Source of the DNA: Leptospiraceae bacterium
GTDB lineage: Bacteria; Spirochaetota; Leptospiria; Leptospirales; Leptospiraceae
NCBI GenBank assembly: GCA_022402465.1
Contig: JAKRSH010000007.1
Location: forward strand, 186,001 to 250,000
Direction: 5' to 3'
DNA: 64,000 bases
Positions 1 through 64,000 of the stretch are shown in pieces. Both the position numbers and the translations under genes were made by a program. The stretch's first letter is position 1. Each line of letters begins with the position of its first letter. Below the pieces are notes generated by a model. That model was not told the DNA's origin, made no database searches, and saw only the letters and a list, made by a program, of their open reading frames with translations.

Positions 1-35
1 AAACTGAGCATTTCTAATCCTAGGTTTGGTATATA

Positions 36-743
36 ATGGCAAGAATTTATTTAGTAAGACACGGACAAGCGAATAGCTTAGGTGCTGAGTATGATCAACT
101 CACCGAACTTGGTCACAAGCAAGCATTATTGTTGGGTGAATATTTTGTACGGATGAGGATGGAATTTGATTTTGTAGCTTCTGGAACTCTAAAAAGACAA
201 AAACAAACTTTGGATGGTATACTAAATCCTTTAAGATCAGAAGGAACATGCTTTCCGGCTCCACTAGAGTTGGATGAACTTAATGAATTTGATCCAGGTT
301 TATGGCTACATATCGCTCAGAAAATTCGCAAAGAAGACGCTGAATTTGCAAAGACCTTAGAGCGCTATAAGGCACTGCAATCTGCAGGAAGACCGAGCTC
401 AAGAGAAATCTTTTATAAATTAATCCAAAGAGTTCTAAAAGAATGGGTGGAAGGAATCCATGATGAACCTTATTCCTTTGACCAATACAAACAGAAAGTC
501 GTAAATGTTTTAAATAGAATTCCTATGGATGCAGGCTCTATCCTTTTAGCCACATCCTCAACTCCAGTTGCAGTTCTTTCTGGCTTGTCACTTAGATTAG
601 CTAAGACAGATTTTCTTCCCTTGATGAAGTTTATTTCAAATACATCATTTAATATTTTCGAATGGAAAGACGGACAGATTGCACCTATTTCTTTGAATTC
701 TTATCCTCACATCCAAGATCCAGACTTGATGAGTTTGTTATGA
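36..743 (+). CDS. Histidine phosphatase superfamily protein (phosphoglycerate-mutase-like)
   Basis: The 235-residue protein opens with MARIYLVRHGQAN, so the phospho-accepting RHG motif of the histidine phosphatase fold is at residues 8-10. A basic segment (LKRQKQT, near residue 53) fits the second conserved Arg region. The substrate cannot be told. The late 'SHG'-type motif that normally supplies the second catalytic His reads TSSTP here (near residue 170), so either the enzyme uses another residue or it belongs to a divergent clade. It lies 20 bases before the next gene on the same strand and may be cotranscribed. A TATAAT-like string overlaps the start codon, which is probably fortuitous. 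Confidence 0.8.
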   Translation: MARIYLVRHGQANSLGAEYDQLTELGHKQALLLGEYFVRMRMEFDFVASGTLKRQKQTLDGILNPLRSEGTCFPAPLELDELNEFDPGLWLHIAQKIRKEDAEFAKTLERYKALQSAGRPSSREIFYKLIQRVLKEWVEGIHDEPYSFDQYKQKVVNVLNRIPMDAGSILLATSSTPVAVLSGLSLRLAKTDFLPLMKFISNTSFNIFEWKDGQIAPISLNSYPHIQDPDLMSLL

Positions 744-763
744 TTCCTAACAGTGGCTAATTC

Positions 764-1867
764 ATGGAAAAGAATCTTTTATATTACATTTCTTTCTTTG
801 GATGCTTCCTTGCTCTTCTCTTTAGTATAGGATATAAAATCTCTCCCAACCAAAATTCCAAAAAAAACTTAGTATCCTTTGCTTTACTGCTTGTTGGAAT
901 TTTTTTATTTCATAATGTTTACTTGTTTTCAGATTTCTTTCCCAAAATTCCGTATTTTTATTTATACCATCTTCCTATTTTATTTTTGTTTGGACCTATA
1001 CTATCTAGAGTCATTTATCTTTTTCTGGAAGGCGAGATTCCGCATTGGCTTAGAAACAAATGGAATCTAGTTCCATTTGCTCTTAGTTTTCTTTTTACTG
1101 TTTATGGTTTCTTTGATCCTATTACAGAAAAATGGGAAACAATTCAATCAATAAGAGCAGGAACTTATTTGAAAACTCTACCTAGAATAGAGATTCTCTC
1201 CTTCTTAGGTTGTTCTCATCTTTTATTTTATATCTTGAGATCTTTCTTGCATTTTGTGCGAATTTTTCGATTTGAAAAACTTGTGTCCACACCATCCGTT
1301 CGATTTTTATTTCTTATTTTAGGGATGGCGAGCTTTGGTACCTTAGGTGGTTTGTTGATTTCTTTTGGTGAAATTCGAATTGGACTATCTATTGGAATCT
1401 TCTTTCTTTCGGCTATCGTTCCTACCATTTATCTTATCCAGATGTCTTATCCTTCTTTGTTCGAAGAAGTAAAGTTCGCCATACAAGAAGAGAAAAAATA
1501 TTTAAACTCCCAATTGAAAAATATCAACACTTCCGACTTAAAGGAACATTTGCTTCATCTCTTCGGAAATCAGAAAGTTTTTCTTGAGGAAGATCTGAAT
1601 CTCTCCAATTTAGCGGAAAGAATGCAGATATCTTCCCACCAGTTATCCGAATATTTAAACACACAAGAAGGAAAATCTTTTCCTAATTTTCTTAACTACT
1701 ATAGAATAGAACATGCTTGTGACCTTTTACAAAAAAATCCATATTGGCCAACGATACGAATCGCCTATGAATCAGGATTTCAATCCAAGTCATCCTTCCA
1801 CGAAGCATTTCGAAAAGAAAAAGGAATCACTCCTACAGAATTTCGCAAGAAAAACAGTCCGCTTTGA
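764..1867 (+). CDS. AraC-family transcriptional regulator with N-terminal membrane domain
   Basis: This 367-residue protein has about seven hydrophobic helices in residues 1-230 and a C-terminal AraC/XylS double helix-turn-helix at about residues 265-363. The second HTH ends in the typical pattern 'IAYESGFQSKSSFHEAFRK' followed by GITPTEFRKK. Membrane-anchored AraC regulators of this shape are common in Leptospira and Bacteroidetes. It presumably senses a membrane or envelope signal, but the ligand is unknown. The two fatty-acid-hydroxylase genes that follow (about 60 bases downstream) are candidate targets; that link is inferred from position only. Confidence 0.85.
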   Translation: MEKNLLYYISFFGCFLALLFSIGYKISPNQNSKKNLVSFALLLVGIFLFHNVYLFSDFFPKIPYFYLYHLPILFLFGPILSRVIYLFLEGEIPHWLRNKWNLVPFALSFLFTVYGFFDPITEKWETIQSIRAGTYLKTLPRIEILSFLGCSHLLFYILRSFLHFVRIFRFEKLVSTPSVRFLFLILGMASFGTLGGLLISFGEIRIGLSIGIFFLSAIVPTIYLIQMSYPSLFEEVKFAIQEEKKYLNSQLKNINTSDLKEHLLHLFGNQKVFLEEDLNLSNLAERMQISSHQLSEYLNTQEGKSFPNFLNYYRIEHACDLLQKNPYWPTIRIAYESGFQSKSSFHEAFRKEKGITPTEFRKKNSPL

Positions 1868-1929
1868 TAAGTTCGGTCGACACTTTTCCAAAAATAAACT
1901 AAAATTAAATCAATACGAAGAGGAAGTTT

Positions 1930-2787
1930 ATGTTTACATGTGATCTTGATTTTAATTGTTTTATGGGAATATTAAGATTCCAATTTGTAATGAATATCGT
2001 TCGATATTTTCCCATTGCAGGTGGTGTTTTCTTTGTTATTTGGATCTGGAAGAAGGAATGGTTCCAACCATTTCGAATTCAGCTAAGTTTTCCAAAAAAT
2101 GATAAACTTATTTACGAAATAAAACAATCTTTCACAACATTAATTGTCTTTACTCTTGTTGCTATGGGAAACATAGTATTAGCAAAATTAAAAATTATAC
2201 CTTCGAAGGTTTATTTTGATTTTGATAAATTTAGTATTGGTTATGCGATTCTAAGTTTTGGGCTATTGACCATTTGGCACGAGACCTGGTTCTATTGGAT
2301 GCATAGGCTGGTTCACACTAAGAAGTTATATCATATAATTCATTCCGTTCATCACAGATCAGTGAATCCTTCCCCTCTTGCTGCATATAATTTTCATTTT
2401 TTGGAAGCATTTCTCGAGGCTATTTATCTTCCATTATTTATTATGTTTATTCCCTTGAATTTCAATGTTTTAATTTTTCATACTTTCTATGCTATGATTT
2501 TGAATATTTACTTTCATACAGGATATGAATTCTATCCAAGAAGTTGGGTATCTAATCCCATTTTGAAATGGATAAATCCTACAACCCATCATAATTTGCA
2601 CCATTCCAAATTTCATGGAAATTATTCTTTGTACTTCAATTTTTGGGATAGGATCATGAAAACAAATTTTCCAAATTATGAATCCTACTATGAAGAAGTT
2701 ACTTCGAGAAGGGATAAGGCACTCGAAGATCGTAAAGCAAAAAGGAATGAGAAAAAATCATCCAATGAAATTTTGGTTGGTGGATAA
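1930..2787 (+). CDS. Sterol desaturase / fatty acid hydroxylase family protein
   Basis: This is an integral membrane di-iron enzyme of the FA_hydroxylase/sterol desaturase superfamily, 285 residues long. The histidine clusters that bind iron are visible: HETWFYWMHRLVH at 117-129, HSVHH at 138-142 and THHNLHH at 219-225, between hydrophobic helices. It probably hydroxylates or desaturates a lipid acyl chain or a hopanoid/sterol-like substrate; the substrate cannot be read. The ATG at 1930 follows a strong GAGGAAG ribosome-binding site, which decides the start. It is a tandem paralogue of the next gene. Confidence 0.88.
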   Translation: MFTCDLDFNCFMGILRFQFVMNIVRYFPIAGGVFFVIWIWKKEWFQPFRIQLSFPKNDKLIYEIKQSFTTLIVFTLVAMGNIVLAKLKIIPSKVYFDFDKFSIGYAILSFGLLTIWHETWFYWMHRLVHTKKLYHIIHSVHHRSVNPSPLAAYNFHFLEAFLEAIYLPLFIMFIPLNFNVLIFHTFYAMILNIYFHTGYEFYPRSWVSNPILKWINPTTHHNLHHSKFHGNYSLYFNFWDRIMKTNFPNYESYYEEVTSRRDKALEDRKAKRNEKKSSNEILVGG

Positions 2788-2835
2788 GTTTTTATCTCAA
2801 GGATACATTAAATAAAATAGATTTAGGATAGTTCC

Positions 2836-3630
2836 ATGGAAGCACTCGAATTAAATAAATTTTTCATAGTTTTTATTGCAGCAACAGGTATTTCAACTTT
2901 AAGATATTTGCTTTTTGCAGGAATAGCCTTTTCTCTTTTTTGGATACTTCTTAAAAAGAAACTGCACCATAGATGGATACAACAAGACCGTGTGCAAGAC
3001 AACTCAAAGATACGTCATGAAATTAAATATTCCTTAATGACAATGCTTGTTTTTGGCTGTGCTGGAGTTCTTATTTATACTATGAAAACTCTAGGTTGGA
3101 CCATGCTTTACAAAGATATTTCAGAGTATGGATTGCCTTATTTTTTCTTTAGCTTACTTGCCTTAATTCTATTTCATGATACTTATTTCTATTGGACCCA
3201 CAGATTGATGCACCACCCCAAATTATTTAAAAAAATGCATCTAACTCATCATATTTCAACGAATCCTTCTCCATGGGCAGCTTTTGCATTTAATCCTTAT
3301 GAGGCAGTGGTTGAGGCGGGAATTGTTCCTATAGCCGTTCTGTTATTCCCATTGCATGGACTCACGATTTTATTATTTCTTATTTACATGACATTTCTAA
3401 ATGTTTTGGGTCATCTTGCTTTTGAACTTTTTCCAAAGAATTTTTTGCGAAATCCTATATTCAAATGGCATAATACATCCACCCACCATAATATGCACCA
3501 TCGATACTTTCATTGTAATTATGGTTTGTATTTTAATTGGTGGGATCGTTGGATGGGCACCAATCATGAGAATTACCAAGCTACATTTGAAACTGTGACT
3601 TCACGAGAGAAAATGCAGACTGAAGTCTAG
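2836..3630 (+). CDS. Sterol desaturase / fatty acid hydroxylase family protein, second copy
   Basis: The 264-residue paralogue of the preceding gene has the same three histidine clusters: HDTYFYWTHRLMH at 114-126, HLTHH at 135-139 and THHNMHH at 216-222, with four or so membrane helices. The two proteins align along their full length but are clearly diverged, so this is an old duplication and the substrates may differ. The 48-base gap and shared strand suggest one operon with the upstream gene. Confidence 0.88.
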   Translation: MEALELNKFFIVFIAATGISTLRYLLFAGIAFSLFWILLKKKLHHRWIQQDRVQDNSKIRHEIKYSLMTMLVFGCAGVLIYTMKTLGWTMLYKDISEYGLPYFFFSLLALILFHDTYFYWTHRLMHHPKLFKKMHLTHHISTNPSPWAAFAFNPYEAVVEAGIVPIAVLLFPLHGLTILLFLIYMTFLNVLGHLAFELFPKNFLRNPIFKWHNTSTHHNMHHRYFHCNYGLYFNWWDRWMGTNHENYQATFETVTSREKMQTEV

Positions 3631-3724
3631 TTAAGTAAAATATTTTCAATCTACAAATTTACCTTTTTATCAAATTGGATTTATTTATCTTTGTCTAATT
3701 ATAAATAAATATAGGTAGATTGGT

Positions 3725-6265
3725 ATGAAGTCGTTTCAAAAAATTTCAAGAAAGTTTTATATTTTTACAGAGCTTTTAACTTTTTCACTAGTTGTTCCTA
3801 TTGCAGTTTTATTAACTATAATTTTTCTAGAGGCGACTAAGAACCAAATAAAAGTAATTCTTCTCTCATCAAGTATAATTGGAACTTCTCTTTTTCTTTC
3901 GACTTTCATCTCAACACCATTTCTCCTCCGAAAAATTAAAAAGCTTATGATGGCGCAAGAAAATAATCAAGAAATTTCAGAATCTGAATATATCGCGGTT
4001 TGGAATAGCTATGCTAAACTTCCCATTTATATGGCATTGCTTGTTTTGATTCGCTGGATTTTTGGAGCTATCATTGTTGAATCCACACTTTCCTCATTAG
4101 CTGAAACAACAAACACTCAAATAATAAATTTAACTTTTCTTTTGACGATATCTGCTATAGTTAATGTTCCTCTGACCTATCGGCTAAGTGAGGTTACTAT
4201 TTATGATTTTCAGAAAGCAGGTGTATTTAATAGACCTCTTCCTAAAAATAATTCAGTTTATCACAACAATGTTGCAATAGAAAGCCCAATAATGTTGTCA
4301 ATTTTCTTCTTCATCCTCTCAATAGCATTTCTTATGATATCATTTAACTTCAATCGATATTCATTACAAGAAGCCTTCGGCAATCAACTTTCTAATTTCA
4401 GTAAAAGCAATAATAATCTATTAGAGAATTTTTATAAAACTCAAGAAGCTAAAGTACGAGAATTTACAACTTACGATGATACTATTGAAACTATAAAAAA
4501 GAAAAGATTCAAAGACTTTCTACCTTATTTAAATAGCTTAGTGGCTGAACCAACCTTTAAATTAGAAAATGCATTTGTTGCTTCTATGGAATCAGGTTAT
4601 CCTATTCAAGTATCTGCTATTCAAGATGAGATAAGATTTGGAAAGAAATTAATTGACGATCCAAGTATCCAGCCTCTTCTGGATCAAGTTCTAAAAGGGG
4701 AAATTGTTTTTTCTCAAACAGTTCAATCACCAATTACTAAGAAGTATGTTGTCATTCTTCTAGCTCCTATCCTAGATAAAAATAAATCCATCATCGCTAT
4801 AGCAGTCTTCCCTTTTCTGGTTGGAGATTACTTAAATGAAATCCTTCGTTCTGTTAAGATAGGCTCAACAGGCTATCCATTCTTATTGGATCAAAATCAG
4901 AAAATGGTATGGCACCCTAATGCGGATTTAATCTTTTCAGATTGGAAGGATACAGAATTTAGTGAAAATTTTTTGAAGGCTGGTCAAGATATAGAATTTC
5001 TCAATCCTTTTGAAAATTCATTTTTCCTTGTGAATGGAATTAAAAATCAAGAATATGGTTTCACTTTTTTTAGTACGATTGATTATAGAGAAATTGAAAA
5101 TATTTCATTAAAGAATGTTCGTAAACTTTCAATCTTCACTCTTATAGGAATTTTACTGATCGCATCGATAACTTTCGGCATCTTTAGAATCAAATTCCAA
5201 CCCATAAAAATAACAGCAGAAATTCTATCGAAAATTGAGAAGGGAGATCTACGCAATAGAGCGCATGTATCTTCCACAGATGAGTTTGCTCTTATGGTTC
5301 AGGGATTGAATACAACCATGGATAGAATCTCTGCTGTGGTTTCTAATAATCAGATTATTTCGGAAGAACTCGCCACTTCATCGGATGAAATGAGCGAATC
5401 CTTAGACGTGCTTTCAAATAATGCCCAAACACAAGCCGCATCTACGGAAGAAATATCAGCTTCCATTGAAGAAATTTCTGCGGCTGTACAAAACGTTGAG
5501 TCCCAAGCGCTTTCTCAATTTCAGAAGGTAGAAATATTAAAAAGTAAAATGAGCGATCTTTCTACTATTATTAACAATATGAGTTCGAGAATGGAAGGAG
5601 CTTCAAGACAAGTAAAAACAATTACACAAGAAGCAAATAACGGGCAGAAATCACTCGATAAGATGCAAGAAAGTATCATACGAATTGGAGATTCTTCTAA
5701 AGAAATTATTGCTGTGATAGAAATCATTACATCAATTTCAGAACAAATCAACTTACTCGCATTAAATGCAGCTATTGAAGCAGCTCGTGCGGGAAATTAT
5801 GGAAAAGGTTTTGCGGTTGTCGCTGATGAAATTGGAAAGCTTGCTGATAAAACTGCTCAATCAATCAAAGATATTGGGGCATTGATTCAAACCAATGAAA
5901 AAGATATCGAAACTGGAATGGGAATAATTGAATCCACTATTTTGCTTATTCAGAGCATTATCCAAAATGTTTCAACTTTTGATAAACTAACCAATGAATT
6001 GCAAACAGAAACAAAGAACCAATTGAAGATTAACGATCAAGTAAATCAGGAAGTGAACTCCGTGAATGAAATTTCACAAGCAATTCGAACCTCTATGGAA
6101 GAGCAAAAATTAGCGATCAATGAGGTTGCCCAAGCAATTTATAATATTAATGATTTAACACAATCAAATGCTGCTGGACTCGAAGAAATGACTGCCACAT
6201 CTAATAGTTTATCGAATTTAGCAGAAACCTTAAAAGAAAAAATTGGATTCTTTCAGATAAAATAA
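3725..6265 (+). CDS. Methyl-accepting chemotaxis protein with periplasmic Cache-type sensor
   Basis: The 846-residue receptor has several N-terminal membrane helices (residues about 13-215), an extracytoplasmic double-Cache-like domain (about 220-460), a final membrane helix near 470-490, a HAMP domain (about 490-545) and a long coiled-coil signalling domain. The hairpin tip that contacts CheA/CheW is intact near residue 680 ([15 protein letters not shown]). Glu/Gln pairs in the coiled coil provide methylation sites. The extra N-terminal membrane helices before the sensor are more than the two of a textbook receptor. The ligand is unknown. It is transcribed alone, convergent with the next operon. 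Confidence 0.92.
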
Positions 6266-6273
6266 TTTACTGT

Positions 6274-7155
6274 TTAAAAATCCTCACGTAGAACATCTAC
6301 TTCAACTTTTAATTTGTGTTTGCCGCCACCATAAAGAATTCCTTTCAGTGGCGAGATATCCGAATAATCTCGACCCACAGAGGTCATTATGTACTCGTCA
6401 GTAATAAACTTCCCATTTGTAGGATCAAAATCTACCCAACCTTGATCGGGGCAATAGACTGATACCCAAGCATGAGTTGCATCTGATCCTTTCAACTTCT
6501 CTTGACCTGCTGGCGGATGAGTCTCAATATAGCCACTTACATAACGAGCTGGAATTTTTATACTTCGTAAAGCTGAAATTGCAAAATGAGTAAAATCCTG
6601 GCAAACACCTTTCTTCTGAGCAAAAACTTGTTCTAATGGTGTAACAATTGTAGTTGCTTTTGGATCGAATTTGAATTCCTTAAAGATTCTCAAAGTAAAA
6701 TCATAAACTGATTCTAATACGGACTTTCCAGGTAGAAAAGATTGCATGGCATAATCTGCGAAGCTCGAATTGTAACTCACATAAGATGAAGGCAATGTAT
6801 ATTCTATTGCTTCTATGTCCGCTCTTGATTTAGAAGATTCTAAACGTTCCCAGACTTCTTCCCAAGGGCAGGATCTTGAAAACAAAGAATAGATAGGAAC
6901 ATTTGTCTTTACAGAGGATTCTACAGTAATTTCTAATTCCTTGTGAGAGTCTTCAATAGCAAAAAAGAATAAATTATTTCCAAAGTAATCTTTTCTAAAA
7001 GATGATACAGATGGCCGAGGTTTTACATCTATAAAAGTTCTATAACATTCTTGGTGAGCATTATTCAATGGATACATATGAGCTAGGTTTAAGCAATGTG
7101 AAACCAAATCCTCATAGGTATATATAGTCTTGTGTATAATTCGATAATTAGGCAC
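6274..7155 (-). CDS. Transglutaminase-like protein of the ATP-grasp/alpha-E operon
   Basis: This 293-residue protein has a beta-rich transglutaminase N-terminal region (about 1-80) and a transglutaminase core with the triad Cys185 (GVCQDF), His228 (DATHAW) and Asp244 (VDFDPTN). No signal peptide is seen, so it should act in the cytoplasm, probably as a peptidase or acyl transferase on an isopeptide or peptide product. It is the last gene of the five-gene operon and overlaps the previous stop by 8 bases, so translation is coupled to the ATP-grasp/alpha-E fusion. The family function is inferred from genomic context, not from biochemistry. Confidence 0.85.
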   Translation of the reverse strand: MPNYRIIHKTIYTYEDLVSHCLNLAHMYPLNNAHQECYRTFIDVKPRPSVSSFRKDYFGNNLFFFAIEDSHKELEITVESSVKTNVPIYSLFSRSCPWEEVWERLESSKSRADIEAIEYTLPSSYVSYNSSFADYAMQSFLPGKSVLESVYDFTLRIFKEFKFDPKATTIVTPLEQVFAQKKGVCQDFTHFAISALRSIKIPARYVSGYIETHPPAGQEKLKGSDATHAWVSVYCPDQGWVDFDPTNGKFITDEYIMTSVGRDYSDISPLKGILYGGGKHKLKVEVDVLREDF

Positions 7156-9670
7156 TGAAACTCTCTCCCAAAAATCTTTGATTCTCTGTATAATTAAAAT
7201 ATCTTTCTGCGACTATCGACGATAAATTCCTTAATTTCATTTGAAGATCTGTAATCCATTCTAGGAATTCTTGTTCGGTTAAATTTCCATTATTCAAGAA
7301 CATACTCATATCTTTTAATTTGAAAGCAGTGTAAATTTCCAAAACTTGCCTATCCTCAGGATAGATTTTCTTAGGATCTTTATTCGGTAAAAATTTAATA
7401 TTCTCATAAAGTTCATTGATTTGGAAAGTAAGAGATCTTGGATTAGAATCATCAAAAAGTAAAATATCAAAAACAGGTTCTAGCTCCATTTTGTATCTAT
7501 ATCTTCGTTTGTAAGTTATTCGAATATCATTAAAATTTAATAAACTTTCTAATGCATTTTTATCATATTGCAAGTTAAGATTTATTAAATTTTGCATAAC
7601 GCGAATTAGGTTCAATGCTCTTTCTAATCTCTTTCCTATTTCTATAAAATACCAACCTGACTCTCTACTTAAATTTTCAAATGCAAGTCCAGTCAAAGAA
7701 GATAAATGGATCAAATTCTGGAAAATATCTTCAAGCATAGTATCGTAAGAAAAGGAAGAGATATTACTTCTTGATTCTAATAACTTTACAATCTTACGTG
7801 TGTCATCCGATAACCGGTCCCTAACATTTTTAGCTGAGTTAGAAAGTGAGTTTATATTATAGACCATACTTCCTTGATAGCTTGGGTTATACATTAAGCG
7901 TTGGATTTCTGGAAATGGATTGGAGAGTAATTCTGCTGAATCATCTCCTATGAATCCTGGATATGTTGAAGTTAAATGAGTGATTAATTGTAAAATTCCA
8001 TGAAGTGAAGTTATCTCAAAACCATCTTCAAACTTCAAAATTCCGTTGATTGCTTCTCGTAAGATTCTTGCATTATTTTCTGCACGCTCTGAATATCTAG
8101 CAAACCAGAACAAATTGTCCGCAACTCTACTTGGAACTCCAACTGCAGCTCTTGAGATTTCAATTTTTTCTTTAACAGAAGATGGAAGTGCTTCTTCTTT
8201 TTGAGTTTCGGAAGCTAGCACCCACAAATCTTTACTAAAAGCTCCTCTCTGGCTAGTGATGAAGATTTCATTAAGATCCGTTGTAACGCGAACCAAGCCA
8301 CCTGGCATAATTTGAAATCCTTTTTCAGTAGCTGTTGTAAAAGTTCTATAGATAGCTCGACCTGGAACTAAACCATCATTTGTAAGAATTGGTATTGTAG
8401 AATAAGGAAGTATTTCTTGGGCAATCCAAGCTTTGGGATTTTGATCAATTTTATTTATGAGTCTATGAATTTCTTCATCAGAAAGATTCCCCACCCAATA
8501 ACTATGTTCATTTGAATCTGGAAATACTGGCTTAATAATAAATTGATGAAATCTAGATCTGACATTTTCATAAGAATCTTTATTACCTAACCAAAAACTT
8601 GGTACAGTGGGTAATATCAATTCCTCGCCAAGATAAAATCTACAAAGTTCTTTCATGAATGGAGTAAAGGCACGATTCTCAAGAATGGATGAACCTATGG
8701 GATTAGCAACTTGAACATTACCAGATCGGATTACTTCCAGTAAGCCCGGAACACCTAACAAAGAATCTCCTTTAAGCTCCAAAGCATCCATAAAATTATC
8801 ATCAACTCTTTTGAGAATTAGATCTACCTTTTGGAGACCCTCAACTGTCTTCATATAGACATGATTGCCTCTAACTGTAAGATCTTCACCTTGTACTAAA
8901 GTATAACCTAAATAAGATGCAAGATAAGCATGCTCGAAAAAAGTTTCATTCCCTGGACCTGGTGTTAGAAGAACAACAACTGGATCTCTTCCTTTAACAC
9001 CCGATAAATTGTGTAGATTTTTTCTAAGTGATCTATAGTAAGATGCAACTCTATGAACATTAGAATCTCTATATATACTGGGAAAGATTCTAGAGAGTAC
9101 AATTCGATTTTCCAAGGAGTAACCAGAACCAGAAGGAGCTTGGATACGATCATTGATTACATGAAATTCTCCCGATTTATCACGAACGAGATCGCAGGCG
9201 AAAAAAGATAATCCTATAGTTCCAAACATCCCATTGCAAGGACGTAAGAATCCAGGACTTCCAAAAACTAACTCCGAAGGAATTCTCTTCTCTAGGACCA
9301 GTCTCCTTGAACCATATACATCTTTTAAGATGGAGTCTAGAAGCTCCGCTCTTTGGTCTAAACCGCGTTCTAATTTGCGCCAATCGCTACTCTCAACCAG
9401 CACAGGAAAAAGGTCTAAAGACCAGTTTCTTTCTTGTTTCTCTTCATCTCCATAAATATTGTAGGTTACACCATTTTCCTGTAAAATACGATCTGCATCC
9501 ATCTTGCGCTTATTGAGTTCGTGGGAACCCATATCTTGGAAAGATTTAAGGATAAATGAATATTTAGAGCGAACGGAGCCATCAGGATTTAATAGCTCAT
9601 CATAGATTTCTGGATTTGCGTTGTAGGATTTTAAAATACTTTCGATTTCCAAGGAGTTTCCCACAAACAC
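7148..9670 (-). CDS. Circularly permuted ATP-grasp fused to an alpha-E domain
   Basis: The 840-residue protein joins two proteins that are separate genes elsewhere in this operon. Residues about 1-480 resemble a circularly permuted ATP-grasp ligase: NIYGDEEKQER near the start, then SGSGYSLENR, LTPGPGNETFFEHAYLA, and the PGGLVRVT and SQRGAFSKDLWVL segments at the end of the fold. Residues about 515-840 are an alpha-E all-helical domain, opening VPSRVADNLFWFARYSERAENNAR. The predicted reaction is ATP-dependent ligation of a carboxylate to an amine. The start is GTG at 9670, 13 bases after the previous gene; a TTG a few codons on is an alternative. Confidence 0.85.
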   Translation of the reverse strand: MFVGNSLEIESILKSYNANPEIYDELLNPDGSVRSKYSFILKSFQDMGSHELNKRKMDADRILQENGVTYNIYGDEEKQERNWSLDLFPVLVESSDWRKLERGLDQRAELLDSILKDVYGSRRLVLEKRIPSELVFGSPGFLRPCNGMFGTIGLSFFACDLVRDKSGEFHVINDRIQAPSGSGYSLENRIVLSRIFPSIYRDSNVHRVASYYRSLRKNLHNLSGVKGRDPVVVLLTPGPGNETFFEHAYLASYLGYTLVQGEDLTVRGNHVYMKTVEGLQKVDLILKRVDDNFMDALELKGDSLLGVPGLLEVIRSGNVQVANPIGSSILENRAFTPFMKELCRFYLGEELILPTVPSFWLGNKDSYENVRSRFHQFIIKPVFPDSNEHSYWVGNLSDEEIHRLINKIDQNPKAWIAQEILPYSTIPILTNDGLVPGRAIYRTFTTATEKGFQIMPGGLVRVTTDLNEIFITSQRGAFSKDLWVLASETQKEEALPSSVKEKIEISRAAVGVPSRVADNLFWFARYSERAENNARILREAINGILKFEDGFEITSLHGILQLITHLTSTYPGFIGDDSAELLSNPFPEIQRLMYNPSYQGSMVYNINSLSNSAKNVRDRLSDDTRKIVKLLESRSNISSFSYDTMLEDIFQNLIHLSSLTGLAFENLSRESGWYFIEIGKRLERALNLIRVMQNLINLNLQYDKNALESLLNFNDIRITYKRRYRYKMELEPVFDILLFDDSNPRSLTFQINELYENIKFLPNKDPKKIYPEDRQVLEIYTAFKLKDMSMFLNNGNLTEQEFLEWITDLQMKLRNLSSIVAERYFNYTENQRFLGESFSA

Positions 9671-9683
9671 TAAGTTTTCTATC

Positions 9684-12600
9684 CTACAACATTCGTAAAT
9701 CTAAAGTGCAAGGAAAACTAGAATTTTCAACTTTTATTGGAAAAGTCTGGGGAGCCTTTTCGGCATTGTGACCATGTGTCCAAAATCTGTTGATTCTTCT
9801 AGATTCAGCTTCAAATGAATTTACTGGAAAAGTTTCATAGGATCTTCCTCCCGGATGGGAAACATGGTAGGTACAACCACCTATGGATCTCTGGTTCCAA
9901 GTATCATAAACATCGAAAATTAAATCTTGTTGGGCAGGAAGATTTGGGTGCAAAGTAAAAGGTGGAGCCCAAGCCTTGAATCGAACCCCAGCTACATATT
10001 CATTTATGTTATGTGTGGCTTGCAATGGCAATTCGTATCCATTGCAAGATATTTTATATCGATCAGAATTTAATCCATATGCCTTGAGTTCTATTCTTTC
10101 GACTGCAGCATCAACAGACCTTGACGTACCGAATGAACTCGTTTCTTCGCCTAATACATTCCAAGGTTCTAAAGCCATTCTTATTTTGAGTTGGATTCCA
10201 TTGATTTCTAATTTTCCATATTCGGGAAAGCGAAATTCAAAGAATGGATCAAAGTATCTGTCCTCGAAAGCAAATCCATTTTGACGAAGATCACTCAGCA
10301 CCTCTGAAAAATCAGTCCAAACAAAATGTGGCAACAAAAATTTATCATGAAGACTTGTATTCCAGTGGATAGGTTTCCTTTTGTATGGCTTCTCCCAAAA
10401 CATAGCAAGAATTGCTAAGACTAACTCTTGTTGAACGATACTCATTTTAAAATGAGGTGGCATTTCGAAAGCCCTAAACTCTACCAGACCTTGACGACCT
10501 GATGCTGAGCCTGGATCGAATAGCTTATCTATAGAAATTTCTGTTCTATGTGTATTTCCTGTTATATCTACTAATATGTTTCTAAAAAGTCTATCAACAA
10601 GCCAAGGAGAAATATTTTCCTTATCATCAATTTGTTGAAAAGCTATATTTAACTCATGAAGAGAATCCATTCTAGCTTCATCTATTCTTGGTGATTGGGA
10701 AGTTGGACCTATAAATAAGCCAGAGAAAAGATAAGATAATCCTGGATGATTTTGCCAATAGGCAACTATACTTCTTAAGAGATCAGGACGCTTTAGAAAA
10801 GGACTTTCAGCTGGGGTGGATGCTCCAACAGTGATATGATTACCTCCACCTGTGCCTGAATGCCTACCATCTAACATAAACTTTTCGGCAGTTAGTTTAA
10901 AATGCTCAGCAGATTGATAAAGAGTTTCTGTCTTCTCAAGAATTTCTTGGAAGCTGCTGGAAGGATGAAGGTTAACTTCAATCACTCCAGGATCAGGAGT
11001 AATCTGGAATCTCTCTAGTCTCTGGTCACGTATTGGATCATATCCTTCAATTATTACAGATAATCCAGTAGCTTCACATGTCATTTCAACTGCAGTTATC
11101 AATTCCAAAAAAGTTTCTAAATTGTACAAAGGAGGTAAAAATACTCGCAAATTGCCTTTCCTAGGTTCTACACAAAGTGCTGATTTGGAACGTATCTCAG
11201 GAATTGGCTTATCATATAATGCTTGTTTCGCTCTCGCAGTTTCAAGATCTTTCCTGCTTGGTAATTTTTCTTTTTTTGAAAAGGGATCTTCTGGAAAAAG
11301 CGGAACAAATTTTCCATTAATCGAATCAAGAGGAAGTCGAAAGCCTATTGGAGAATCTCCTGGAACTAAATAACATTTCTTTCTTGCAAAAGTCCATTGG
11401 TTGGATATCCACCTTAGATTTACAAAGTCATACTCTAGAGGAAGAACGAATCCAACATTCTCCTTCAGTCCCTTCTCCATGACATGAAGCATTTTTCCTC
11501 GCTCTGATTTTTCATAAGCATTGAGTTCTTTTATTTTCTCTTCAATATCATCTGGAAAATTACCTTCTTTCCAAAGATAGTATACAACATCTTCATAAGT
11601 TGATAGAATAAACTCTGAACTTAATTTTAATTCAGCAGCGAGTGCCTTAGAAAAAATTTCCGCTTCCTTGATTCCATATCCTTTTGGCTCTTTTTCTTTG
11701 GCAAAGAGTTCAGGATTCTTCCAAAGTGGCTCCCCATCCTTTCGCCAATAACAGTTCAAGGACCATCTTGGAATCAATTCTCCAGGATACCATTTTCCTT
11801 GGCAGTACTGCAACATAGCCTTAGTTGAAAATTTTTCTTTAAGATCAAGTAGAAGTTTCTCAGATGTTGCAAATTTATTCTCACCTAAGGCTCCAAAATT
11901 CCACTCATCCGATTCCCTGTTTTCAGTTGAAACAAAAGTAGGCTCTCCACCTATAGTTAGTTGGATGCTATTTTTTTTAATTCTTTCATCTATAGAATAA
12001 CCAAGATCAATAATTTTTTTCCAATCCTCTTCTGCGTAAGGCTTAGTTACTCTAGGACTCTCAGACAATCGCTTCACAACCATTTCAAAATCAAATTCAG
12101 TGTTTGCTTCTTCCACAAAACCAGTTACGGCTGCTGCTGACTCAGGTTCAGGAGTACAAGCCAATGGTATATGACCTTCTCCAGCCATAAGTCCAGAAGT
12201 TGCATCCAAGCCAACCCAACCAGCACCAGGTAGGAAAACTTCGGCCCAAGCATGTAAATCTGTAAAATCTTCTGAAGGTCCTGGAGGTCCATCTATAGGA
12301 ACAACATCGGTTTTCAATTGAATTAAATACCCAGAAACAAACCTCGCCGCAAGTCCCAGATGTCGTAAGACCTGCACCAATAAGAAGGCCGAATCCCGAC
12401 AAGAACCCATTTCACTTTCTAAGGTGGTTTCACAAGATTGGACACCTGGCTCCATCCGGATTATATATTTAACATGGTTAGCAATCTTTTGATTCAATTC
12501 TACTAAGAAATCAATGGTTATCTTAGGAGTTAAATCTATTGTCTTAAGATAGCTACTAAGTAATGGACCTGGATCTTGCTTATTTAAATAAGGAGCTAAT

Positions 12601-12938
12601 TCTTGCTCTAATACATTTGTATATTTGAATGGAAATTTCTCCGCATAACTTTCAATAAAGAAATCAAAGGGATTATAAACTCTCATATCAACGATTAAGT
12701 CAACTTTTACTTCAAACTTATCAGTCTTCTCTGGAAAAACAAATCTTGCTTGGTAATTTCCAAAAGGATCTTGTTGCCAATTGATAAAATGTTCTTCAGG
12801 TAAAACTTTCAATGAATAGGATAAAGTCTGCGTTCGAGAATGGGGAGCAGGTCTTAACCGAATTACGTGAGGAGACAAAGTGATTTTCTTATCATATTGA
12901 TAAGTTGTGCGATGAGTCAAAGAGACTTTGATTGACAT
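9684..12938 (-). CDS. Transglutaminase-like domain fused to DUF2126 (predicted amidoligase)
   Basis: This 1084-residue protein starts with a transglutaminase N-terminal beta domain (1-90) and a transglutaminase core with Cys180 (SCRDSA), His229 (DLHAWAEVF) and Asp245 (GLDATSG). The remaining 750 or so residues are DUF2126, with the landmark GRHSGTGGGNHITVG near residue 690. I take DUF2126 to be the circularly permuted glutamine-synthetase-like ligase described by Iyer and colleagues in their amidoligase survey; this is recall, not a search. A ligase and a peptidase-like domain in one chain suggest that a peptide bond is both made and trimmed or transferred. It sits 2 bases after the alpha-E gene. 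Confidence 0.88.
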   Translation of the reverse strand: MSIKVSLTHRTTYQYDKKITLSPHVIRLRPAPHSRTQTLSYSLKVLPEEHFINWQQDPFGNYQARFVFPEKTDKFEVKVDLIVDMRVYNPFDFFIESYAEKFPFKYTNVLEQELAPYLNKQDPGPLLSSYLKTIDLTPKITIDFLVELNQKIANHVKYIIRMEPGVQSCETTLESEMGSCRDSAFLLVQVLRHLGLAARFVSGYLIQLKTDVVPIDGPPGPSEDFTDLHAWAEVFLPGAGWVGLDATSGLMAGEGHIPLACTPEPESAAAVTGFVEEANTEFDFEMVVKRLSESPRVTKPYAEEDWKKIIDLGYSIDERIKKNSIQLTIGGEPTFVSTENRESDEWNFGALGENKFATSEKLLLDLKEKFSTKAMLQYCQGKWYPGELIPRWSLNCYWRKDGEPLWKNPELFAKEKEPKGYGIKEAEIFSKALAAELKLSSEFILSTYEDVVYYLWKEGNFPDDIEEKIKELNAYEKSERGKMLHVMEKGLKENVGFVLPLEYDFVNLRWISNQWTFARKKCYLVPGDSPIGFRLPLDSINGKFVPLFPEDPFSKKEKLPSRKDLETARAKQALYDKPIPEIRSKSALCVEPRKGNLRVFLPPLYNLETFLELITAVEMTCEATGLSVIIEGYDPIRDQRLERFQITPDPGVIEVNLHPSSSFQEILEKTETLYQSAEHFKLTAEKFMLDGRHSGTGGGNHITVGASTPAESPFLKRPDLLRSIVAYWQNHPGLSYLFSGLFIGPTSQSPRIDEARMDSLHELNIAFQQIDDKENISPWLVDRLFRNILVDITGNTHRTEISIDKLFDPGSASGRQGLVEFRAFEMPPHFKMSIVQQELVLAILAMFWEKPYKRKPIHWNTSLHDKFLLPHFVWTDFSEVLSDLRQNGFAFEDRYFDPFFEFRFPEYGKLEINGIQLKIRMALEPWNVLGEETSSFGTSRSVDAAVERIELKAYGLNSDRYKISCNGYELPLQATHNINEYVAGVRFKAWAPPFTLHPNLPAQQDLIFDVYDTWNQRSIGGCTYHVSHPGGRSYETFPVNSFEAESRRINRFWTHGHNAEKAPQTFPIKVENSSFPCTLDLRML

Positions 12939-12940
12939 TA

Positions 12941-13930
12941 TTATATCCTAAAGAACCTTTCGTGTATCGAATTACCGATTTCATTTAAATGAACTTGAAC
13001 ATCATCTATATATTCATGAAATCCATCTCTAAAAACAATTGCCATTGTTGTTTCATCAATATGCTTCAATGCTTTAACGACTGTTTCTTGGGCAATATTG
13101 GGAGTAGACTTTGAATCCTCTGAGGATACTTTCTTTACATTTTTTTCAATTCCTTCCAAACAAAATCGAATAGAACGTGGAAATTGTTGGTTTTGAATCA
13201 TAAACTCAGCTATATGGAGTGGTACGACTCTTGGATAGATTCGATTGTACATTTCATGAGCACTTGCTGACTTCAATAAAGAAATCCATTGCAATAAATC
13301 CAAGGTGGAACCTACATCTTGTAAGGCAGGCAACAGAATAAAATATTTCATGTCAAGTATTCGAGTAGTTTTGTCAGCACGTTCAAGATTTCTTCCTATC
13401 ATTGCAAAATGCCAAACATCATCATGATTAATAGTTGAATCAGTGGTTCCATTGAACATCTGACAATTGTTACGAACCAAACGAAAGAAATCGCTCAAAT
13501 TCTTTCCTGAATAGGAAGTGAAAGGTGTCGTAAGATTGATATCATCTGGTGGAAGCTTTAAGTAATCCAAGCGAATAGATTTAACTTCCAAATAAAATTC
13601 GTTAAGAACTTCCCACATAGTTGTAGAAATATTTTCACGAATAGTTCTCGCATTTTCTCTAGCTGTTGATATACAAGAAAATATAGAGTTCGGATTGTCC
13701 GTATCGAAGGTTAAGAAACTGATTACATTACCTACTGAAGGATTTTTGTATTTTTTGATAAATAATTCCTGGTCACCAGTAGTATATACCAGTGGCATCC
13801 ATTGATTGGGATATTCATCATTTAAATCCATCATCAATTGATGGTTAACATCTATAAATCGAGAATAATTTTCTGCTCGCTCAATATATCTACTCATCCA
13901 ATAGACAGAACCTGCAACTCTACTTAACAT
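12941..13930 (-). CDS. Stand-alone alpha-E domain protein
   Basis: The all-helical alpha-E protein has 329 residues. Its N-terminus, MLSRVAGSVYWMSRYIERAE, is the family signature and matches the alpha-E half of the fusion gene in the same operon. I place the start at the ATG at 13930 because AAAGGA precedes it at good spacing and the family begins here; a longer frame to 13984 would overlap the upstream gene by 35 bases. The domain is only known as a partner of circularly permuted ATP-grasp ligases; a scaffold or substrate-carrying role is inference. Confidence 0.87.
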   Translation of the reverse strand: MLSRVAGSVYWMSRYIERAENYSRFIDVNHQLMMDLNDEYPNQWMPLVYTTGDQELFIKKYKNPSVGNVISFLTFDTDNPNSIFSCISTARENARTIRENISTTMWEVLNEFYLEVKSIRLDYLKLPPDDINLTTPFTSYSGKNLSDFFRLVRNNCQMFNGTTDSTINHDDVWHFAMIGRNLERADKTTRILDMKYFILLPALQDVGSTLDLLQWISLLKSASAHEMYNRIYPRVVPLHIAEFMIQNQQFPRSIRFCLEGIEKNVKKVSSEDSKSTPNIAQETVVKALKHIDETTMAIVFRDGFHEYIDDVQVHLNEIGNSIHERFFRI

Positions 13931-13949
13931 TTTATTTTCCTTTAAACAA

Positions 13950-15380
13950 TCAACCCATGACCCATGTATCTTTAGACCCACCACCTTGCGAAGAGTTGAC
14001 GACCAAAGAACCTTTCTTTAATGCAACTCTTGTCAAGCCACCTGGCATAATATATACATCTTCACCAAATAAGATAAATGGTCTGAGATCTACATGGCGT
14101 CCTTCTATCTTTTCATCCGCAACCAAAGTGGGAACTCTTGAAAGAGAAAGTACTGGTTGAGCTATGTAGTTTCTTGGATCTTTCTTAATTAATTCCTTAA
14201 AATCAGAAATCTCCTGTGATGTAGCCTTGGGGCCAATAATCATTCCATAACCACCAGCACCATTAGCGGCCTTGACTACTAAATTTCCAATATTATCTAA
14301 TACGAAATCTAAATTCTTTCCCTGGCTACACAAATACGTTGGAACATTAGGGATAATTGTATCTTCACCTAAGTAGTATTTTATGATCTCTGGAACAAAG
14401 GTATAGATAACTTTATCATCTGCAACTCCTGTCCCAGGAGCATTCGCTATTGCTATATTTCCTTTTTTGTAAGCTTCAAAGATACCTGGTACACCGAGAA
14501 GAGAATCCTTACGAAATGCTTTAGGATCCATATAGACATCATCCACTCTTCGATAAATTACATCGACTTTCTTCAAGCCATATGTTGTCTTCATATATAC
14601 TTTATCATTTTCAACAACTAGGTCAGAGCCTTCTACTAAACTAACACCCATTTTCTGAGCAAGAAAAGAATGTTCATAGTATGCGGAATTATAAACTCCA
14701 GGAGTCCAAACTGCAATCACAGGAGCATGTGAATCGGTAAGATACTCTAAGGTATTTCTTAATCTAAAAGGATAATCATAAATTGGACGAATCGATAACT
14801 TTTCAAAAAGTTCCGGAAAAGTCCGTTTCATAACTTCACGGTTCTCTAAAACATAAGATACACCAGATGGACATCTCAGGTTATCTTCTAGAACATAAAC
14901 TATACCTTCTCCATCTCGAACGAGATCCGTCCCTGTAATATGAATCCAAACATCTTTAGCAGGACGAACGCCTATACATTGCTTTAAATATCCCGTACTA
15001 GATTCAATTATTTCTCTTGGAATTACCCCATCTTTTAAAATCTTCTGATCAGAATAAATATCCCTTAGAAAAAGATTTAAAGCAGTTATTCTCTGCTTCA
15101 GACCTTTCTCCATAACTTCCCATTCTTTTTTATTTAAGATTCTTGGAATCACATCAAAAGGCATGATTCTTTCTTCTGCTTCATCATCACCATAAACTGT
15201 AAAGGTGATCCCCATAGAGATTAATGCTTTTTCAGCAGAATTGCTTCTTTTCTTTAATTCCTTTGATCCAAGCAATTCAATTCTATTGCGAAGAAATCCA
15301 TATTCATGACGAGCTTCACCAGAATCCAAAAACATTTCATCGTAAAATTCTTCTGTTTCGTAGTTACCTAACATAAGCAT
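13950..15380 (-). CDS. Circularly permuted ATP-grasp protein, stand-alone form
   Basis: This 476-residue protein is the stand-alone version of the ATP-grasp half of the downstream fusion. Matching landmarks are TVYGDDEAEERIMPFD, CPSGVSYVLENREVM, WTPGVYNSAYYEHSFLA, RRVDDVYMDP, a glycine-rich KAANGAGGYGM and the C-terminal PGGLTRVALKKGSLVVNSS. It is predicted to ligate a carboxylate to an amine with ATP. It is the first gene of the operon; the promoter should lie in the 250-base gap shared with the divergent lipoprotein gene at 15633. Two ATGs, two codons apart, are possible starts. Confidence 0.87.
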   Translation of the reverse strand: MLMLGNYETEEFYDEMFLDSGEARHEYGFLRNRIELLGSKELKKRSNSAEKALISMGITFTVYGDDEAEERIMPFDVIPRILNKKEWEVMEKGLKQRITALNLFLRDIYSDQKILKDGVIPREIIESSTGYLKQCIGVRPAKDVWIHITGTDLVRDGEGIVYVLEDNLRCPSGVSYVLENREVMKRTFPELFEKLSIRPIYDYPFRLRNTLEYLTDSHAPVIAVWTPGVYNSAYYEHSFLAQKMGVSLVEGSDLVVENDKVYMKTTYGLKKVDVIYRRVDDVYMDPKAFRKDSLLGVPGIFEAYKKGNIAIANAPGTGVADDKVIYTFVPEIIKYYLGEDTIIPNVPTYLCSQGKNLDFVLDNIGNLVVKAANGAGGYGMIIGPKATSQEISDFKELIKKDPRNYIAQPVLSLSRVPTLVADEKIEGRHVDLRPFILFGEDVYIMPGGLTRVALKKGSLVVNSSQGGGSKDTWVMG

Positions 15381-15632
15381 TGTCCATCCAACCTATTACT
15401 TGCAAAATTTATACCAATCAAAAAATAAACAAAAAGACCAATTCTATAGCAAGTAGACATAATATTAGGAAACTTATCATTTAAAAGGCTACAGTCTGCG
15501 TAATTTATATACAAATCAGCTTTGCAAAGGAAAGAAATTGAATAAAAAATTGGCGAATTGAACTAATGAGATGCAAATCAATCTAGAAAGTCTAAATGTT
15601 TTATGAGTTGACAATTATATTTTATAAACATA

Positions 15633-15842
15633 ATGGACTGTATGGCATGGTCAATAAAAAAAATATTCATACTACTCTTTTTCATTTTTACACTGATTTC
15701 GGTTTCCTGTAAGAAAAAAGATAAATCGAATGAAAGTAACGCCTTACTGTTGTTACTTTTCGCAGCCTCTCAGCAAGGGGATGGTTGCAATCTTAAGACA
15801 AGCTTTGCTGTTTGTGTTCCTCCAGGAATAGGTGGAGAATAG
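15633..15842 (+). CDS. Small lipoprotein of unknown function
   Basis: The 69-residue product has a basic N-terminus, a hydrophobic core and a relaxed spirochaetal lipobox (LISVSC), after which it is lysine-rich (KKKDKSNESN) and then has a short hydrophobic run (ALLLLLFAAS). Only about 45 residues remain after processing. I do not recognise it. Leptospira genomes contain many such pairs of short lipoprotein plus larger exported protein; here the next gene begins 6 bases after the stop, so the two should be cotranscribed. An ATG three codons later is an alternative start. Confidence 0.6.
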   Translation: MDCMAWSIKKIFILLFFIFTLISVSCKKKDKSNESNALLLLLFAASQQGDGCNLKTSFAVCVPPGIGGE

Positions 15843-15848
15843 AATCTT

Positions 15849-17009
15849 ATGAAAATACTTATTAAATTTAGAAATACCGCATTGATTTTAATCTTGCTCT
15901 TTAGCACTCTAAGTTTGCCAATCCGAAGGACTTCTTGGTTTGATATTCATGCCAATTTTGACTGGCAATTGGATCCCTCACGTCTTTCTGCTAGATTGCA
16001 GGCTGGTGAGTCAGATTGGGGCTTTGTAAGGCAATCGGCATCTTGGGCCAGGGGTAACTCTACTTTTATCGATAATATCTTAAGTGGAATTCGGAACAGC
16101 AATATTTTGAACCAAAATTCCGACCAAGTATTCACAAATCAGACTCTTGGATCTGACAAAAGATTTACACTTCGAATAGAGCTAAATAAAAACTATAGCA
16201 TAGCATCTGGAGCATATACGGGAAATAAAATATTTCAAAATAGATTTGAAATTTGGGATCCCGCAAGTCCAGCGACACCTGCTCTGCAATTGTATTTTAA
16301 TTCAGCGACAGATATAGATGAAACAGGTGCCTTGATGTATTACAATTTAGCCAAATTAAATCCAAATGGGAACTTTTTTGATAATAACACATCTACTGTT
16401 GTTGAAACTTATGTAAATGTAAAACCAAATACTAATGGTCTTAGACGACAAGTTTATACTTGGAAGAATGCTCCGATTTCATCAACATCCATTTCAGATT
16501 CAGGACGGGTTGTTCTGGATGAAGTCTTAGAAAAGACTCAACTTTGCTTTCGAACTGCAGTCAAGATTAACCGAGCAAACTTAAAAACATTGATCAATAA
16601 TGCAACTTTTTCTGGATTTATAAACGGAGCTTGCGGAGGTGCAGATGGAGATCCAATATACTATACTCTTGCCTATATGCAAAAGTTTAGCTCTCCTTTT
16701 CTAACAACTGCGAAATATGGCTGGACAGGTGGATCAACAAAACAAGAAGGTTTTTGTGCTATAGCTTCAACAAACAAAAATTATGGATTATTTGATAACA
16801 GAGGATTTGTTAGAGATGTCGTTGCTTTAGCTGATGTACCAAGCAATTATCCATCACCTAATGTTGGTTCTCCGAATGTTGATGATGCATTTAATCGAAC
16901 CTTTACTGTATCCCAAGGTTCTGGGGGATCGGATGATACATCTAAGGCATTTATAGATGGAATAAATAGCAATGGAAACATTGCATTTAAGACTTCAACG
17001 GCGCCATAA
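15849..17009 (+). CDS. Exported protein of unknown function
   Basis: This 386-residue protein has an N-terminal hydrophobic signal segment (about residues 10-25, ending near LSLPIRR) and a mature part rich in Asn, Ser, Thr and aromatic residues, as in surface or outer-membrane-associated beta proteins. Three or more Cys in the second half (around LCFRTAV, GACGGADG and GFCAIAS) could form disulphides. I see no catalytic motif and no lipobox. It follows the small lipoprotein gene by 6 bases and probably works with it. Confidence 0.65.
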   Translation: MKILIKFRNTALILILLFSTLSLPIRRTSWFDIHANFDWQLDPSRLSARLQAGESDWGFVRQSASWARGNSTFIDNILSGIRNSNILNQNSDQVFTNQTLGSDKRFTLRIELNKNYSIASGAYTGNKIFQNRFEIWDPASPATPALQLYFNSATDIDETGALMYYNLAKLNPNGNFFDNNTSTVVETYVNVKPNTNGLRRQVYTWKNAPISSTSISDSGRVVLDEVLEKTQLCFRTAVKINRANLKTLINNATFSGFINGACGGADGDPIYYTLAYMQKFSSPFLTTAKYGWTGGSTKQEGFCAIASTNKNYGLFDNRGFVRDVVALADVPSNYPSPNVGSPNVDDAFNRTFTVSQGSGGSDDTSKAFIDGINSNGNIAFKTSTAP

Positions 17010-17033
17010 AAATTTATGGAAGATGTTACAATC

Positions 17034-17105
17034 TCGGAGTGACCGGATTTGAACCGGCGACCCCTTGCCCCCCAGACAAGTGCGCTACCGCTGCGCTACA
17101 CCCCG
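17034..17105 (-). tRNA. tRNA-Pro (anticodon GGG)
   Basis: Read on the minus strand, 72 bases fold into a full cloverleaf. The 7-bp acceptor stem is CGGGGTG with CACTCCG, the D-arm stems are GCGC/GCGC, the anticodon stem is CTTGT/GCAAG around the loop CTGGGGG (anticodon GGG), and the T-arm is GCCGG-TTCAAAT-CCGGT. The discriminator base is A, and the CCA end is not encoded. It reads CCC and CCU proline codons. Confidence 0.95.
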
Positions 17106-17158
17106 CGGATTGTTTTTCCAGGTTTATGGAAAATAAGCTAGAGTCAAGATTCTTTCTA

Positions 17159-17668
17159 CTACACTGACAAAGGTTGAGAAGAAGCTAAAAAATCTGGAGA
17201 GATGGCCCAAAGTATTTGGCCCTTGCAAAATTTTTCTTTAGCAACATTCAAAGCTATTGTTGTACCTGGAGAAAAATGGAGATTCTCGGTGAAATGAGAA
17301 TCGCCCAACAATTTTGCAGCAAAGATAGTTATATCAGGATTGTGTGCAACAACTATGATTGCATCAGAATTAGTACAGTAATTTAATTTTGGCAAAACAT
17401 TGGAACAATCACTTCCAGCGCTCAGACTTTCTGCAGAAAATATTCTCTCTGGGCTCATATTAAGTTCTTCGGCTAAGATATGTGCAGTGTGTTTCGTTCT
17501 TTGGTAGGGTGAATGGTAGATTTCTTTTATTTTAATATGGGAGTTGCGTACGAAAGCACCAATCTTGTGGATGTCATCTATGCCCTTTGCAGTCAATGCA
17601 CGCTTTTGATCTGTCGTCTCAAGAGAAGCATCTTCTGCTTCCCCATGTCGAACAAGTATGATCTTCAT
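17159..17668 (-). CDS. sixA: SixA-type phosphohistidine phosphatase
   Basis: This 169-residue single-domain histidine phosphatase opens MKIILVRHGEAED, has the RTKHTAHIL segment and keeps the second His in VVAHNPDITIFA, as in SixA, which removes phosphate from phosphohistidine in HPt or phosphotransferase proteins. I start it at the ATG at 17668 because GGAAG precedes it at good spacing and the RHG motif then lies at the usual position; a frame to 17743 would add 25 unrelated residues. It is divergent from the rppH gene across about 100 bases. Confidence 0.85.
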   Translation of the reverse strand: MKIILVRHGEAEDASLETTDQKRALTAKGIDDIHKIGAFVRNSHIKIKEIYHSPYQRTKHTAHILAEELNMSPERIFSAESLSAGSDCSNVLPKLNYCTNSDAIIVVAHNPDITIFAAKLLGDSHFTENLHFSPGTTIALNVAKEKFCKGQILWAISPDFLASSQPLSV

Positions 17669-17771
17669 GATACTTCCAGTAAATTTTGCATGAATGGGTA
17701 CGGAAACCAAAAAAATATCTTTATTTTGAAATTTTTCTTTCACAGAAAGATTACAAACATCTCATAGAATT

Positions 17772-18263
17772 GTGGTAAAAATGGAAGAAAAACCGTATCG
17801 TCCGAATGTTGGAATGGTTGTTTTCAATCAAGATGGTAAACTTTTGGTTGGAGAGAGATACCAATTCCAAGGTGCGTGGCAATTCCCCCAAGGTGGGATT
17901 GATGAAGGTGAAGAACCAGATAAGGCAGCACTCCGAGAACTTTATGAAGAAGTAGGTATCTCAAAGCCAGAGCTAGTAGCAATTTATCCCGAATGGATTT
18001 TTTATGATTTTCCACCTAATCTAAAGCTACACGGAAAGATGGCAGACTACAAAGGACAAATGCAGAAATGGTATCTTTATTATTGGAATCATCCCGCAAG
18101 TAATTGCAATTTAGATATCCATGAGAGAGAATTTAAACAGGTTCAATTTATGGAATGGGATTTAATCCAAAATTCAATTGTTGAATTTAAGAAAGATGTT
18201 TATAAGAGACTAGAATCTGATTTTAAACCAAAAATAAAAAATTATCTATCTACGAGAAACTAG
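17772..18263 (+). CDS. rppH: RNA pyrophosphohydrolase (Nudix)
   Basis: The 163-residue Nudix hydrolase opens with YRPNVGMVVFN, typical of RppH, and carries a complete Nudix box at 41-62 (GGIDEG...REL.EE.G). RppH trims 5'-triphosphate ends of mRNA to start decay; diadenosine polyphosphate hydrolysis is the alternative activity of the family. The frame begins with GTG at 17772; the ATG at 17781, three codons later, is an equally good start. The acylphosphatase gene follows after 22 bases. Confidence 0.88.
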   Translation: MVKMEEKPYRPNVGMVVFNQDGKLLVGERYQFQGAWQFPQGGIDEGEEPDKAALRELYEEVGISKPELVAIYPEWIFYDFPPNLKLHGKMADYKGQMQKWYLYYWNHPASNCNLDIHEREFKQVQFMEWDLIQNSIVEFKKDVYKRLESDFKPKIKNYLSTRN

Positions 18264-18285
18264 GATTAAGGAACCCTGTAAGACT

Positions 18286-18573
18286 ATGGCAAAAGAAAAA
18301 GAAGTTCGAGCAAGAATCACAATTCGAGGAATAGTGCAAGGAGTAGGTTTTCGCTATTATGTTTTGCAAAAGGCACAAGAATCAAGATTAAAAGGTTACA
18401 CACAGAATCTTCCAAATGGTGAAGTCGAGGTTGTTGTTGAAGGTGAGAAATTGTATATAGAAGATTTCGAGAAGGCAATGCACAGAGGTCCAACTAAAGC
18501 AAAAGTAACAGATGTCAGCACAATTTGGCAAGATGCACAAGGTAGATTCCGTACTTTTGAAATCAAAAGGTAA
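18286..18573 (+). CDS. acyP: Acylphosphatase
   Basis: The 95-residue protein has the family size and fold. The phosphate-binding loop is GIVQGVGFR with catalytic Arg23, and the catalytic Asn41 sits in GYTQNLPNG. It hydrolyses acyl phosphates such as carbamoyl or acetyl phosphate in the cytoplasm. It is probably cotranscribed with rppH. Confidence 0.93.
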   Translation: MAKEKEVRARITIRGIVQGVGFRYYVLQKAQESRLKGYTQNLPNGEVEVVVEGEKLYIEDFEKAMHRGPTKAKVTDVSTIWQDAQGRFRTFEIKR

Positions 18574-18582
18574 GTCGATTTT

Positions 18583-19059
18583 TTAATTCTTTTTCATACT
18601 AACTCCGTAAGATAAGAAATAGGCGGTGTGTGTGAAGTATTTCATCATTCTTATCTTAGAGTCTTCATCAATCTCTTTCACTTCCTCCAGAGCATTCCGC
18701 ATATGATAGAGCCATCTCTCTGCTGCTTTTTCAGCCATATTGAAATTCATATGCCTTCCGATTAAAGCGGGATGCCCTTTTCTGCGAGAATAATAAGCAG
18801 GTCCTCCCATCCTTTGCATAAAAAATTCAACCTGATTTTGGATAGCTTCATCCATAGGCTTGTTCTTGAATATATTCTTAAACCACTTCTCTTCTTCATC
18901 ACTATATACTTTGGAATAAAAACACTTACTTAAATTCCAAAAAGTCTCTTCACCTAGCCGTGTGTAGAGATTCACTTCATCTATACTCATTGCTTCTTTA
19001 AGGGAAAGGCCGGTTTTTTCTTCAATCAAGGAATCTAAATCACTCATGAATTCAAACAT
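18583..19059 (-). CDS. Truncated hemoglobin (group II-like)
   Basis: This 158-residue globin has the group II (GlbO-like) signature: FFMQRMGGPAYYSRRKGHP followed by the proximal histidine His103 in LIGRHMNFN, and a Trp (AERWLYHMRNAL) in the expected place in helix G. It probably binds O2 or NO using heme, which the cluster at 46756-55449 would supply. The first 30 residues are an extension before the globin fold; an internal ATG at residue 5 is possible. It is convergent with acyP, only 9 bases apart. Confidence 0.85.
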   Translation of the reverse strand: MFEFMSDLDSLIEEKTGLSLKEAMSIDEVNLYTRLGEETFWNLSKCFYSKVYSDEEEKWFKNIFKNKPMDEAIQNQVEFFMQRMGGPAYYSRRKGHPALIGRHMNFNMAEKAAERWLYHMRNALEEVKEIDEDSKIRMMKYFTHTAYFLSYGVSMKKN

Positions 19060-19208
19060 ATTTACAATTCCCTTTCGGTCAAATTTTAATCCTTTTTTCT
19101 ACTTTCAAATTTAAATCTTCACCTTGGGTTAATGATATAATTTACACCAACTGGGAAAGCATTTCTCAATTTTCAATAAGCATATTCCGATAATTAGGGA
19201 AGAAGACT

Positions 19209-19814
19209 ATGAATTCGAATCCTTCTTACAAACATTACCTTTTGTACTTATTGCTTGGTGCCTTCTTTGTTGGATGCTATAGCTTTAATCCAAAGAGTGC
19301 TCAATCTTCTATGATTATTCTTTCTGCAATTCTTGAAAAAGATGAGCCCATCATTAACGAATTTTGGGATGCAAAATTTGATAATGTAACCCTTCGAAAG
19401 GGCGATGTTTCTATTTCTTATTCACAAAAATCTGACCATTATTTCTATTTTTCTAATCTTACACCTGGACAATATGAACTTGGAGAATTAATTCATTTGA
19501 TTCAGAAAGGAAATGGTGGAAATGCCTTTGCTAGTACGAAATCTCTTAGCTCTATAAAGCCTCCACTAACAAGAGAAGATAGAATGCTTACTTACGTAAA
19601 CCTTGAGCCTGGGTCTGTTGTTTTTATGGGAGAGGTCTATGTTAAGGCAGACTTGAAGCTAAAGGGAGATATTGAAATCAAGGCTAAATTAAATAAAGAT
19701 ATCTCAGCTGAGAAAAGAGCTATTGATTATTTTTTAAAAAATTTCCCAAGGTCGGGTTGGGCTGAACTTTTAAAAGAACGAAAAAAGAATCTAAGTACGA
19801 TTACTATTCAATAG
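19209..19814 (+). CDS. Putative lipoprotein of unknown function
   Basis: The 201-residue product has a signal peptide ending in a lipobox (FFVGC, Cys near residue 23) and no recognisable enzyme motif. Its middle part (residues about 45-150) looks beta-rich, with a PGQYELGEL segment reminiscent of carboxypeptidase-regulatory-like or transthyretin-like folds, which is a guess. It is monocistronic. Confidence 0.65.
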   Translation: MNSNPSYKHYLLYLLLGAFFVGCYSFNPKSAQSSMIILSAILEKDEPIINEFWDAKFDNVTLRKGDVSISYSQKSDHYFYFSNLTPGQYELGELIHLIQKGNGGNAFASTKSLSSIKPPLTREDRMLTYVNLEPGSVVFMGEVYVKADLKLKGDIEIKAKLNKDISAEKRAIDYFLKNFPRSGWAELLKERKKNLSTITIQ

Positions 19815-19893
19815 CCTGAGAATATCTGATAGATTGATTTTCAATAAATACATGATTTTATTGGAAGATAATGAAATTATATGCAAAATTCTT

Positions 19894-19910
19894 AATGTTA
19901 ATTTAACATT
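19894..19910. terminator. Possible bidirectional hairpin between convergent genes
   Basis: AATGTTAA-t-TTAACATT is a perfect 8-bp inverted repeat at the 3' junction of the lipoprotein gene and yqgE, overlapping the yqgE stop codon. It is all AT pairs bar two, so as a terminator it is weak. Confidence 0.3.
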
Positions 19911-20455
19911 GGATCCTTAGTATGCTCGACGAAATATTTATAAATCCCGCCTTTATCAACCAAAGCTTTCTTCCAGATAACTTCTGAATCCTCACTACTA
20001 AATAAGAATTCTTCTTTGGGATGGTGAACCACCCATGAGAAACGATCAAATTCTGCTTCCAATTGCCCAGCACCCCAACCCGCATAACCTTGGTAGATGC
20101 GATAGATTGAGTCTGTCTCAATTAAATGCATGAGTAGTTCGTAGCTTCTTCCCATGAAGACCCCTGGAATGACTTCTACCCCAGGCTCAGGTGCATTAGC
20201 ATCTTTGTGGACAACACAGACAAACATAGAATCGACAGGTCCACCTACCCAAATAGGATTATCCGCCGAGGGAACATCAGGAACGTTTTTTATGATTTCT
20301 CGAATGCTACTATCTGACATCTTATTGAGCGTAACACCGAAAGCTCCTGTTTCATCATGATCCACCATGAATATGATCGTTTTATGAAAAAAGTCAGTGA
20401 CAACAGATGAGTTGGATATTAGTAGAAGACCTTTCGTTGATTCAGGTTTTTCCAT
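19898..20455 (-). CDS. YqgE/AlgH family protein
   Basis: The 185-residue protein has the whole family layout: KGLLLISN at the start, an internal GAFGVTLNK segment, VGGPVD, and the hallmark GYAGWGAGQLEAE near residue 130. The family (DUF179) is widespread and its biochemical role is still unclear; the AlgH name comes from alginate regulation in Pseudomonas and should not be read as function here. It is 16 bases downstream of the oxidoreductase gene. Confidence 0.9.
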   Translation of the reverse strand: MEKPESTKGLLLISNSSVVTDFFHKTIIFMVDHDETGAFGVTLNKMSDSSIREIIKNVPDVPSADNPIWVGGPVDSMFVCVVHKDANAPEPGVEVIPGVFMGRSYELLMHLIETDSIYRIYQGYAGWGAGQLEAEFDRFSWVVHHPKEEFLFSSEDSEVIWKKALVDKGGIYKYFVEHTKDPMLN

Positions 20456-20471
20456 AAAAATTTAACTCCTA

Positions 20472-21431
20472 TTATTTGCCGTGAATTTCTTTCAGTATCA
20501 TGTGGGCAACTTCGAGAGTTTTGATATCAGATTCTCCGCCTATGTATTTCATCTCTGGGTTCAAAATGCAATTTACAAAGTGTTCGTGCTCTTGTTTGAG
20601 AGGATTATCTTTGTGTACAAATATTTTTTCAACGATGGACTCTTGGCGGTATTTAATCTCACCTTGTCCTAATAGAGTATTAGAACTTGCCTGTCTATGC
20701 AATTCAATCTCTTGGTCTGTAAAATCTAGAAAGACATAAGTATCCTTTTCAGAAATATTTAATGTTCGAATCTTTGCTTGTGTGCAACGAGAAGCATTCA
20801 TATTTGCTACACAGCCATTTTCAAAATCTATAACAACTGAGGCTATGTCTTCGTGTTCAGAGACGACTTTGACACCTTTTGCACTTACAGATTTGACTGG
20901 GGATTTCACTAAATTAAGAACTATATCAATATCGTGAATCATCATATCGAGAACTACACCAACATCCTTAATCCTTGGATTGAATGGTGAAAGTCTTCTT
21001 GATTCTATAAGTAGAGGTTGGTTGATGATTTTGCCAAGCTCTAAGACAGCTCCATTAAAGCGTTCAATGTGTCCAACCTGGAAAACCAATTTCTTATCTT
21101 GTGATATTTTAACAAGTTCTCTTGCTTGCTCCACAGTCTCAGCTATAGGCTTTTCAACTAATACGTGTTTACCTGCTGATAAAGCTTGTTTGGCTAGTTG
21201 GTGGTGCAAAAAAGTAGGTGCTGCAATTACAATTGCATCTACCTCAGAAATCATTGCATCAACAGTAGGAAATGCAGTTGTCTTGTGCTTTTCTGATATC
21301 TGATTTGCTCTTTCTGGATCAGCATCATAGATCCCTAACAGAGTCCCTGTTGAGAGCTGCTTTGCAACATTCACATGGTATTGACCCATGTGACCAGTAC
21401 CTATAACGCCAATCTTTACTTTTTCTGTCAT
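20472..21431 (-). CDS. Gfo/Idh/MocA-family NAD(P)-dependent oxidoreductase
   Basis: This 319-residue protein has an N-terminal Rossmann fold (VKIGVIGTGHMGQYH), the family motif HVLVEKPIAETVEQA and the C-terminal alpha/beta domain with DMMIHDIDIV. The substrate is probably a sugar, a nucleotide sugar or an inositol-like compound. I start it at the ATG at 21431; the longer frame begins with TTG and adds five residues. It is 23 bases behind dnaJ and could be the last gene of the heat-shock operon. Confidence 0.87.
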   Translation of the reverse strand: MTEKVKIGVIGTGHMGQYHVNVAKQLSTGTLLGIYDADPERANQISEKHKTTAFPTVDAMISEVDAIVIAAPTFLHHQLAKQALSAGKHVLVEKPIAETVEQARELVKISQDKKLVFQVGHIERFNGAVLELGKIINQPLLIESRRLSPFNPRIKDVGVVLDMMIHDIDIVLNLVKSPVKSVSAKGVKVVSEHEDIASVVIDFENGCVANMNASRCTQAKIRTLNISEKDTYVFLDFTDQEIELHRQASSNTLLGQGEIKYRQESIVEKIFVHKDNPLKQEHEHFVNCILNPEMKYIGGESDIKTLEVAHMILKEIHGK

Positions 21432-21454
21432 TGTATTATGGTGCAAATGCCCTA

Positions 21455-22579
21455 TTAGGAGAACAATCCACTTTTTTTATTTATGGATAGGTTTTCACCT
21501 GATTCTTTTGCAAATTCTTCTAATAGCTCTTTTTGTTTTTTATTGAGTTTTTTAGGAATTTCTATCTTCACAATGACGTGTTGGTCTCCTTTTCCGTAAG
21601 CCCCAAGATAAGGGATTCCCAAACCTTTCATACGGAAGGCTTGTCCAGATTCTGTTCCCTCGGGAATTTTTAAGGCTATAGTCTTGCCATCTATTGTGGG
21701 AACTTCAATTTCCCCACCGAGGCATGCCATAGCTAAAGAGATTGTTTTGATAACGATTAAATCGCTACCGTTTCGTTCAAATGTTGGGTGCTTTTTAATA
21801 TGTGTAACAACATAAAGATCACCCTTAGGACCGCCGCCTGGGCCAGACTCTCCCTCACCGGATACCTTAAGTCGAGATCCATTTTCCACACCTGCTGGAA
21901 TTTTAATATTAATGGTTCTTCTCTTTTCTACGAGTCCAGCGCCATGGCAAGTTTTGCAAGGGGAAGCTATGATTTTTCCTTTTCCATTGCACCTTGGACA
22001 GGTAGTTGTAACTGAGAAAAAGCCTTGGGTTCTACGAACCTGACCACTTCCACCACAATCAGGGCAAGTGGAAACAGAACTTCCCTTGGCTGCCCCTGTT
22101 CCATTGCAATCCCCACAGGTTTCATTTCTTGGGATGTCTATCTTTACTTCTTTGCCAAGGGCTGCATCTTCCAAACCAATTTCTAAATTATAACGTATAT
22201 CAGATCCTCGTTGGGGGCCGCCGCGTCTTGAAGTTCGACCTCCACCTCCCCCACCGAAAAATCCTTCAAAGATATCCTCAAAATTTCCAAAGATATCCGA
22301 AAAGTCAGTATAAGCTCCCTGTCCGAATCCACCTTGTCCGTAACCAGCTCCTGCATTGACACCAGCCTTCCCAAATTGATCATAGGCTGACCTCTTCTGA
22401 GCATCACGGAGAACTTCATAGGCCTCAGTAGCCTCTTTGAATTTTTCTTCCGCTTCTTTGTTCCCTTTATTCTTATCAGGGTGGTATTTAATCGCTAACT
22501 TACGATATGCGGACTTGATTTCATCGTCCTTGGCGCCTTTAGCGACGCCTAGGATTTCATAGTAACTTCTCTCTGCCAT
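21455..22579 (-). CDS. dnaJ: Chaperone DnaJ
   Basis: The 374-residue type I J-protein has a J-domain at 1-70 with the HPD motif (KYHPDKN), a Gly/Phe-rich linker (about 75-125) and four zinc-binding CxxCxGxG repeats (about 155-220), then the substrate-binding C-terminal domains. It delivers clients to DnaK and stimulates its ATPase. It follows dnaK by 3 bases. Confidence 0.98.
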
Positions 22580-22582
22580 GTC

Positions 22583-24526
22583 TTATTTCTTCTCGTCGTC
22601 CACTACTGTATAATCAGCATCAACAACTTTTTCATCGTTCTCAGACTTACCATTCGCAGAACCACCATTTGCTGATGCATCTGGTCCAGTTGGACCTGCT
22701 TCTGGGCCAGCACCTGGTGCACCTTGGGAATAGAGTTTAGTGCTAATTTCAGTAGCAATCTTAGCAATAGATTCTTTAGCATTGTTTAGACGGTCGAGAT
22801 CTCCAGAATCAATTGCTTCCTTAGCTCTCTTAACTTCGTCCAAGGCCATTTGCTTTTCTGATTCGCCAATTTTGTCTCCAGCCTCATTCACAGTTTTTTC
22901 TAAACCATAAGTGATGCTTTCCAACTCATTCTTAGCTTCAGCAATGGATCTAAGCTTCTTATCCTCATCAGCATGAGCTTCTGCTTCTTTAACCATCTTA
23001 TTGATTTCATCTTCAGATAATCCAGAGGAAGACTCGATTCGTATCTTTTGCTCTTTCCCTGTTCCAAGATCTTTTGCGGATACATGAACGATACCATTTG
23101 CATCTATGTCAAAAGTTACTTCAATCTGTGGAACTCCTCTAGGTGCTGGTGGAATGCCCATTAGATCAAATCTACCAAGTGTCCGGTTATCCTTCGCCAT
23201 CTCACGCTCACCTTGCATAACATGCACTGATACTGCGTTCTGATTGTCCGCGGCAGTTGAAAACACTTGAGATTTTCTTGTAGGTATTGTTGTATTTCTC
23301 TCTATGAGTTTAGTCATCACTCCACCTAGAGTTTCAATTCCAAGTGAAAGAGGAGTAACATCTAGTAGCAATACATCTGTTACATCACCTGCTAGAACCC
23401 CACCTTGGATAGCTGCACCAATCGCTACAACCTCATCAGGGTTTACAGATCTATTTGGCTCTTTACCAAAAATTTCTTTCACCAAGGCTTGGACTGCTGG
23501 AGTTCTCGTAGAACCACCAACTAAAACGACCTCATTGATATCAGAAGCAGATAAACCTGCATCTTTCAAGGCGTCTATACACGGTTTTCTAGATCTTTCA
23601 ACTAATGATTTAGTTAGGTCATCGAATTTTGCCCGAGTTAAAGTCATATCCAAGTGTTTAGGACCAGTTGCATCCGCAGTTATAAAAGGGATGTTGATTT
23701 GTGTTGTTGTTGTTCCCGACAATTCAATCTTAGCCTTTTCTGCTGCTTCTTTCAATCTTTGAACGGTATTCTTATCAGCTGATACATCTATACCAGTCTG
23801 GTTCTTAAATTCATTGATCATCCAAGTCATAATCGCCATATCAAAGTCATCCCCACCTAAGTGAGTATCTCCATTGGTCGATTTAACTTCAAATACTCCA
23901 TCGCCAAGTTCAAGAATCGATACGTCGAATGTTCCACCACCTAAGTCATATACTGCGATTTTTGCATTTGTTTGTTTCTTGTCGAAACCATATGCAAGTG
24001 CTGCAGCTGTTGGCTCATTGATGATTCTTTCTACTTCAAGGCCTGCTATTCGCCCTGCATCCTTGGTTGCTTGTCTTTGCTCATCATTGAAATATGCAGG
24101 AACAGTGACAACTGCCTTGGTAACTTCGTGACCCAAATAGTCTTCAGCTGTTTTCTTCATTTTCTGAAGTATTCTTGCTGAAATTTCTTGAGGTGTAAAT
24201 TCACCTTGAGCGGTTTCAAATTTAACACCGTCATTCCCAGCACGAATCACCTTGTATGAAATATGTTTCATTTCATCTTGCGCTTCGTTGAATCTTCTTC
24301 CGATGAATCTTTTCGCTGAACGAATTGTATTTGTAGCATTTGTAATTGCTTGGTTCTTAGCAAATTGTCCAACTAAAGTTTCACCTTTAGAAGTGAATGC
24401 AACAATAGATGGTGTTGTTCTTGCTCCCTCTGAGTTTTGTATTACTACAGAGTCGCCACCTTCCATTACGGCAACACATGAATTGGTAGTTCCTAAGTCG
24501 ATTCCTATGATTTTTTCCTTAGCCAT
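22583..24526 (-). CDS. dnaK: Chaperone DnaK (Hsp70)
   Basis: The 647-residue Hsp70 opens with the nucleotide-binding signature [19 protein letters not shown], has [12 protein letters not shown] near residue 190 and [13 protein letters not shown] near 335, then the peptide-binding domain ([14 protein letters not shown]) and a helical lid. The tail ends in the acidic [14 protein letters not shown]. It works with DnaJ and GrpE encoded on either side; expression is under HrcA/CIRCE. Confidence 0.99.
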
Positions 24527-24572
24527 AATCTTTTTCTCCTTAAAATTTATTGGTTTAGTTCTTTATACTCTT

Positions 24573-25160
24573 CTATCCATTCGAAAGCGGTTTACCAACT
24601 TTCACTCTAGCTGGGCGAATCGAATGTTGGTTCTCTCCATCCAAATAGTAGTATCCGGGTTGATAAACTTCTACTACGGTTTCTTCTTTGTATTCTTCCG
24701 ATTCTACTGAATTAATAGCTTCCATCAACATTGGATCAAAGCTTTCATTCACAGGATTCAATCTTTTGATTCCTTCTTTTTCTATAACAGAAAGCAATTC
24801 CTTCTTTACCATATTTACACCGTCAACATAAGCTTTAAGCTCAGGAATTTCGGTAGTAACATTAGTTACGAGTTCCAAATTATCAATAGGATTTAGAAGA
24901 TCATGAATGAAATTCTTAACAGCCTCTTTGCGTGAATTTAAAAGCTCGCTCGCAGTCCTTCTTTTATAATTTGTAAATTCTGCTCTCTCTCTTTGCCATG
25001 AATCTTTAAAATTCAATGCCTCTTCCTTAGCTTTCTTCAATTCTAATTCTAAGCTAGATTCTGCACTCACTGCCTCTGTTTGAATATTTTCAACTGGACT
25101 CTCTTCAGAATTACTTGATTCTTCTTGAGGAATCGTTTCTGTGTTTGTATCTTCTGCCAT
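24573..25160 (-). CDS. grpE: Nucleotide exchange factor GrpE
   Basis: The 195-residue protein has an acidic, low-complexity N-terminus (about 1-35), a long coiled coil (about 35-95) and the C-terminal beta head with FDPMLMEAI and VVEVYQPGYYYLDG, typical of GrpE. It releases ADP from DnaK. It lies 8 bases after hrcA. Confidence 0.96.
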   Translation of the reverse strand: MAEDTNTETIPQEESSNSEESPVENIQTEAVSAESSLELELKKAKEEALNFKDSWQRERAEFTNYKRRTASELLNSRKEAVKNFIHDLLNPIDNLELVTNVTTEIPELKAYVDGVNMVKKELLSVIEKEGIKRLNPVNESFDPMLMEAINSVESEEYKEETVVEVYQPGYYYLDGENQHSIRPARVKVGKPLSNG

Positions 25161-25168
25161 TTTCTCTC

Positions 25169-26200
25169 CTACCGACTAATTTTAGTTAACATATCCGATA
25201 CCAATTTAGATGTGAATTCTATAATTGGTAAAGTACGGTTATAATTCATTCTTTGTGGACCTATAATTCCCATTGATCCTATTCTCTTCTCTCCCATCCT
25301 ATAATTGGTGGCAATAATCGTAACTCCACCCAATAGATCTTCCCCATCCTTTCCTATAATAGTATAAATACCATCTTGAGTAACATATTCAGAGAAAAAT
25401 TTCTTAAGAAATTGTTTCTCATCTAACAAAGATAACACATTTTGTAAACGATCATCTTCTTCTCTGAAATTATCAGCAATATTTTTCAGACCATCAATGT
25501 AAATATTATCATCTACATTGCTATCCATCTGAAACACGTGACCCATAACTTCAGAAAGATAATAAAAATCTTCAGGTCCTTCTCTTCGAACTTGCAATCT
25601 AGGTATGATCCTTTCTCGTATTTCTTTGAGATCATAACCAACAATGTGTTCATTCAAATATCTTGATACATTGTATAAGGATTCTTGTCCTATATGAGAA
25701 TTTAAAAATATATTCCTGTTAATAACAGTCCCCGACCGCATAACAAAAATAACTAACACTTCACCGCCATTTACATGAATCAACTCGATATGTTTTAAAG
25801 TATCAAGTGATTTCTCGGGTCCGAGTACAACCCCAGCACTGCATGAAAGATTCGATAAGACTCTACTGGTTGCAATCAAGATTTGGTCCAACTTGAATTG
25901 CATTTTCAAGTACTCTTCTTGAATCTTCTGCTTCTCTTTCAAGGTAAGCTCATACAAACTTACCAAGCTATCAACATAGAAACGATATCCTCTTTCGGTA
26001 GGAACTCGCCCTCCTGAAGTATGTCGAGAAAGCAAATATCCCCAATCTTCTAAATCTTTTAAGACATTTCGAATTGTAGCTGCTGATAAACCAATTTCGT
26101 ACTTTTCCGACAAAGTCTTAGAACCCACAGGACGATTGTCGTTGACAAATTCGTCTATCAATGATTTCAAAATAACTCTATGTCTAGGTGAAAGTTCCAT
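25169..26200 (-). CDS. hrcA: Heat-inducible transcription repressor HrcA
   Basis: The 343-residue repressor has an N-terminal winged helix (residues 1-75; VGSKTLSEKYEIGLSAATIR) followed by SRHTSGGRVPTERGYRFYV, the HrcA signature, and the C-terminal GAF-like/dimerisation region with GIIGPQRMNYNR. It binds the CIRCE element 29 bases upstream of its own start and so represses its own operon until heat shock. Confidence 0.97.
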   Translation of the reverse strand: MELSPRHRVILKSLIDEFVNDNRPVGSKTLSEKYEIGLSAATIRNVLKDLEDWGYLLSRHTSGGRVPTERGYRFYVDSLVSLYELTLKEKQKIQEEYLKMQFKLDQILIATSRVLSNLSCSAGVVLGPEKSLDTLKHIELIHVNGGEVLVIFVMRSGTVINRNIFLNSHIGQESLYNVSRYLNEHIVGYDLKEIRERIIPRLQVRREGPEDFYYLSEVMGHVFQMDSNVDDNIYIDGLKNIADNFREEDDRLQNVLSLLDEKQFLKKFFSEYVTQDGIYTIIGKDGEDLLGGVTIIATNYRMGEKRIGSMGIIGPQRMNYNRTLPIIEFTSKLVSDMLTKISR

Positions 26201-26229
26201 ACGATTCTAGTTTTTGCCTCGCCCTTTCC

Positions 26230-26256
26230 TTAGCACTCTATCTATTAGAGTGCTAA
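26230..26256 (-). promoter_or_regulatory. CIRCE operator (HrcA binding site)
   Basis: A perfect inverted repeat, TTAGCACTC, nine bases, GAGTGCTAA, matches the CIRCE consensus exactly. It lies just upstream of hrcA and commands hrcA-grpE-dnaK-dnaJ. A TTGACA (minus strand, 26290-26295) and TATAGT/TAGATA-like strings lie beyond it, but the spacing is too long for me to assign the promoter. Confidence 0.97.
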
Positions 26257-26437
26257 AAACTATATCTAGATTGGGATTTTTTGAAAAAATGTCAAGAATT
26301 TTGAAAAAAATAACTCTCAGATCCTATTTCGAAGCAGAAAAATGGTTTTTTTACCCTTGAAAAGCGTTTCCTTGATAAAAAATGAACTAAGAAAAGAAAA
26401 ATATTTCAAGAAATCCATAATTTAAAAAATTGCAAGT

Positions 26438-27445
26438 ATGACTTCCACCCATTCTATCCAAAACGGATTTTCAGCTAGTATAGGCAATACACCTTTAATT
26501 CGAATCCCCTCCCTCTCCGAAGAAACGGGTTGCACTATTTTAGGGAAGGCTGAGTTCTTAAATCCAGGAGGTTCGGTCAAAGACAGAGCGGCTTTGTTTA
26601 TCATCGAAGAAGCTGAAAAAAATGGAAGCCTTAGAAAAGGTGGAACTGTTGTAGAGGGAACAGCGGGAAATACAGGAATTGGACTCACCCATATTTGCAA
26701 TAGCAAGGGTTATAAGGCTCTTATTATCATTCCTGAGACGCAATCTATAGAAAAAATTGAACTATTACGAACTCTTGGTGCAGAAGTCCGAACTGTTCCC
26801 GCGGTACCGTACAAAGATCCAGGAAACTATGTTCGAGTTTCTGAAAAAGTTGCCTCCGAGATGGAAAATGCAATATGGGCTAACCAATTCGACAACCTAG
26901 CCAATCGCAACGCACATTTTCAAACAACGGGTCCAGAAATCTGGGACCAAACCAAAGGAGAAATCCATGGATGGACTGCGGCTATGGGAACAGGTGGAAC
27001 TTATTCTGGTGTTGCTTTGTTCCTGAAACAACAAAACCCCAAAATTCAAACCGTTGTTGCAGAGCCCTATGGCTCAGGACTTTATAATTACTTCAAAAAT
27101 GGTGAAATCAAAATCGAAGGAAGCTCAATAACGGAAGGAATAGGAAACTCTCGTATAACAAAAAATATGGAAGACATGCCTGTAGATGATTGCTTTCGTA
27201 TTGATGATGTAGAAGCGATTCAAATTTTGAATAAAGTTCTGAAGAAAGATGGACTCTTTCTTGGTGGATCAGTAGGAATCAATCTTGCTTCTGCTGTGCA
27301 TCTTGCCAAAAAACTCGGCCCTGGTCACACCATAGCAACTGTGTTATGCGATGGTGGAGCAAGGTACCAATCTAAATTGTTTAACCGAGAATTTCTTCTA
27401 AGTAAAGGTTTCAATTTGAAAGAAATTGGGTTTGAGAATTTCTAA
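26438..27445 (+). CDS. Cysteine synthase-like PLP enzyme
   Basis: The 335-residue fold-type II PLP enzyme has the O-acetylserine sulfhydrylase pattern: IGNTPLIRI, the PLP lysine Lys48 in NPGGSVKDR, the substrate loop EGTAGNTGIG, and the phosphate-binding GTGGTYSG. It would make cysteine from O-acetylserine and sulfide. The C-terminus (DGGARYQSKLFN) is of the cysteine synthase/cystathionine beta-synthase type, and the exact subgroup (CysK, CysM or a CBS-like enzyme) is not certain. Confidence 0.87.
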   Translation: MTSTHSIQNGFSASIGNTPLIRIPSLSEETGCTILGKAEFLNPGGSVKDRAALFIIEEAEKNGSLRKGGTVVEGTAGNTGIGLTHICNSKGYKALIIIPETQSIEKIELLRTLGAEVRTVPAVPYKDPGNYVRVSEKVASEMENAIWANQFDNLANRNAHFQTTGPEIWDQTKGEIHGWTAAMGTGGTYSGVALFLKQQNPKIQTVVAEPYGSGLYNYFKNGEIKIEGSSITEGIGNSRITKNMEDMPVDDCFRIDDVEAIQILNKVLKKDGLFLGGSVGINLASAVHLAKKLGPGHTIATVLCDGGARYQSKLFNREFLLSKGFNLKEIGFENF

Positions 27446-27469
27446 TCTCTTCCAAGAAAAAGTCAATTT

Positions 27470-27832
27470 CTATTTCTTCTCACTCTTCTTCATTACAAAA
27501 GAGGCAATAGTTAGCAGAAGTCCTCCCCAAAATGCAGGCCAAAATCCTGGAACAGAAAGTAAGTTCGGGAAAAATTTGCCAATGAGGACTAAAACAAATC
27601 CATTCACAATTAATCCAAGAAAGCCTAAACTTAAATAGTAAACCAACCAACCAATTCCTAAGGTGAAAATCACAAGCAACTTGCGAATCACCCAATTGAT
27701 GAATAAAAAAGCTATCACAACGAAAACACTGTTGAGAGGATCACCCAAAACTTTAAAACCAGGATTGATCCAAGGAAAAAGGTAAACCACAACTAAGGAT
27801 TGGAGAACTAAGGCTAGCAAAAAGTGAATCAT
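27470..27832 (-). CDS. Phage holin family 4-like membrane protein
   Basis: This 120-residue protein of four hydrophobic helices has the conserved LVYYLSLGFLGLIVNGFVL pattern of the YvlD/phage-holin-4 family. Despite the family name there is no phage around it; the cellular role is unknown. It is convergent with the cysteine-synthase gene. Confidence 0.75.
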   Translation of the reverse strand: MIHFLLALVLQSLVVVYLFPWINPGFKVLGDPLNSVFVVIAFLFINWVIRKLLVIFTLGIGWLVYYLSLGFLGLIVNGFVLVLIGKFFPNLLSVPGFWPAFWGGLLLTIASFVMKKSEKK

Positions 27833-27907
27833 AAGAACCTCTTATTTACTTAGATAAAATAAATTCATAAATTCTTTCAATGAATTCTAGGATTTATCTA
27901 GAATTTT

Positions 27908-28849
27908 TTAGAATTTAGAAATTGCATCCTTGCCGGAATTTTTTGATTTATAAAGTGCTATATCTGCACATTTGATGACTTGTTCCAAAGTTTGGGTTTG
28001 ACCGAATCGAACATAACCTAAGCTAATTGTTATGTTAAGATAAAAATTTTCGAATACAAAAAATCGATAGTGCTTCACAGCTAGACGCAATCTTTCTAAT
28101 ACTTTGTAAGCTCCTTCCTCATCAGTTTCAGGAAGTAGAAAACCAAACTCCTCACCACCAATACGTCCGACCGTGTCTTCTTCTCTTAGATTCTCAATAA
28201 ATACTTTAGATATATTTCTTAGAACCAAATCTCCGATGTCATGCCCATAGGTATCATTGATTTCTTTGAAATTATCAATATCGACAATAGCTAGTGTAGC
28301 ATGTCGATTATGACGGATGTTAGTTGCGATTAGCTTTCGAAATGAGTCGTAAAAAGATCTTCGATTAGGAATCATTGTGAGTTCGTCTATGAAGGCTAAC
28401 TTTTTCAGAGTTGCCATAGTCATTCTTTGGTTTTCTTCAAGAGATTTGCGAAATTGAATATCTCTCATAATTCCTGCAAATAACCTAAGACCCTGAGATG
28501 AAGATTGAATCTCAAAAGATTTCATTTCTACTGGAAGGATACGATTTGTTTTCGTGCGAATGTTAAACTCTTTGGTTCCAGTATTAAATATTGAATTGAA
28601 TATTTCTAAAGACTCAGAAGTAAGATTTGTTGATGGCTTATGATTGGAATCTTCTTGTTTGTCCCTTTCTGATTCGTTATAGATTAAAGAGGCAAATTCA
28701 AATTGTTGATTCAAATCTTTGCTGTCATATCCTGTCAAAGTTTCGCAAGCTGGATTGAAACATTCAACAAATCCACTTTCGTTCACAACCCAAATAGCAT
28801 CCAGTGCTCTATCGATGATTTCTTTGAAAAGAGATACTTCCACTTTCAT
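27908..28849 (-). CDS. PAS-GGDEF diguanylate cyclase
   Basis: The 313-residue protein has a PAS domain (about 5-125) and a C-terminal GGDEF domain (about 155-310) with an active GGEEF signature and an inhibitory RxxD site (REED) five residues before it. It should make c-di-GMP from GTP and be product-inhibited. It has no membrane helix, so it senses a cytoplasmic signal. I start it at the ATG at 28849, which overlaps the stop of the DUF2961 gene as ATGA; an in-frame ATG at 28861 is the alternative. Confidence 0.9.
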   Translation of the reverse strand: MKVEVSLFKEIIDRALDAIWVVNESGFVECFNPACETLTGYDSKDLNQQFEFASLIYNESERDKQEDSNHKPSTNLTSESLEIFNSIFNTGTKEFNIRTKTNRILPVEMKSFEIQSSSQGLRLFAGIMRDIQFRKSLEENQRMTMATLKKLAFIDELTMIPNRRSFYDSFRKLIATNIRHNRHATLAIVDIDNFKEINDTYGHDIGDLVLRNISKVFIENLREEDTVGRIGGEEFGFLLPETDEEGAYKVLERLRLAVKHYRFFVFENFYLNITISLGYVRFGQTQTLEQVIKCADIALYKSKNSGKDAISKF

Positions 28850-30036
28850 GGGGAACCCCATACTTCACCGCCACCCTTGAACTTGCGGTAAGAATCTCTC
28901 CACCTATGAATATCATTTTCATTGATGGCAGGTTGGTTCTGGCGATCGGACTTAGACAAAAGTTTAGAAAATTGTTTGTTGGGTAATTTCTGGTACCAGT
29001 AAGCAACCGATGCTAAATCCAAGGTTAGGCTATTGGCGTGTCCATGTTCAATGGTTCCCAAAAATGACTTATGAAATACAATAGGAGATTCCAGAAAAAA
29101 TCTGTATAAATGAGTCCTCCCCATCCAACCGATACTTTCGCTTACTCTTGGATAACCAAAGTAAGGATGATGGAAAACTTCCTTAGGACACCAAGCTGTA
29201 TTGAAAAAATCCTCTGTTCCTGTTCCCCTAAGTCTAGGAGGCCATTCCTTTCCATCAATAAAGATCATATCATCGCCTTCCCCATACCACATAGGGCTTG
29301 GAGAATCTACATAATATTGGATACCTACAAAATGACCTTCGCCCTCAATATCTGCAAAAATATAGTTATCCTCATAAGAGTTCTTCCCTTTTTCCATGGG
29401 TCCAAGAACATTCCTGTCATTTTCAGTATCTAGCTTTGTATTAGGCTTGGTTATTGTCTTCTTCCACTGGGCATGGAAGCGTGGACTATTTGCAGGAATG
29501 TCCTTTCTTTTTTCATACTCAATGTAGTAATAAAAACTTCCGATTTCCTCATCACTCTCATTCTCAATTGTAATCTTTGCCCCTTTCGAAAATGGCATAG
29601 AAAAATAGGAATTCAGAGCTTTTCCTTTCTTAGGGGCAGCTACTATTGGAAGACTATTCATTATGTATTCTTCACCCCAGCCTTGTCCAAAAAAGTCACC
29701 TAATGGAGATTCTACGCTAGGATGCTTTTGGTTATCCCAATACATCCTTATGACTGAATTTCGTAAAATCATTTTATCCTTGGACCATAACGTAATCCAG
29801 ATGTGACGAATTACGCCACTAGTATTGGATTCGAAAATTGTCCTTGAACTACGAGGTGGAATTTTAACAAAATCATCATTCCCATTTGTGGCATCAAAGG
29901 AAGATTCGCGAAAATTTTCATAGTCTTGCCTTGATTGCCACAGATTCTCCAAAGAATCGGAAAATATAGAATTGCTGAGAAATAATAAAATGCATAATCC
30001 ACTAAAAAATGCCTTTATGGTTCTCAGATTCAACAT
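28846..30036 (-). CDS. Exported DUF2961 (GH172-like) protein
   Basis: The 396-residue protein has a signal peptide (about 1-26) and the DUF2961 fold: FESNTSGVIRHIWIT, then YGEGDDMIFIDG and RGTGTEDFFNTAWC. The latter two contain the acidic residues that serve as catalysts in GH172 enzymes, which act on alpha-D-fructofuranosides or D-arabinofuranosides in other bacteria. A periplasmic or surface glycosidase is the likely role; the glycan is not known. It is translationally coupled to the diguanylate cyclase gene (ATGA). Confidence 0.82.
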   Translation of the reverse strand: MLNLRTIKAFFSGLCILLFLSNSIFSDSLENLWQSRQDYENFRESSFDATNGNDDFVKIPPRSSRTIFESNTSGVIRHIWITLWSKDKMILRNSVIRMYWDNQKHPSVESPLGDFFGQGWGEEYIMNSLPIVAAPKKGKALNSYFSMPFSKGAKITIENESDEEIGSFYYYIEYEKRKDIPANSPRFHAQWKKTITKPNTKLDTENDRNVLGPMEKGKNSYEDNYIFADIEGEGHFVGIQYYVDSPSPMWYGEGDDMIFIDGKEWPPRLRGTGTEDFFNTAWCPKEVFHHPYFGYPRVSESIGWMGRTHLYRFFLESPIVFHKSFLGTIEHGHANSLTLDLASVAYWYQKLPNKQFSKLLSKSDRQNQPAINENDIHRWRDSYRKFKGGGEVWGSP

Positions 30037-30074
30037 ACAAATGGTTCTCTATCGTATAGCGCCTGGTTAATTAA

Positions 30075-30557
30075 TCAAGTACTTTGATTTAAATTTGGTT
30101 GAATCCACCAAGAAAAAATCAAAGCAACAAATACAGATTGAATAAATATTTCTGAGAGGATTGTTAAATGAATTTTCCAAGAAATAAAATTTTGTATAAA
30201 CAGCATACCTTCTAAATTACCTACAGATGGAGATATAGCCGCTAGGCCAGAAAGAACAAAATAGTGACTGAATAGAAACCATGATTTATGAATGTAATTC
30301 TTAGAATCTAGAAGAGGTTTTATGCTATAAATTACACTGCCAATTAATAATCCACGTATCATTTGTACGGGTATCATCCAGATCAGAACTTCGCTCCAAT
30401 GCGAAGAATCGCTAGGACTGATGAGAAATTTAGAAAAGACTGGTTGAGATCCTTGGTAGTATTCTTTTGAAATAAAATTAAAGAAAAGAGTTCCTACTAC
30501 CAAATAAACTAGAACTAAGGCTGTGGTGAATTTTAAGGTAAATCGAATCATAGGCAA
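30075..30557 (-). CDS. Membrane protein of unknown function
   Basis: This 160-residue protein has about four transmembrane helices (near 8-28, 58-78, 93-115 and 132-152). I recognise no family. It stands 38 bases upstream of the DUF2961 gene on the same strand and may belong to its transcript. Confidence 0.65.
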   Translation of the reverse strand: MPMIRFTLKFTTALVLVYLVVGTLFFNFISKEYYQGSQPVFSKFLISPSDSSHWSEVLIWMIPVQMIRGLLIGSVIYSIKPLLDSKNYIHKSWFLFSHYFVLSGLAAISPSVGNLEGMLFIQNFISWKIHLTILSEIFIQSVFVALIFSWWIQPNLNQST

Positions 30558-30625
30558 ATCTTTCCATATACAATAATATATTCTAGACGAATTTTAGATT
30601 TTTTAAAAACTAAAATCTAATCTGC

Positions 30626-33262
30626 ATGAAACTGAATCTGCCCTCTAGAATTTCAAGAACCCTGGAAAAAGGAAAAAGCAATCTTTCCGGTAGATTTTTA
30701 ACCAAACAAATATCCTACATAATTGATTCGACTATCAATTCTCTCTTTCACACCTTGGAAGCAGAATTTAAATTTGGGGATAAACTTTGTTTAGTGGCAA
30801 TAGGCGGATATGGGAGAATGGAACTTGCTCCTCATTCCGATATTGATCTTCTTTATCTTCATGATAACTTAAATGATGATATTTTAAAAATTGTAATCTC
30901 AAGAATAAATAACTTCCTTTATGATTCTGGAATGCAAGTTGGACACAGTTGCAGAACGGTAGAGGAATCTAAAGACTATATTGATAATATCCAATCTTTT
31001 CATGCAATTTTAGATTCTAGATATCTCATAGGTTCCGAAAAGTTATTTCTTCGGTACCAAAGAGAATTTTTAGATAATTTTCCTAAAGATTTAGTTCATG
31101 AATTCAACCAAAGAAAATTTAATTTACTAGAACGAAATATTTTATCTAGTCATACACCTCTGCTTTTGACTGAACCTGATATTAAAAACGGTTCCTTGGG
31201 ATTGAGAGATATTCAAAATATTTATTGGATAGAAAAGACACTAAGCGAGGCCTCAAATATTTCAAAAATTGGAATATTCGATTTTTTTAATAAAGATGAG
31301 TCCTTGGGAATTGTGCAAGCCTATGATTTTTTACTTAGAACTAGAGTTAGTCTTCATATGATTTCTGGAAGAAAAAACGATAGAATGGATCTTGCTCAAC
31401 AACCAAACTTGGCTGAAATTTTAGGATTTGGACCAAAAGGAATTTCATCTGTTGAAAGTTTCATTTCGACATACTATAAATACCAAAAAGATATTTATAA
31501 TTACATAGGCTATTATCTTGATTTTAGAAAATTTAAACCAACAAGCTCCCCTTTACAACCAATTCACTCTCATGGTCTAAATCTCCTTGCCTCCCATAAA
31601 TATCTATACCCTCCTAAAACTGAGAAATTATTCACAAACCCTGACTCTTTGTACCAAGATGTTATTGCTGTTTTCCTTATTGCCCAAGAAAATCATCTAG
31701 AACCTTCTCCTAGCCTAATGAACGAACTTAGGTTTGCTGCTAATTTCTTGGATGATGATTTTAAAAATCATAAAGGTGCTATTGATTGCTTTCTTAAACT
31801 ATTGAAGAATAATCACAAAGTAGGGAAATTTCTTACTTGGATGCATGAATCCAATGTTCTAGGAAAATTATTTCCTGAATTTGGTGCTTGTTTGAATTTT
31901 CCCTTATTCAGCTACCACCACGAATACCCAGTTGATGAACATTCTCTATTGATTCTTAGAGAATTAGATCGCTTAGTTGAAAAGATCTATGAAGATAGAG
32001 AAGTTCAAGAAGTTTTTAACTCATGTCAAAATATTCATATACTCTACCTTGCTTTGCTTATCCATGATGCAGGAAAAGTGAAAGAAGGAGATCATTGCCA
32101 GTATGGTGCAGAACTCTCCTCTGCAATTTCAGATAGAATTGGTCTGAATACTGAGGAAGCGAATTTATTTCGATTTCTAGTTGAACACCATATCGATATG
32201 TCTGAGTTAAGTAACAAAAGAGATATTTATGATCCAAGTTTGGTTTTAGAATTTTCTGAATTGGTTGAAGATATAGATAAGCTTTCCTTGCTTTATGTAT
32301 TAACAATTATAGATACTAAGTCAGTTGGTCCAAGTATTCTTACGAATTGGAAGAAAGATATCCTTTATAAGTTGTACCAATCAACTAGACAGTCGATTCT
32401 TGAAAAGAATACCAAAATTGATTTAGAATTATCCAATATTTCACAATTAAGAAATTATTTACTTACTAAAGAGAATCTAGAAGAAAATATTATTAATGCA
32501 ATTATAGACTTTGCAACAATTTGTAAGCCGAATTCTTATTCAAGCTATAATACTTTCCGAAGAATTTTACAACATTTTACTCAACTTCAAATACTGAAAC
32601 AAAGTAAAAAGAATTATCATATTGAATTTGAGAAAGAACCTTCCTATACTATGATAACTGTATATACTAATTTTAGAAAAGATGTAATGATGCACATTGC
32701 AGGTTCTGTGAGTTCTTTGGATTTGAACTTAGTAGGTATGCGACCATTTCGATATAGTGATGAAAAAGATGATCTTTTAATTACACAAGTTCAAGTCACT
32801 GATTCTATGGGTTCTGGAGACATTCCTTCTAACACTTTAGATCATTTGCAAAAGACATTAGCATCCACATTGAATCAGGAAATCAGTCTAGATGAAGTAG
32901 CACTCGTTCCTAAGATCTGGATAGAAAAATCAGAGACCATAGAAGGGCTAGTCGATGAGATGGTAAAATTTATTAATAATCCAAATGATAATTTTACAAT
33001 AATCGAAATTCGCCTACCTGATTCTATTGGACTCCTGTATAGAATTTTAGTTACCTTAAATGATTTGGGAATTGAATTATTATTTGCTAGAATATCAACA
33101 AGTGCGGATTTTGCATTTGATACATTTTATGTTATTGATCAACTTTCGGAAAAGTTAACAGATTCTATACTTATTGCAAAAATAAGAGATAAGATCTACC
33201 AAACTTCCCGAATCAATTGGGATTCGAAACTTGTTCCCACATTACAAGAGATATATTTTTAG
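30626..33262 (+). CDS. glnD: GlnD-like protein-PII uridylyltransferase/UR enzyme
   Basis: The 878-residue protein shows the GlnD order: nucleotidyltransferase domain with IGGYGRMELAPHSDIDLLYL (metal-binding Asp72 and Asp74), a central helical region, an HD hydrolase domain (ALLIHDAGK near residue 475) and two ACT domains (about 685-760 and 795-870). GlnD uridylylates and deuridylylates PII proteins in response to glutamine. No glnB or glnK is in the window. It precedes the alpha-glucosidase gene by 8 bases. Confidence 0.93.
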   Translation: MKLNLPSRISRTLEKGKSNLSGRFLTKQISYIIDSTINSLFHTLEAEFKFGDKLCLVAIGGYGRMELAPHSDIDLLYLHDNLNDDILKIVISRINNFLYDSGMQVGHSCRTVEESKDYIDNIQSFHAILDSRYLIGSEKLFLRYQREFLDNFPKDLVHEFNQRKFNLLERNILSSHTPLLLTEPDIKNGSLGLRDIQNIYWIEKTLSEASNISKIGIFDFFNKDESLGIVQAYDFLLRTRVSLHMISGRKNDRMDLAQQPNLAEILGFGPKGISSVESFISTYYKYQKDIYNYIGYYLDFRKFKPTSSPLQPIHSHGLNLLASHKYLYPPKTEKLFTNPDSLYQDVIAVFLIAQENHLEPSPSLMNELRFAANFLDDDFKNHKGAIDCFLKLLKNNHKVGKFLTWMHESNVLGKLFPEFGACLNFPLFSYHHEYPVDEHSLLILRELDRLVEKIYEDREVQEVFNSCQNIHILYLALLIHDAGKVKEGDHCQYGAELSSAISDRIGLNTEEANLFRFLVEHHIDMSELSNKRDIYDPSLVLEFSELVEDIDKLSLLYVLTIIDTKSVGPSILTNWKKDILYKLYQSTRQSILEKNTKIDLELSNISQLRNYLLTKENLEENIINAIIDFATICKPNSYSSYNTFRRILQHFTQLQILKQSKKNYHIEFEKEPSYTMITVYTNFRKDVMMHIAGSVSSLDLNLVGMRPFRYSDEKDDLLITQVQVTDSMGSGDIPSNTLDHLQKTLASTLNQEISLDEVALVPKIWIEKSETIEGLVDEMVKFINNPNDNFTIIEIRLPDSIGLLYRILVTLNDLGIELLFARISTSADFAFDTFYVIDQLSEKLTDSILIAKIRDKIYQTSRINWDSKLVPTLQEIYF

Positions 33263-33270
33263 GAGATTTT

Positions 33271-34896
33271 ATGAGCTGGTGGAAAGATGCTGTTGTATAC
33301 CAAATTTATCCAAGAAGTTTTTATGATTCCAATGGAGATGGCATTGGTGACTTAGAAGGAATCATTCAAAAACTAGATTATTTAAATGATGGAACCAAAA
33401 ACTCACTTGGTATTGATGCAATTTGGTTATCACCTATTTATCCGAGTCCTATGTATGATTTTGGTTATGATATTTCTGATTACAATTCTATAGATTCTGT
33501 ATTCGGTGATATACCAACTTTTAAAAGACTTTTGGAAGAAGCTCATAAACGTGGGATTAAAATTATTCTTGATTTAGTAATCAATCATACTTCTCATTTA
33601 CATCCATGGTTCTTGGATTCTAGATCTTCTAAATCTAGTCCAAAGCGAGATTGGTATATTTGGAGAGATGGCAAAGAAGGGAAAGAACCGAATAATTTTC
33701 TAGCAGCCTTCGGTGGAAAGGCATGGACCTTAGATGAAAAAACAGGACAATACTACTACCATTCTTTTCTTGATGAGCAACCAGATTTAAATTGGAGAAA
33801 CCCAGAAGTAAAAGAAGAGATCTTCAAGATGATCAAGTATTGGTTAGATATGAAGGTTGATGGATTTCGCCTAGATGTAGTTAATTTATTTTATAAGGAT
33901 GCTGAGTGGCGAGATAATCCATCTAGAATGTTTAAAGGAATTCGTCCTTACGATCGTCAGGTTCATATCTATGATAGAGACCAACCTGAAATGCACGACT
34001 TATTAAAAGATTTGCGTAAGCTATTAGATTCATATGGTGACAAAATGTCCGTCGGTGAAGTTATGATGGACCCACCAGGTAAGGTGTCTATTCCTGCTTC
34101 TTATTATGGTCAAAATGACGAATTGCACATGGCTTTCAATTTTGCATTTCTGTATTCTTTCTGGGGTGCTGAAAATTTCAAAAAAGTCATCGATGATTGG
34201 CAAGATGCACTTGGACCAAACAATTGGCCGAATTATACTTTAAGCAATCATGATTTCCGAAGGCACATATCTAGATACTATGCAGGTAAGAATTCTATAG
34301 CTAGAGCAAAGCTAGCAGCTCTTATGCTATTGACCCTTAGAGGAACTCCATTCATTTACTATGGTGAAGAAATCGGGATGGAAAGTGAGAGAGTTGCACG
34401 GATGGACTTACGAGATCCAGTTGGGATACGATATTGGCCCCTACATCCAGGTCGCGATTCTGAGAGAAAACCCATGCCTTGGGATGATTCTTATTCGGGA
34501 GGATTTACAAAAGGGAAACCATGGCTACCAGTTTATACTAAGTACGAAAAGAGAAATGTTCAATTATTAAAATCACAAGAAAATAGCATTTGGAAATTTT
34601 ACCGCGACATTATACATTTGAGAAAATCATCTCAAGTATTAAAAGAAGGAAATATTGAGACATTTATAAGTCCTGATAAGAATATCCTTTATTATAAAAG
34701 AGAACTGGGTGGAGTTCAAAATTATATTTTCTTAAATTTTTCAGCTGAAAATTCTATAATCAATATTCCTCCTAACTGGCTACCTAAGAAAATATTGATT
34801 GATAATGTTTTCAATTATGAAAAAGATACAGCATTCCAAGAAAGCAAAATTTTTACTATGCTTCCCTACCAAGCTATTTTACTAAGCGATCGATAA
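33271..34896 (+). CDS. Alpha-amylase family (GH13) alpha-glucosidase
   Basis: The 541-residue enzyme opens WWKDAVVYQIYPRSFYDSNGDG, the signature of GH13 oligo-1,6-glucosidase/alpha-glucosidases. The catalytic triad is Asp202 (GFRLDVVN, nucleophile), Glu263 (VGEVM, acid/base) and Asp328 (SNHDF). It has no signal peptide, so it cleaves or transfers imported or stored alpha-glucosides in the cytoplasm; trehalose or sucrose activity are alternatives. I start it at the ATG at 33271 after an AGGAG site. Its last 23 bases overlap the end of the convergent kinase gene. Confidence 0.93.
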   Translation: MSWWKDAVVYQIYPRSFYDSNGDGIGDLEGIIQKLDYLNDGTKNSLGIDAIWLSPIYPSPMYDFGYDISDYNSIDSVFGDIPTFKRLLEEAHKRGIKIILDLVINHTSHLHPWFLDSRSSKSSPKRDWYIWRDGKEGKEPNNFLAAFGGKAWTLDEKTGQYYYHSFLDEQPDLNWRNPEVKEEIFKMIKYWLDMKVDGFRLDVVNLFYKDAEWRDNPSRMFKGIRPYDRQVHIYDRDQPEMHDLLKDLRKLLDSYGDKMSVGEVMMDPPGKVSIPASYYGQNDELHMAFNFAFLYSFWGAENFKKVIDDWQDALGPNNWPNYTLSNHDFRRHISRYYAGKNSIARAKLAALMLLTLRGTPFIYYGEEIGMESERVARMDLRDPVGIRYWPLHPGRDSERKPMPWDDSYSGGFTKGKPWLPVYTKYEKRNVQLLKSQENSIWKFYRDIIHLRKSSQVLKEGNIETFISPDKNILYYKRELGGVQNYIFLNFSAENSIINIPPNWLPKKILIDNVFNYEKDTAFQESKIFTMLPYQAILLSDR

Positions 34897-36991
34897 TTTG
34901 TGTTACTAAATAAAATTCTTGCAGTAAAATTTGAATTCTTTCTATGTCAATTGAATTGGTAGATTCTTCCAATTCAATTGCTAAATCTTTGATAATATCC
35001 AATTCTAATTCCTCTGATAGGTCTTTAAGTTCTTTTGAAAATTCAGCGATTTCATGAATCTTCATTGAAGAGGTAACCTTTTCCCATTTAGGTTTGAAAT
35101 TATAGAAAATTTTGGAATGAATAGTATTTAAAATATCTAGTGATTTGGAACTAAATTCATCATCCCAATTTCTTGTAAGATTACTAGGTTTAAAATCTTG
35201 TATGCTATCTAAATTATATATAAGTTCTTCACATAATACTTTAACTAATTCATTTCTTGTGATTGGTTTAATAAGCAGATGGTTCAATACTGATTTAAGT
35301 TCATTCGATTGAGGAACATCAAAGGTATAAGTTGTTACACCTATAAAAATCATATTTGAATATAAATCTCTAAGCCCTTTTACATATTCTAGAACATTAT
35401 CATATTGCAATGGTATTTCGATAATAATTATATTCGGCACCCATGATTTTATTGTTGGAAATGATTCTTCAATTCGTTGAATAGTCTTTGTCAATAAATT
35501 TGAATCTGATAAAAATACTGAAATTATTTCTAAATTATTTATATCTGAATCTATAATTAAAATTTTATCTTCTTTAAATTGATAATTGATTTTTCCATTT
35601 GGATTGTTAGTATGAGAATTGGGTAACTTCGAATATGAAATATTGGGAAGTTCCACTGTGAACTTTGTTCCAAGACCAATTTGAGACTTTAATGAGATGT
35701 TACCTGAAAGCAGGTCTACAAATCTTTTGGTTATACTTAATCCTAGTCCAGTACCCCCATATTTTTTATTAATACTTGATTCTACTTGGTAAAAAGGATT
35801 AAAGATATTCTTCAAATTTTGAGAATCTATTCCTATACCTGTATCAATTACTTCAATTTGTAATTTGGATTTTTTTGTTTGGTAATTAAGAAATAAGTTA
35901 AAGTTTAATTCCACCTGACCTTCGTGAGTAAACTTTATAGCGTTACTCAATAGATTAATTAAAATATGACGCAGTTTGTCTTCGTCATAAAAAAGCTGAA
36001 TATATTCACAATTATTAATATTTGTTAGTATTTTAATGCTTTTCTTTTGAGCTGAAGATTGAAACATACTTACTATTTCAGAAACTAAAGCTTCCAATTG
36101 AAAAAAGGAATTTTTAATATCAACTTTTCCTGAATCTATTTTAGAAAATTCTAAAATACTATTAATAATAGATAGTAAAGCTTTACCTGAATTATTGATT
36201 CCATCCAAATAATTTTGGTATTCAGCACTAAATATTTTATTCTTCAATATTTCTGAAAAACCAAGAATCGAATTCATTGGAGTTCGTATTTCATGACTCA
36301 TATTTGCTATAAATTCTGATTTTGCTAAGGATGCTGCTTTTGCATCAAGAATTGCCTTATTAAGTGTCATTTGATTTTTTAACAAAGATTCTTGCACTTT
36401 TAACCTAATCGAAATTTCTTTCTGAAGTTTTTCATTTATAAGAACCAGTTCTTCTGCTCTTTGAGAGACTAGTTTTTCTAAATTCATTTTTTTATGAATT
36501 ATATCATTTTCGTTGTCTTGGATTTTTTGAATTAATTTTTGGTATGCCTCTATAAAAAACCAAAATTCTTTATCTACTTCTTGTTCAACATTTGCATTAT
36601 TATTTCCATTTAAAACTTCAAGTGTATAGCTTTTGATTCCCTTTAAAGACAGATTGACTTTTTTCTTATATTGAAGTAATAAAAACAAACTCGATAGTAA
36701 ACTTATCGTAGATAAAATAAATAATACCCAGATTAATTCAACTAAGTTATCTTTGTATGTAATTTTTTCTGTAAGATGGTTTAATTTTATTTCATTAAGA
36801 AGGGGAAAAGAATTTATATTTTTTTCGATTTCTACAATTAGATTTAATACATCTAATTTGATTTGAGTATTTCTATTTATTTCTAAATTGATTTTGATTA
36901 ATGTATAAATAGAAAATGCTATAGATAGAATACAAAGGATTTTAATTCCCAATCTAATTTTATCATTGAGATTAAGCTTATTGAAGATCAT
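34874..36991 (-). CDS. Membrane hybrid histidine kinase with degenerate receiver
   Basis: The 705-residue protein has two N-terminal membrane helices (about 14-32 and 80-105), a coiled coil, a HisKA domain with His233 (MSHEIRTPMN), an HATPase with N box ILINLLSNAIKFTHEG and G boxes (DTGIGI, GGTGLGLS), a receiver-like domain at about 465-590, and a helical tail near 620-705 of the type often found after receivers in hybrid kinases. The receiver keeps its acidic pair (IIDSD) and the Lys (IKP), but the phospho-accepting Asp reads Glu (IIIIEIPL). It overlaps the DUF35 gene (ATGA). Confidence 0.9.
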   Translation of the reverse strand: MIFNKLNLNDKIRLGIKILCILSIAFSIYTLIKINLEINRNTQIKLDVLNLIVEIEKNINSFPLLNEIKLNHLTEKITYKDNLVELIWVLFILSTISLLSSLFLLLQYKKKVNLSLKGIKSYTLEVLNGNNNANVEQEVDKEFWFFIEAYQKLIQKIQDNENDIIHKKMNLEKLVSQRAEELVLINEKLQKEISIRLKVQESLLKNQMTLNKAILDAKAASLAKSEFIANMSHEIRTPMNSILGFSEILKNKIFSAEYQNYLDGINNSGKALLSIINSILEFSKIDSGKVDIKNSFFQLEALVSEIVSMFQSSAQKKSIKILTNINNCEYIQLFYDEDKLRHILINLLSNAIKFTHEGQVELNFNLFLNYQTKKSKLQIEVIDTGIGIDSQNLKNIFNPFYQVESSINKKYGGTGLGLSITKRFVDLLSGNISLKSQIGLGTKFTVELPNISYSKLPNSHTNNPNGKINYQFKEDKILIIDSDINNLEIISVFLSDSNLLTKTIQRIEESFPTIKSWVPNIIIIEIPLQYDNVLEYVKGLRDLYSNMIFIGVTTYTFDVPQSNELKSVLNHLLIKPITRNELVKVLCEELIYNLDSIQDFKPSNLTRNWDDEFSSKSLDILNTIHSKIFYNFKPKWEKVTSSMKIHEIAEFSKELKDLSEELELDIIKDLAIELEESTNSIDIERIQILLQEFYLVTQIIDRLVK

Positions 36992-37323
36992 TCTAAAACA
37001 TTGAATATAGGATAATTATCTTCAGATCTAGTATGAAATTTAACTTTAGAATTTATTTGAATCTTTTTATTAAACGAAAAATCTATATATGCTAATAGAT
37101 TTAGGCCTTCATCTAGTTGAATCATAGCTAAATAGTAAGGAGTTTTGGTTGACATTCGTCCGAAGCCCACATTTATCTTTGAATAAGAATAAATGATTCC
37201 TTCGCCTTTTAACTTTATATCAATCCAATTGTTTTGTGAACATTGCGGGCACTTATAGTGGGCGGAAAGTGTTAGGAATCCACAAGAGTTGCATTTTTTA
37301 CAATTAAGCTCCTGGGATTCCAT
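36988..37323 (-). CDS. DUF35 OB-fold acyl-CoA-associated protein
   Basis: This 111-residue protein has an N-terminal zinc ribbon (CKKCNSCGF then YKCPQCS) followed by an OB-fold, the layout of DUF35/ChsH2-like partners of thiolases. Such proteins bind acyl-CoA substrates and form complexes with thiolase-fold enzymes. The thiolase gene precedes it by 7 bases, so a two-protein complex is likely. Confidence 0.87.
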   Translation of the reverse strand: MESQELNCKKCNSCGFLTLSAHYKCPQCSQNNWIDIKLKGEGIIYSYSKINVGFGRMSTKTPYYLAMIQLDEGLNLLAYIDFSFNKKIQINSKVKFHTRSEDNYPIFNVLE

Positions 37324-37330
37324 AAATGTA

Positions 37331-38548
37331 TTAACCTTTAATTCTTTCGATAATAGTGGCTATACCCATTCCACCACCAATACAAAGAGTAATTAATCCG
37401 TACTTTCCGTCTCTTCTTTCTAATTCATCCAGAACAGTACCAGTAAGAATCGCTCCTGTTGCACCAAGTGGATGTCCTAAAGAAATAGCTCCACCATTAA
37501 CATTGATTCTATCTTCAGGAACGTTCAAAGTCTTTTTTACATAAAGAACAACGGATGCAAATGCTTCATTGATTTCCCAAAGATCAATGTCGTTCACACT
37601 AAGTCCTGCCATTTTCAAAGCCTTTTGCGAAGCAGAAACTGGTCCAGTCAACATAATAGTTGGCTCTTCGCCAGTTGCAACAGTTGCAATAATTTTAGCT
37701 CTAGGTTTCAATCCGTATTTCTTTAATCCTTCGTCATTTGAAATCAATAATGATGCTGCTCCATCCACAATTCCTGAAGAATTTCCAAGTGTATGGATAT
37801 GATTAATTTTTTGAATTTCAGGATAGCTCTTTAATGCTATGGCATCTAATTCTTTTTCACCAATTGTTTTAAAAATTGCAGCAAGCCCAGATAGAAATGC
37901 ATAATCAGATTCAATACGGGGACTTTCATCTTCCGTAACAATTGTACCGTCATCAAGCTTAGTAGGAATTATAGACTTTTTAAAATAGCCATTCTTAATT
38001 GCATTTGCAGCTTTGATCTGAGAAGATTCAGCAAATCGATCCGCTTCTTCTCTAGAGATACCATATTTTGTTGCGATTAAATCTGCTGAGATACCTTGAG
38101 GAACTAAATTATAATGCTCTGCTATGTGAGGATTGCCAACAGTGAAATCTCTTCCAAGCATATCTGCGCCCATTTTCACTCGAGACATAGATTCGATTCC
38201 GCCACCTACTCCCAAATCCATAGCTCCTGATGAAACATGGTTGGCAACATTATTGATGGCTTGCAATCCTGAACCACAAAACCTGTTCACAGTGTAACCT
38301 GGTACGGAATTGGGCCACTGAGCAGCCATTACGGCATAACGAGCAATACAAGCTGCTTGGTCTTCAACCTGGCTTACACAACCCATTACTACTTCTTCAA
38401 CTTTATCTGGATTGATAGAATTTCTTTCGGCAAGTGCCTTTAGTGTTACTGCTGAGAGATCTTGAGGGTGGACTGACGCGAGTGATCCACGTTTTTTTCC
38501 TTTTCCACGTGGAGTTCTTACTGCATCTATAATATACGCATTATTCAT
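37331..38548 (-). CDS. Acetyl-CoA C-acyltransferase (thiolase)
   Basis: The 405-residue thiolase has the active-site Cys91 in [16 protein letters not shown] near residue 325, the [18 protein letters not shown] motif and the second Cys in TLCIGGGMG near 390. It makes or cleaves 3-ketoacyl-CoA; whether it works in beta-oxidation or acetoacetyl-CoA synthesis is not visible. It is the first gene of a unit with DUF35 and the histidine kinase. Confidence 0.95.
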
Positions 38549-38625
38549 TTAAATTACCTCTTTATTAAAATATAGAATTAAATTGTAAAAAAGTGGCAAC
38601 TAAATAATCTTTATAAAATCAACTT

Positions 38626-40092
38626 ATGATGGATTTCAGTTTTTTAAATCTAATTGGTCAACCTGCAATGGCTCTTGACGCTAATTTAAAAATTCTAGGT
38701 ATTAATAGTCATGCCAAGAAAAGGTTCCTGGATATTGCTAGAATTCCAGTACAAGAAAATGATAACCTAACAAATAAGCTACATAATTCCAGTTTTCAAG
38801 AAATTTACAATGTATTTATTCATTGTATTTTAAAAATGAAAAAAGAACAAATTGAATCAATTAATCATCAAATTTTTTTAACTATAGATCTCTCGATTCA
38901 ATTGCATATTAAAATAAATAAAATCGAGGATACTTTTTTCTATCTTATCACATCCAGTAATATCACTCAACAAGCGAATCGATCAACAAAATTAAAAATT
39001 AGGTACGAAGAACAATTAGATGTTTTTCGTAATCTCTTTGACTTGGCTCCTATCGGTCTAGCAATAAAAGACTTAGAAGGAGGCTTCTTCAAAGTCAACC
39101 AAGGACTTTCTCATATTACTGGCTATACTAAGGAAGAGATTATTCATCTTCCTTTGAATAAAATTTTTCCAAACTCAAATAATCAAAGGGAGAAGGATTT
39201 AATTTCTGTATTAATATCCCAAAAAGAAGATAATTTTAAAACCGAAAGAGAGATTCTAAATGTAAATGGAGACAAAATTATAGTTCTAGAATCTTTGCAT
39301 TTAATTCGAGATGAATTAGATCAACCATTTATTTGTATAGTTTCTTACCAAGATATAACAGAAGAAAGAAATCTACAAAAGAAATTAATCGAATCTAGAC
39401 AGATGGAAGAATTAGGTAAATTATCGGGAGGCATAGCTCACGATTTTAACAATATGTTATTACCTGTTACACTTTGTTCGGATCTTGCTTTACAGGAAAT
39501 TGAAAACTTGAATCTTCCCCTTTCCAATGAAATATTGAAATTCCAGAATTATTTTAGAAAGATTTCAACTGCTGCTCTTCGTGCAAAAATTTTAATTCAA
39601 AAACTATTCCAATATTCAAAAACAGGTATCTATGAATTGACACCGTTGAAATTAGAAGATGAAATAAAGAAAATTTACAATCGTTTAAAATTTGAAACAC
39701 CCCAACACGTTAAATTAGTCTTGGAAATCAATGACAAAGACTTACCAATATTAGGGGAAGCGCTTGGATTAGAGCAAATTGTTGAAAATTTAGTATTCAA
39801 TTCTTTTCATGCTTTGTCCTATCTTCCCGATGGTATTGTAACGATCCGAATTTTTGCAGATTTCAATGATGCAATTCTTGAAATAGAGGACAATGGAAGC
39901 GGAATTCTTGAAAAAGAACTTCAGAACATCTTCACGCCATTCTATTCGGGACAGAAATCTTCCAAGGGACAGGGTATGGGCTTGATTGTAGTGCAAACTA
40001 TTGTGCATAAAATGAATGGGAAATTGAAGTTTTATTCTAATCCAGGTAAGGGAACCATTTTTCAAATTAGCTTTCCAAAACTACTTAAATAG
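38626..40092 (+). CDS. PAS-containing sensor histidine kinase
   Basis: The 488-residue soluble kinase has a degenerate PAS at about 3-110, a second PAS at about 135-255 (FDLAPIGLAIKDLEGGFFKVNQ), a HisKA with GGIAHDFNNML and an HATPase (NLVFNSFHAL, DNGSGI, GQGMGLIVV). The HDFNN form of the H box is that of NtrB/PAS-type kinases. No receiver gene is adjacent, so its partner is unknown. A small gene of unknown function follows. Confidence 0.92.
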   Translation: MMDFSFLNLIGQPAMALDANLKILGINSHAKKRFLDIARIPVQENDNLTNKLHNSSFQEIYNVFIHCILKMKKEQIESINHQIFLTIDLSIQLHIKINKIEDTFFYLITSSNITQQANRSTKLKIRYEEQLDVFRNLFDLAPIGLAIKDLEGGFFKVNQGLSHITGYTKEEIIHLPLNKIFPNSNNQREKDLISVLISQKEDNFKTEREILNVNGDKIIVLESLHLIRDELDQPFICIVSYQDITEERNLQKKLIESRQMEELGKLSGGIAHDFNNMLLPVTLCSDLALQEIENLNLPLSNEILKFQNYFRKISTAALRAKILIQKLFQYSKTGIYELTPLKLEDEIKKIYNRLKFETPQHVKLVLEINDKDLPILGEALGLEQIVENLVFNSFHALSYLPDGIVTIRIFADFNDAILEIEDNGSGILEKELQNIFTPFYSGQKSSKGQGMGLIVVQTIVHKMNGKLKFYSNPGKGTIFQISFPKLLK

Positions 40093-40147
40093 ATTTTTTT
40101 CTTGCAATCGCCTTGACATAAACAAGTATAATTTGCAAGAATTGTCT

Positions 40148-40381
40148 ATGCTAGAAGATGAAAGAAGAAATAATTTTGCTTTAAGATTATCAATCGATAA
40201 CCTGAAAAATATAATCGAAATCTTAGAAGATGATAAGAAGCCTACTAAGGAACAAATTTCTTATGCGAAAGAAGATATTAATAACATGGTCGATGCCATT
40301 ACAAATTACCATGCTAGATTTATAGAATTACTTGAAACAGTGAATAATATTAAAGAACTCGAAAAGAGATTAAATCTTTAA
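40148..40381 (+). CDS. Small helical protein of unknown function
   Basis: The 77-residue product is highly charged and mostly helical (LEDDKKPTKEQISYAKEDINN), with no Cys or signal peptide. I start it at the ATG at 40148 rather than the TTG at 40133. Codon use matches its neighbours. A TATAAT at 40127-40132 with TTGCAA 19 bases before it is a possible promoter, but it would leave a leader of about 9 bases. It may be the last gene of the kinase transcript. Confidence 0.6.
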   Translation: MLEDERRNNFALRLSIDNLKNIIEILEDDKKPTKEQISYAKEDINNMVDAITNYHARFIELLETVNNIKELEKRLNL

Positions 40382-40407
40382 TTTACCAATGCAATAATGA
40401 GGACAAA

Positions 40408-41430
40408 ATGAAACATCCAGTAAACAAAGAACTAAAACCATCTTTAAATAGAAAACTTTTTCAAATAATTTCAACTATAAGCTTAATGATATTTTTTTCG
40501 AATTGTGGAACTGTTCCATATAAACCTTCTGATTTAAAGACCTTAGATCTTCAAGGTCATAGAGGAGCTAGAGGTCTTCGTCCTGAAAACACCTGGCCCG
40601 CTTTTCAAGCTGCAATCGATTACAAAATGACTACACTAGAATTAGATACAGTTTTAACGAAAGATGGTAAGGTGATCATCCACCATGATTCAGAAACCAA
40701 TCCCGTAATTTGTCAAAATGCAGATGGTAGCACTATTCAAAAAATAAATTTATACGAACTTACCTTAGATGAATTAAAACAATTAGATTGTGGAACTTTA
40801 CAAAATCCTAAATTTCCTGAGCAAGTTCCAGTACCTGGAACTAAGTTAATTACAATCGATGAATTTTTTAAATTAGTTGCTGATGTGGAAAAAAAGAATG
40901 GTCCTAAGGCTACTCAATTTCTCTATAATATTGAAACAAAATTTCCCAATGACAATAACTCCTCAGTGAGTGAAGAAAGAATGAAGCTTCACGTCAAAAC
41001 CTTAATCCAGAGTATAGAAAAGGCAAAGACTTCCAAACGAGTAACTCTACAATCTTTTTACCTACCTGCACTAAAAGAAGCTGAAGCAATCAATCCTTCC
41101 ATAAAAAGGTCAGCCCTTTTTGCTCCAACCTATTTCCAAGGCTTAATGATTATACTTGGATTTGGAAATTCCTATCGAAGTGAAATCATTGCAAAATCAG
41201 AAGAAATTCATGCAAATATTATTTCGCCTTACTTTCTTTATGTGACACCAAAGTTTGTAGCTACTTCTCATTCTAAAAGCCTTGCAGTAATTCCTTGGAC
41301 TGTAAATGATCCCAAGGAAATGAAACGTCTCGTAGAATGTGGAGTGGATGGAATCATTTCCGATTATCCCAATCGACTAAGAGAATTTGTAGATTTAGAA
41401 TCAGCGATTCTACAAACTGAAAATAAATAA
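40408..41430 (+). CDS. Lipoprotein glycerophosphodiester phosphodiesterase
   Basis: The 340-residue protein has a signal peptide with lipobox FFSNC (Cys33) and a GDPD-type TIM barrel: GHRGARGLRPENTWPAF with His51 and Glu60, LELD with Glu78 and Asp80, and the second histidine region VIIHHDSE (His93). It should cleave glycerophosphodiesters outside the cytoplasmic membrane. The fourth gene segment (IPWTVNDPKEMKRL...GVDGIISDYP) is also as in the family. It is followed after 3 bases by another lipoprotein gene. Confidence 0.92.
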   Translation: MKHPVNKELKPSLNRKLFQIISTISLMIFFSNCGTVPYKPSDLKTLDLQGHRGARGLRPENTWPAFQAAIDYKMTTLELDTVLTKDGKVIIHHDSETNPVICQNADGSTIQKINLYELTLDELKQLDCGTLQNPKFPEQVPVPGTKLITIDEFFKLVADVEKKNGPKATQFLYNIETKFPNDNNSSVSEERMKLHVKTLIQSIEKAKTSKRVTLQSFYLPALKEAEAINPSIKRSALFAPTYFQGLMIILGFGNSYRSEIIAKSEEIHANIISPYFLYVTPKFVATSHSKSLAVIPWTVNDPKEMKRLVECGVDGIISDYPNRLREFVDLESAILQTENK

Positions 41431-41433
41431 TAA

Positions 41434-42678
41434 ATGGATCCTATGCATCGATTCTGTAGTAAGATTTTAAAAGTTCAAATACTCTTTGGATTTAGTATCC
41501 TCCTGCCTTTTATTGCATGTGGAGGTGATCTAGATTCAGAGCTTAACATAGAACAGAACGAAGAATCCCTAACTTTCTTTAAGGAAACTTACAACGAAAG
41601 TCGAAGTGCATTTAAAGAAACATATGAACGAATTTCCGCAGAATATCCCAATGCAACTATAGGTTCCTTTTCCATACCAGGTTCAGATACTGATCTTACT
41701 GTAGATTATATCTTTTTTGCCTCATACAAAAAGAACGATAAAACCCTTGTCCTTACATCTGGAATCCATGGCGCGGAGGCAGGAACAGGAGCTGCTGTTC
41801 AACAGCATTTTATCAATAAAATTTATCCAAAGTATATTAATAAAGACAATACTTCCGTACTAATTGTACATTCATTGAATCCTTATGGATTTCGAAATTA
41901 CAGAAGAGTAACTGAGAACAATGTTGATTTAAATCGTAATTTTGGTAAAACCAAAGAGCTTTTCAATACCAAAAATGAAGGCTATCCAAAGATAGCTAGT
42001 TTACTGAATCCAAATACTATTGCGGATACCAGCGATTTTGGGAATAGATTCTTCTTATTTAAAGCTATTTATAATATTGCAACCAAAGGAATGGGTCCAC
42101 TGAAGCAAGCTGCTCTGCAAGGCCAGTATGAATTTCCGGAAGGGATTTATTTCGGAGGACAAAATTTTGAACCCTTGCGCAAAGCACTTGATTCCTTATT
42201 AATTGATAAAGTTGGGAATTCCAAAAAAGTCTTACTTGTAGATTTGCATACTGGTTATGGTGAACGTGGCAAACTTCATTTGTTTCCAAGTGATCCAAAA
42301 AATGAAAGGGTTAAGAAGCTAACAGAAATTATATTTTCTGGTTATCAAATAGATTGGGCATCCAATGATGATTTTTATACTGTAACTGGAGAATTATCCA
42401 CTCATGTTTGTGATCTATTTCCGAAGTTAGAAGATTGTGTTCCTATGGTTTTTGAATATGGAACCCTGAATTCCCAAACTACCATGGGTGCAATTGAATC
42501 AATCCACAGAACTATTCTAGAAAACCAAGGGCATTGGAATGGATATGCTGATGAAGAGCAGAAAGAAATCATAAAAGCAAATTACCGCGAAATGTTCTTT
42601 CCGTCTTCTGGCAAGTGGCGTACGAAAGTAATTCATGATACAGAAAAAATCTGGTCTGATATACTTCCTAGGTTTTGA
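41434..42678 (+). CDS. Lipoprotein, M14-like zinc carboxypeptidase family (DUF2817)
   Basis: This 414-residue lipoprotein (lipobox PFIAC, Cys29) has the zinc-site pattern of DUF2817/M14-like peptidases: SGIHGAEAGTG (His-x-x-Glu), VDLNRNFG and VDLHTGYG, with the late Glu in MVFEYGTL. It probably removes C-terminal residues from peptides or acts as a deacylase in the envelope. It is cotranscribed with the phosphodiesterase gene. Confidence 0.88.
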   Translation: MDPMHRFCSKILKVQILFGFSILLPFIACGGDLDSELNIEQNEESLTFFKETYNESRSAFKETYERISAEYPNATIGSFSIPGSDTDLTVDYIFFASYKKNDKTLVLTSGIHGAEAGTGAAVQQHFINKIYPKYINKDNTSVLIVHSLNPYGFRNYRRVTENNVDLNRNFGKTKELFNTKNEGYPKIASLLNPNTIADTSDFGNRFFLFKAIYNIATKGMGPLKQAALQGQYEFPEGIYFGGQNFEPLRKALDSLLIDKVGNSKKVLLVDLHTGYGERGKLHLFPSDPKNERVKKLTEIIFSGYQIDWASNDDFYTVTGELSTHVCDLFPKLEDCVPMVFEYGTLNSQTTMGAIESIHRTILENQGHWNGYADEEQKEIIKANYREMFFPSSGKWRTKVIHDTEKIWSDILPRF

Positions 42679-42690
42679 TACATTATACTC

Positions 42691-42708
42691 TGTCCTAGGT
42701 TCAGGACA
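42691..42708 (+). terminator. Hairpin terminator after the M14-like lipoprotein gene
   Basis: TGTCCT-aggttc-AGGACA is a perfect 6-bp stem 13 bases after the stop, followed by TTGTTCGTTT on the plus strand. It fits an intrinsic terminator with a mixed U tract. Confidence 0.55.
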
Positions 42709-42745
42709 TTGTTCGTTTAAGATCATTTCTAATATGAATTTTCAC

Positions 42746-42773
42746 TTGCTGCTCAATTACATTTGAGCAGCAA
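42746..42773. terminator. Bidirectional hairpin terminator
   Basis: An 11-bp perfect stem, TTGCTGCTCAA with TTGAGCAGCAA around a 6-base loop, lies between the convergent lipoprotein and aldo/keto reductase genes. Weak T-rich tails lie on both sides (TTCTGATTATTTTTAT on the plus strand), so it can serve both transcripts. Confidence 0.7.
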
Positions 42774-42795
42774 ATAATTCTGATTATTTTTATAA

Positions 42796-43839
42796 TTAGT
42801 ATGGGATTGGAAAATCTCGTCTAACCAAATCAATTTCTTTTAATATTTCTGGGCTAAGTTTTACCTCAAAAGATGCAATATTTGATTTCAACTGTTCCAT
42901 CGTTGTTGCACCAATTATATTTGCAGTTACAAAAGGACGACTTGTAACAAATGCAAGAGCCATTTGCCCTGGATCAATTGAATGTTTTTTAGCTATGGAA
43001 AGATAAGCATCCACCGCCTTATGAGCCTGAGGTGTGTTTCTCTGATTTTGTTTACGGATCATAGTCCATCTTGTTCCATCAGGAATTTTGCCATTAGCGT
43101 ATTTCCCTGTTAGCATACCTGTTGCAAGAGGTGACCAAGCGAGTAGTCCTACATTTTCTCTTATACTGATTTCAAATAAATCTGGTTCATGTGTACGATA
43201 AAGAAGGCTATATTCATTTTGAACAGAAACCATTCTTGGAAGATTTTTTTCTCCTGAAATTCTTAAATACTGCATGATTCCCCAAGCGGTTTCATTCGAT
43301 AAACCAACAGTTCGAATTTTACCAGATTGAATGCATTCTTGTAAGGTTTCCAAAACTTCTTGGATATTATCTAGAACCTCATTTGTATTTGAACCATTTG
43401 GATTGTATCCCCAAATTTGTCCAAAATGGTAAGAGCCTCTATTGGGCCAATGCAATTGGTAAAGGTCTATGTAATCTGTCTGAAGTCTCTTTAAAGAAGA
43501 TTCAAGTGCTTCTAGAATATTCTTTCGGTCAATCTGGTACTTACCATCTCTGACCCAACGAAGTCCAGGTCCTGCAATTTTAGATGCTAAGATTACCTTA
43601 TCTCGATTTTTCTTCTTAGCAAACCAATTGCCTATGATTGATTCTGTTTTGCCATAGGTCTCTGGAGATGGTGGTACTGCATACATCTCAGCTGTATCAA
43701 AAAAATTGATTCCTGCATCTAAGGCATAGTCCATTTGTTCATGACCTTGGGCCTCTGTATTCTGGTTGCCCCAGGTCATTGTTCCTAAGCAAAGAGCACT
43801 TACTTTTAGTTCTGTTCTTCCAAGATTTCTATATTCCAT
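42796..43839 (-). CDS. Aldo/keto reductase (Tas-like)
   Basis: This 347-residue reductase opens MEYRNLGRTELKVSALCLG, has GINFFDTAEMYAVPP (catalytic Asp and Tyr), the Lys in LASKIAG and the His in YQLHWP. The tetrad and the long loop match the Tas/YajO branch of the NADPH-dependent family. The substrate is unknown. I start it at the ATG at 43839; a longer frame starts with TTG five codons earlier. Confidence 0.93.
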   Translation of the reverse strand: MEYRNLGRTELKVSALCLGTMTWGNQNTEAQGHEQMDYALDAGINFFDTAEMYAVPPSPETYGKTESIIGNWFAKKKNRDKVILASKIAGPGLRWVRDGKYQIDRKNILEALESSLKRLQTDYIDLYQLHWPNRGSYHFGQIWGYNPNGSNTNEVLDNIQEVLETLQECIQSGKIRTVGLSNETAWGIMQYLRISGEKNLPRMVSVQNEYSLLYRTHEPDLFEISIRENVGLLAWSPLATGMLTGKYANGKIPDGTRWTMIRKQNQRNTPQAHKAVDAYLSIAKKHSIDPGQMALAFVTSRPFVTANIIGATTMEQLKSNIASFEVKLSPEILKEIDLVRRDFPIPY

Positions 43840-44073
43840 ATGTCTAGTTTTCAATTAAATCTAAGGAATTCAAGAAGTTGTTTTTTGGTAAAGATTAAGT
43901 CTAGTAGTATTTGTGAAGGAGACGTAAATATAGATCGATTGGAATTTAAGAAAAATCTAGAAAAGCAATTTTTAGATATGTTTATAGGTCACATGGGTTT
44001 GTAGACATAGATTTTGGAACTAATTTATTCCATTTTAGGAAAAGATGTTGGCTGATTGAAGGGATTCATTAGC

Positions 44074-44110
44074 CGTAGGATTTAATCCTACGTAATGGAG
44101 AATAATTCTC
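44074..44110 (+). repeat. Left double hairpin of the IS200-like element
   Basis: CGTAGGATT-t-AATCCTACG is a perfect 9-bp palindrome at 44074-44092, followed after 5 bases by GAGAAT-a-ATTCTC, also perfect, at 44098-44110. The same two hairpins with the same 5-base spacing recur at 44686. Confidence 0.85.
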
Positions 44111-44134
44111 AATAAAATCAAGAGAGGGAATTCA

Positions 44135-44596
44135 ATGAAAATACTTTCAATTTCTAAAATTAAAACAACCTATAGCGGTGCTCAGACTATATATCAAAAT
44201 CTTTTCCATATGGTATTCTCAACAAAATACCGAAGGCGTGTTCTATCTCCTTTAGTAAAATTGAAAATTAGATCCTGGATGAGGCACCAGGAGGAATTAC
44301 TTGGCATGAAAATAATTATAATGAATGGATACTTAGACCATCTTCACATATTGGTTTCAATTCCTCCCAAAGTTTCAATATCTGAAGTTGCCCATGGAAT
44401 CAAAGGATATTCTTCGCGTATGCTAGGTAAAAATTTTTACTGGCAAAGAGGGTATTATGTTAAAGCGATTTCAAGAATGGAATTTAAAGATTCTTTTTTT
44501 TATATCAGAAATCAACATTTTCATCACAAAGTGGATGAGCACTCTATAGAAAATGAGATTGAATTATTTGATAATATTGATACAAGGGCTGCTTGA
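44135..44596 (+). CDS. IS200/IS605-family Y1 transposase TnpA
   Basis: The 153-residue transposase opens its domain with FHMVFSTKYRRRVL, carries the HUH metal motif as HLHILV near residue 70, and ends with the catalytic Tyr in FFYIRNQHFHHK. These are the hallmarks of single-strand transposases of the IS200 group. The frame is complete, so the element may still be active. Confidence 0.9.
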   Translation: MKILSISKIKTTYSGAQTIYQNLFHMVFSTKYRRRVLSPLVKLKIRSWMRHQEELLGMKIIIMNGYLDHLHILVSIPPKVSISEVAHGIKGYSSRMLGKNFYWQRGYYVKAISRMEFKDSFFYIRNQHFHHKVDEHSIENEIELFDNIDTRAA

Positions 44597-44685
44597 TCAT
44601 AACTAGTTTCCAAAGTGCATAAATTCTGGTCGATTTTTTCTTGAATTTTAATTTTATCTTTGAAAAATATTGGGAATGGTTATTT

Positions 44686-44721
44686 GTAGGATTCAATCCT
44701 ACGGCTACGAGAATAACTCTC
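44686..44721 (+). repeat. Right double hairpin of the IS200-like element
   Basis: GTAGGATT-c-AATCCTAC at 44686-44702 is a perfect palindrome, followed at 44709-44721 by GAGAATAACTCTC, a hairpin with one mismatch. It is a direct repeat of the left unit with the same spacing and nearly the same bases. Confidence 0.8.
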
Positions 44722-44756
44722 AAAAATCCATCAACCTTTCAACCAGGAGCTTAACC

Positions 44757-45047
44757 TTGAATAAAAATCTAACCATCGCACTCATCACTATCAACCTCAT
44801 CATTGCATCCATGAACTGCAACCAAGATATTGTTATCTCTACTGAACCTGTTTTAGATTTGGTAAAGGATTCTGATAATTCTGTGAACCAAGCTAATCCT
44901 AGTGCTACAAATTCTAATCAGACAAATACTTTGAATGGTCCAGGTGCTTCTAGTTCTGGTGCAGTAGGATCAGCTCCGGGAGGAGCAACAGGAACTACAA
45001 CTTTTGGAGCAACGGGTTCCCCACCTGGGAACCCTTTAGGCTTTTGA
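44757..45047 (+). CDS. Small lipoprotein with Gly/Ser/Ala/Thr-rich tail
   Basis: The 96-residue product starts at a TTG at 44757, 7 bases after a clear AGGAG site (44745-44749); the longer ATG frame from 44670 would run through the IS end hairpin. It has a signal peptide with lipobox IIASMNC and then a low-complexity tail (GPGASSSGAVGSAPGGATG and so on). I do not recognise it. It lies just right of the IS end, so its promoter may be inside or next to the element. Confidence 0.6.
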   Translation: MNKNLTIALITINLIIASMNCNQDIVISTEPVLDLVKDSDNSVNQANPSATNSNQTNTLNGPGASSSGAVGSAPGGATGTTTFGATGSPPGNPLGF

Positions 45048-45082
45048 TTCTCTCTTCTTTTGAAAGAAATATACGAATCAAA
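45043..45082. terminator. Possible hairpin between two convergent lipoprotein genes
   Basis: TTTGATTC and GAATCAAA, with a 24-base loop that can partly fold on itself, overlap the stop codon of the plus-strand gene. It is a candidate bidirectional terminator only. Confidence 0.3.
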
Positions 45083-45090
45083 TAATCTAT

Positions 45091-45693
45091 TTACCTCTTT
45101 TCAATTCTAGACCAAGAAAAGGATCCACAGCCACTCGATCCCGGATTCGTTCTTACAGAGTTATCCACAACCGCTACTGCATCTTCAATTGAACTTTTTG
45201 ATGTGGTTGCATTTAAATTACAATACCAATAGGAATTTACTTTTTCAAGATTTTTAAAGAATACCACCTTAAAAAACTTACCTTTGTTGGTGTCTCCCGC
45301 AAAACAAGCACCGTTGTTAATCGGATTACTTGTTATGTAAAAGCCGGAGTTATTTTCGAATTTTTCTAAAATGGAACAACTTGAAAAACCTCCAAATCCA
45401 GAACTATCACTTAACAAAACACCCTTAGATCCTGATTTACCAGCTACTGTCAAAATTGTTGTTGAACTTGTGCCATTCCCAGTGAATTCATTCCATTGGC
45501 CATTTAATACAAAATCTTTATTTGCTTCTTGTGCCTGTCCAGCTAATAAGCCGACCAGCAAATTTTGATCTGATTTACTTTGATCCACTTGGTTTGGATT
45601 ATTACAAAAAGTAAATACTAAAGAACAAGCTACTGTTGTTAGCATTCTACGAAGGGAAGTTTGTTTTGATCGTACATTTTGTACTTTTTTCAT
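45091..45693 (-). CDS. Putative lipoprotein of unknown function, downstream of a B12 riboswitch
   Basis: This 200-residue protein has a twin-basic N-terminus, a hydrophobic segment and a relaxed lipobox (VFTFC). The mature protein is Ser/Asn-rich with six or so Cys, of which several (FSSCSI, GACFAGD, WYCNLN, GCGSF) may pair. I know no family for it. A ribosome-binding site (CAGGAG) sits well before the ATG at 45693. It is the first gene downstream of the cobalamin riboswitch at 45945-46170 on the same strand, so it is probably made when B12 is scarce and may bind cobalamin or a B12-dependent product at the cell surface; that part is inference. Confidence 0.7.
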   Translation of the reverse strand: MKKVQNVRSKQTSLRRMLTTVACSLVFTFCNNPNQVDQSKSDQNLLVGLLAGQAQEANKDFVLNGQWNEFTGNGTSSTTILTVAGKSGSKGVLLSDSSGFGGFSSCSILEKFENNSGFYITSNPINNGACFAGDTNKGKFFKVVFFKNLEKVNSYWYCNLNATTSKSSIEDAVAVVDNSVRTNPGSSGCGSFSWSRIEKR

Positions 45694-45855
45694 TTTAATT
45701 CTCCTGAAATTTTAATAAACTTTTTGCTCCGGAGAAATAAGGAAAAAATAATAGAACACAACTGCATTACCCATTCAATAGAAATAAGTTGTACTCATTA
45801 AAAATTCTTATAAGCATACGTATGCATGATAAAGAATTGTTAGTATTTAAATTTT

Positions 45856-45896
45856 CCTCGGGAGCCCCGGAGTCTCTTTGTCCTCGGGGCCCCCTC
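45856..45896 (-). promoter_or_regulatory. GC-rich hairpin in the riboswitch leader
   Basis: On the minus strand GGGGGCCCCGAG pairs imperfectly with CTCCGGGGCTCCC around a 10-base loop. It is strikingly GC-rich in AT-rich DNA. No U tract follows, so a plain intrinsic terminator is doubtful; it is probably part of the expression platform or a stabilising leader structure. Confidence 0.4.
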
Positions 45897-45900
45897 AATG

Positions 45901-45934
45901 CCTGCTGCGGGTGAATTCAAAGAATTCAAGCAGG
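45901..45934 (-). promoter_or_regulatory. Bulged hairpin downstream of the cobalamin aptamer
   Basis: An outer stem CCTGCT/AGCAGG and an inner stem TGAATTC/GAATTCA flank a 5-base bulge that reads CCCGC on the minus strand. CCCGC is the same pentamer as in the aptamer's L5 loop, so the hairpin could compete for the L13 loop (see findings). The role as an expression platform is inference. Confidence 0.45.
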
Positions 45935-45944
45935 GCTTTTGAGT

Positions 45945-46170
45945 GTGTTCAGTTTCTATTCCGCGAGAAATTCTGAACGGGGAAGATCGGGCTACCATTG
46001 AATTTTATAGAATATACACTCTGAATTTATAAATCAGAATGTATAATTCAATTTCTTTCTTTGTTACCGTTGCGGGTCAGCACAGGAATTGCACCTGTTT
46101 CCTCCCTGATGACAATTACATACTTTTTGAAATTCGAATTTTTGCAATTAAAAAACTTTCCTACTTACAT
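45945..46170 (-). ncRNA. Cobalamin (B12) riboswitch
   Basis: On the minus strand the conserved core is present: CAGGGAGG (around 46101-46108), CAGGTGCAATTCCTGTGCTG (about 46079-46098) and GACCCGCAACGGTAA (46064-46078). It closely resembles the Escherichia coli btuB leader core. Downstream come a B12-box-like AGCCCGATCTTCC (about 45982-45994) and a hairpin at 45947-45978 whose loop contains GCGG, complementary to the CCGC of the core, as expected for the L5-L13 kissing loop. The 5' boundary is approximate. The gene controlled should be the lipoprotein at 45091-45693. Confidence 0.8.
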
Positions 46171-46250
46171 TTAAATAATGGAAACCACTACGGAAGTAAG
46201 ATACAATCGATATAGATAAGAATGAGGATAGCTTTTCAATCTTTACTATT

Positions 46251-46649
46251 TTACTTCTTCTTGTTAAATGATTGGATATTTACTATCTCAATATCCAAGG
46301 AGACAACAGATAGATGAATCTCCCATAATGATAGACAGAGGGAGATAGCCATACTCACTATAGCTGATCCAAAAAAGATTCTAGCCCCAAAATCATTTCC
46401 TAAAAAGATTGAAAAAATAGAAGCTGTACATAGTAATAGACTCAATACGCCTATAGCTTGTGTATAACGTAAAAGGGAGATTCGGAATCTTAAGTTTTTT
46501 ATTTGCTGCCAATCAGAATCCTTGCCGTGCTCCTGGAATTTAAACAAAAGTTGGCGCATAAGACTTGCTAAACCAAGAAATCGATTAGTATAGGCAAGCA
46601 TCAATAAAGAAATTGCTGGAAAGAGTAGACCTGGAGTGCTAATTTGCAT
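46251..46649 (-). CDS. DUF2721 family membrane protein
   Basis: The 132-residue protein opens STPGLLFPAISLLMLAYTNRFLGLASLMR, cut here in meaning to its pattern TPGLLFPAISLLMLAY, which is the DUF2721 signature. It has three membrane helices (about 6-26, 66-86 and 91-112). The family has no known function. It is divergent from hemA across about 100 bases. Confidence 0.82.
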   Translation of the reverse strand: MQISTPGLLFPAISLLMLAYTNRFLGLASLMRQLLFKFQEHGKDSDWQQIKNLRFRISLLRYTQAIGVLSLLLCTASIFSIFLGNDFGARIFFGSAIVSMAISLCLSLWEIHLSVVSLDIEIVNIQSFNKKK

Positions 46650-46755
46650 ATCTTATTGGACATAATATTTTTATTAATTTTTAATCAGAAGAATTTTTTT
46701 AAAAAATCTGACATTTTTGTGACAGAGCATTTGAAAAAGGAGATAGAATAATTGT

Positions 46756-47640
46756 ATGTGGTCGAACCTTTTATTGATTCATACAGACACGGTATTAGAA
46801 AAACCTATAGATCTACCTGATTTCGAAGCTTGGCACACTTGCCAAAGATCTATCTATCTTAGCGATACACGAATCGCATCCTTCTACCAATTTCCAGAAC
46901 TTTCAAAATATGAAATATACACAGGCTATGAGGCTTATCGATTTTTATTAGAAGTTGTAACTGGTGTACACTCTAAAGTATTTGGTGAATCAGAAGTACT
47001 TGCTCAGTTCAAAGAAAAATTTTCATCAGATTACATAGTTCAAGAACCTTTAAAGGATTTCTTCATTAAACTTCGAGATCAAATTTTAGAACATTGTAAA
47101 ATTGTTAGATCCGCATTTTTACATGGTCATGGAAGAATATCTTACGGAGGAATCGCAGACTTACTTCTACCTGCTGAAGAAGATGTAGCCATCTTCGGTA
47201 CGGGAAAATTAGTACAATCCATAATTCCATACATACTTAAGAAAAATAGAAAGATTACTGTTATTGGTCGTAATTCTGAGCGAATGAAAGAACTTGAAAC
47301 TATGTTTCCAATATCTACTTCCTACTATGAGGACTTTGAGGTTGGAATTGAAAATTATGTTTTAGCATCGCCAATTCTACTTGCTTCAATTCTTGAAAAT
47401 AAAAAAGACAAATTTACCTTCCTCGATTTTAGAGGAGAATCTAAAATATCTTCTCCGAAAAGCGAATGGAAGTACTATTCCCTTGATAAGATTATGCAAA
47501 TAATTTCTGAATCAGAAGATCATTTCAATACAATTAAACCTAAAATTATTCAATTTATTTCTGAATTATCTACTGCTAGAGAACAGGAATTGATTCATTT
47601 GCCTCATGGATGGGATGATTTATCTTGCTATCAGAATTAA
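46756..47640 (+). CDS. hemA: Glutamyl-tRNA reductase, short form
   Basis: HemA reduces glutamyl-tRNA to glutamate-1-semialdehyde, the first step of the C5 heme route. The 294-residue protein keeps the catalytic Cys29 (TCQR), GESEVLAQF and the NADPH-binding IFGTGKLVQ near residue 145. It lacks the C-terminal helical dimerisation domain that brings typical enzymes to above 400 residues. An AGGAG lies 13 bases before the ATG, slightly long. It is the first gene of the heme operon and overlaps hemC by 16 bases. Confidence 0.87.
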   Translation: MWSNLLLIHTDTVLEKPIDLPDFEAWHTCQRSIYLSDTRIASFYQFPELSKYEIYTGYEAYRFLLEVVTGVHSKVFGESEVLAQFKEKFSSDYIVQEPLKDFFIKLRDQILEHCKIVRSAFLHGHGRISYGGIADLLLPAEEDVAIFGTGKLVQSIIPYILKKNRKITVIGRNSERMKELETMFPISTSYYEDFEVGIENYVLASPILLASILENKKDKFTFLDFRGESKISSPKSEWKYYSLDKIMQIISESEDHFNTIKPKIIQFISELSTAREQELIHLPHGWDDLSCYQN

Positions 47641-49265
47641 TTATTGGTTCTCGAAAGTCTTCTCTAGCCAAATTCCAATCTTACTTAGTTGCTTATCAAT
47701 TAAAAAATAAATTTCCTGAACTTCAAATCAAATTTAGATTTATAGACTCTCAGGGTGACCGAGATCAGACAACAGCTCTTTGGAAGATGGAAGGAAAATC
47801 TGTTTTTACACAAGATTTACATGCTGATCTAATCGCTGGAAACATTCATTGTATAGTTCATTCATGGAAAGATCTAGATTTAGAGGAAAGATTGGAAACA
47901 GTCGTACAATCTGTCCTAGAAAGAGAAGATTCCAGAGATGTACTGCTATTTAAAAAATCAACAATTGAAAATATAATCAACAATCAATCAAGAAACTTTA
48001 GATTCATAAATATTGCTACTTCTTCTCCGAGAAGAGAAAGAAATTTAGGAATCTTTTTACCTAAATTTTTGCCAAAATCATTACAAAATATTCCCATTCA
48101 ATTCAATCCCATTCGAGGCAATATCCAAACTAGATTTCGTAAGTTCATTGAACAAGACTTTGATGGATACATTGTTGCAAAAGCTGCATTAGATCGAATG
48201 TTAAATCCAGAGATACTTTGGAAGGACCATCCTATCAGAATTGATATTTTTGAAGAAGATAAAAAAGAATTTATTGAAAACAAGATTTTCCTTCAAGAAT
48301 GTATAACGCGATGTGAGTTTATGATTTTGCCGCTTTCGCAAAACCCTAGTGCCCCAGCCCAAGGAGCTCTTTGTGTAGAATATCTTAAATCTGATACAAA
48401 AATGAAAGATTACTTATTTCAATTAGAGAACAAATCGACCAAGCTAACGGTTATTAAAGAAAGAGAATTCTTATCAGAATATGGAGGAGGCTGTCACCAG
48501 AAAATAGGAGTCTCTATTCTTGAAAGAGAATTTGGAGTTATCAAATTCACAAGAGGATTAACAGATAGTGGAATTGATCTTGAAGATAGTACAATTTTGC
48601 CTTTAAATATTCTAAATGAGAAAAATAAATCCACTTCTGGAACAAATTATAAAAAGAAATATAAATCCACCGAAGTTTGGCCTCCAAATAGAAAAATGGC
48701 TGAAAGAACTCGAAATACCATACAAGTTTCTATTCCGAAAGAAAAGGATCTTTTTATTACGAGATCCAATGCTTTACCAGAGAATTTTGTAAATGATTTT
48801 AATTCTAATCCAAATAATTACACTAATCCTTTGAGATGGACTGCTGGATTGAACACTTGGAAAGATCTTGCAGAACGAAATATTTGGGTTCATGGAAGTT
48901 TTGATAGCTTAGGTGAAAATGAAAAAATGAATATCGAGAATTTAGTGAATCGACCTTTAAATTTCATTAAACTTACGCATAACACTGATTACCAAACTGC
49001 CTCTGAATCCAATTTTCCTATAATAGCAACGTATCAAGTCAGTTCACCTATTATTCCAGTTGAATTTGATCCAACAAAAATTAAGGCTGCTTTTTGGAGA
49101 AGTATAACAGAATACGAAGCATTGACATCTCAATTTCCAGAACTAATGAATGTGGATCATTATTCAGGACCTGGTTCCACATATAAAATGTTAAGTAAAA
49201 AACATAAAAATCCTACAGTTTACCTATCATTCAACCAATGGTTAGAGGATGTTATTGAAGCTTAA
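47625..49265 (+). CDS. hemC: Porphobilinogen deaminase with C-terminal uroporphyrinogen-III-synthase-like domain
   Basis: The 546-residue protein has the HemC pattern in residues 1-330: IIGSRKSSLAKFQ, HSWKDLD (catalytic Asp), SSPRRERN, APAQGALCVEY and the dipyrromethane-cofactor Cys290 in GGGCHQKIG. After a linker the last 180 or so residues (from KDLFITRSN) look like a shortened HemD, with AAFWRSITEYEAL and SGPGSTYKML. As I recall, the Leptospira protein has been reported to carry both activities. Translation starts at a TTG that overlaps hemA. Confidence 0.88.
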   Translation: MLSELIIGSRKSSLAKFQSYLVAYQLKNKFPELQIKFRFIDSQGDRDQTTALWKMEGKSVFTQDLHADLIAGNIHCIVHSWKDLDLEERLETVVQSVLEREDSRDVLLFKKSTIENIINNQSRNFRFINIATSSPRRERNLGIFLPKFLPKSLQNIPIQFNPIRGNIQTRFRKFIEQDFDGYIVAKAALDRMLNPEILWKDHPIRIDIFEEDKKEFIENKIFLQECITRCEFMILPLSQNPSAPAQGALCVEYLKSDTKMKDYLFQLENKSTKLTVIKEREFLSEYGGGCHQKIGVSILEREFGVIKFTRGLTDSGIDLEDSTILPLNILNEKNKSTSGTNYKKKYKSTEVWPPNRKMAERTRNTIQVSIPKEKDLFITRSNALPENFVNDFNSNPNNYTNPLRWTAGLNTWKDLAERNIWVHGSFDSLGENEKMNIENLVNRPLNFIKLTHNTDYQTASESNFPIIATYQVSSPIIPVEFDPTKIKAAFWRSITEYEALTSQFPELMNVDHYSGPGSTYKMLSKKHKNPTVYLSFNQWLEDVIEA

Positions 49266-49286
49266 ATCAAAATTAGGAAATTATAA

Positions 49287-50606
49287 ATGACTAATTCTTT
49301 AAATTTATTTGAAAGATCCAAAAAAGTTTCCCCAGGTGGAGTTCATTCTCCCGTTCGTTCTTTTACCTCTGTTGGTGGAACTCCCGTTTTCTTTAAAAAA
49401 GCAGAAGGAACTAAACTTTGGGATGTTGAGAATAACGAATATATAGATTTTTGTTTAAGCTTTGGCCCTTTACTCTATGGACATAGACACCCAGACATTG
49501 CAAAAGTAGTTCGCGAAACAACAGAGCTAGCTTGGACATTTGGTGCAGCTGAACCGTATTCTTTGTACTTAGCAGAGTTTATTACTGAAAATATTCCTTG
49601 GGTAGAGAAGATACGATTTGTCAATTCAGGAACAGAAGCAGTCATGTCAGCTCTACGAGTTGGTCGTGCTGCGACTGGCAGAAATAAAATACTTAAATTC
49701 GATGGTTGTTACCATGGTCACTTAGATTCACTTTTAGTTAAGGCAGGTTCAGGTCTTGCTGGTGAATCCTCATCCGATAGCGCGGGTATAGGTAGCGAAC
49801 AGATTTCAAATACTCTTGTTATACCTTTAGATGATGAAATTGCGCTAGAGGATTTATTCGAAAGAGAAGGAACAAATATTGCTGTTGTTGCAATCGAACC
49901 ATTGCCAGCTAACTATGGTTTATTGATACAAAGAAAAGAATTCATGCAAAAATTAGCAAATCTTTCAAGAAAATTTGGATGCTTACTTTTATTTGACGAA
50001 GTGATTTCTGGATTTAGAGTTAGTTTTAAAGGAATGGCATGGGAATTAGGTATTGAACCTGACTTAGTTTGCTATGGAAAAATTCTAGGAGCTGGATTTC
50101 CAGTAGGTGCATATGCTGGAAAAGCAAAGTATATGGATTTAGTTGCTCCCCAAGGCCCAGTCTACCAAGCAGGAACTTTAAGTGCGAATCCCTTTGGTAT
50201 GAGAGCTGGCTTGGCTATGTTAGAGAAAGCGTTTAAAGAGAATCCCTATCCCATACTTGAAGAAACAACTAACTATTTTACTACGAATATGATCAATCTT
50301 TTAAATAAGTATGCAACCAAAATTCCAGACAAAGAAGGAAAGATCAAATCTGACTTCCAATGGGAAGCTGTTGCTTATGGATCCTTATTTTGGTTTAAAG
50401 AAAAAACTGAACATTCTGTTCGTTCCGTCTCAAATATTCCTCTTGGTCATAAGGAACGTTTTGCGAAGGTATTTCATGCATTGCTTAAACATGGAGTTTA
50501 CCTTGCTCCAAGTGGTTATGAGGTTGGCTTCCTCTCAACAGAACACAATATGCAAATTTTGAATGAAGCATTAAATCGTGCCGAAGAAGGCCTAAGTAAA
50601 TTATGA
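49287..50606 (+). CDS. hemL: Glutamate-1-semialdehyde 2,1-aminomutase
   Basis: The 439-residue class III PLP aminotransferase has [12 protein letters not shown] at the start, [28 protein letters not shown] and the PLP lysine Lys265 in [17 protein letters not shown]. It makes 5-aminolevulinate from the HemA product. It follows hemC by 21 bases and its stop overlaps the hemE start as ATGA. Confidence 0.97.
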
Positions 50607-51652
50607 AAACAAATTTTAAAAATACAATCATTAACGAAAGATTTTCCAATGCGATTCACCGCATTCCACAAAATACTCCACCTATTTGGTTTATGCGACA
50701 AGCAGGTAGATATCATTCTCACTACCGAAAACTACGAGAAAAATATTCCTTCATTGATTTATGCAAAATTCCAGAATTAGCATCTGAAGTAGCCTTAGGT
50801 CCAGTATTAGAATTCGACTATGATGTATCCATTTTGTTCTCAGATCTTTTATTTCCATTAGAAGCAATGGGTATGGGATTAAAATATGAACCAGGTCCTA
50901 TCTTATCCAATAGAATAGAATCTTTGGATGATGTGGACAAATTGTATTCTGTTGAACAATCTTTGGAAGGAATTTTATTTCAAAAGAAAGCTCTTGAATT
51001 CACTAGAGCTGCACTTCCTAGTCAAGTATCCCTGATTGGATTTGTAGGAGGACCATGGACGCTTTTTACTTATGCTAATTCTGGTAAGCATGATGGGAAC
51101 TTAAGTAAACCTAAATCAAATATTCAGCTGATTCAAGCATTCTATAATAAATTACTACCTCTTTTAAGAGAAAACATAAAACTTCAATTAGCTTCAGGAG
51201 CTGAAATAGTAATGATTTTTGATACTGCAGCAGGTGACCTAGCACCGTTGCAATTCAATGATTATGTTACTAAAGTTTTAGAACCAATCATAAGTGAATT
51301 TCCCTATCAAATAGGTTATTATGCCAAGGCAGGAACTAGAGACCAAATTCATTCAATAAATAATATACAAAATCTCGCTGGCTTTGGGATAGACCACCGA
51401 TTCAGAATGGAATCAATTCTACAGGAAGGTTTTGCAAGAGGATTTGTCCAAGGTAACTTTGATCAGTCTTTATTCTTTCTACCCACAGAAGATTTTAAGA
51501 AGGCACTTAAAAACTATCTCGCTCCAATCAAAGAACTTTCAAATCAACAAAGAGCAGGATGGGTTTCTGCATTAGGACATGGTGTCTTACCACTAACACC
51601 AGAAAATCACATAAAGTATATGGTTGAATTTATCAGAGAAACATTTCAGTAA
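50603..51652 (+). CDS. hemE: Uroporphyrinogen decarboxylase
   Basis: The 349-residue protein opens its fold with [17 protein letters not shown], the substrate-binding signature with its conserved Arg residues, and has the internal [14 protein letters not shown] segment with the catalytic Asp. It removes four carboxyl groups from uroporphyrinogen III to give coproporphyrinogen III. ATGA overlap with hemL. Confidence 0.97.
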
Positions 51653-51670
51653 AAGCTTGATGAATTTAAT

Positions 51671-53038
51671 ATGAATAAGGAACAAAAATTGAATACATCA
51701 AATCTACTTATTAAATACGATATACCAGCTCCGCGTTATACAAGTTATCCTACTGTTCCCTATTGGACTGATAACCCTAGTACGGAAGAATGGATAAATT
51801 CATTAAACAATACTTTAGATGTTTCAAATAAAAGTCTTTCTTCTTATTTTCATATTCCATTTTGTGAAACACTTTGCACTTTTTGTGGATGCAATACTTC
51901 CATAACGAAAAATCATTCACTCGTTGAAACTCCTTATTTAGATGCTTTAGAAGCAGAAATAAAGTATTACTTAGCTTCAGTTCCCAAACTTAGTTCTAGT
52001 CCATTCAAAGAAGTTCATTTAGGCGGTGGAACACCTACATATTTTTCTGATGAAAATATGGAAAGATTGCTTTCTATGATTCATCGACATCTTCCATTAA
52101 GCAATGATGCGGATCTTTCAATTGAAGTAGATCCACGTCGCACTCGAGTATCCCAACTTGAAATTCTCTATAAATATGGATTTAAAAGAATCAGTTTAGG
52201 TGTTCAAGATTTTGACAAAGAAGTTCAAAGACTTGTAAATAGAATTCAGCCTTTCGAAATTACTAAAAAAATTACAGAATGTTCTAGAGAAATCGGTTTT
52301 GAATCAGTAAATTTTGATTTAATATATGGGCTTCCTCGCCAAAATCTTGAATCTATGAAAAAATCTATTGAGTTAACTATTTCACTTCGACCAGATAGAA
52401 TTGCATTTTATTCCTATGCTCATGTTCCTTGGATAAAATCATCACAAAGATTATTTACAGAAGATGATTTACCTCAGGCAAGAGAAAAGAGAGAACTTTA
52501 TGAACAAGGCAGACACTTACTTGAAGCGAATGGCTATAAAGAAATTGGTATGGATCATTTTGCTTTGGAGACTGATGGACTTTGGAAGGCATTAGAAAAT
52601 GGAACCTTACATCGAAATTTCATGGGATATACAGAAAAATATTCTGATATTCTACTGGGCTTCGGAACTTCTGCAATTTCTGAAAGTCCTAATTGCTTTC
52701 ACCAAAATGAGAAATTAGAAATAAAATATAGGAAATTAATTTCTGAAGGCTCTATACCTACCTTACGTGGACATAAGTTAAATGAAGAGGATATTATAAG
52801 AAAAAAATTAATACTCGAATTCATGACCACTTGGAAAGTATTGATTCCTCTTGAATTATTTGAAGATGCCAAAGAATATCTTTCTGATATGGAAATGGAT
52901 AGACTGATAAAATGGGAACAAAATCTACTTCGCATAACAGAAATAGGTAAACCTTTTCTCAGAATAGTATGTACTGTTTTTGATGAAAAATATAGAGCAA
53001 ATAAACCAGCTAAGAATCTTTTTTCTAAAACGTTATAA
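51671..53038 (+). CDS. hemN: Oxygen-independent coproporphyrinogen III oxidase
   Basis: The 455-residue radical SAM enzyme binds its cluster with Cys65, Cys69, Cys72 and Cys74 (FCETLCTFCGCNT) and has the EVHLGGGTPTYF and SIEVDPRR segments of true HemN, not of the HemW-like proteins. It works without oxygen. The hemF alternative is not in this window. Confidence 0.95.
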   Translation: MNKEQKLNTSNLLIKYDIPAPRYTSYPTVPYWTDNPSTEEWINSLNNTLDVSNKSLSSYFHIPFCETLCTFCGCNTSITKNHSLVETPYLDALEAEIKYYLASVPKLSSSPFKEVHLGGGTPTYFSDENMERLLSMIHRHLPLSNDADLSIEVDPRRTRVSQLEILYKYGFKRISLGVQDFDKEVQRLVNRIQPFEITKKITECSREIGFESVNFDLIYGLPRQNLESMKKSIELTISLRPDRIAFYSYAHVPWIKSSQRLFTEDDLPQAREKRELYEQGRHLLEANGYKEIGMDHFALETDGLWKALENGTLHRNFMGYTEKYSDILLGFGTSAISESPNCFHQNEKLEIKYRKLISEGSIPTLRGHKLNEEDIIRKKLILEFMTTWKVLIPLELFEDAKEYLSDMEMDRLIKWEQNLLRITEIGKPFLRIVCTVFDEKYRANKPAKNLFSKTL

Positions 53039-53043
53039 ATAGT

Positions 53044-54354
53044 TTGACAACTAAAAATACTATCATTATTGGAGGTGGGGTTTCTGGTTTAGTAAGTGCC
53101 TACTCAGCCATTCAATCGGGTTCAAGTGTAACTCTTTATGAAAAGTCGAATCAATTGGGTGGATTAATAGGAACCAAATATTCTGAAAATGGACTAGTTG
53201 AACAAGCCGCTAATGGTTTCTTAAATTCATCCTTCATTGAAAAGCTCACAAATGATTTAAATTTAAAACTTCTCAAGCCAGAATCTTCCTCCAAAAAAAG
53301 AAGATTCTTACGAAATAATAAGCTTCATAGCTTGCCTATTTCTATCTTTGCTTTACTACGTGGATTTTTCGGTTTTTGTTTCATTAACTCAGAACCTAGA
53401 TCCAAAGAAAATATGCAAGAATGGAGCCAAAGAATTTTTGGTAAAGATCTTACTGAATTTATCATAGAACCAGCTATAGGTGGAATTTATTCAACAGAAT
53501 TAAAGCAAATGTATGTTCCATTTGTTTTCTCCAAATTTAAATTCTACAGTGGAAAATCTCTTTTAATCAATTTACTATTCCATTTCAAAAATAAAAAGAA
53601 AGAAATCAAACCCAATCTAAGAGGACTTGTTTCTTTTCAGAATGGAATGCAAGAATTAATCAAGGCATTGCATACATATATTTTAAAAAATTCAGAATCA
53701 AAAATTCTACTCAATTCAAAAATTTGCAATTTTAAAGCCTTCCTTGAATCCAATAAGGAGACTGAAATTCGAGTATGCACCTCACTTTTAGAAACTATAG
53801 AATTGATTAAAGAATGGGATTTAGCTAAAGAAATATTTTCTAAATATGACATTCGTTCTTTTTCTTATCAATCCATCTGTACAATAACCCAGTTTGCTAT
53901 GAATACGATTTTTCCTTATAAAGCATTTGGAATTTTATTTCCGCGTAACCAAGGTTTATTGGTAAAAGGAGTTTTGGCTAACCATGCCATTTTTAAAGGG
54001 AGAGTAGAAAATTTACCATACTCTGAAACATGGATCTATTCGGGAGATTGGCTCAATGATGTGACTGAAACAAGCGCAAAAGAAATTTTTGTAAAGGAAA
54101 GAATTCTGCTTTTGTCTAAACTAAATAAATACAGTAACAATGATTCGAATCGTAAAATGATTTTACCTGATATTCATGTAAAAATTTGGAAAAATGCATT
54201 TCCAATTTATAACAAAAATTTATATGACTTTAATCTATGCCTTAATGAGATTGAAACTATCAGTAAACAAAGTGGTAATCCTATTCGATTCTATGGCAAT
54301 TACCGCAAAGGTATAGGTCTTAGATCTTTAATAGAAAATGCCATGATACGTTGA
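53044..54354 (+). CDS. hemG: Protoporphyrinogen/coproporphyrinogen oxidase (HemG/HemY type)
   Basis: The 436-residue flavoprotein opens with the FAD-binding IIIGGGVSGLVSAYSAIQSG and LYEKSNQLGGLIGT, and has the C-terminal GIGLRSLIENA segment. This is the HemY-type oxidase, named hemG in earlier Leptospira literature. Translation starts at a TTG 5 bases after hemN with no clear ribosome-binding site, so it probably depends on coupling. It is last in the operon and convergent with hemH, 3 bases apart. Confidence 0.87.
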   Translation: MTTKNTIIIGGGVSGLVSAYSAIQSGSSVTLYEKSNQLGGLIGTKYSENGLVEQAANGFLNSSFIEKLTNDLNLKLLKPESSSKKRRFLRNNKLHSLPISIFALLRGFFGFCFINSEPRSKENMQEWSQRIFGKDLTEFIIEPAIGGIYSTELKQMYVPFVFSKFKFYSGKSLLINLLFHFKNKKKEIKPNLRGLVSFQNGMQELIKALHTYILKNSESKILLNSKICNFKAFLESNKETEIRVCTSLLETIELIKEWDLAKEIFSKYDIRSFSYQSICTITQFAMNTIFPYKAFGILFPRNQGLLVKGVLANHAIFKGRVENLPYSETWIYSGDWLNDVTETSAKEIFVKERILLLSKLNKYSNNDSNRKMILPDIHVKIWKNAFPIYNKNLYDFNLCLNEIETISKQSGNPIRFYGNYRKGIGLRSLIENAMIR

Positions 54355-54357
54355 TGA

Positions 54358-55449
54358 TCATAAAAATTTTTGGCAACTTCTTCCTGGAATTTCTCCACCT
54401 AACTTAAAACATAGACATTCAGTTTTAGTTTTATTCATAGATTCAAGAACTAGATCTTTTAAGTAATTTATAAATGGTGGATAAACACCAAAAGCAGGAA
54501 TTCTTTGGTATGATAGAGCCCCATGATTTAAAGCTAAATCTTTCAATTCAACACCGATTTCTTCTAGCGTTTCTAAATGATCGCTAATAAAACTAATCGG
54601 ATAAACAGCTATTTTACGTTTTCCTTTTCCCAATTTTTCTAAAGTAGTTTTAGTATTGGGTTCTGTCCATTTACCTGGACCTACTCTACTTTGGTAAGAA
54701 AGGTGAATTTTTCCTTTAAATCCTTTTATGCGAAGTTCCTTTTCAATTTGATGAATACATTCTTCCATTTGAGAAACATAATTGTCACCCTTATGAATCA
54801 ATCTCATTGGAATACCATGAGCTGAAAAAACTAAATCCAATTCTTGCCAATCTATAGTGCGCCCATAATTCTCAAGGTGTATGTAATTTTTATGTTCAAG
54901 ATTTCCTTCAAAGAAATCAAAAATAAAGTTAGCTGTTAGCTGATTAAATCTTCTGTCAGGTGCAAATGAATCAACCCAACCTTCGCAACCTAATGGGCAA
55001 GTACCGAATTTGGATTCGAAAATTTTACCTATGGAAAGTACAGTCGATCTAGAAAACTGAGGAAAAAGTGGAACCCAAACATTGTTCTTCGAAGGTAAAT
55101 CATCTTGAGACTTTAAGGCATCTCTTAAATTAGGATAACCGCAAGCCATTGCAATATTTCCATCCCAATTGTCTCCAGTTGCTTCGCTTAATAAATTTGC
55201 TAGAGCTTCTGCTTGTTTCATTGTTTCATCAACTAGCGGTGAACCTCCGCCATATTGCATAGATGCATAGGTAGTAGCAACTTTAGGTGCACGCTTAGAG
55301 GCTATAAATTTTGCAAGAATTCTACGCAGTGGCTCCCAAAGTGGAAGATCAAAAACATATGGATCCAAAAATAGATCTTTTAAGAAAACTTCAATTTCAT
55401 TCGCATTCCTCGGCCCACCAAGGTTGATCAAAGTTACTTTATGGTTCAT
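54358..55449 (-). CDS. hemH: Ferrochelatase
   Basis: The 363-residue protein has VTLINLGGPRNANEIE at the start, the conserved DLVFSAHGIPMRLIHKGD with the catalytic His, YQSRVGPGKWTEP and VYPISFISDHLETLEEI with the conserved Glu. It inserts iron into protoporphyrin IX. Transcribed from its own promoter on the opposite strand to the other heme genes. Confidence 0.97.
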   Translation of the reverse strand: MNHKVTLINLGGPRNANEIEVFLKDLFLDPYVFDLPLWEPLRRILAKFIASKRAPKVATTYASMQYGGGSPLVDETMKQAEALANLLSEATGDNWDGNIAMACGYPNLRDALKSQDDLPSKNNVWVPLFPQFSRSTVLSIGKIFESKFGTCPLGCEGWVDSFAPDRRFNQLTANFIFDFFEGNLEHKNYIHLENYGRTIDWQELDLVFSAHGIPMRLIHKGDNYVSQMEECIHQIEKELRIKGFKGKIHLSYQSRVGPGKWTEPNTKTTLEKLGKGKRKIAVYPISFISDHLETLEEIGVELKDLALNHGALSYQRIPAFGVYPPFINYLKDLVLESMNKTKTECLCFKLGGEIPGRSCQKFL

Positions 55450-55578
55450 ATCATCATACTTCTTTGCGTGAACTAAGAGTAAAATCTATTTTATTTTTTG
55501 ATTCTGACAATTTACTAGTTGTAGGTTTTTCAATTCGATTTAAGTATTAAACTTACTATCAGAATTTTAGGAGACAAA

Positions 55579-55980
55579 ATGCTTTTAACGCCACTTTTTA
55601 TATATTTAGGAATTACACTTAGTTTACTCTTTGCTTTGTTAGGATTTAGATCTTTTAAAGTTTTGATTGGGGAGAAGAAATCGAATGAATTTCCTTCTTG
55701 GGAGAAACACGAAACTGGTTTCTATTGGAGATTGAATAGAGCACAAATAAATTGTTTAGATAATTTACCAATCTATGCTTCATTGCTCATTTCGGGATTT
55801 TTACTCAATATCCAAAATTCTAATTTTATAAACTTTGCTTGGCTGGTAATTATTGGAAGATCACTTCAAATTATTAGCCATTTATTAGGAGAAACCGTTT
55901 GGCATGTGAATGTTCGGTTTACGGGATATGTTATCCAAGTCATTTCTTTTGTTGGTATGCTTTATTTTTTAATTGCATAA
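55579..55980 (+). CDS. MAPEG family membrane protein
   Basis: The 133-residue protein has four membrane helices and the RAQINCLDNLPIYASLL motif of the MAPEG family (membrane-associated eicosanoid and glutathione metabolism proteins). Its substrate in bacteria is unknown. A GGAG site precedes the ATG. It is convergent with fliG. Confidence 0.83.
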   Translation: MLLTPLFIYLGITLSLLFALLGFRSFKVLIGEKKSNEFPSWEKHETGFYWRLNRAQINCLDNLPIYASLLISGFLLNIQNSNFINFAWLVIIGRSLQIISHLLGETVWHVNVRFTGYVIQVISFVGMLYFLIA

Positions 55981-56002
55981 TATAAGTTGATCCGCATAAT
56001 CT

Positions 56003-56028
56003 AAGAATTGGTTAAACCACCAATTCTT
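56003..56028. terminator. Hairpin at the fliG / MAPEG junction
   Basis: A perfect 10-bp stem, AAGAATTGGT with ACCAATTCTT around 6 bases, spans the fliG stop codon between two convergent genes. The T-rich bases after it on the plus strand (CTTCTCC) make a poor tract, so terminator function is only likely. Confidence 0.45.
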
Positions 56029-57025
56029 CTTCTCCGGCACGAGCCACGACAATCTCACCCTGGTCTTCAAGCTTACGTATAATGTTTACAATTTTTTGTT
56101 GAGAGTCTTCCACGTCTTTCAATCGAATTGGACCCATAAAGTCCATATCTTCTCTTAATAGGTTAGCTGCTCTCTTAGACATGTTCTTGAAAATTTTATC
56201 CTGAACTTCGGTATCAACTGATTTTAATGCTTTCGCCAAATCTTGGTTATCTACTTCTCGAAGAACTTTTTGAATCGCTCTATCATCTAACAAGACTATG
56301 TCTTCAAATACGAACATTCTTTTCTTGATCTCTTCAGCAAGTTCTGGATCTTCTTCTTCCAAGGCTTCAATGATAGTCTTTTCTGTTCCTCTGTCTACTA
56401 AGTTGAGAATTTCTACAACTGAATCAATACCACCTGCGGAAGTATAATCTTCCGATGCTAGAGTTGAAAGCTTTCTTTCAAGTACTCGTTCAACTTCGCG
56501 AAGTACATCAGGAGAAACCCTATCCATGGTTGCAATACGTTTTGCAACATCCGCCTGTATTGTATGAGGAAGGTTGGACAAAATGTTCGATGCCTTCTGA
56601 GGATCTAGATATGATAAAATAAGGGCAATAGTCTGGGGGTGTTCGTTCTGTATAAAGTTTAATAAATGTTGCGGGTCGGTTCTTCGAATAAAGTCAAAAG
56701 GTCGAACTTGTAGAGAGGAAGTTAGTCGATTGATGATATCAATCGCCTTTTGATTTCCTAGAGCTTTTTCTAATAACCCTCTTGCAAAATCAATCCCTCC
56801 GTTCGTTATGAACTCTTGAGCCATCATGAGCTCGTTGAATTCTACGAGTACTTTTTCTTTGTCTTCAGGAGTGATTTTATCTAGACGAGCAATTTCAAAG
56901 GTAATTTGCTCAATTTCATCTTCTCTAAGGTGCTTAAATATTTCTGCAGCTACCTCATTACCTACGGCAACAAGAAAAATAGCGGCCTTTTGCCTTCCAG
57001 TTAATGCAGCTTTTTTATTTAGCAA
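56012..57025 (-). CDS. fliG: Flagellar motor switch protein FliG
   Basis: The 337-residue protein has the FliG N-terminal (GRQKAAIFLVAVG), middle (NEHPQTIALILSYL) and C-terminal (VFEDIVLLDDRAIQKVLREV) domains; the last carries the charged residues that meet the motor stator. Length is normal. It lies in the periplasmic flagellar motor of the spirochaete. No other flagellar gene is adjacent; the upstream membrane protein gene is on the same strand. Confidence 0.97.
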   Translation of the reverse strand: MLNKKAALTGRQKAAIFLVAVGNEVAAEIFKHLREDEIEQITFEIARLDKITPEDKEKVLVEFNELMMAQEFITNGGIDFARGLLEKALGNQKAIDIINRLTSSLQVRPFDFIRRTDPQHLLNFIQNEHPQTIALILSYLDPQKASNILSNLPHTIQADVAKRIATMDRVSPDVLREVERVLERKLSTLASEDYTSAGGIDSVVEILNLVDRGTEKTIIEALEEEDPELAEEIKKRMFVFEDIVLLDDRAIQKVLREVDNQDLAKALKSVDTEVQDKIFKNMSKRAANLLREDMDFMGPIRLKDVEDSQQKIVNIIRKLEDQGEIVVARAGEEELVV

Positions 57026-57050
57026 TTAGGGAACCTTTACTCTAATTAGA

Positions 57051-57704
57051 CTATCGGGAAATATCAGAATCAGATAGAGAATTTTTCCTTTGTAATTTTG
57101 CTTTTTCTAAAAATTCCCTAAGAGAATTGATCCGAACTTGAAATTCATCATATCTAGGCTCTCCTGCAAGTATGGAATGTGCTACCGAGGATGATTGGTG
57201 GTAGAGCTGATCTAAGTTGTAAATAAATTCTTTCAAATCTTTAGGATTCATTTGTTTTTTCTTTTTTAAAGATTCAATCCCAAGACGAATGAGCCAATTT
57301 GCAATTCCCAGAAAATGAACAGGTAAGAGTAAATACAAAGCCGATTGTAAAATTTGAAGCCACGGTACTTTTGCCACAGGTGAAGAGACAGAAATAGAGT
57401 AGGCCCAAGCCGAACAGAGCAATACAATAATCCATGTAAAATTCCACTTAGGAGTTCTTGGAAAAAGGGAATTTACCCACAGCATTAAAAAGACACTAGC
57501 AACCAAAAGAAGGATAACTTCCCATGGAAAAAATGAAAAAATGGGTGCTAGAAAATCATAGGTTCTAGTTATAATAGTACTTGTGGTATCAATAAACGTT
57601 TGGGTAGATTCTGCAAAACTTTTGAGTTCCTGAAGAGTCTCTGAGATTTTTTTTATTGTTTCATTTATAAAATTCATGGCTAATTTCATACCAGACCAAA
57701 ACAT
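57051..57704 (-). CDS. Membrane protein of unknown function upstream of fliG
   Basis: The protein of up to 217 residues has two or three hydrophobic helices (near 50-75, 80-108 and 115-140) and a charged C-terminal tail with a coiled-coil-like end (INSLREFLEKAKLQRK). I recognise no family. Three in-frame ATGs are possible (57704, 57689, 57677); the innermost, 57677, overlaps the start codon of the divergent gene. It reads into fliG 25 bases on. Confidence 0.65.
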   Translation of the reverse strand: MFWSGMKLAMNFINETIKKISETLQELKSFAESTQTFIDTTSTIITRTYDFLAPIFSFFPWEVILLLVASVFLMLWVNSLFPRTPKWNFTWIIVLLCSAWAYSISVSSPVAKVPWLQILQSALYLLLPVHFLGIANWLIRLGIESLKKKKQMNPKDLKEFIYNLDQLYHQSSSVAHSILAGEPRYDEFQVRINSLREFLEKAKLQRKNSLSDSDISR

Positions 57705-58713
57705 TTCCGATTCGCAAAGCAGAAAAAGAGCGATTCAAACGATCCTTTTTGCTTACATACTCTTTGTTTTACCAATTCTTATTTGGCATGAATTTCATTT
57801 ACCAATTTTTTATATAATGGTTTTGAGTTCATTAACCCTTATGTTTGGTTGTATACTATTTTATTCTTCTATTAAAGTATTTGAAAAAATTTTAACTTAT
57901 GGTTTTCACATTGGCTATGAATTTTTAGTTTATTCTCTGTTCAGTTTAGCTTTAGTTTCTTCAGGATTTTTAGAAAACAGAGCGGGTTATGTATTCCTTT
58001 TTATATTTCTAGCTATAGTTGCCTTGTTTCGTTTTGTTAAACTCAAATTACAATATGGACTGGGGATTCTTGCCATAATTTTATTAACCAATGGACTTCT
58101 CACTTTTGTAGTTTTACAAAAGATGGAAATATTTTCAGCGTACCATTTATTTAAATCACAATTGCAATTTACAGAAGTAGATTTGTCTGGATGGAAGTTT
58201 GAAGAAGAAACAAAAATACTTAGTAATCAATCCATTCCTTTTGAGATTAAAATTCCGGACGGAATGTATTTCCACAATCCTGAAGATCTTGGTTTAAAGG
58301 ATAAAACTGGAATCGGCCAAATAGCTGGAATCATTTCAGCAAGTGACCACGATCCTAACAGTTATCCTCTTATTAGAATTTTTTTCTTTCCAGCTTATGT
58401 TGATGTTCCAGAAACTTTAATCAAAGATGAGGTATGGAAGTACATTCAACTTTTAGAAAATCAAGGTGAGATAGAAGAAATTAATGAAATTCAACCGAAT
58501 CGTAGTTGGGAATTTGATAGTAGAATTCCGAATAATGCCTTTTGGACTTTTTATGATATTATAAGACCTCGTTATGCCAAAACTGGATTCTATTTTATCC
58601 AATTGTCAAATGGTAATAAATTATTGATTCATTTAATTGAGAACTTGGAGAAAGGATCTTTTCATGAAACAAACATCCAAGCTTTATTAGATACTCTACA
58701 ATCCAAATTATAA
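57676..58713 (+). CDS. Membrane protein of unknown function
   Basis: The 345-residue protein has about five membrane helices in residues 18-155 and a soluble C-terminal part (about 170-345) without recognisable motifs. I see no ribosome-binding site before the ATG, whose first bases overlap the innermost start of the divergent gene. Its end overlaps the M23 gene's end by 6 bases. Confidence 0.65.
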   Translation: MANFIPDQNISDSQSRKRAIQTILFAYILFVLPILIWHEFHLPIFYIMVLSSLTLMFGCILFYSSIKVFEKILTYGFHIGYEFLVYSLFSLALVSSGFLENRAGYVFLFIFLAIVALFRFVKLKLQYGLGILAIILLTNGLLTFVVLQKMEIFSAYHLFKSQLQFTEVDLSGWKFEEETKILSNQSIPFEIKIPDGMYFHNPEDLGLKDKTGIGQIAGIISASDHDPNSYPLIRIFFFPAYVDVPETLIKDEVWKYIQLLENQGEIEEINEIQPNRSWEFDSRIPNNAFWTFYDIIRPRYAKTGFYFIQLSNGNKLLIHLIENLEKGSFHETNIQALLDTLQSKL

Positions 58714-59640
58714 ATCCGAAAGGAATAAAACTGATTCTGGATTGATTACAGTTTCCCCAATTTTGAAACCTAAATGCAAATGAGGTCCAGTAGACATTCC
58801 AGTCGATCCTATATGTCCAATTATTTGACCTTTGGAAATTTTATCTCCCGATTTGACAAGTAACTTAGATTGGTGCATGTAATAGGAAAATATTTTATTT
58901 CCATGATCGATTATTGTAAAATTTCCTTCGTAATACATTTCTTTGGCGAGAACAACAGTACCATCCTGAATTGCATAAATAGGTGTTCCTTTTGCACCAC
59001 GAAAATCCAATCCTCCATGAGGACGCCCTTTCTTTTTGTTGTAATCTCGCCTAACATAAAATGGACTAGTTATATAAACTTCTTTGACAGGATATTGAAA
59101 ACCCGATGAGATTTGGGATTCTGACTTATTCAAAAATGCCTCAGACTTAGCTTTTGAGCACTCTTCAATAAACTGATATGTTTCTTTTGATAAGTTAGAA
59201 CTTGTATATTTTGTATCAAGCGAAATCGATTGTTTTTGAATAACTATGAAATCAGTCTTCTTGATATCTAATTGGTATTTCTTAGATCCGTACTTAACAA
59301 AAAGAATCTTAGAGAATAATTCAAGTAAAAGTGGCCCTGGCTTACGCTCTGGGGAAATAGGAATAAAACCTACTCTATTTACTCCAATAGTTGAAAGAGG
59401 AATTTCCTCTCCATCTGCTGTTAGTCTTAAATCCAAATCTACTACAGCTTTTTTTTTAGGAATTATCTTAACGAGTATTAACTCACCTTGAGCAAGGTTT
59501 CGTGCTTTTATTTGTAAATCATAGTTTTTTTCAATTTTTGAAATAGTAATTCCATCAGAATTTTTTGAAATCAAAGCTTCTTGATGAAACAATAAGATAG
59601 ATAAAAATAAAAAAGAACTACTTCGAAAAAACCACATCAT
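58708..59640 (-). CDS. M23-family metallopeptidase, exported
   Basis: This 310-residue protein has a signal peptide (about 1-25) and a C-terminal LytM/M23 domain (about 200-305) with GRPHGGLDFRG (His and Asp zinc ligands) and GPHLHLGF (HxH). All zinc ligands are present, so it should cut peptidoglycan peptide bridges. Its start overlaps the end of the upstream GGDEF-EAL gene by 23 bases, so the two are coupled. Confidence 0.9.
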   Translation of the reverse strand: MMWFFRSSSFLFLSILLFHQEALISKNSDGITISKIEKNYDLQIKARNLAQGELILVKIIPKKKAVVDLDLRLTADGEEIPLSTIGVNRVGFIPISPERKPGPLLLELFSKILFVKYGSKKYQLDIKKTDFIVIQKQSISLDTKYTSSNLSKETYQFIEECSKAKSEAFLNKSESQISSGFQYPVKEVYITSPFYVRRDYNKKKGRPHGGLDFRGAKGTPIYAIQDGTVVLAKEMYYEGNFTIIDHGNKIFSYYMHQSKLLVKSGDKISKGQIIGHIGSTGMSTGPHLHLGFKIGETVINPESVLFLSDL

Positions 59641-61687
59641 AGTTTTTAAATCGGTATTTTGCTAAAAGTTCTTCAAACTCTTTTTGGGGAACTGGTTTAG
59701 ATATTAAGTATCCTTGGATAATATCACAACCTTCTTGTTGCAAAATTTTCAATTGCTCTAAAGTTTCAACACCCTCTGCGACAACAGAAAGTCCTAATGA
59801 ATGAGCCATATTTATGATAGCTTTACAGATAGCTCTATCATTGTCATTATTTTCTAATTCTTGAACAAAACTTTTATCAATTTTAAGGTGATGCACATGC
59901 AATTTTTTCAAATAGCTAAGAGAAGAGTATCCTGTTCCGAAATCATCAACAGATAAACTAACACCATTTTGAATTAATTCTTTAAACTCTAGGATACTTT
60001 TTTCTGGGTTCTGCATTACTGAAGATTCAGTCAATTCAATCGTTAAAAAATTAGGTGGTAATCCAGATTCTGAAAGTATTCTTAAAATTTCTTTAGTAGT
60101 TCCATGTCCATTCCATTGTTTAGCACTGAAGTTTACAGAAATTGGAAAATTCAAAAATTTTTCTTCATACCAAGTTGATGCGATTTTGCAAGTTTGTTTA
60201 AGAACAAATAAACCTAAATCAAATATGATTCCTGATTCTTCCGCAGCCTCTATAAATACGCCTGGATAAATCATTCCTTTTAATGGATGATTCCATCGAA
60301 CTAGGGCCTCTGCTCCACAGATTTCTCCCGTTTTCAAATCGACCTGAGGTTGGAAGTAAACTTCAAAATCTTTTGCCTTCAAAGAAGCTCGCATGTCATT
60401 TTCAAGTTCTAAACGTATCTTCACTCTTTCGATCATTTTCGTTGAATATAAGGTAAAAATATTTCTCCCTCTTTCCTTAGAAGAATACATAGCCATATCA
60501 GCTGCTTTCAATAGCTGAGTAGCGTTTTCTCCATGATCAGGAAAAATGGCTATACCTATACTCATTGTTAAATGAAGTTCTCTGTCTTCAAACATAAATG
60601 GATTTCGCAATTGATTTTGCAATTGGATAAGTATGATTTCTAATTCTTCTATTGATTTAAAATTTTGTAATATTCCACCGAACTCATCTCCTCCAAAATG
60701 GGAGATATTTTTAATAACAGGTTGAAGGCTTGTAATTTTTGCACCGACAATTTTTAATAATTCATTACCTCGATCGGAACCTATTGAATCATTTATTAAT
60801 TTAAAATTATCAATATCCATTACTATAATAGCAAAAAGCTCTTTTGTATTCTTTGAAAGTAAGGAAAGATTTTTTACAATTTCTTCAAAATGTATTCGAT
60901 TGGGAAAATTTGTTATTGAATTATAAAAAGCTAATTGTTGGATTTTTAATTCTGCTTCTTTTCTTTCAGAAATATCACGAAAGGTAGCAAGAATTGCTGT
61001 TTCATCATTTCTCTGTAAAAGTCGCCAAGTTGATTCCATAGGAATCCATTTCCCTTCAGAATTTCTTAATCCTTGGTTGAGGATTGAAGATCCCTGAATA
61101 TTAGCTCCATCTTCTTCTTCTGATTTAGGAGATTTCGTTAATAAAGAAAAATCCATTCCAATCAATTCAGACTCAGTATAACCTAATACCATCATGGATG
61201 TGCGATTCGTTTGAAGTATTTTCTTTGTTTCCGATTCAATGATAAAAATTAAATCTAAGGAATCTTGGAAAATATTTTGCCATTCAATGATGGAGTGCTC
61301 TAATTTAGTTACTGTATTTTCTAATTCTTTAGCTCTAAGCTTACCTTGAATTGTTTGATTAAAAATAAATAGATAATCCGTAGTAAGGTTTTCATAGCGA
61401 ATATAAAAATCTACATACGGATTATTGAAATCAACTAAATAGTTTTTATTTTGTTGGTCTCTATATATAATAACGAATACCGATTGGGGATAAGTAGCTT
61501 GTATTTTTGAAATAAAATCATTAGATACGTTATCTTCCCAAAGAAAGTATAACATTGATTTGTCTTCATGAATCTCATCTAGACTATAAGGTCTTTTTAA
61601 TTCTACAACTTCAGTCCACTGCGACGATAAAATATCAAATAAATAAATATTTATTTCATTGGATTGTGTAGAAAAAAAATAAACCAT
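59618..61687 (-). CDS. PAS-GGDEF-EAL bifunctional c-di-GMP protein
   Basis: The 689-residue protein has an N-terminal region of about 125 residues without known domain, a PAS domain (about 130-240, ending ATFRDISERKEAELK), a GGDEF domain with intact GGDEF (HFGGDEFGG) near 330, and an EAL domain with EALVRWNHP, DDFGTGYSS and VAEGVET. Both catalytic signatures are intact. There is no RxxD inhibitory site before GGDEF. It has no membrane helix. Confidence 0.93.
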   Translation of the reverse strand: MVYFFSTQSNEINIYLFDILSSQWTEVVELKRPYSLDEIHEDKSMLYFLWEDNVSNDFISKIQATYPQSVFVIIYRDQQNKNYLVDFNNPYVDFYIRYENLTTDYLFIFNQTIQGKLRAKELENTVTKLEHSIIEWQNIFQDSLDLIFIIESETKKILQTNRTSMMVLGYTESELIGMDFSLLTKSPKSEEEDGANIQGSSILNQGLRNSEGKWIPMESTWRLLQRNDETAILATFRDISERKEAELKIQQLAFYNSITNFPNRIHFEEIVKNLSLLSKNTKELFAIIVMDIDNFKLINDSIGSDRGNELLKIVGAKITSLQPVIKNISHFGGDEFGGILQNFKSIEELEIILIQLQNQLRNPFMFEDRELHLTMSIGIAIFPDHGENATQLLKAADMAMYSSKERGRNIFTLYSTKMIERVKIRLELENDMRASLKAKDFEVYFQPQVDLKTGEICGAEALVRWNHPLKGMIYPGVFIEAAEESGIIFDLGLFVLKQTCKIASTWYEEKFLNFPISVNFSAKQWNGHGTTKEILRILSESGLPPNFLTIELTESSVMQNPEKSILEFKELIQNGVSLSVDDFGTGYSSLSYLKKLHVHHLKIDKSFVQELENNDNDRAICKAIINMAHSLGLSVVAEGVETLEQLKILQQEGCDIIQGYLISKPVPQKEFEELLAKYRFKNYDVVFSK

Positions 61688-61743
61688 ATAGACTGTGGTT
61701 CATTTTTATATTTTTTTAAAGAATAGTCAAACGAATAATACAG

Positions 61744-62271
61744 TCAGTTTCTTTGACCAAGTATTGCAGAACCTGTTTTTTCCATCATTCGTTCTTTGGT
61801 AAGTACTAGATCTTGTCGATTGTCAGCAGCCATCTCCCCAGAGCCATCTAAATAGATCGCACCTTTCGGACATGCCTCTTCACACAAACCACAAAAGATG
61901 CATCTAAGTAAATCAATCTCAAACTTCTTAGCATACTTATCTTCTGGGTGCAGGTGCTGCCTTTCTGGAGTAACTTCTCCTGCTTCAATGTAGATTGCAT
62001 TAGCGGGACAGATCCACATACAACAAAAGCAAGACGTACAGCGTTCTCTATTCTGTTCATCCCTCTTCAAAGAATGCAAGCCTCTAAACCTTGACGAGTA
62101 TTGTCTTTTCTTATCAGGATACTCAATAGTTACTGCGCCTTTGAGGAATGCAACTTTTAGAAAATGTTTTAGGGTAATCCATAAGCCTTTACTTATGGAA
62201 TAAAAATACAATTTTTCATACCAAGTGAATTGGTGGCGCTTTGCTACATTCACAACATTAATAGTTGCCAT
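61744..62271 (-). CDS. nuoI: NADH-quinone oxidoreductase subunit I
   Basis: The 175-residue subunit carries the two [4Fe-4S] motifs of NuoI: Cys78, Cys81, Cys84, Cys88 ([12 protein letters not shown]) and Cys124, Cys127, Cys130, Cys134 ([12 protein letters not shown]). An extra Cys83 is within the first motif. It passes electrons from NuoG to the quinone site of complex I. It overlaps nuoG by 14 bases. Confidence 0.95.
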
Positions 62272-63700
62272 GGACGAGTGCCTCCTCTTGCTTTTTTATT
62301 GGATCTATAATCTTCTTAAAAAATTCAGATGTATTTAAAAGTCCTTGAACTGGTTTTAAGGATTTATCAAAATTCTGTCTCAATCCATTTTTATTCGTGA
62401 AGCTTCCACCTTGCTCGGCAAAAATTTGGATTGGTACAGCATAGCCTACCTTAGTTAGATCGTCCGTTACATTTGTATCCAATAAAACTACCTTGCTCAA
62501 TCGCGAGGAATCTATCCCTTCTGGTATAGCTTCTTTAATGATAAAAAGAAGATCAATTTTCTTGGAATTAAAATCATGGATGATTCCGTTTATTCCATTC
62601 GACGTTGTGAGGCCTAGGTCAGTTGCGCCACGAGTGTTTGGATGGTAATCCTTAGTGAGTAGAAAATCAACTTGCTCAGTATCCTTGTATTGAGGATCTG
62701 TGACTCTCGCTTCCCAAATAATATTTTTCTTAGATTTTACTAAAGTTAGTAATTCAGCAAGAGATTCATTCGTTTCATGTGCACCACCAAGAATTGCGAT
62801 GGAACTTGAACTGTTTATTTCAGAAATAAGCTTATCAAATACTTGAGTAGAGATAGTTTCTTTTCCATTTTCCATGTAACTAAGAAGTCTATTCTCATTC
62901 ATCCAGTCTAGATCAAATCGACCTTTGTCACATAAAAAATACATTTCTTGTTCAAAGTTCTCTTTGACCATATATCTGTACATTTTGTTATCTCGTACAT
63001 TTGCTTGAACATTACATCCTGTGCTACATCCATGGCAAATAGATTCATGAGTATTGTACCACCATACTCTAGATTTGAATAGAGTTTCATGGTTTAACAA
63101 AGCACCAACTGGGCAGATGTCAGCCAAGGCACCTTGGTAGTTATGGTTAATGGGTTCATTTTTCGCAAGACCAATGATAGAATGGTAGCCTCTTTCGAAT
63201 AGACCCAAATTCGATTCTCCGACTTTCTCTTCTTCAAACCTAACACATCGGTAACACACTATGCAGCGATTGTGATTGATGATTAAATTGGTACCTATTT
63301 CTTCTTGGGGAATGTTTCTCTTTTCAAATTCAAATCGAGATCGACCTGATCCAGAACCGAAAGCATTATCCTGCAATTGACATTCACCTGCTTTATCACA
63401 AACAGGACAATCTAGTGGATGATTTGCTAATAGGAATTCCATAGTACCTGCACGACCTTCCTTTACTCGGTCACTTTGAGTAATAATAGAAAGACCTTCT
63501 TTCACAGGAGTGTTGCAAGCTGCTTGTAATCTAGGCACACCTTCGATTTCTATAAGGCACATTCTACACATTCCAACAACAGTTAAAGCGGGATGATAAC
63601 AAAAATAAGGAATTTCTACACCAACATCTTTGGCAGCATCTATGAGATTTTTCTTCTCATTTACATCATATTCAAGTCCGTCGATTTTAATCTTTACCAA
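62258..63700 (-). CDS. nuoG: NADH-quinone oxidoreductase subunit G, short form
   Basis: The 480-residue protein keeps the [2Fe-2S] set (Cys34, Cys45, Cys48, Cys62), the His/Cys set [14 protein letters not shown], the CIVCYRC cluster, and the Cys motif [11 protein letters not shown] near residue 220. Then follows only about 230 residues of the molybdopterin-like domain, where most NuoG are 650-900 residues. The iron-sulfur part is complete, so electron transfer should work. It is followed directly by nuoI. Confidence 0.92.
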
Positions 63701-63728
63701 GAAATCTCCTCCTTATCTTAGACACAGG

Positions 63729-64000
63729 CTAAGCTCTAGATTCTATCTTGCAACTCATTAAATTAGGGAATTTGGCCTTGTCTGGGAGGTAATGCCCTAT
63801 CTCCTCAGCAATAATTCTAATTGTGCTAGACCTAATCTTTGTATTTCGAATAATTTTCAAAATCAACTCATCCAAAATCCTAAATCGTGAAGATTCAATG
63901 AAAAAATATTCATCAAGACGAATTTCCATCTTACTTATAGTGCTATGGGTAGATAAGAAATCAGAGAGTCTTTGGTAAATTTCATCACTCGAATTTTTCT
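63729..64000 (-). CDS. Protein of unknown function, cut by the window edge
   Basis: The frame is open from the stop at 63729 to the right edge of the window, so only the C-terminal 90 or so residues are seen; the ATG at 63929 is internal. The visible part is helical and charged, with no Cys. I recognise no family. It is 28 bases upstream of nuoG on the same strand. Confidence 0.6.
   Translation of the reverse strand, partial: KNSSDEIYQRLSDFLSTHSTISKMEIRLDEYFFIESSRFRILDELILKIIRNTKIRSSTIRIIAEEIGHYLPDKAKFPNLMSCKIESRA

Follow-up and report, generated by a model that had tools for sequence, protein, structure and literature searches.

The closest described counterparts of the locus reported here are the BtuB-BtuG-BtuH/BtuJ loci of Bacteroides (PMC6143338, PMC8941943, PMC10404256, PMC12751083), in which a TonB receptor, a beta-propeller lipoprotein and other surface lipoproteins that bind B12 stand under cobalamin-riboswitch control. 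The H-domain of BtuG1 and BtuH2 are both cobalamin-binding domains (PMC8941943, PMC10404256), and DUF4465/BtuJ is a known B12-binding jelly-roll (PMC13398666). Leptospira need B12 (PMC3493377), and papers on the genus report cobalamin riboswitches upstream of btuB and of the cob operon (PMC3493377, PMC3953431, PMC5288384). A third RF00174 element of L. interrogans Manilae, rh4854, has been placed on chromosome 1 at 4078407–4078514, between LIMLP_17135 and LIMLP_17140 (PMC7567364). The lipoprotein LIC_13355 has been studied for its binding to laminin and plasminogen, with no mention of B12 (PMC11891782).

We analyzed a 64,000-nucleotide stretch of the genome of an uncultured Leptospiraceae bacterium (the window), in which a single minus-strand open reading frame of 200 codons (45091–45693), encoding a secreted protein or lipoprotein, stands behind a cobalamin riboswitch aptamer. 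Cobalamin-riboswitch control is shared with the Bacteroides loci, and the TonB receptor, the beta-propeller lipoprotein and the further B12-binding surface lipoproteins all have putative spirochaete counterparts by likeness. However, the Bacteroides loci belong to another phylum, and we found nothing in the descriptions of the B. theta loci that corresponds to the lipocalin-like lipoprotein encoded by the first gene of the spirochaete operons; the window gene, moreover, has a riboswitch to itself and is not part of the genome's BtuB operon.

Several other features surround the locus. On the opposite strand it adjoins a heme-synthesis cluster (46756–53038, plus strand) comprising a hemA-like gene (GlutR_N), a hemC-like gene (546 aa), an aminotransferase gene (hemL), hemE and a radical-SAM hemN-like gene, with no separate hemB between the hemC-like reading frame and hemL. 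A DUF2721 gene (46251–46649, minus strand) shares the strand of the riboswitch and closely precedes it. A small reading frame (44670–45047, plus strand) with a possible lipobox, a Gly/Thr/Ala-rich tail and no Pfam match is convergent with the lipoprotein gene, and an IS200-like Y1 transposase gene (PF01797; 44135–44596, plus strand) is also found near it.

The aptamer occupies 45962–46142 on the minus strand, as defined by a full-length match to the Rfam model RF00174; it was also scored with R1, a covariance model that we built from 15 related riboswitches, the window sequence among its seeds. In a permissive scan, RF00174 aligned over model positions 1–189 with 27.6 bits, which is below its gathering score of 31.5 bits, and an Rfam scan at the default gathering cut-off did not report the window aptamer. 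The E-value was 4.2e-5 for the 607-nt leader, 0.0044 for the window and 6.5e-5 for the genome, whose scan (3.99 Mb) returned only two matches, the window aptamer and one on another contig (25.6 bits). R1 scored the window aptamer at 77.7 bits over 45954–46107. The conserved core at 46064–46108 (minus strand) is laid out as GGGAGGAA-P4-CUGACCCGCAACGGUAA, comprising the 5′ strand of P3, the P4 hairpin, P5/L5 with CCCGC, and GGUAA, in columns that are invariant in 15–16 relatives. Unconstrained minimum-free-energy (MFE) folding of the leader recovered P3, P4, P5 and P13 (z = −5.4). The P13/L13 hairpin, GUUCAG..UUUCU-CGCGGAAU-AGAAA..CUGAAC, was located at 45947–45978 (minus strand) by the MFE fold and a scan for L5/L13 pairs, and the GCGG in its loop (L13, 45964–45961) is complementary to the CCGC of L5 (46072–46075, minus strand, read 46075–46072). 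A first-pass annotation made on the DNA letters had claimed a minus-strand aptamer core at 46064–46108 with L5/L13 complementarity; both claims held, in sequence and in coordinates, and the Infernal search with RF00174 that it had proposed as a check gave the full-length match, below the gathering score and significant genome-wide, described above.

The RNA structure is also supported by comparison with relatives. The L5/L13 arrangement was present under strict criteria in 14 of 37 relatives, against a mean of 4.25 and a maximum of 9 in shuffles. Across 37 aligned aptamers, 96.5% of cells were paired, changes on both sides were seen at nine pairs, and the covariation score was 0.439, compared with 0.147 for shuffled alignments (0/500) and at most 0.166 when partners were slid. 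The alignment was fitted to the model and is thus somewhat favorable to it; the margin is large all the same. Covariation support extends to the four-way junction of P3–P6. This junction core, the L5/L13 kissing loop and the AGCCxGA junction element are shared with RF00174 and RF01482 (clan CL00101). In many of the relatives' riboswitches P6 is very short or absent and RF01482 is the best-scoring model, whereas P6 of the window aptamer is long and AU-rich and the Rfam score of this aptamer is low; we offer this as a structural remark only, which says nothing about ligand preference. Taken together, the window aptamer is very likely a genuine cobalamin riboswitch, although binding of cobalamin by the RNA is inferred from sequence alone.

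The end of the R1 model is separated from the ATG by 261 nt, in which three hairpins can be identified on the minus strand. A G+C-rich hairpin, GGGGGCCCC..GGGGCUCCC (45861–45894), is supported by folding and has an inferred role; a hairpin like it covers the ribosome-binding site in the second B12 leader of the genome. An AU-rich hairpin followed by a U run (45800–45838) is a possible terminator, a weak inference from the fold, and a consensus scan of the leader for intrinsic terminators flagged neither this hairpin nor anything else convincing. The third (UUCUCC..GGAGAA, 45699–45736) covers the Shine-Dalgarno sequence just 5′ of the ATG in the MFE fold, and a hairpin of like kind was found in seven of eight folded leaders, with individual z-scores that were not significant. 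A scan of the leader's minus strand for one promoter type, sigma-70-like, found none. In one related genome (G002), the P13 hairpin lies immediately 5′ of the start of a TonB receptor gene and contains its likely ribosome-binding site, suggesting translational control there. The route from switching to the window gene is unsettled, and an independent promoter within the long leader is not excluded.

The position of the gene behind the riboswitch is conserved well beyond this genome. The relatives available comprise one genome for the window genus and eight for the window family; all eight hold a cobalamin riboswitch (one or two each), and in all eight a homologue of the lipoprotein is the first gene behind one. 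A profile of the eight family proteins picked up homologues in two other families of the class, the sister family and a third one. Searching with R1, we found a same-strand upstream riboswitch for 8/8 genes in the window's own family, 18/19 in the sister family, 5/6 in the third family and the single gene found outside the class, so that 32 of 34 homologous genes have a riboswitch within ∼400 nt upstream. No riboswitch was found for two genes, the leading copy of a tandem pair in G021 and a gene near a contig start in G037. The Rfam models alone also place a riboswitch before most homologues, the relatives' aptamers scoring above the gathering score. The genus Leptospira was absent from the relatives retrieved, and the count therefore leaves out the leader of LIC13354. 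With only one or two riboswitches per genome, the probability of chance adjacency is ∼1e-4 per gene; the linkage is thus not due to chance, even allowing for shared descent. The window lipoprotein belongs to the B12 regulon, a conclusion that rests on genomic linkage without expression data. The tandem lipoprotein genes of G021 (L092:3425–3826 and 5240–5920) merit a separate remark: in the first, for which no riboswitch was detected, an in-frame stop codon lies close to the start, and this copy is perhaps decaying.

Neither the window protein nor its family profile could be assigned directly by searches of Pfam, NCBIfam and PDB sequences. A weak match to DUF402 (E = 0.087) was discarded as an identity for the protein. 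NF047669 (LIC13354 family exoprotein) was matched by 11 of 27 family members, with a best E-value of 7e-13 and below its cut-off (∼28–31 bits for the relatives tested, against 130 bits), and the window protein itself did not match it even at E = 10. Homology is instead traced through intermediates, from the profile of the window protein's family to sequences (that of G020, for example, with E = 3e-18) that in turn match NF047669 (E = 3.6e-7). The window protein is thus only a distant relative of the LIC13354 family and does not meet the NF047669 cut-off. A C-terminal region with conserved cysteines and a tryptophan is common to NF047669, known from L. interrogans, and the family of the window protein; the NF047669 entry states no function. 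This protein family of the window gene is very divergent, with a mean column identity of 25% and only G65, C158 and C189 invariant among 27 members; position 67 is W or Y in 27/27, and 23/27 have R or K after the C-terminal tryptophan. A lipobox Cys is present in 24/27, and the window protein has Phe at −1, which is unusual even for spirochaetes. Its lipoprotein nature and surface exposure are inferred from sequence alone, without localization data. In genomes that we take to be Turneriella-like, a reading frame of 430–490 codons behind a cobalamin riboswitch carries the C-terminal LIC13354-like region twice (L184:2375–3685, minus strand; L067; L068).

An AlphaFold2 model of the window protein (pLDDT 82) displays a confident beta-rich domain at residues 58–200. 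Most of the solved structures closest to it are lipocalin-like (4iab, Z = 8.8; 4i95, Z = 8.6; 4gzv, Z = 8.5; Treponema Tp0751, 5jk2, Z = 8.4), and the best of these scores is only slightly higher than the usual background of Z = 7–8. Foldseek gave no match to the model at E ≤ 0.001 (E = 0.087). With lipocalins and lipocalin-like bacterial lipoproteins, the family shares the predicted barrel, a GxW/Y motif at the start of the barrel and an Arg/Lys near the C-terminal tryptophan; however, the window protein has no sequence match to them and its structural scores are middling. A lipocalin-like barrel is therefore a reasonable predicted fold for this domain, not an assignment of membership, and no cobalamin-binding lipocalin was found in the literature searched.

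Directly downstream of the lipoprotein gene, most relatives have a gene for a second lipoprotein of ∼285 aa, which is a clear member of the LIC_13355 family (NF033170, 287.7 bits against a cut-off of 120); this membership applies to the operon partner and not to the window gene. When the AlphaFold2 model of the partner (pLDDT 81, pTM 0.78) was aligned with 987 chains, the top two were the BtuG1 H-domain (8blw_B; Z = 12.6 over 173 residues, 3.6 Å) and BtuH2 (7biz_B; Z = 12.3 over 168 residues, 3.6 Å), the third reaching only Z = 10.2, and Foldseek matched 8blw_B with E = 8e-4. A profile search found no sequence-level link between the partner and BtuH. The partner is thus predicted to have a BtuH-type fold, on the basis of model and context, and its binding of cobalamin is inferred without binding data. 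DUF4465/BtuJ was also considered for the partner and is absent from the listed structural matches, an absence that does not exclude it. Twelve LIC_13355-family loci from non-spirochaete lineages, labeled mostly Myxococcota or Deltaproteobacteria, were available for comparison; five of these (L101, L102, L108, L114 and L094) have a same-strand upstream RF00174 riboswitch scoring 76–112 bits. In two of the twelve, both from non-spirochaete MAGs, the domain lies behind a propeller-like N-terminus in one reading frame (L097:19–1623 and L103:4792–6612), echoing B. theta BtuG1, a BtuG-BtuH fusion (PMC10404256).

In the window genome the LIC_13355 partner does not adjoin the window gene and is placed under the second riboswitch (L004, G000:C19), where the LIC_13355-like gene is followed by a TonB receptor gene and a gene for a propeller-type lipoprotein. 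The best NCBIfam match of the receptor is TonB-B12 (TIGR01779; E = 3.4e-35), and BtuB is among its PDB matches; at 121.7 bits it does not reach the equivalog cut-off of 599.7, and hence we name it BtuB-like only. The only PDB matches of the propeller profile are BtuG-type (8okv, 8p97/8p98 and 8puj), with weak E-values of ∼0.01–0.02, and its gene order with the TonB receptor agrees with BtuG. The whole set is found together in four other genomes (G011, G018, G020 and G021), where the BtuB-BtuG genes neighbor the lipoprotein genes. As a side observation, G002 encodes a LIC10920-family lipoprotein (L018:5427–6161; NF047807, 243 bits, cut-off 210), a family named for plasminogen binding, downstream of its riboswitch-controlled TonB receptor gene.

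The genome, rated 100% complete, encodes the B12-dependent methionine synthase MetH and CobS, and CbiC was not found in it. CbiC is an enzyme of corrin-ring synthesis, and CobS acts late in salvage. The presence of MetH and CobS without CbiC indicates that import and salvage are probably required, and it is likely, as a genomic inference, that the organism imports and salvages corrinoids.

The remaining claims of the first-pass annotation fared as follows. That a single lipoprotein gene lies downstream held (one 200-aa reading frame); its description as Cys-rich was generous, there being two invariant cysteines and the lipobox Cys; and the statement that it has no known family held only for direct searches, as through its relatives it joins the LIC13354 family at a distance. 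That no TonB receptor, Btu transporter or cobalamin-synthesis gene is near held for Btu genes nearby, with the qualification that the second riboswitch, at another place in the genome, stands over a gene for a BtuB-like receptor. The suggestion that the organism may depend on B12 uptake is supported by the absence of CbiC alongside MetH and CobS. Lastly, its proposal of a B12-controlled lipoprotein as a candidate for a new cobalamin-capture component is supported by the 32/34 linkage, the BtuH-like neighbor and the second operon, whereas actual capture remains an inference.

We consider it likely that the window lipoprotein is a B12-repressed surface accessory of a BtuB-BtuG-BtuH-type corrinoid uptake system, although there are no binding, expression or localization data. 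In this model, high cobalamin would close the aptamer (45962–46142), L5 would pair with L13 and expression would drop; when cobalamin is scarce, expression of the lipoprotein would rise. The surface or released lipoprotein would then act at the outer face together with the BtuH-like LIC_13355 lipoprotein, the BtuG-like beta-propeller and the BtuB-like TonB receptor, so that corrinoid captured at the surface would be handed to the receptor. The surface exposure and the role in capture and hand-over are inferred, as is the sign of regulation, which is taken by analogy from other cobalamin riboswitches. The least certain step is direct binding of corrinoid by the lipocalin-like domain, which could as readily prove wrong as right.

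The alternative that survives best, and that remains possible, is that the protein belongs to the B12 regulon without binding B12 and supports the BtuH/BtuG-like proteins as an accessory protein of the surface or of vesicles, a BtuL-like factor for assembly or release. The LIC_13355-like companion already provides a BtuH-like domain, and B. theta BtuL and BtuK2 are riboswitch-operon lipoproteins for which no cobalamin binding was detected (PMC12751083); furthermore, the low column identity of the family, with only G65, C158 and C189 invariant, leaves no obvious conserved ligand pocket. Against this, lipocalin-like folds usually carry small molecules, and the gene usually heads its riboswitch operon and persists even without operon partners, as in the window. 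A second alternative, which we regard as unlikely, is an adhesive or structural surface protein for which B12 control merely reports the environment. In its favor, recombinant L. interrogans LIC_13355 binds laminin and plasminogen (PMC11891782), and in host-implanted chambers the expression of both LIC13354 and LIC13355 goes up ∼3.7-fold (PMC3953431). However, both families are present in uncultured environmental lineages, the LIC_13355 family also stands behind B12 riboswitches in Myxococcota and Deltaproteobacteria, and the closest folds to the partner are B12-binding domains; in addition, the recombinant LIC_13355 came from insoluble material that had been refolded, and the paper reports no assay with B12 (PMC11891782).

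It is very unlikely that the riboswitch does not control the lipoprotein gene, that is, that the leader RNA stops at the hairpins of 45800–45894 and the gene has a promoter of its own. The 261-nt leader contains two stable hairpins there, one with a U run after it, which would fit this explanation; yet the order is kept in 32/34 homologous genes though their leaders diverge, a ribosome-binding-site hairpin recurs in 7/8 leaders, and no sigma-70-like promoter, the one type scanned for, was found on the leader's minus strand. That the aptamer-like sequence arose as a chance match is all but excluded, for although its score is below the Rfam gathering cut-off, the alignment is full-length, the genome-wide E-value is 6.5e-5, R1 (of which the window is a seed) gives 77.7 bits, and both the family-wide covariation and the conserved position speak against it.

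Beyond our preferred reading of the window lipoprotein as a surface accessory of corrinoid uptake, a bolder one can be put forward, to which we lean slightly against committing ourselves: the LIC13354 family would consist of lipocalin-fold corrinoid binders, and LIC13354 and LIC_13355 of Leptospira, treated until now as an exoprotein and an adhesin, would capture B12 and be controlled by a third cobalamin riboswitch of the genus. Judging from its rough position near the chromosome end, rh4854 could possibly be the LIC13354/13355 locus; a mapping of the LIMLP tags to LIC13354/13355 was not found in the literature searched, and we treat this as a lead and not as evidence. If true, the bolder reading would mean that B12 scavengers include a structural class not known before.

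Neither cobalamin riboswitches nor BtuB/G/H systems are novel in themselves; new, within the literature searched, are the tie between the LIC13354 and LIC_13355 families and B12 control, and the predicted BtuH-like fold of LIC_13355. Capture of B12 by surface lipoproteins has been worked out almost only in Bacteroides, and the spirochaete version, which has BtuB-, BtuG- and BtuH-like parts, brings to the capture systems a lipoprotein family not earlier tied to B12. Two Leptospira families of unknown role thereby gain a testable function, and LIC_13355, studied as a host-matrix binder, looks to be a B12-binding domain that several phyla keep under B12 control. How Leptospira obtain the B12 they need is an open question. 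The pairing of riboswitch and lipoprotein gene recurs class-wide beside B12-capture genes, and this neglected family is probably part of the way in which these spirochaetes collect B12.
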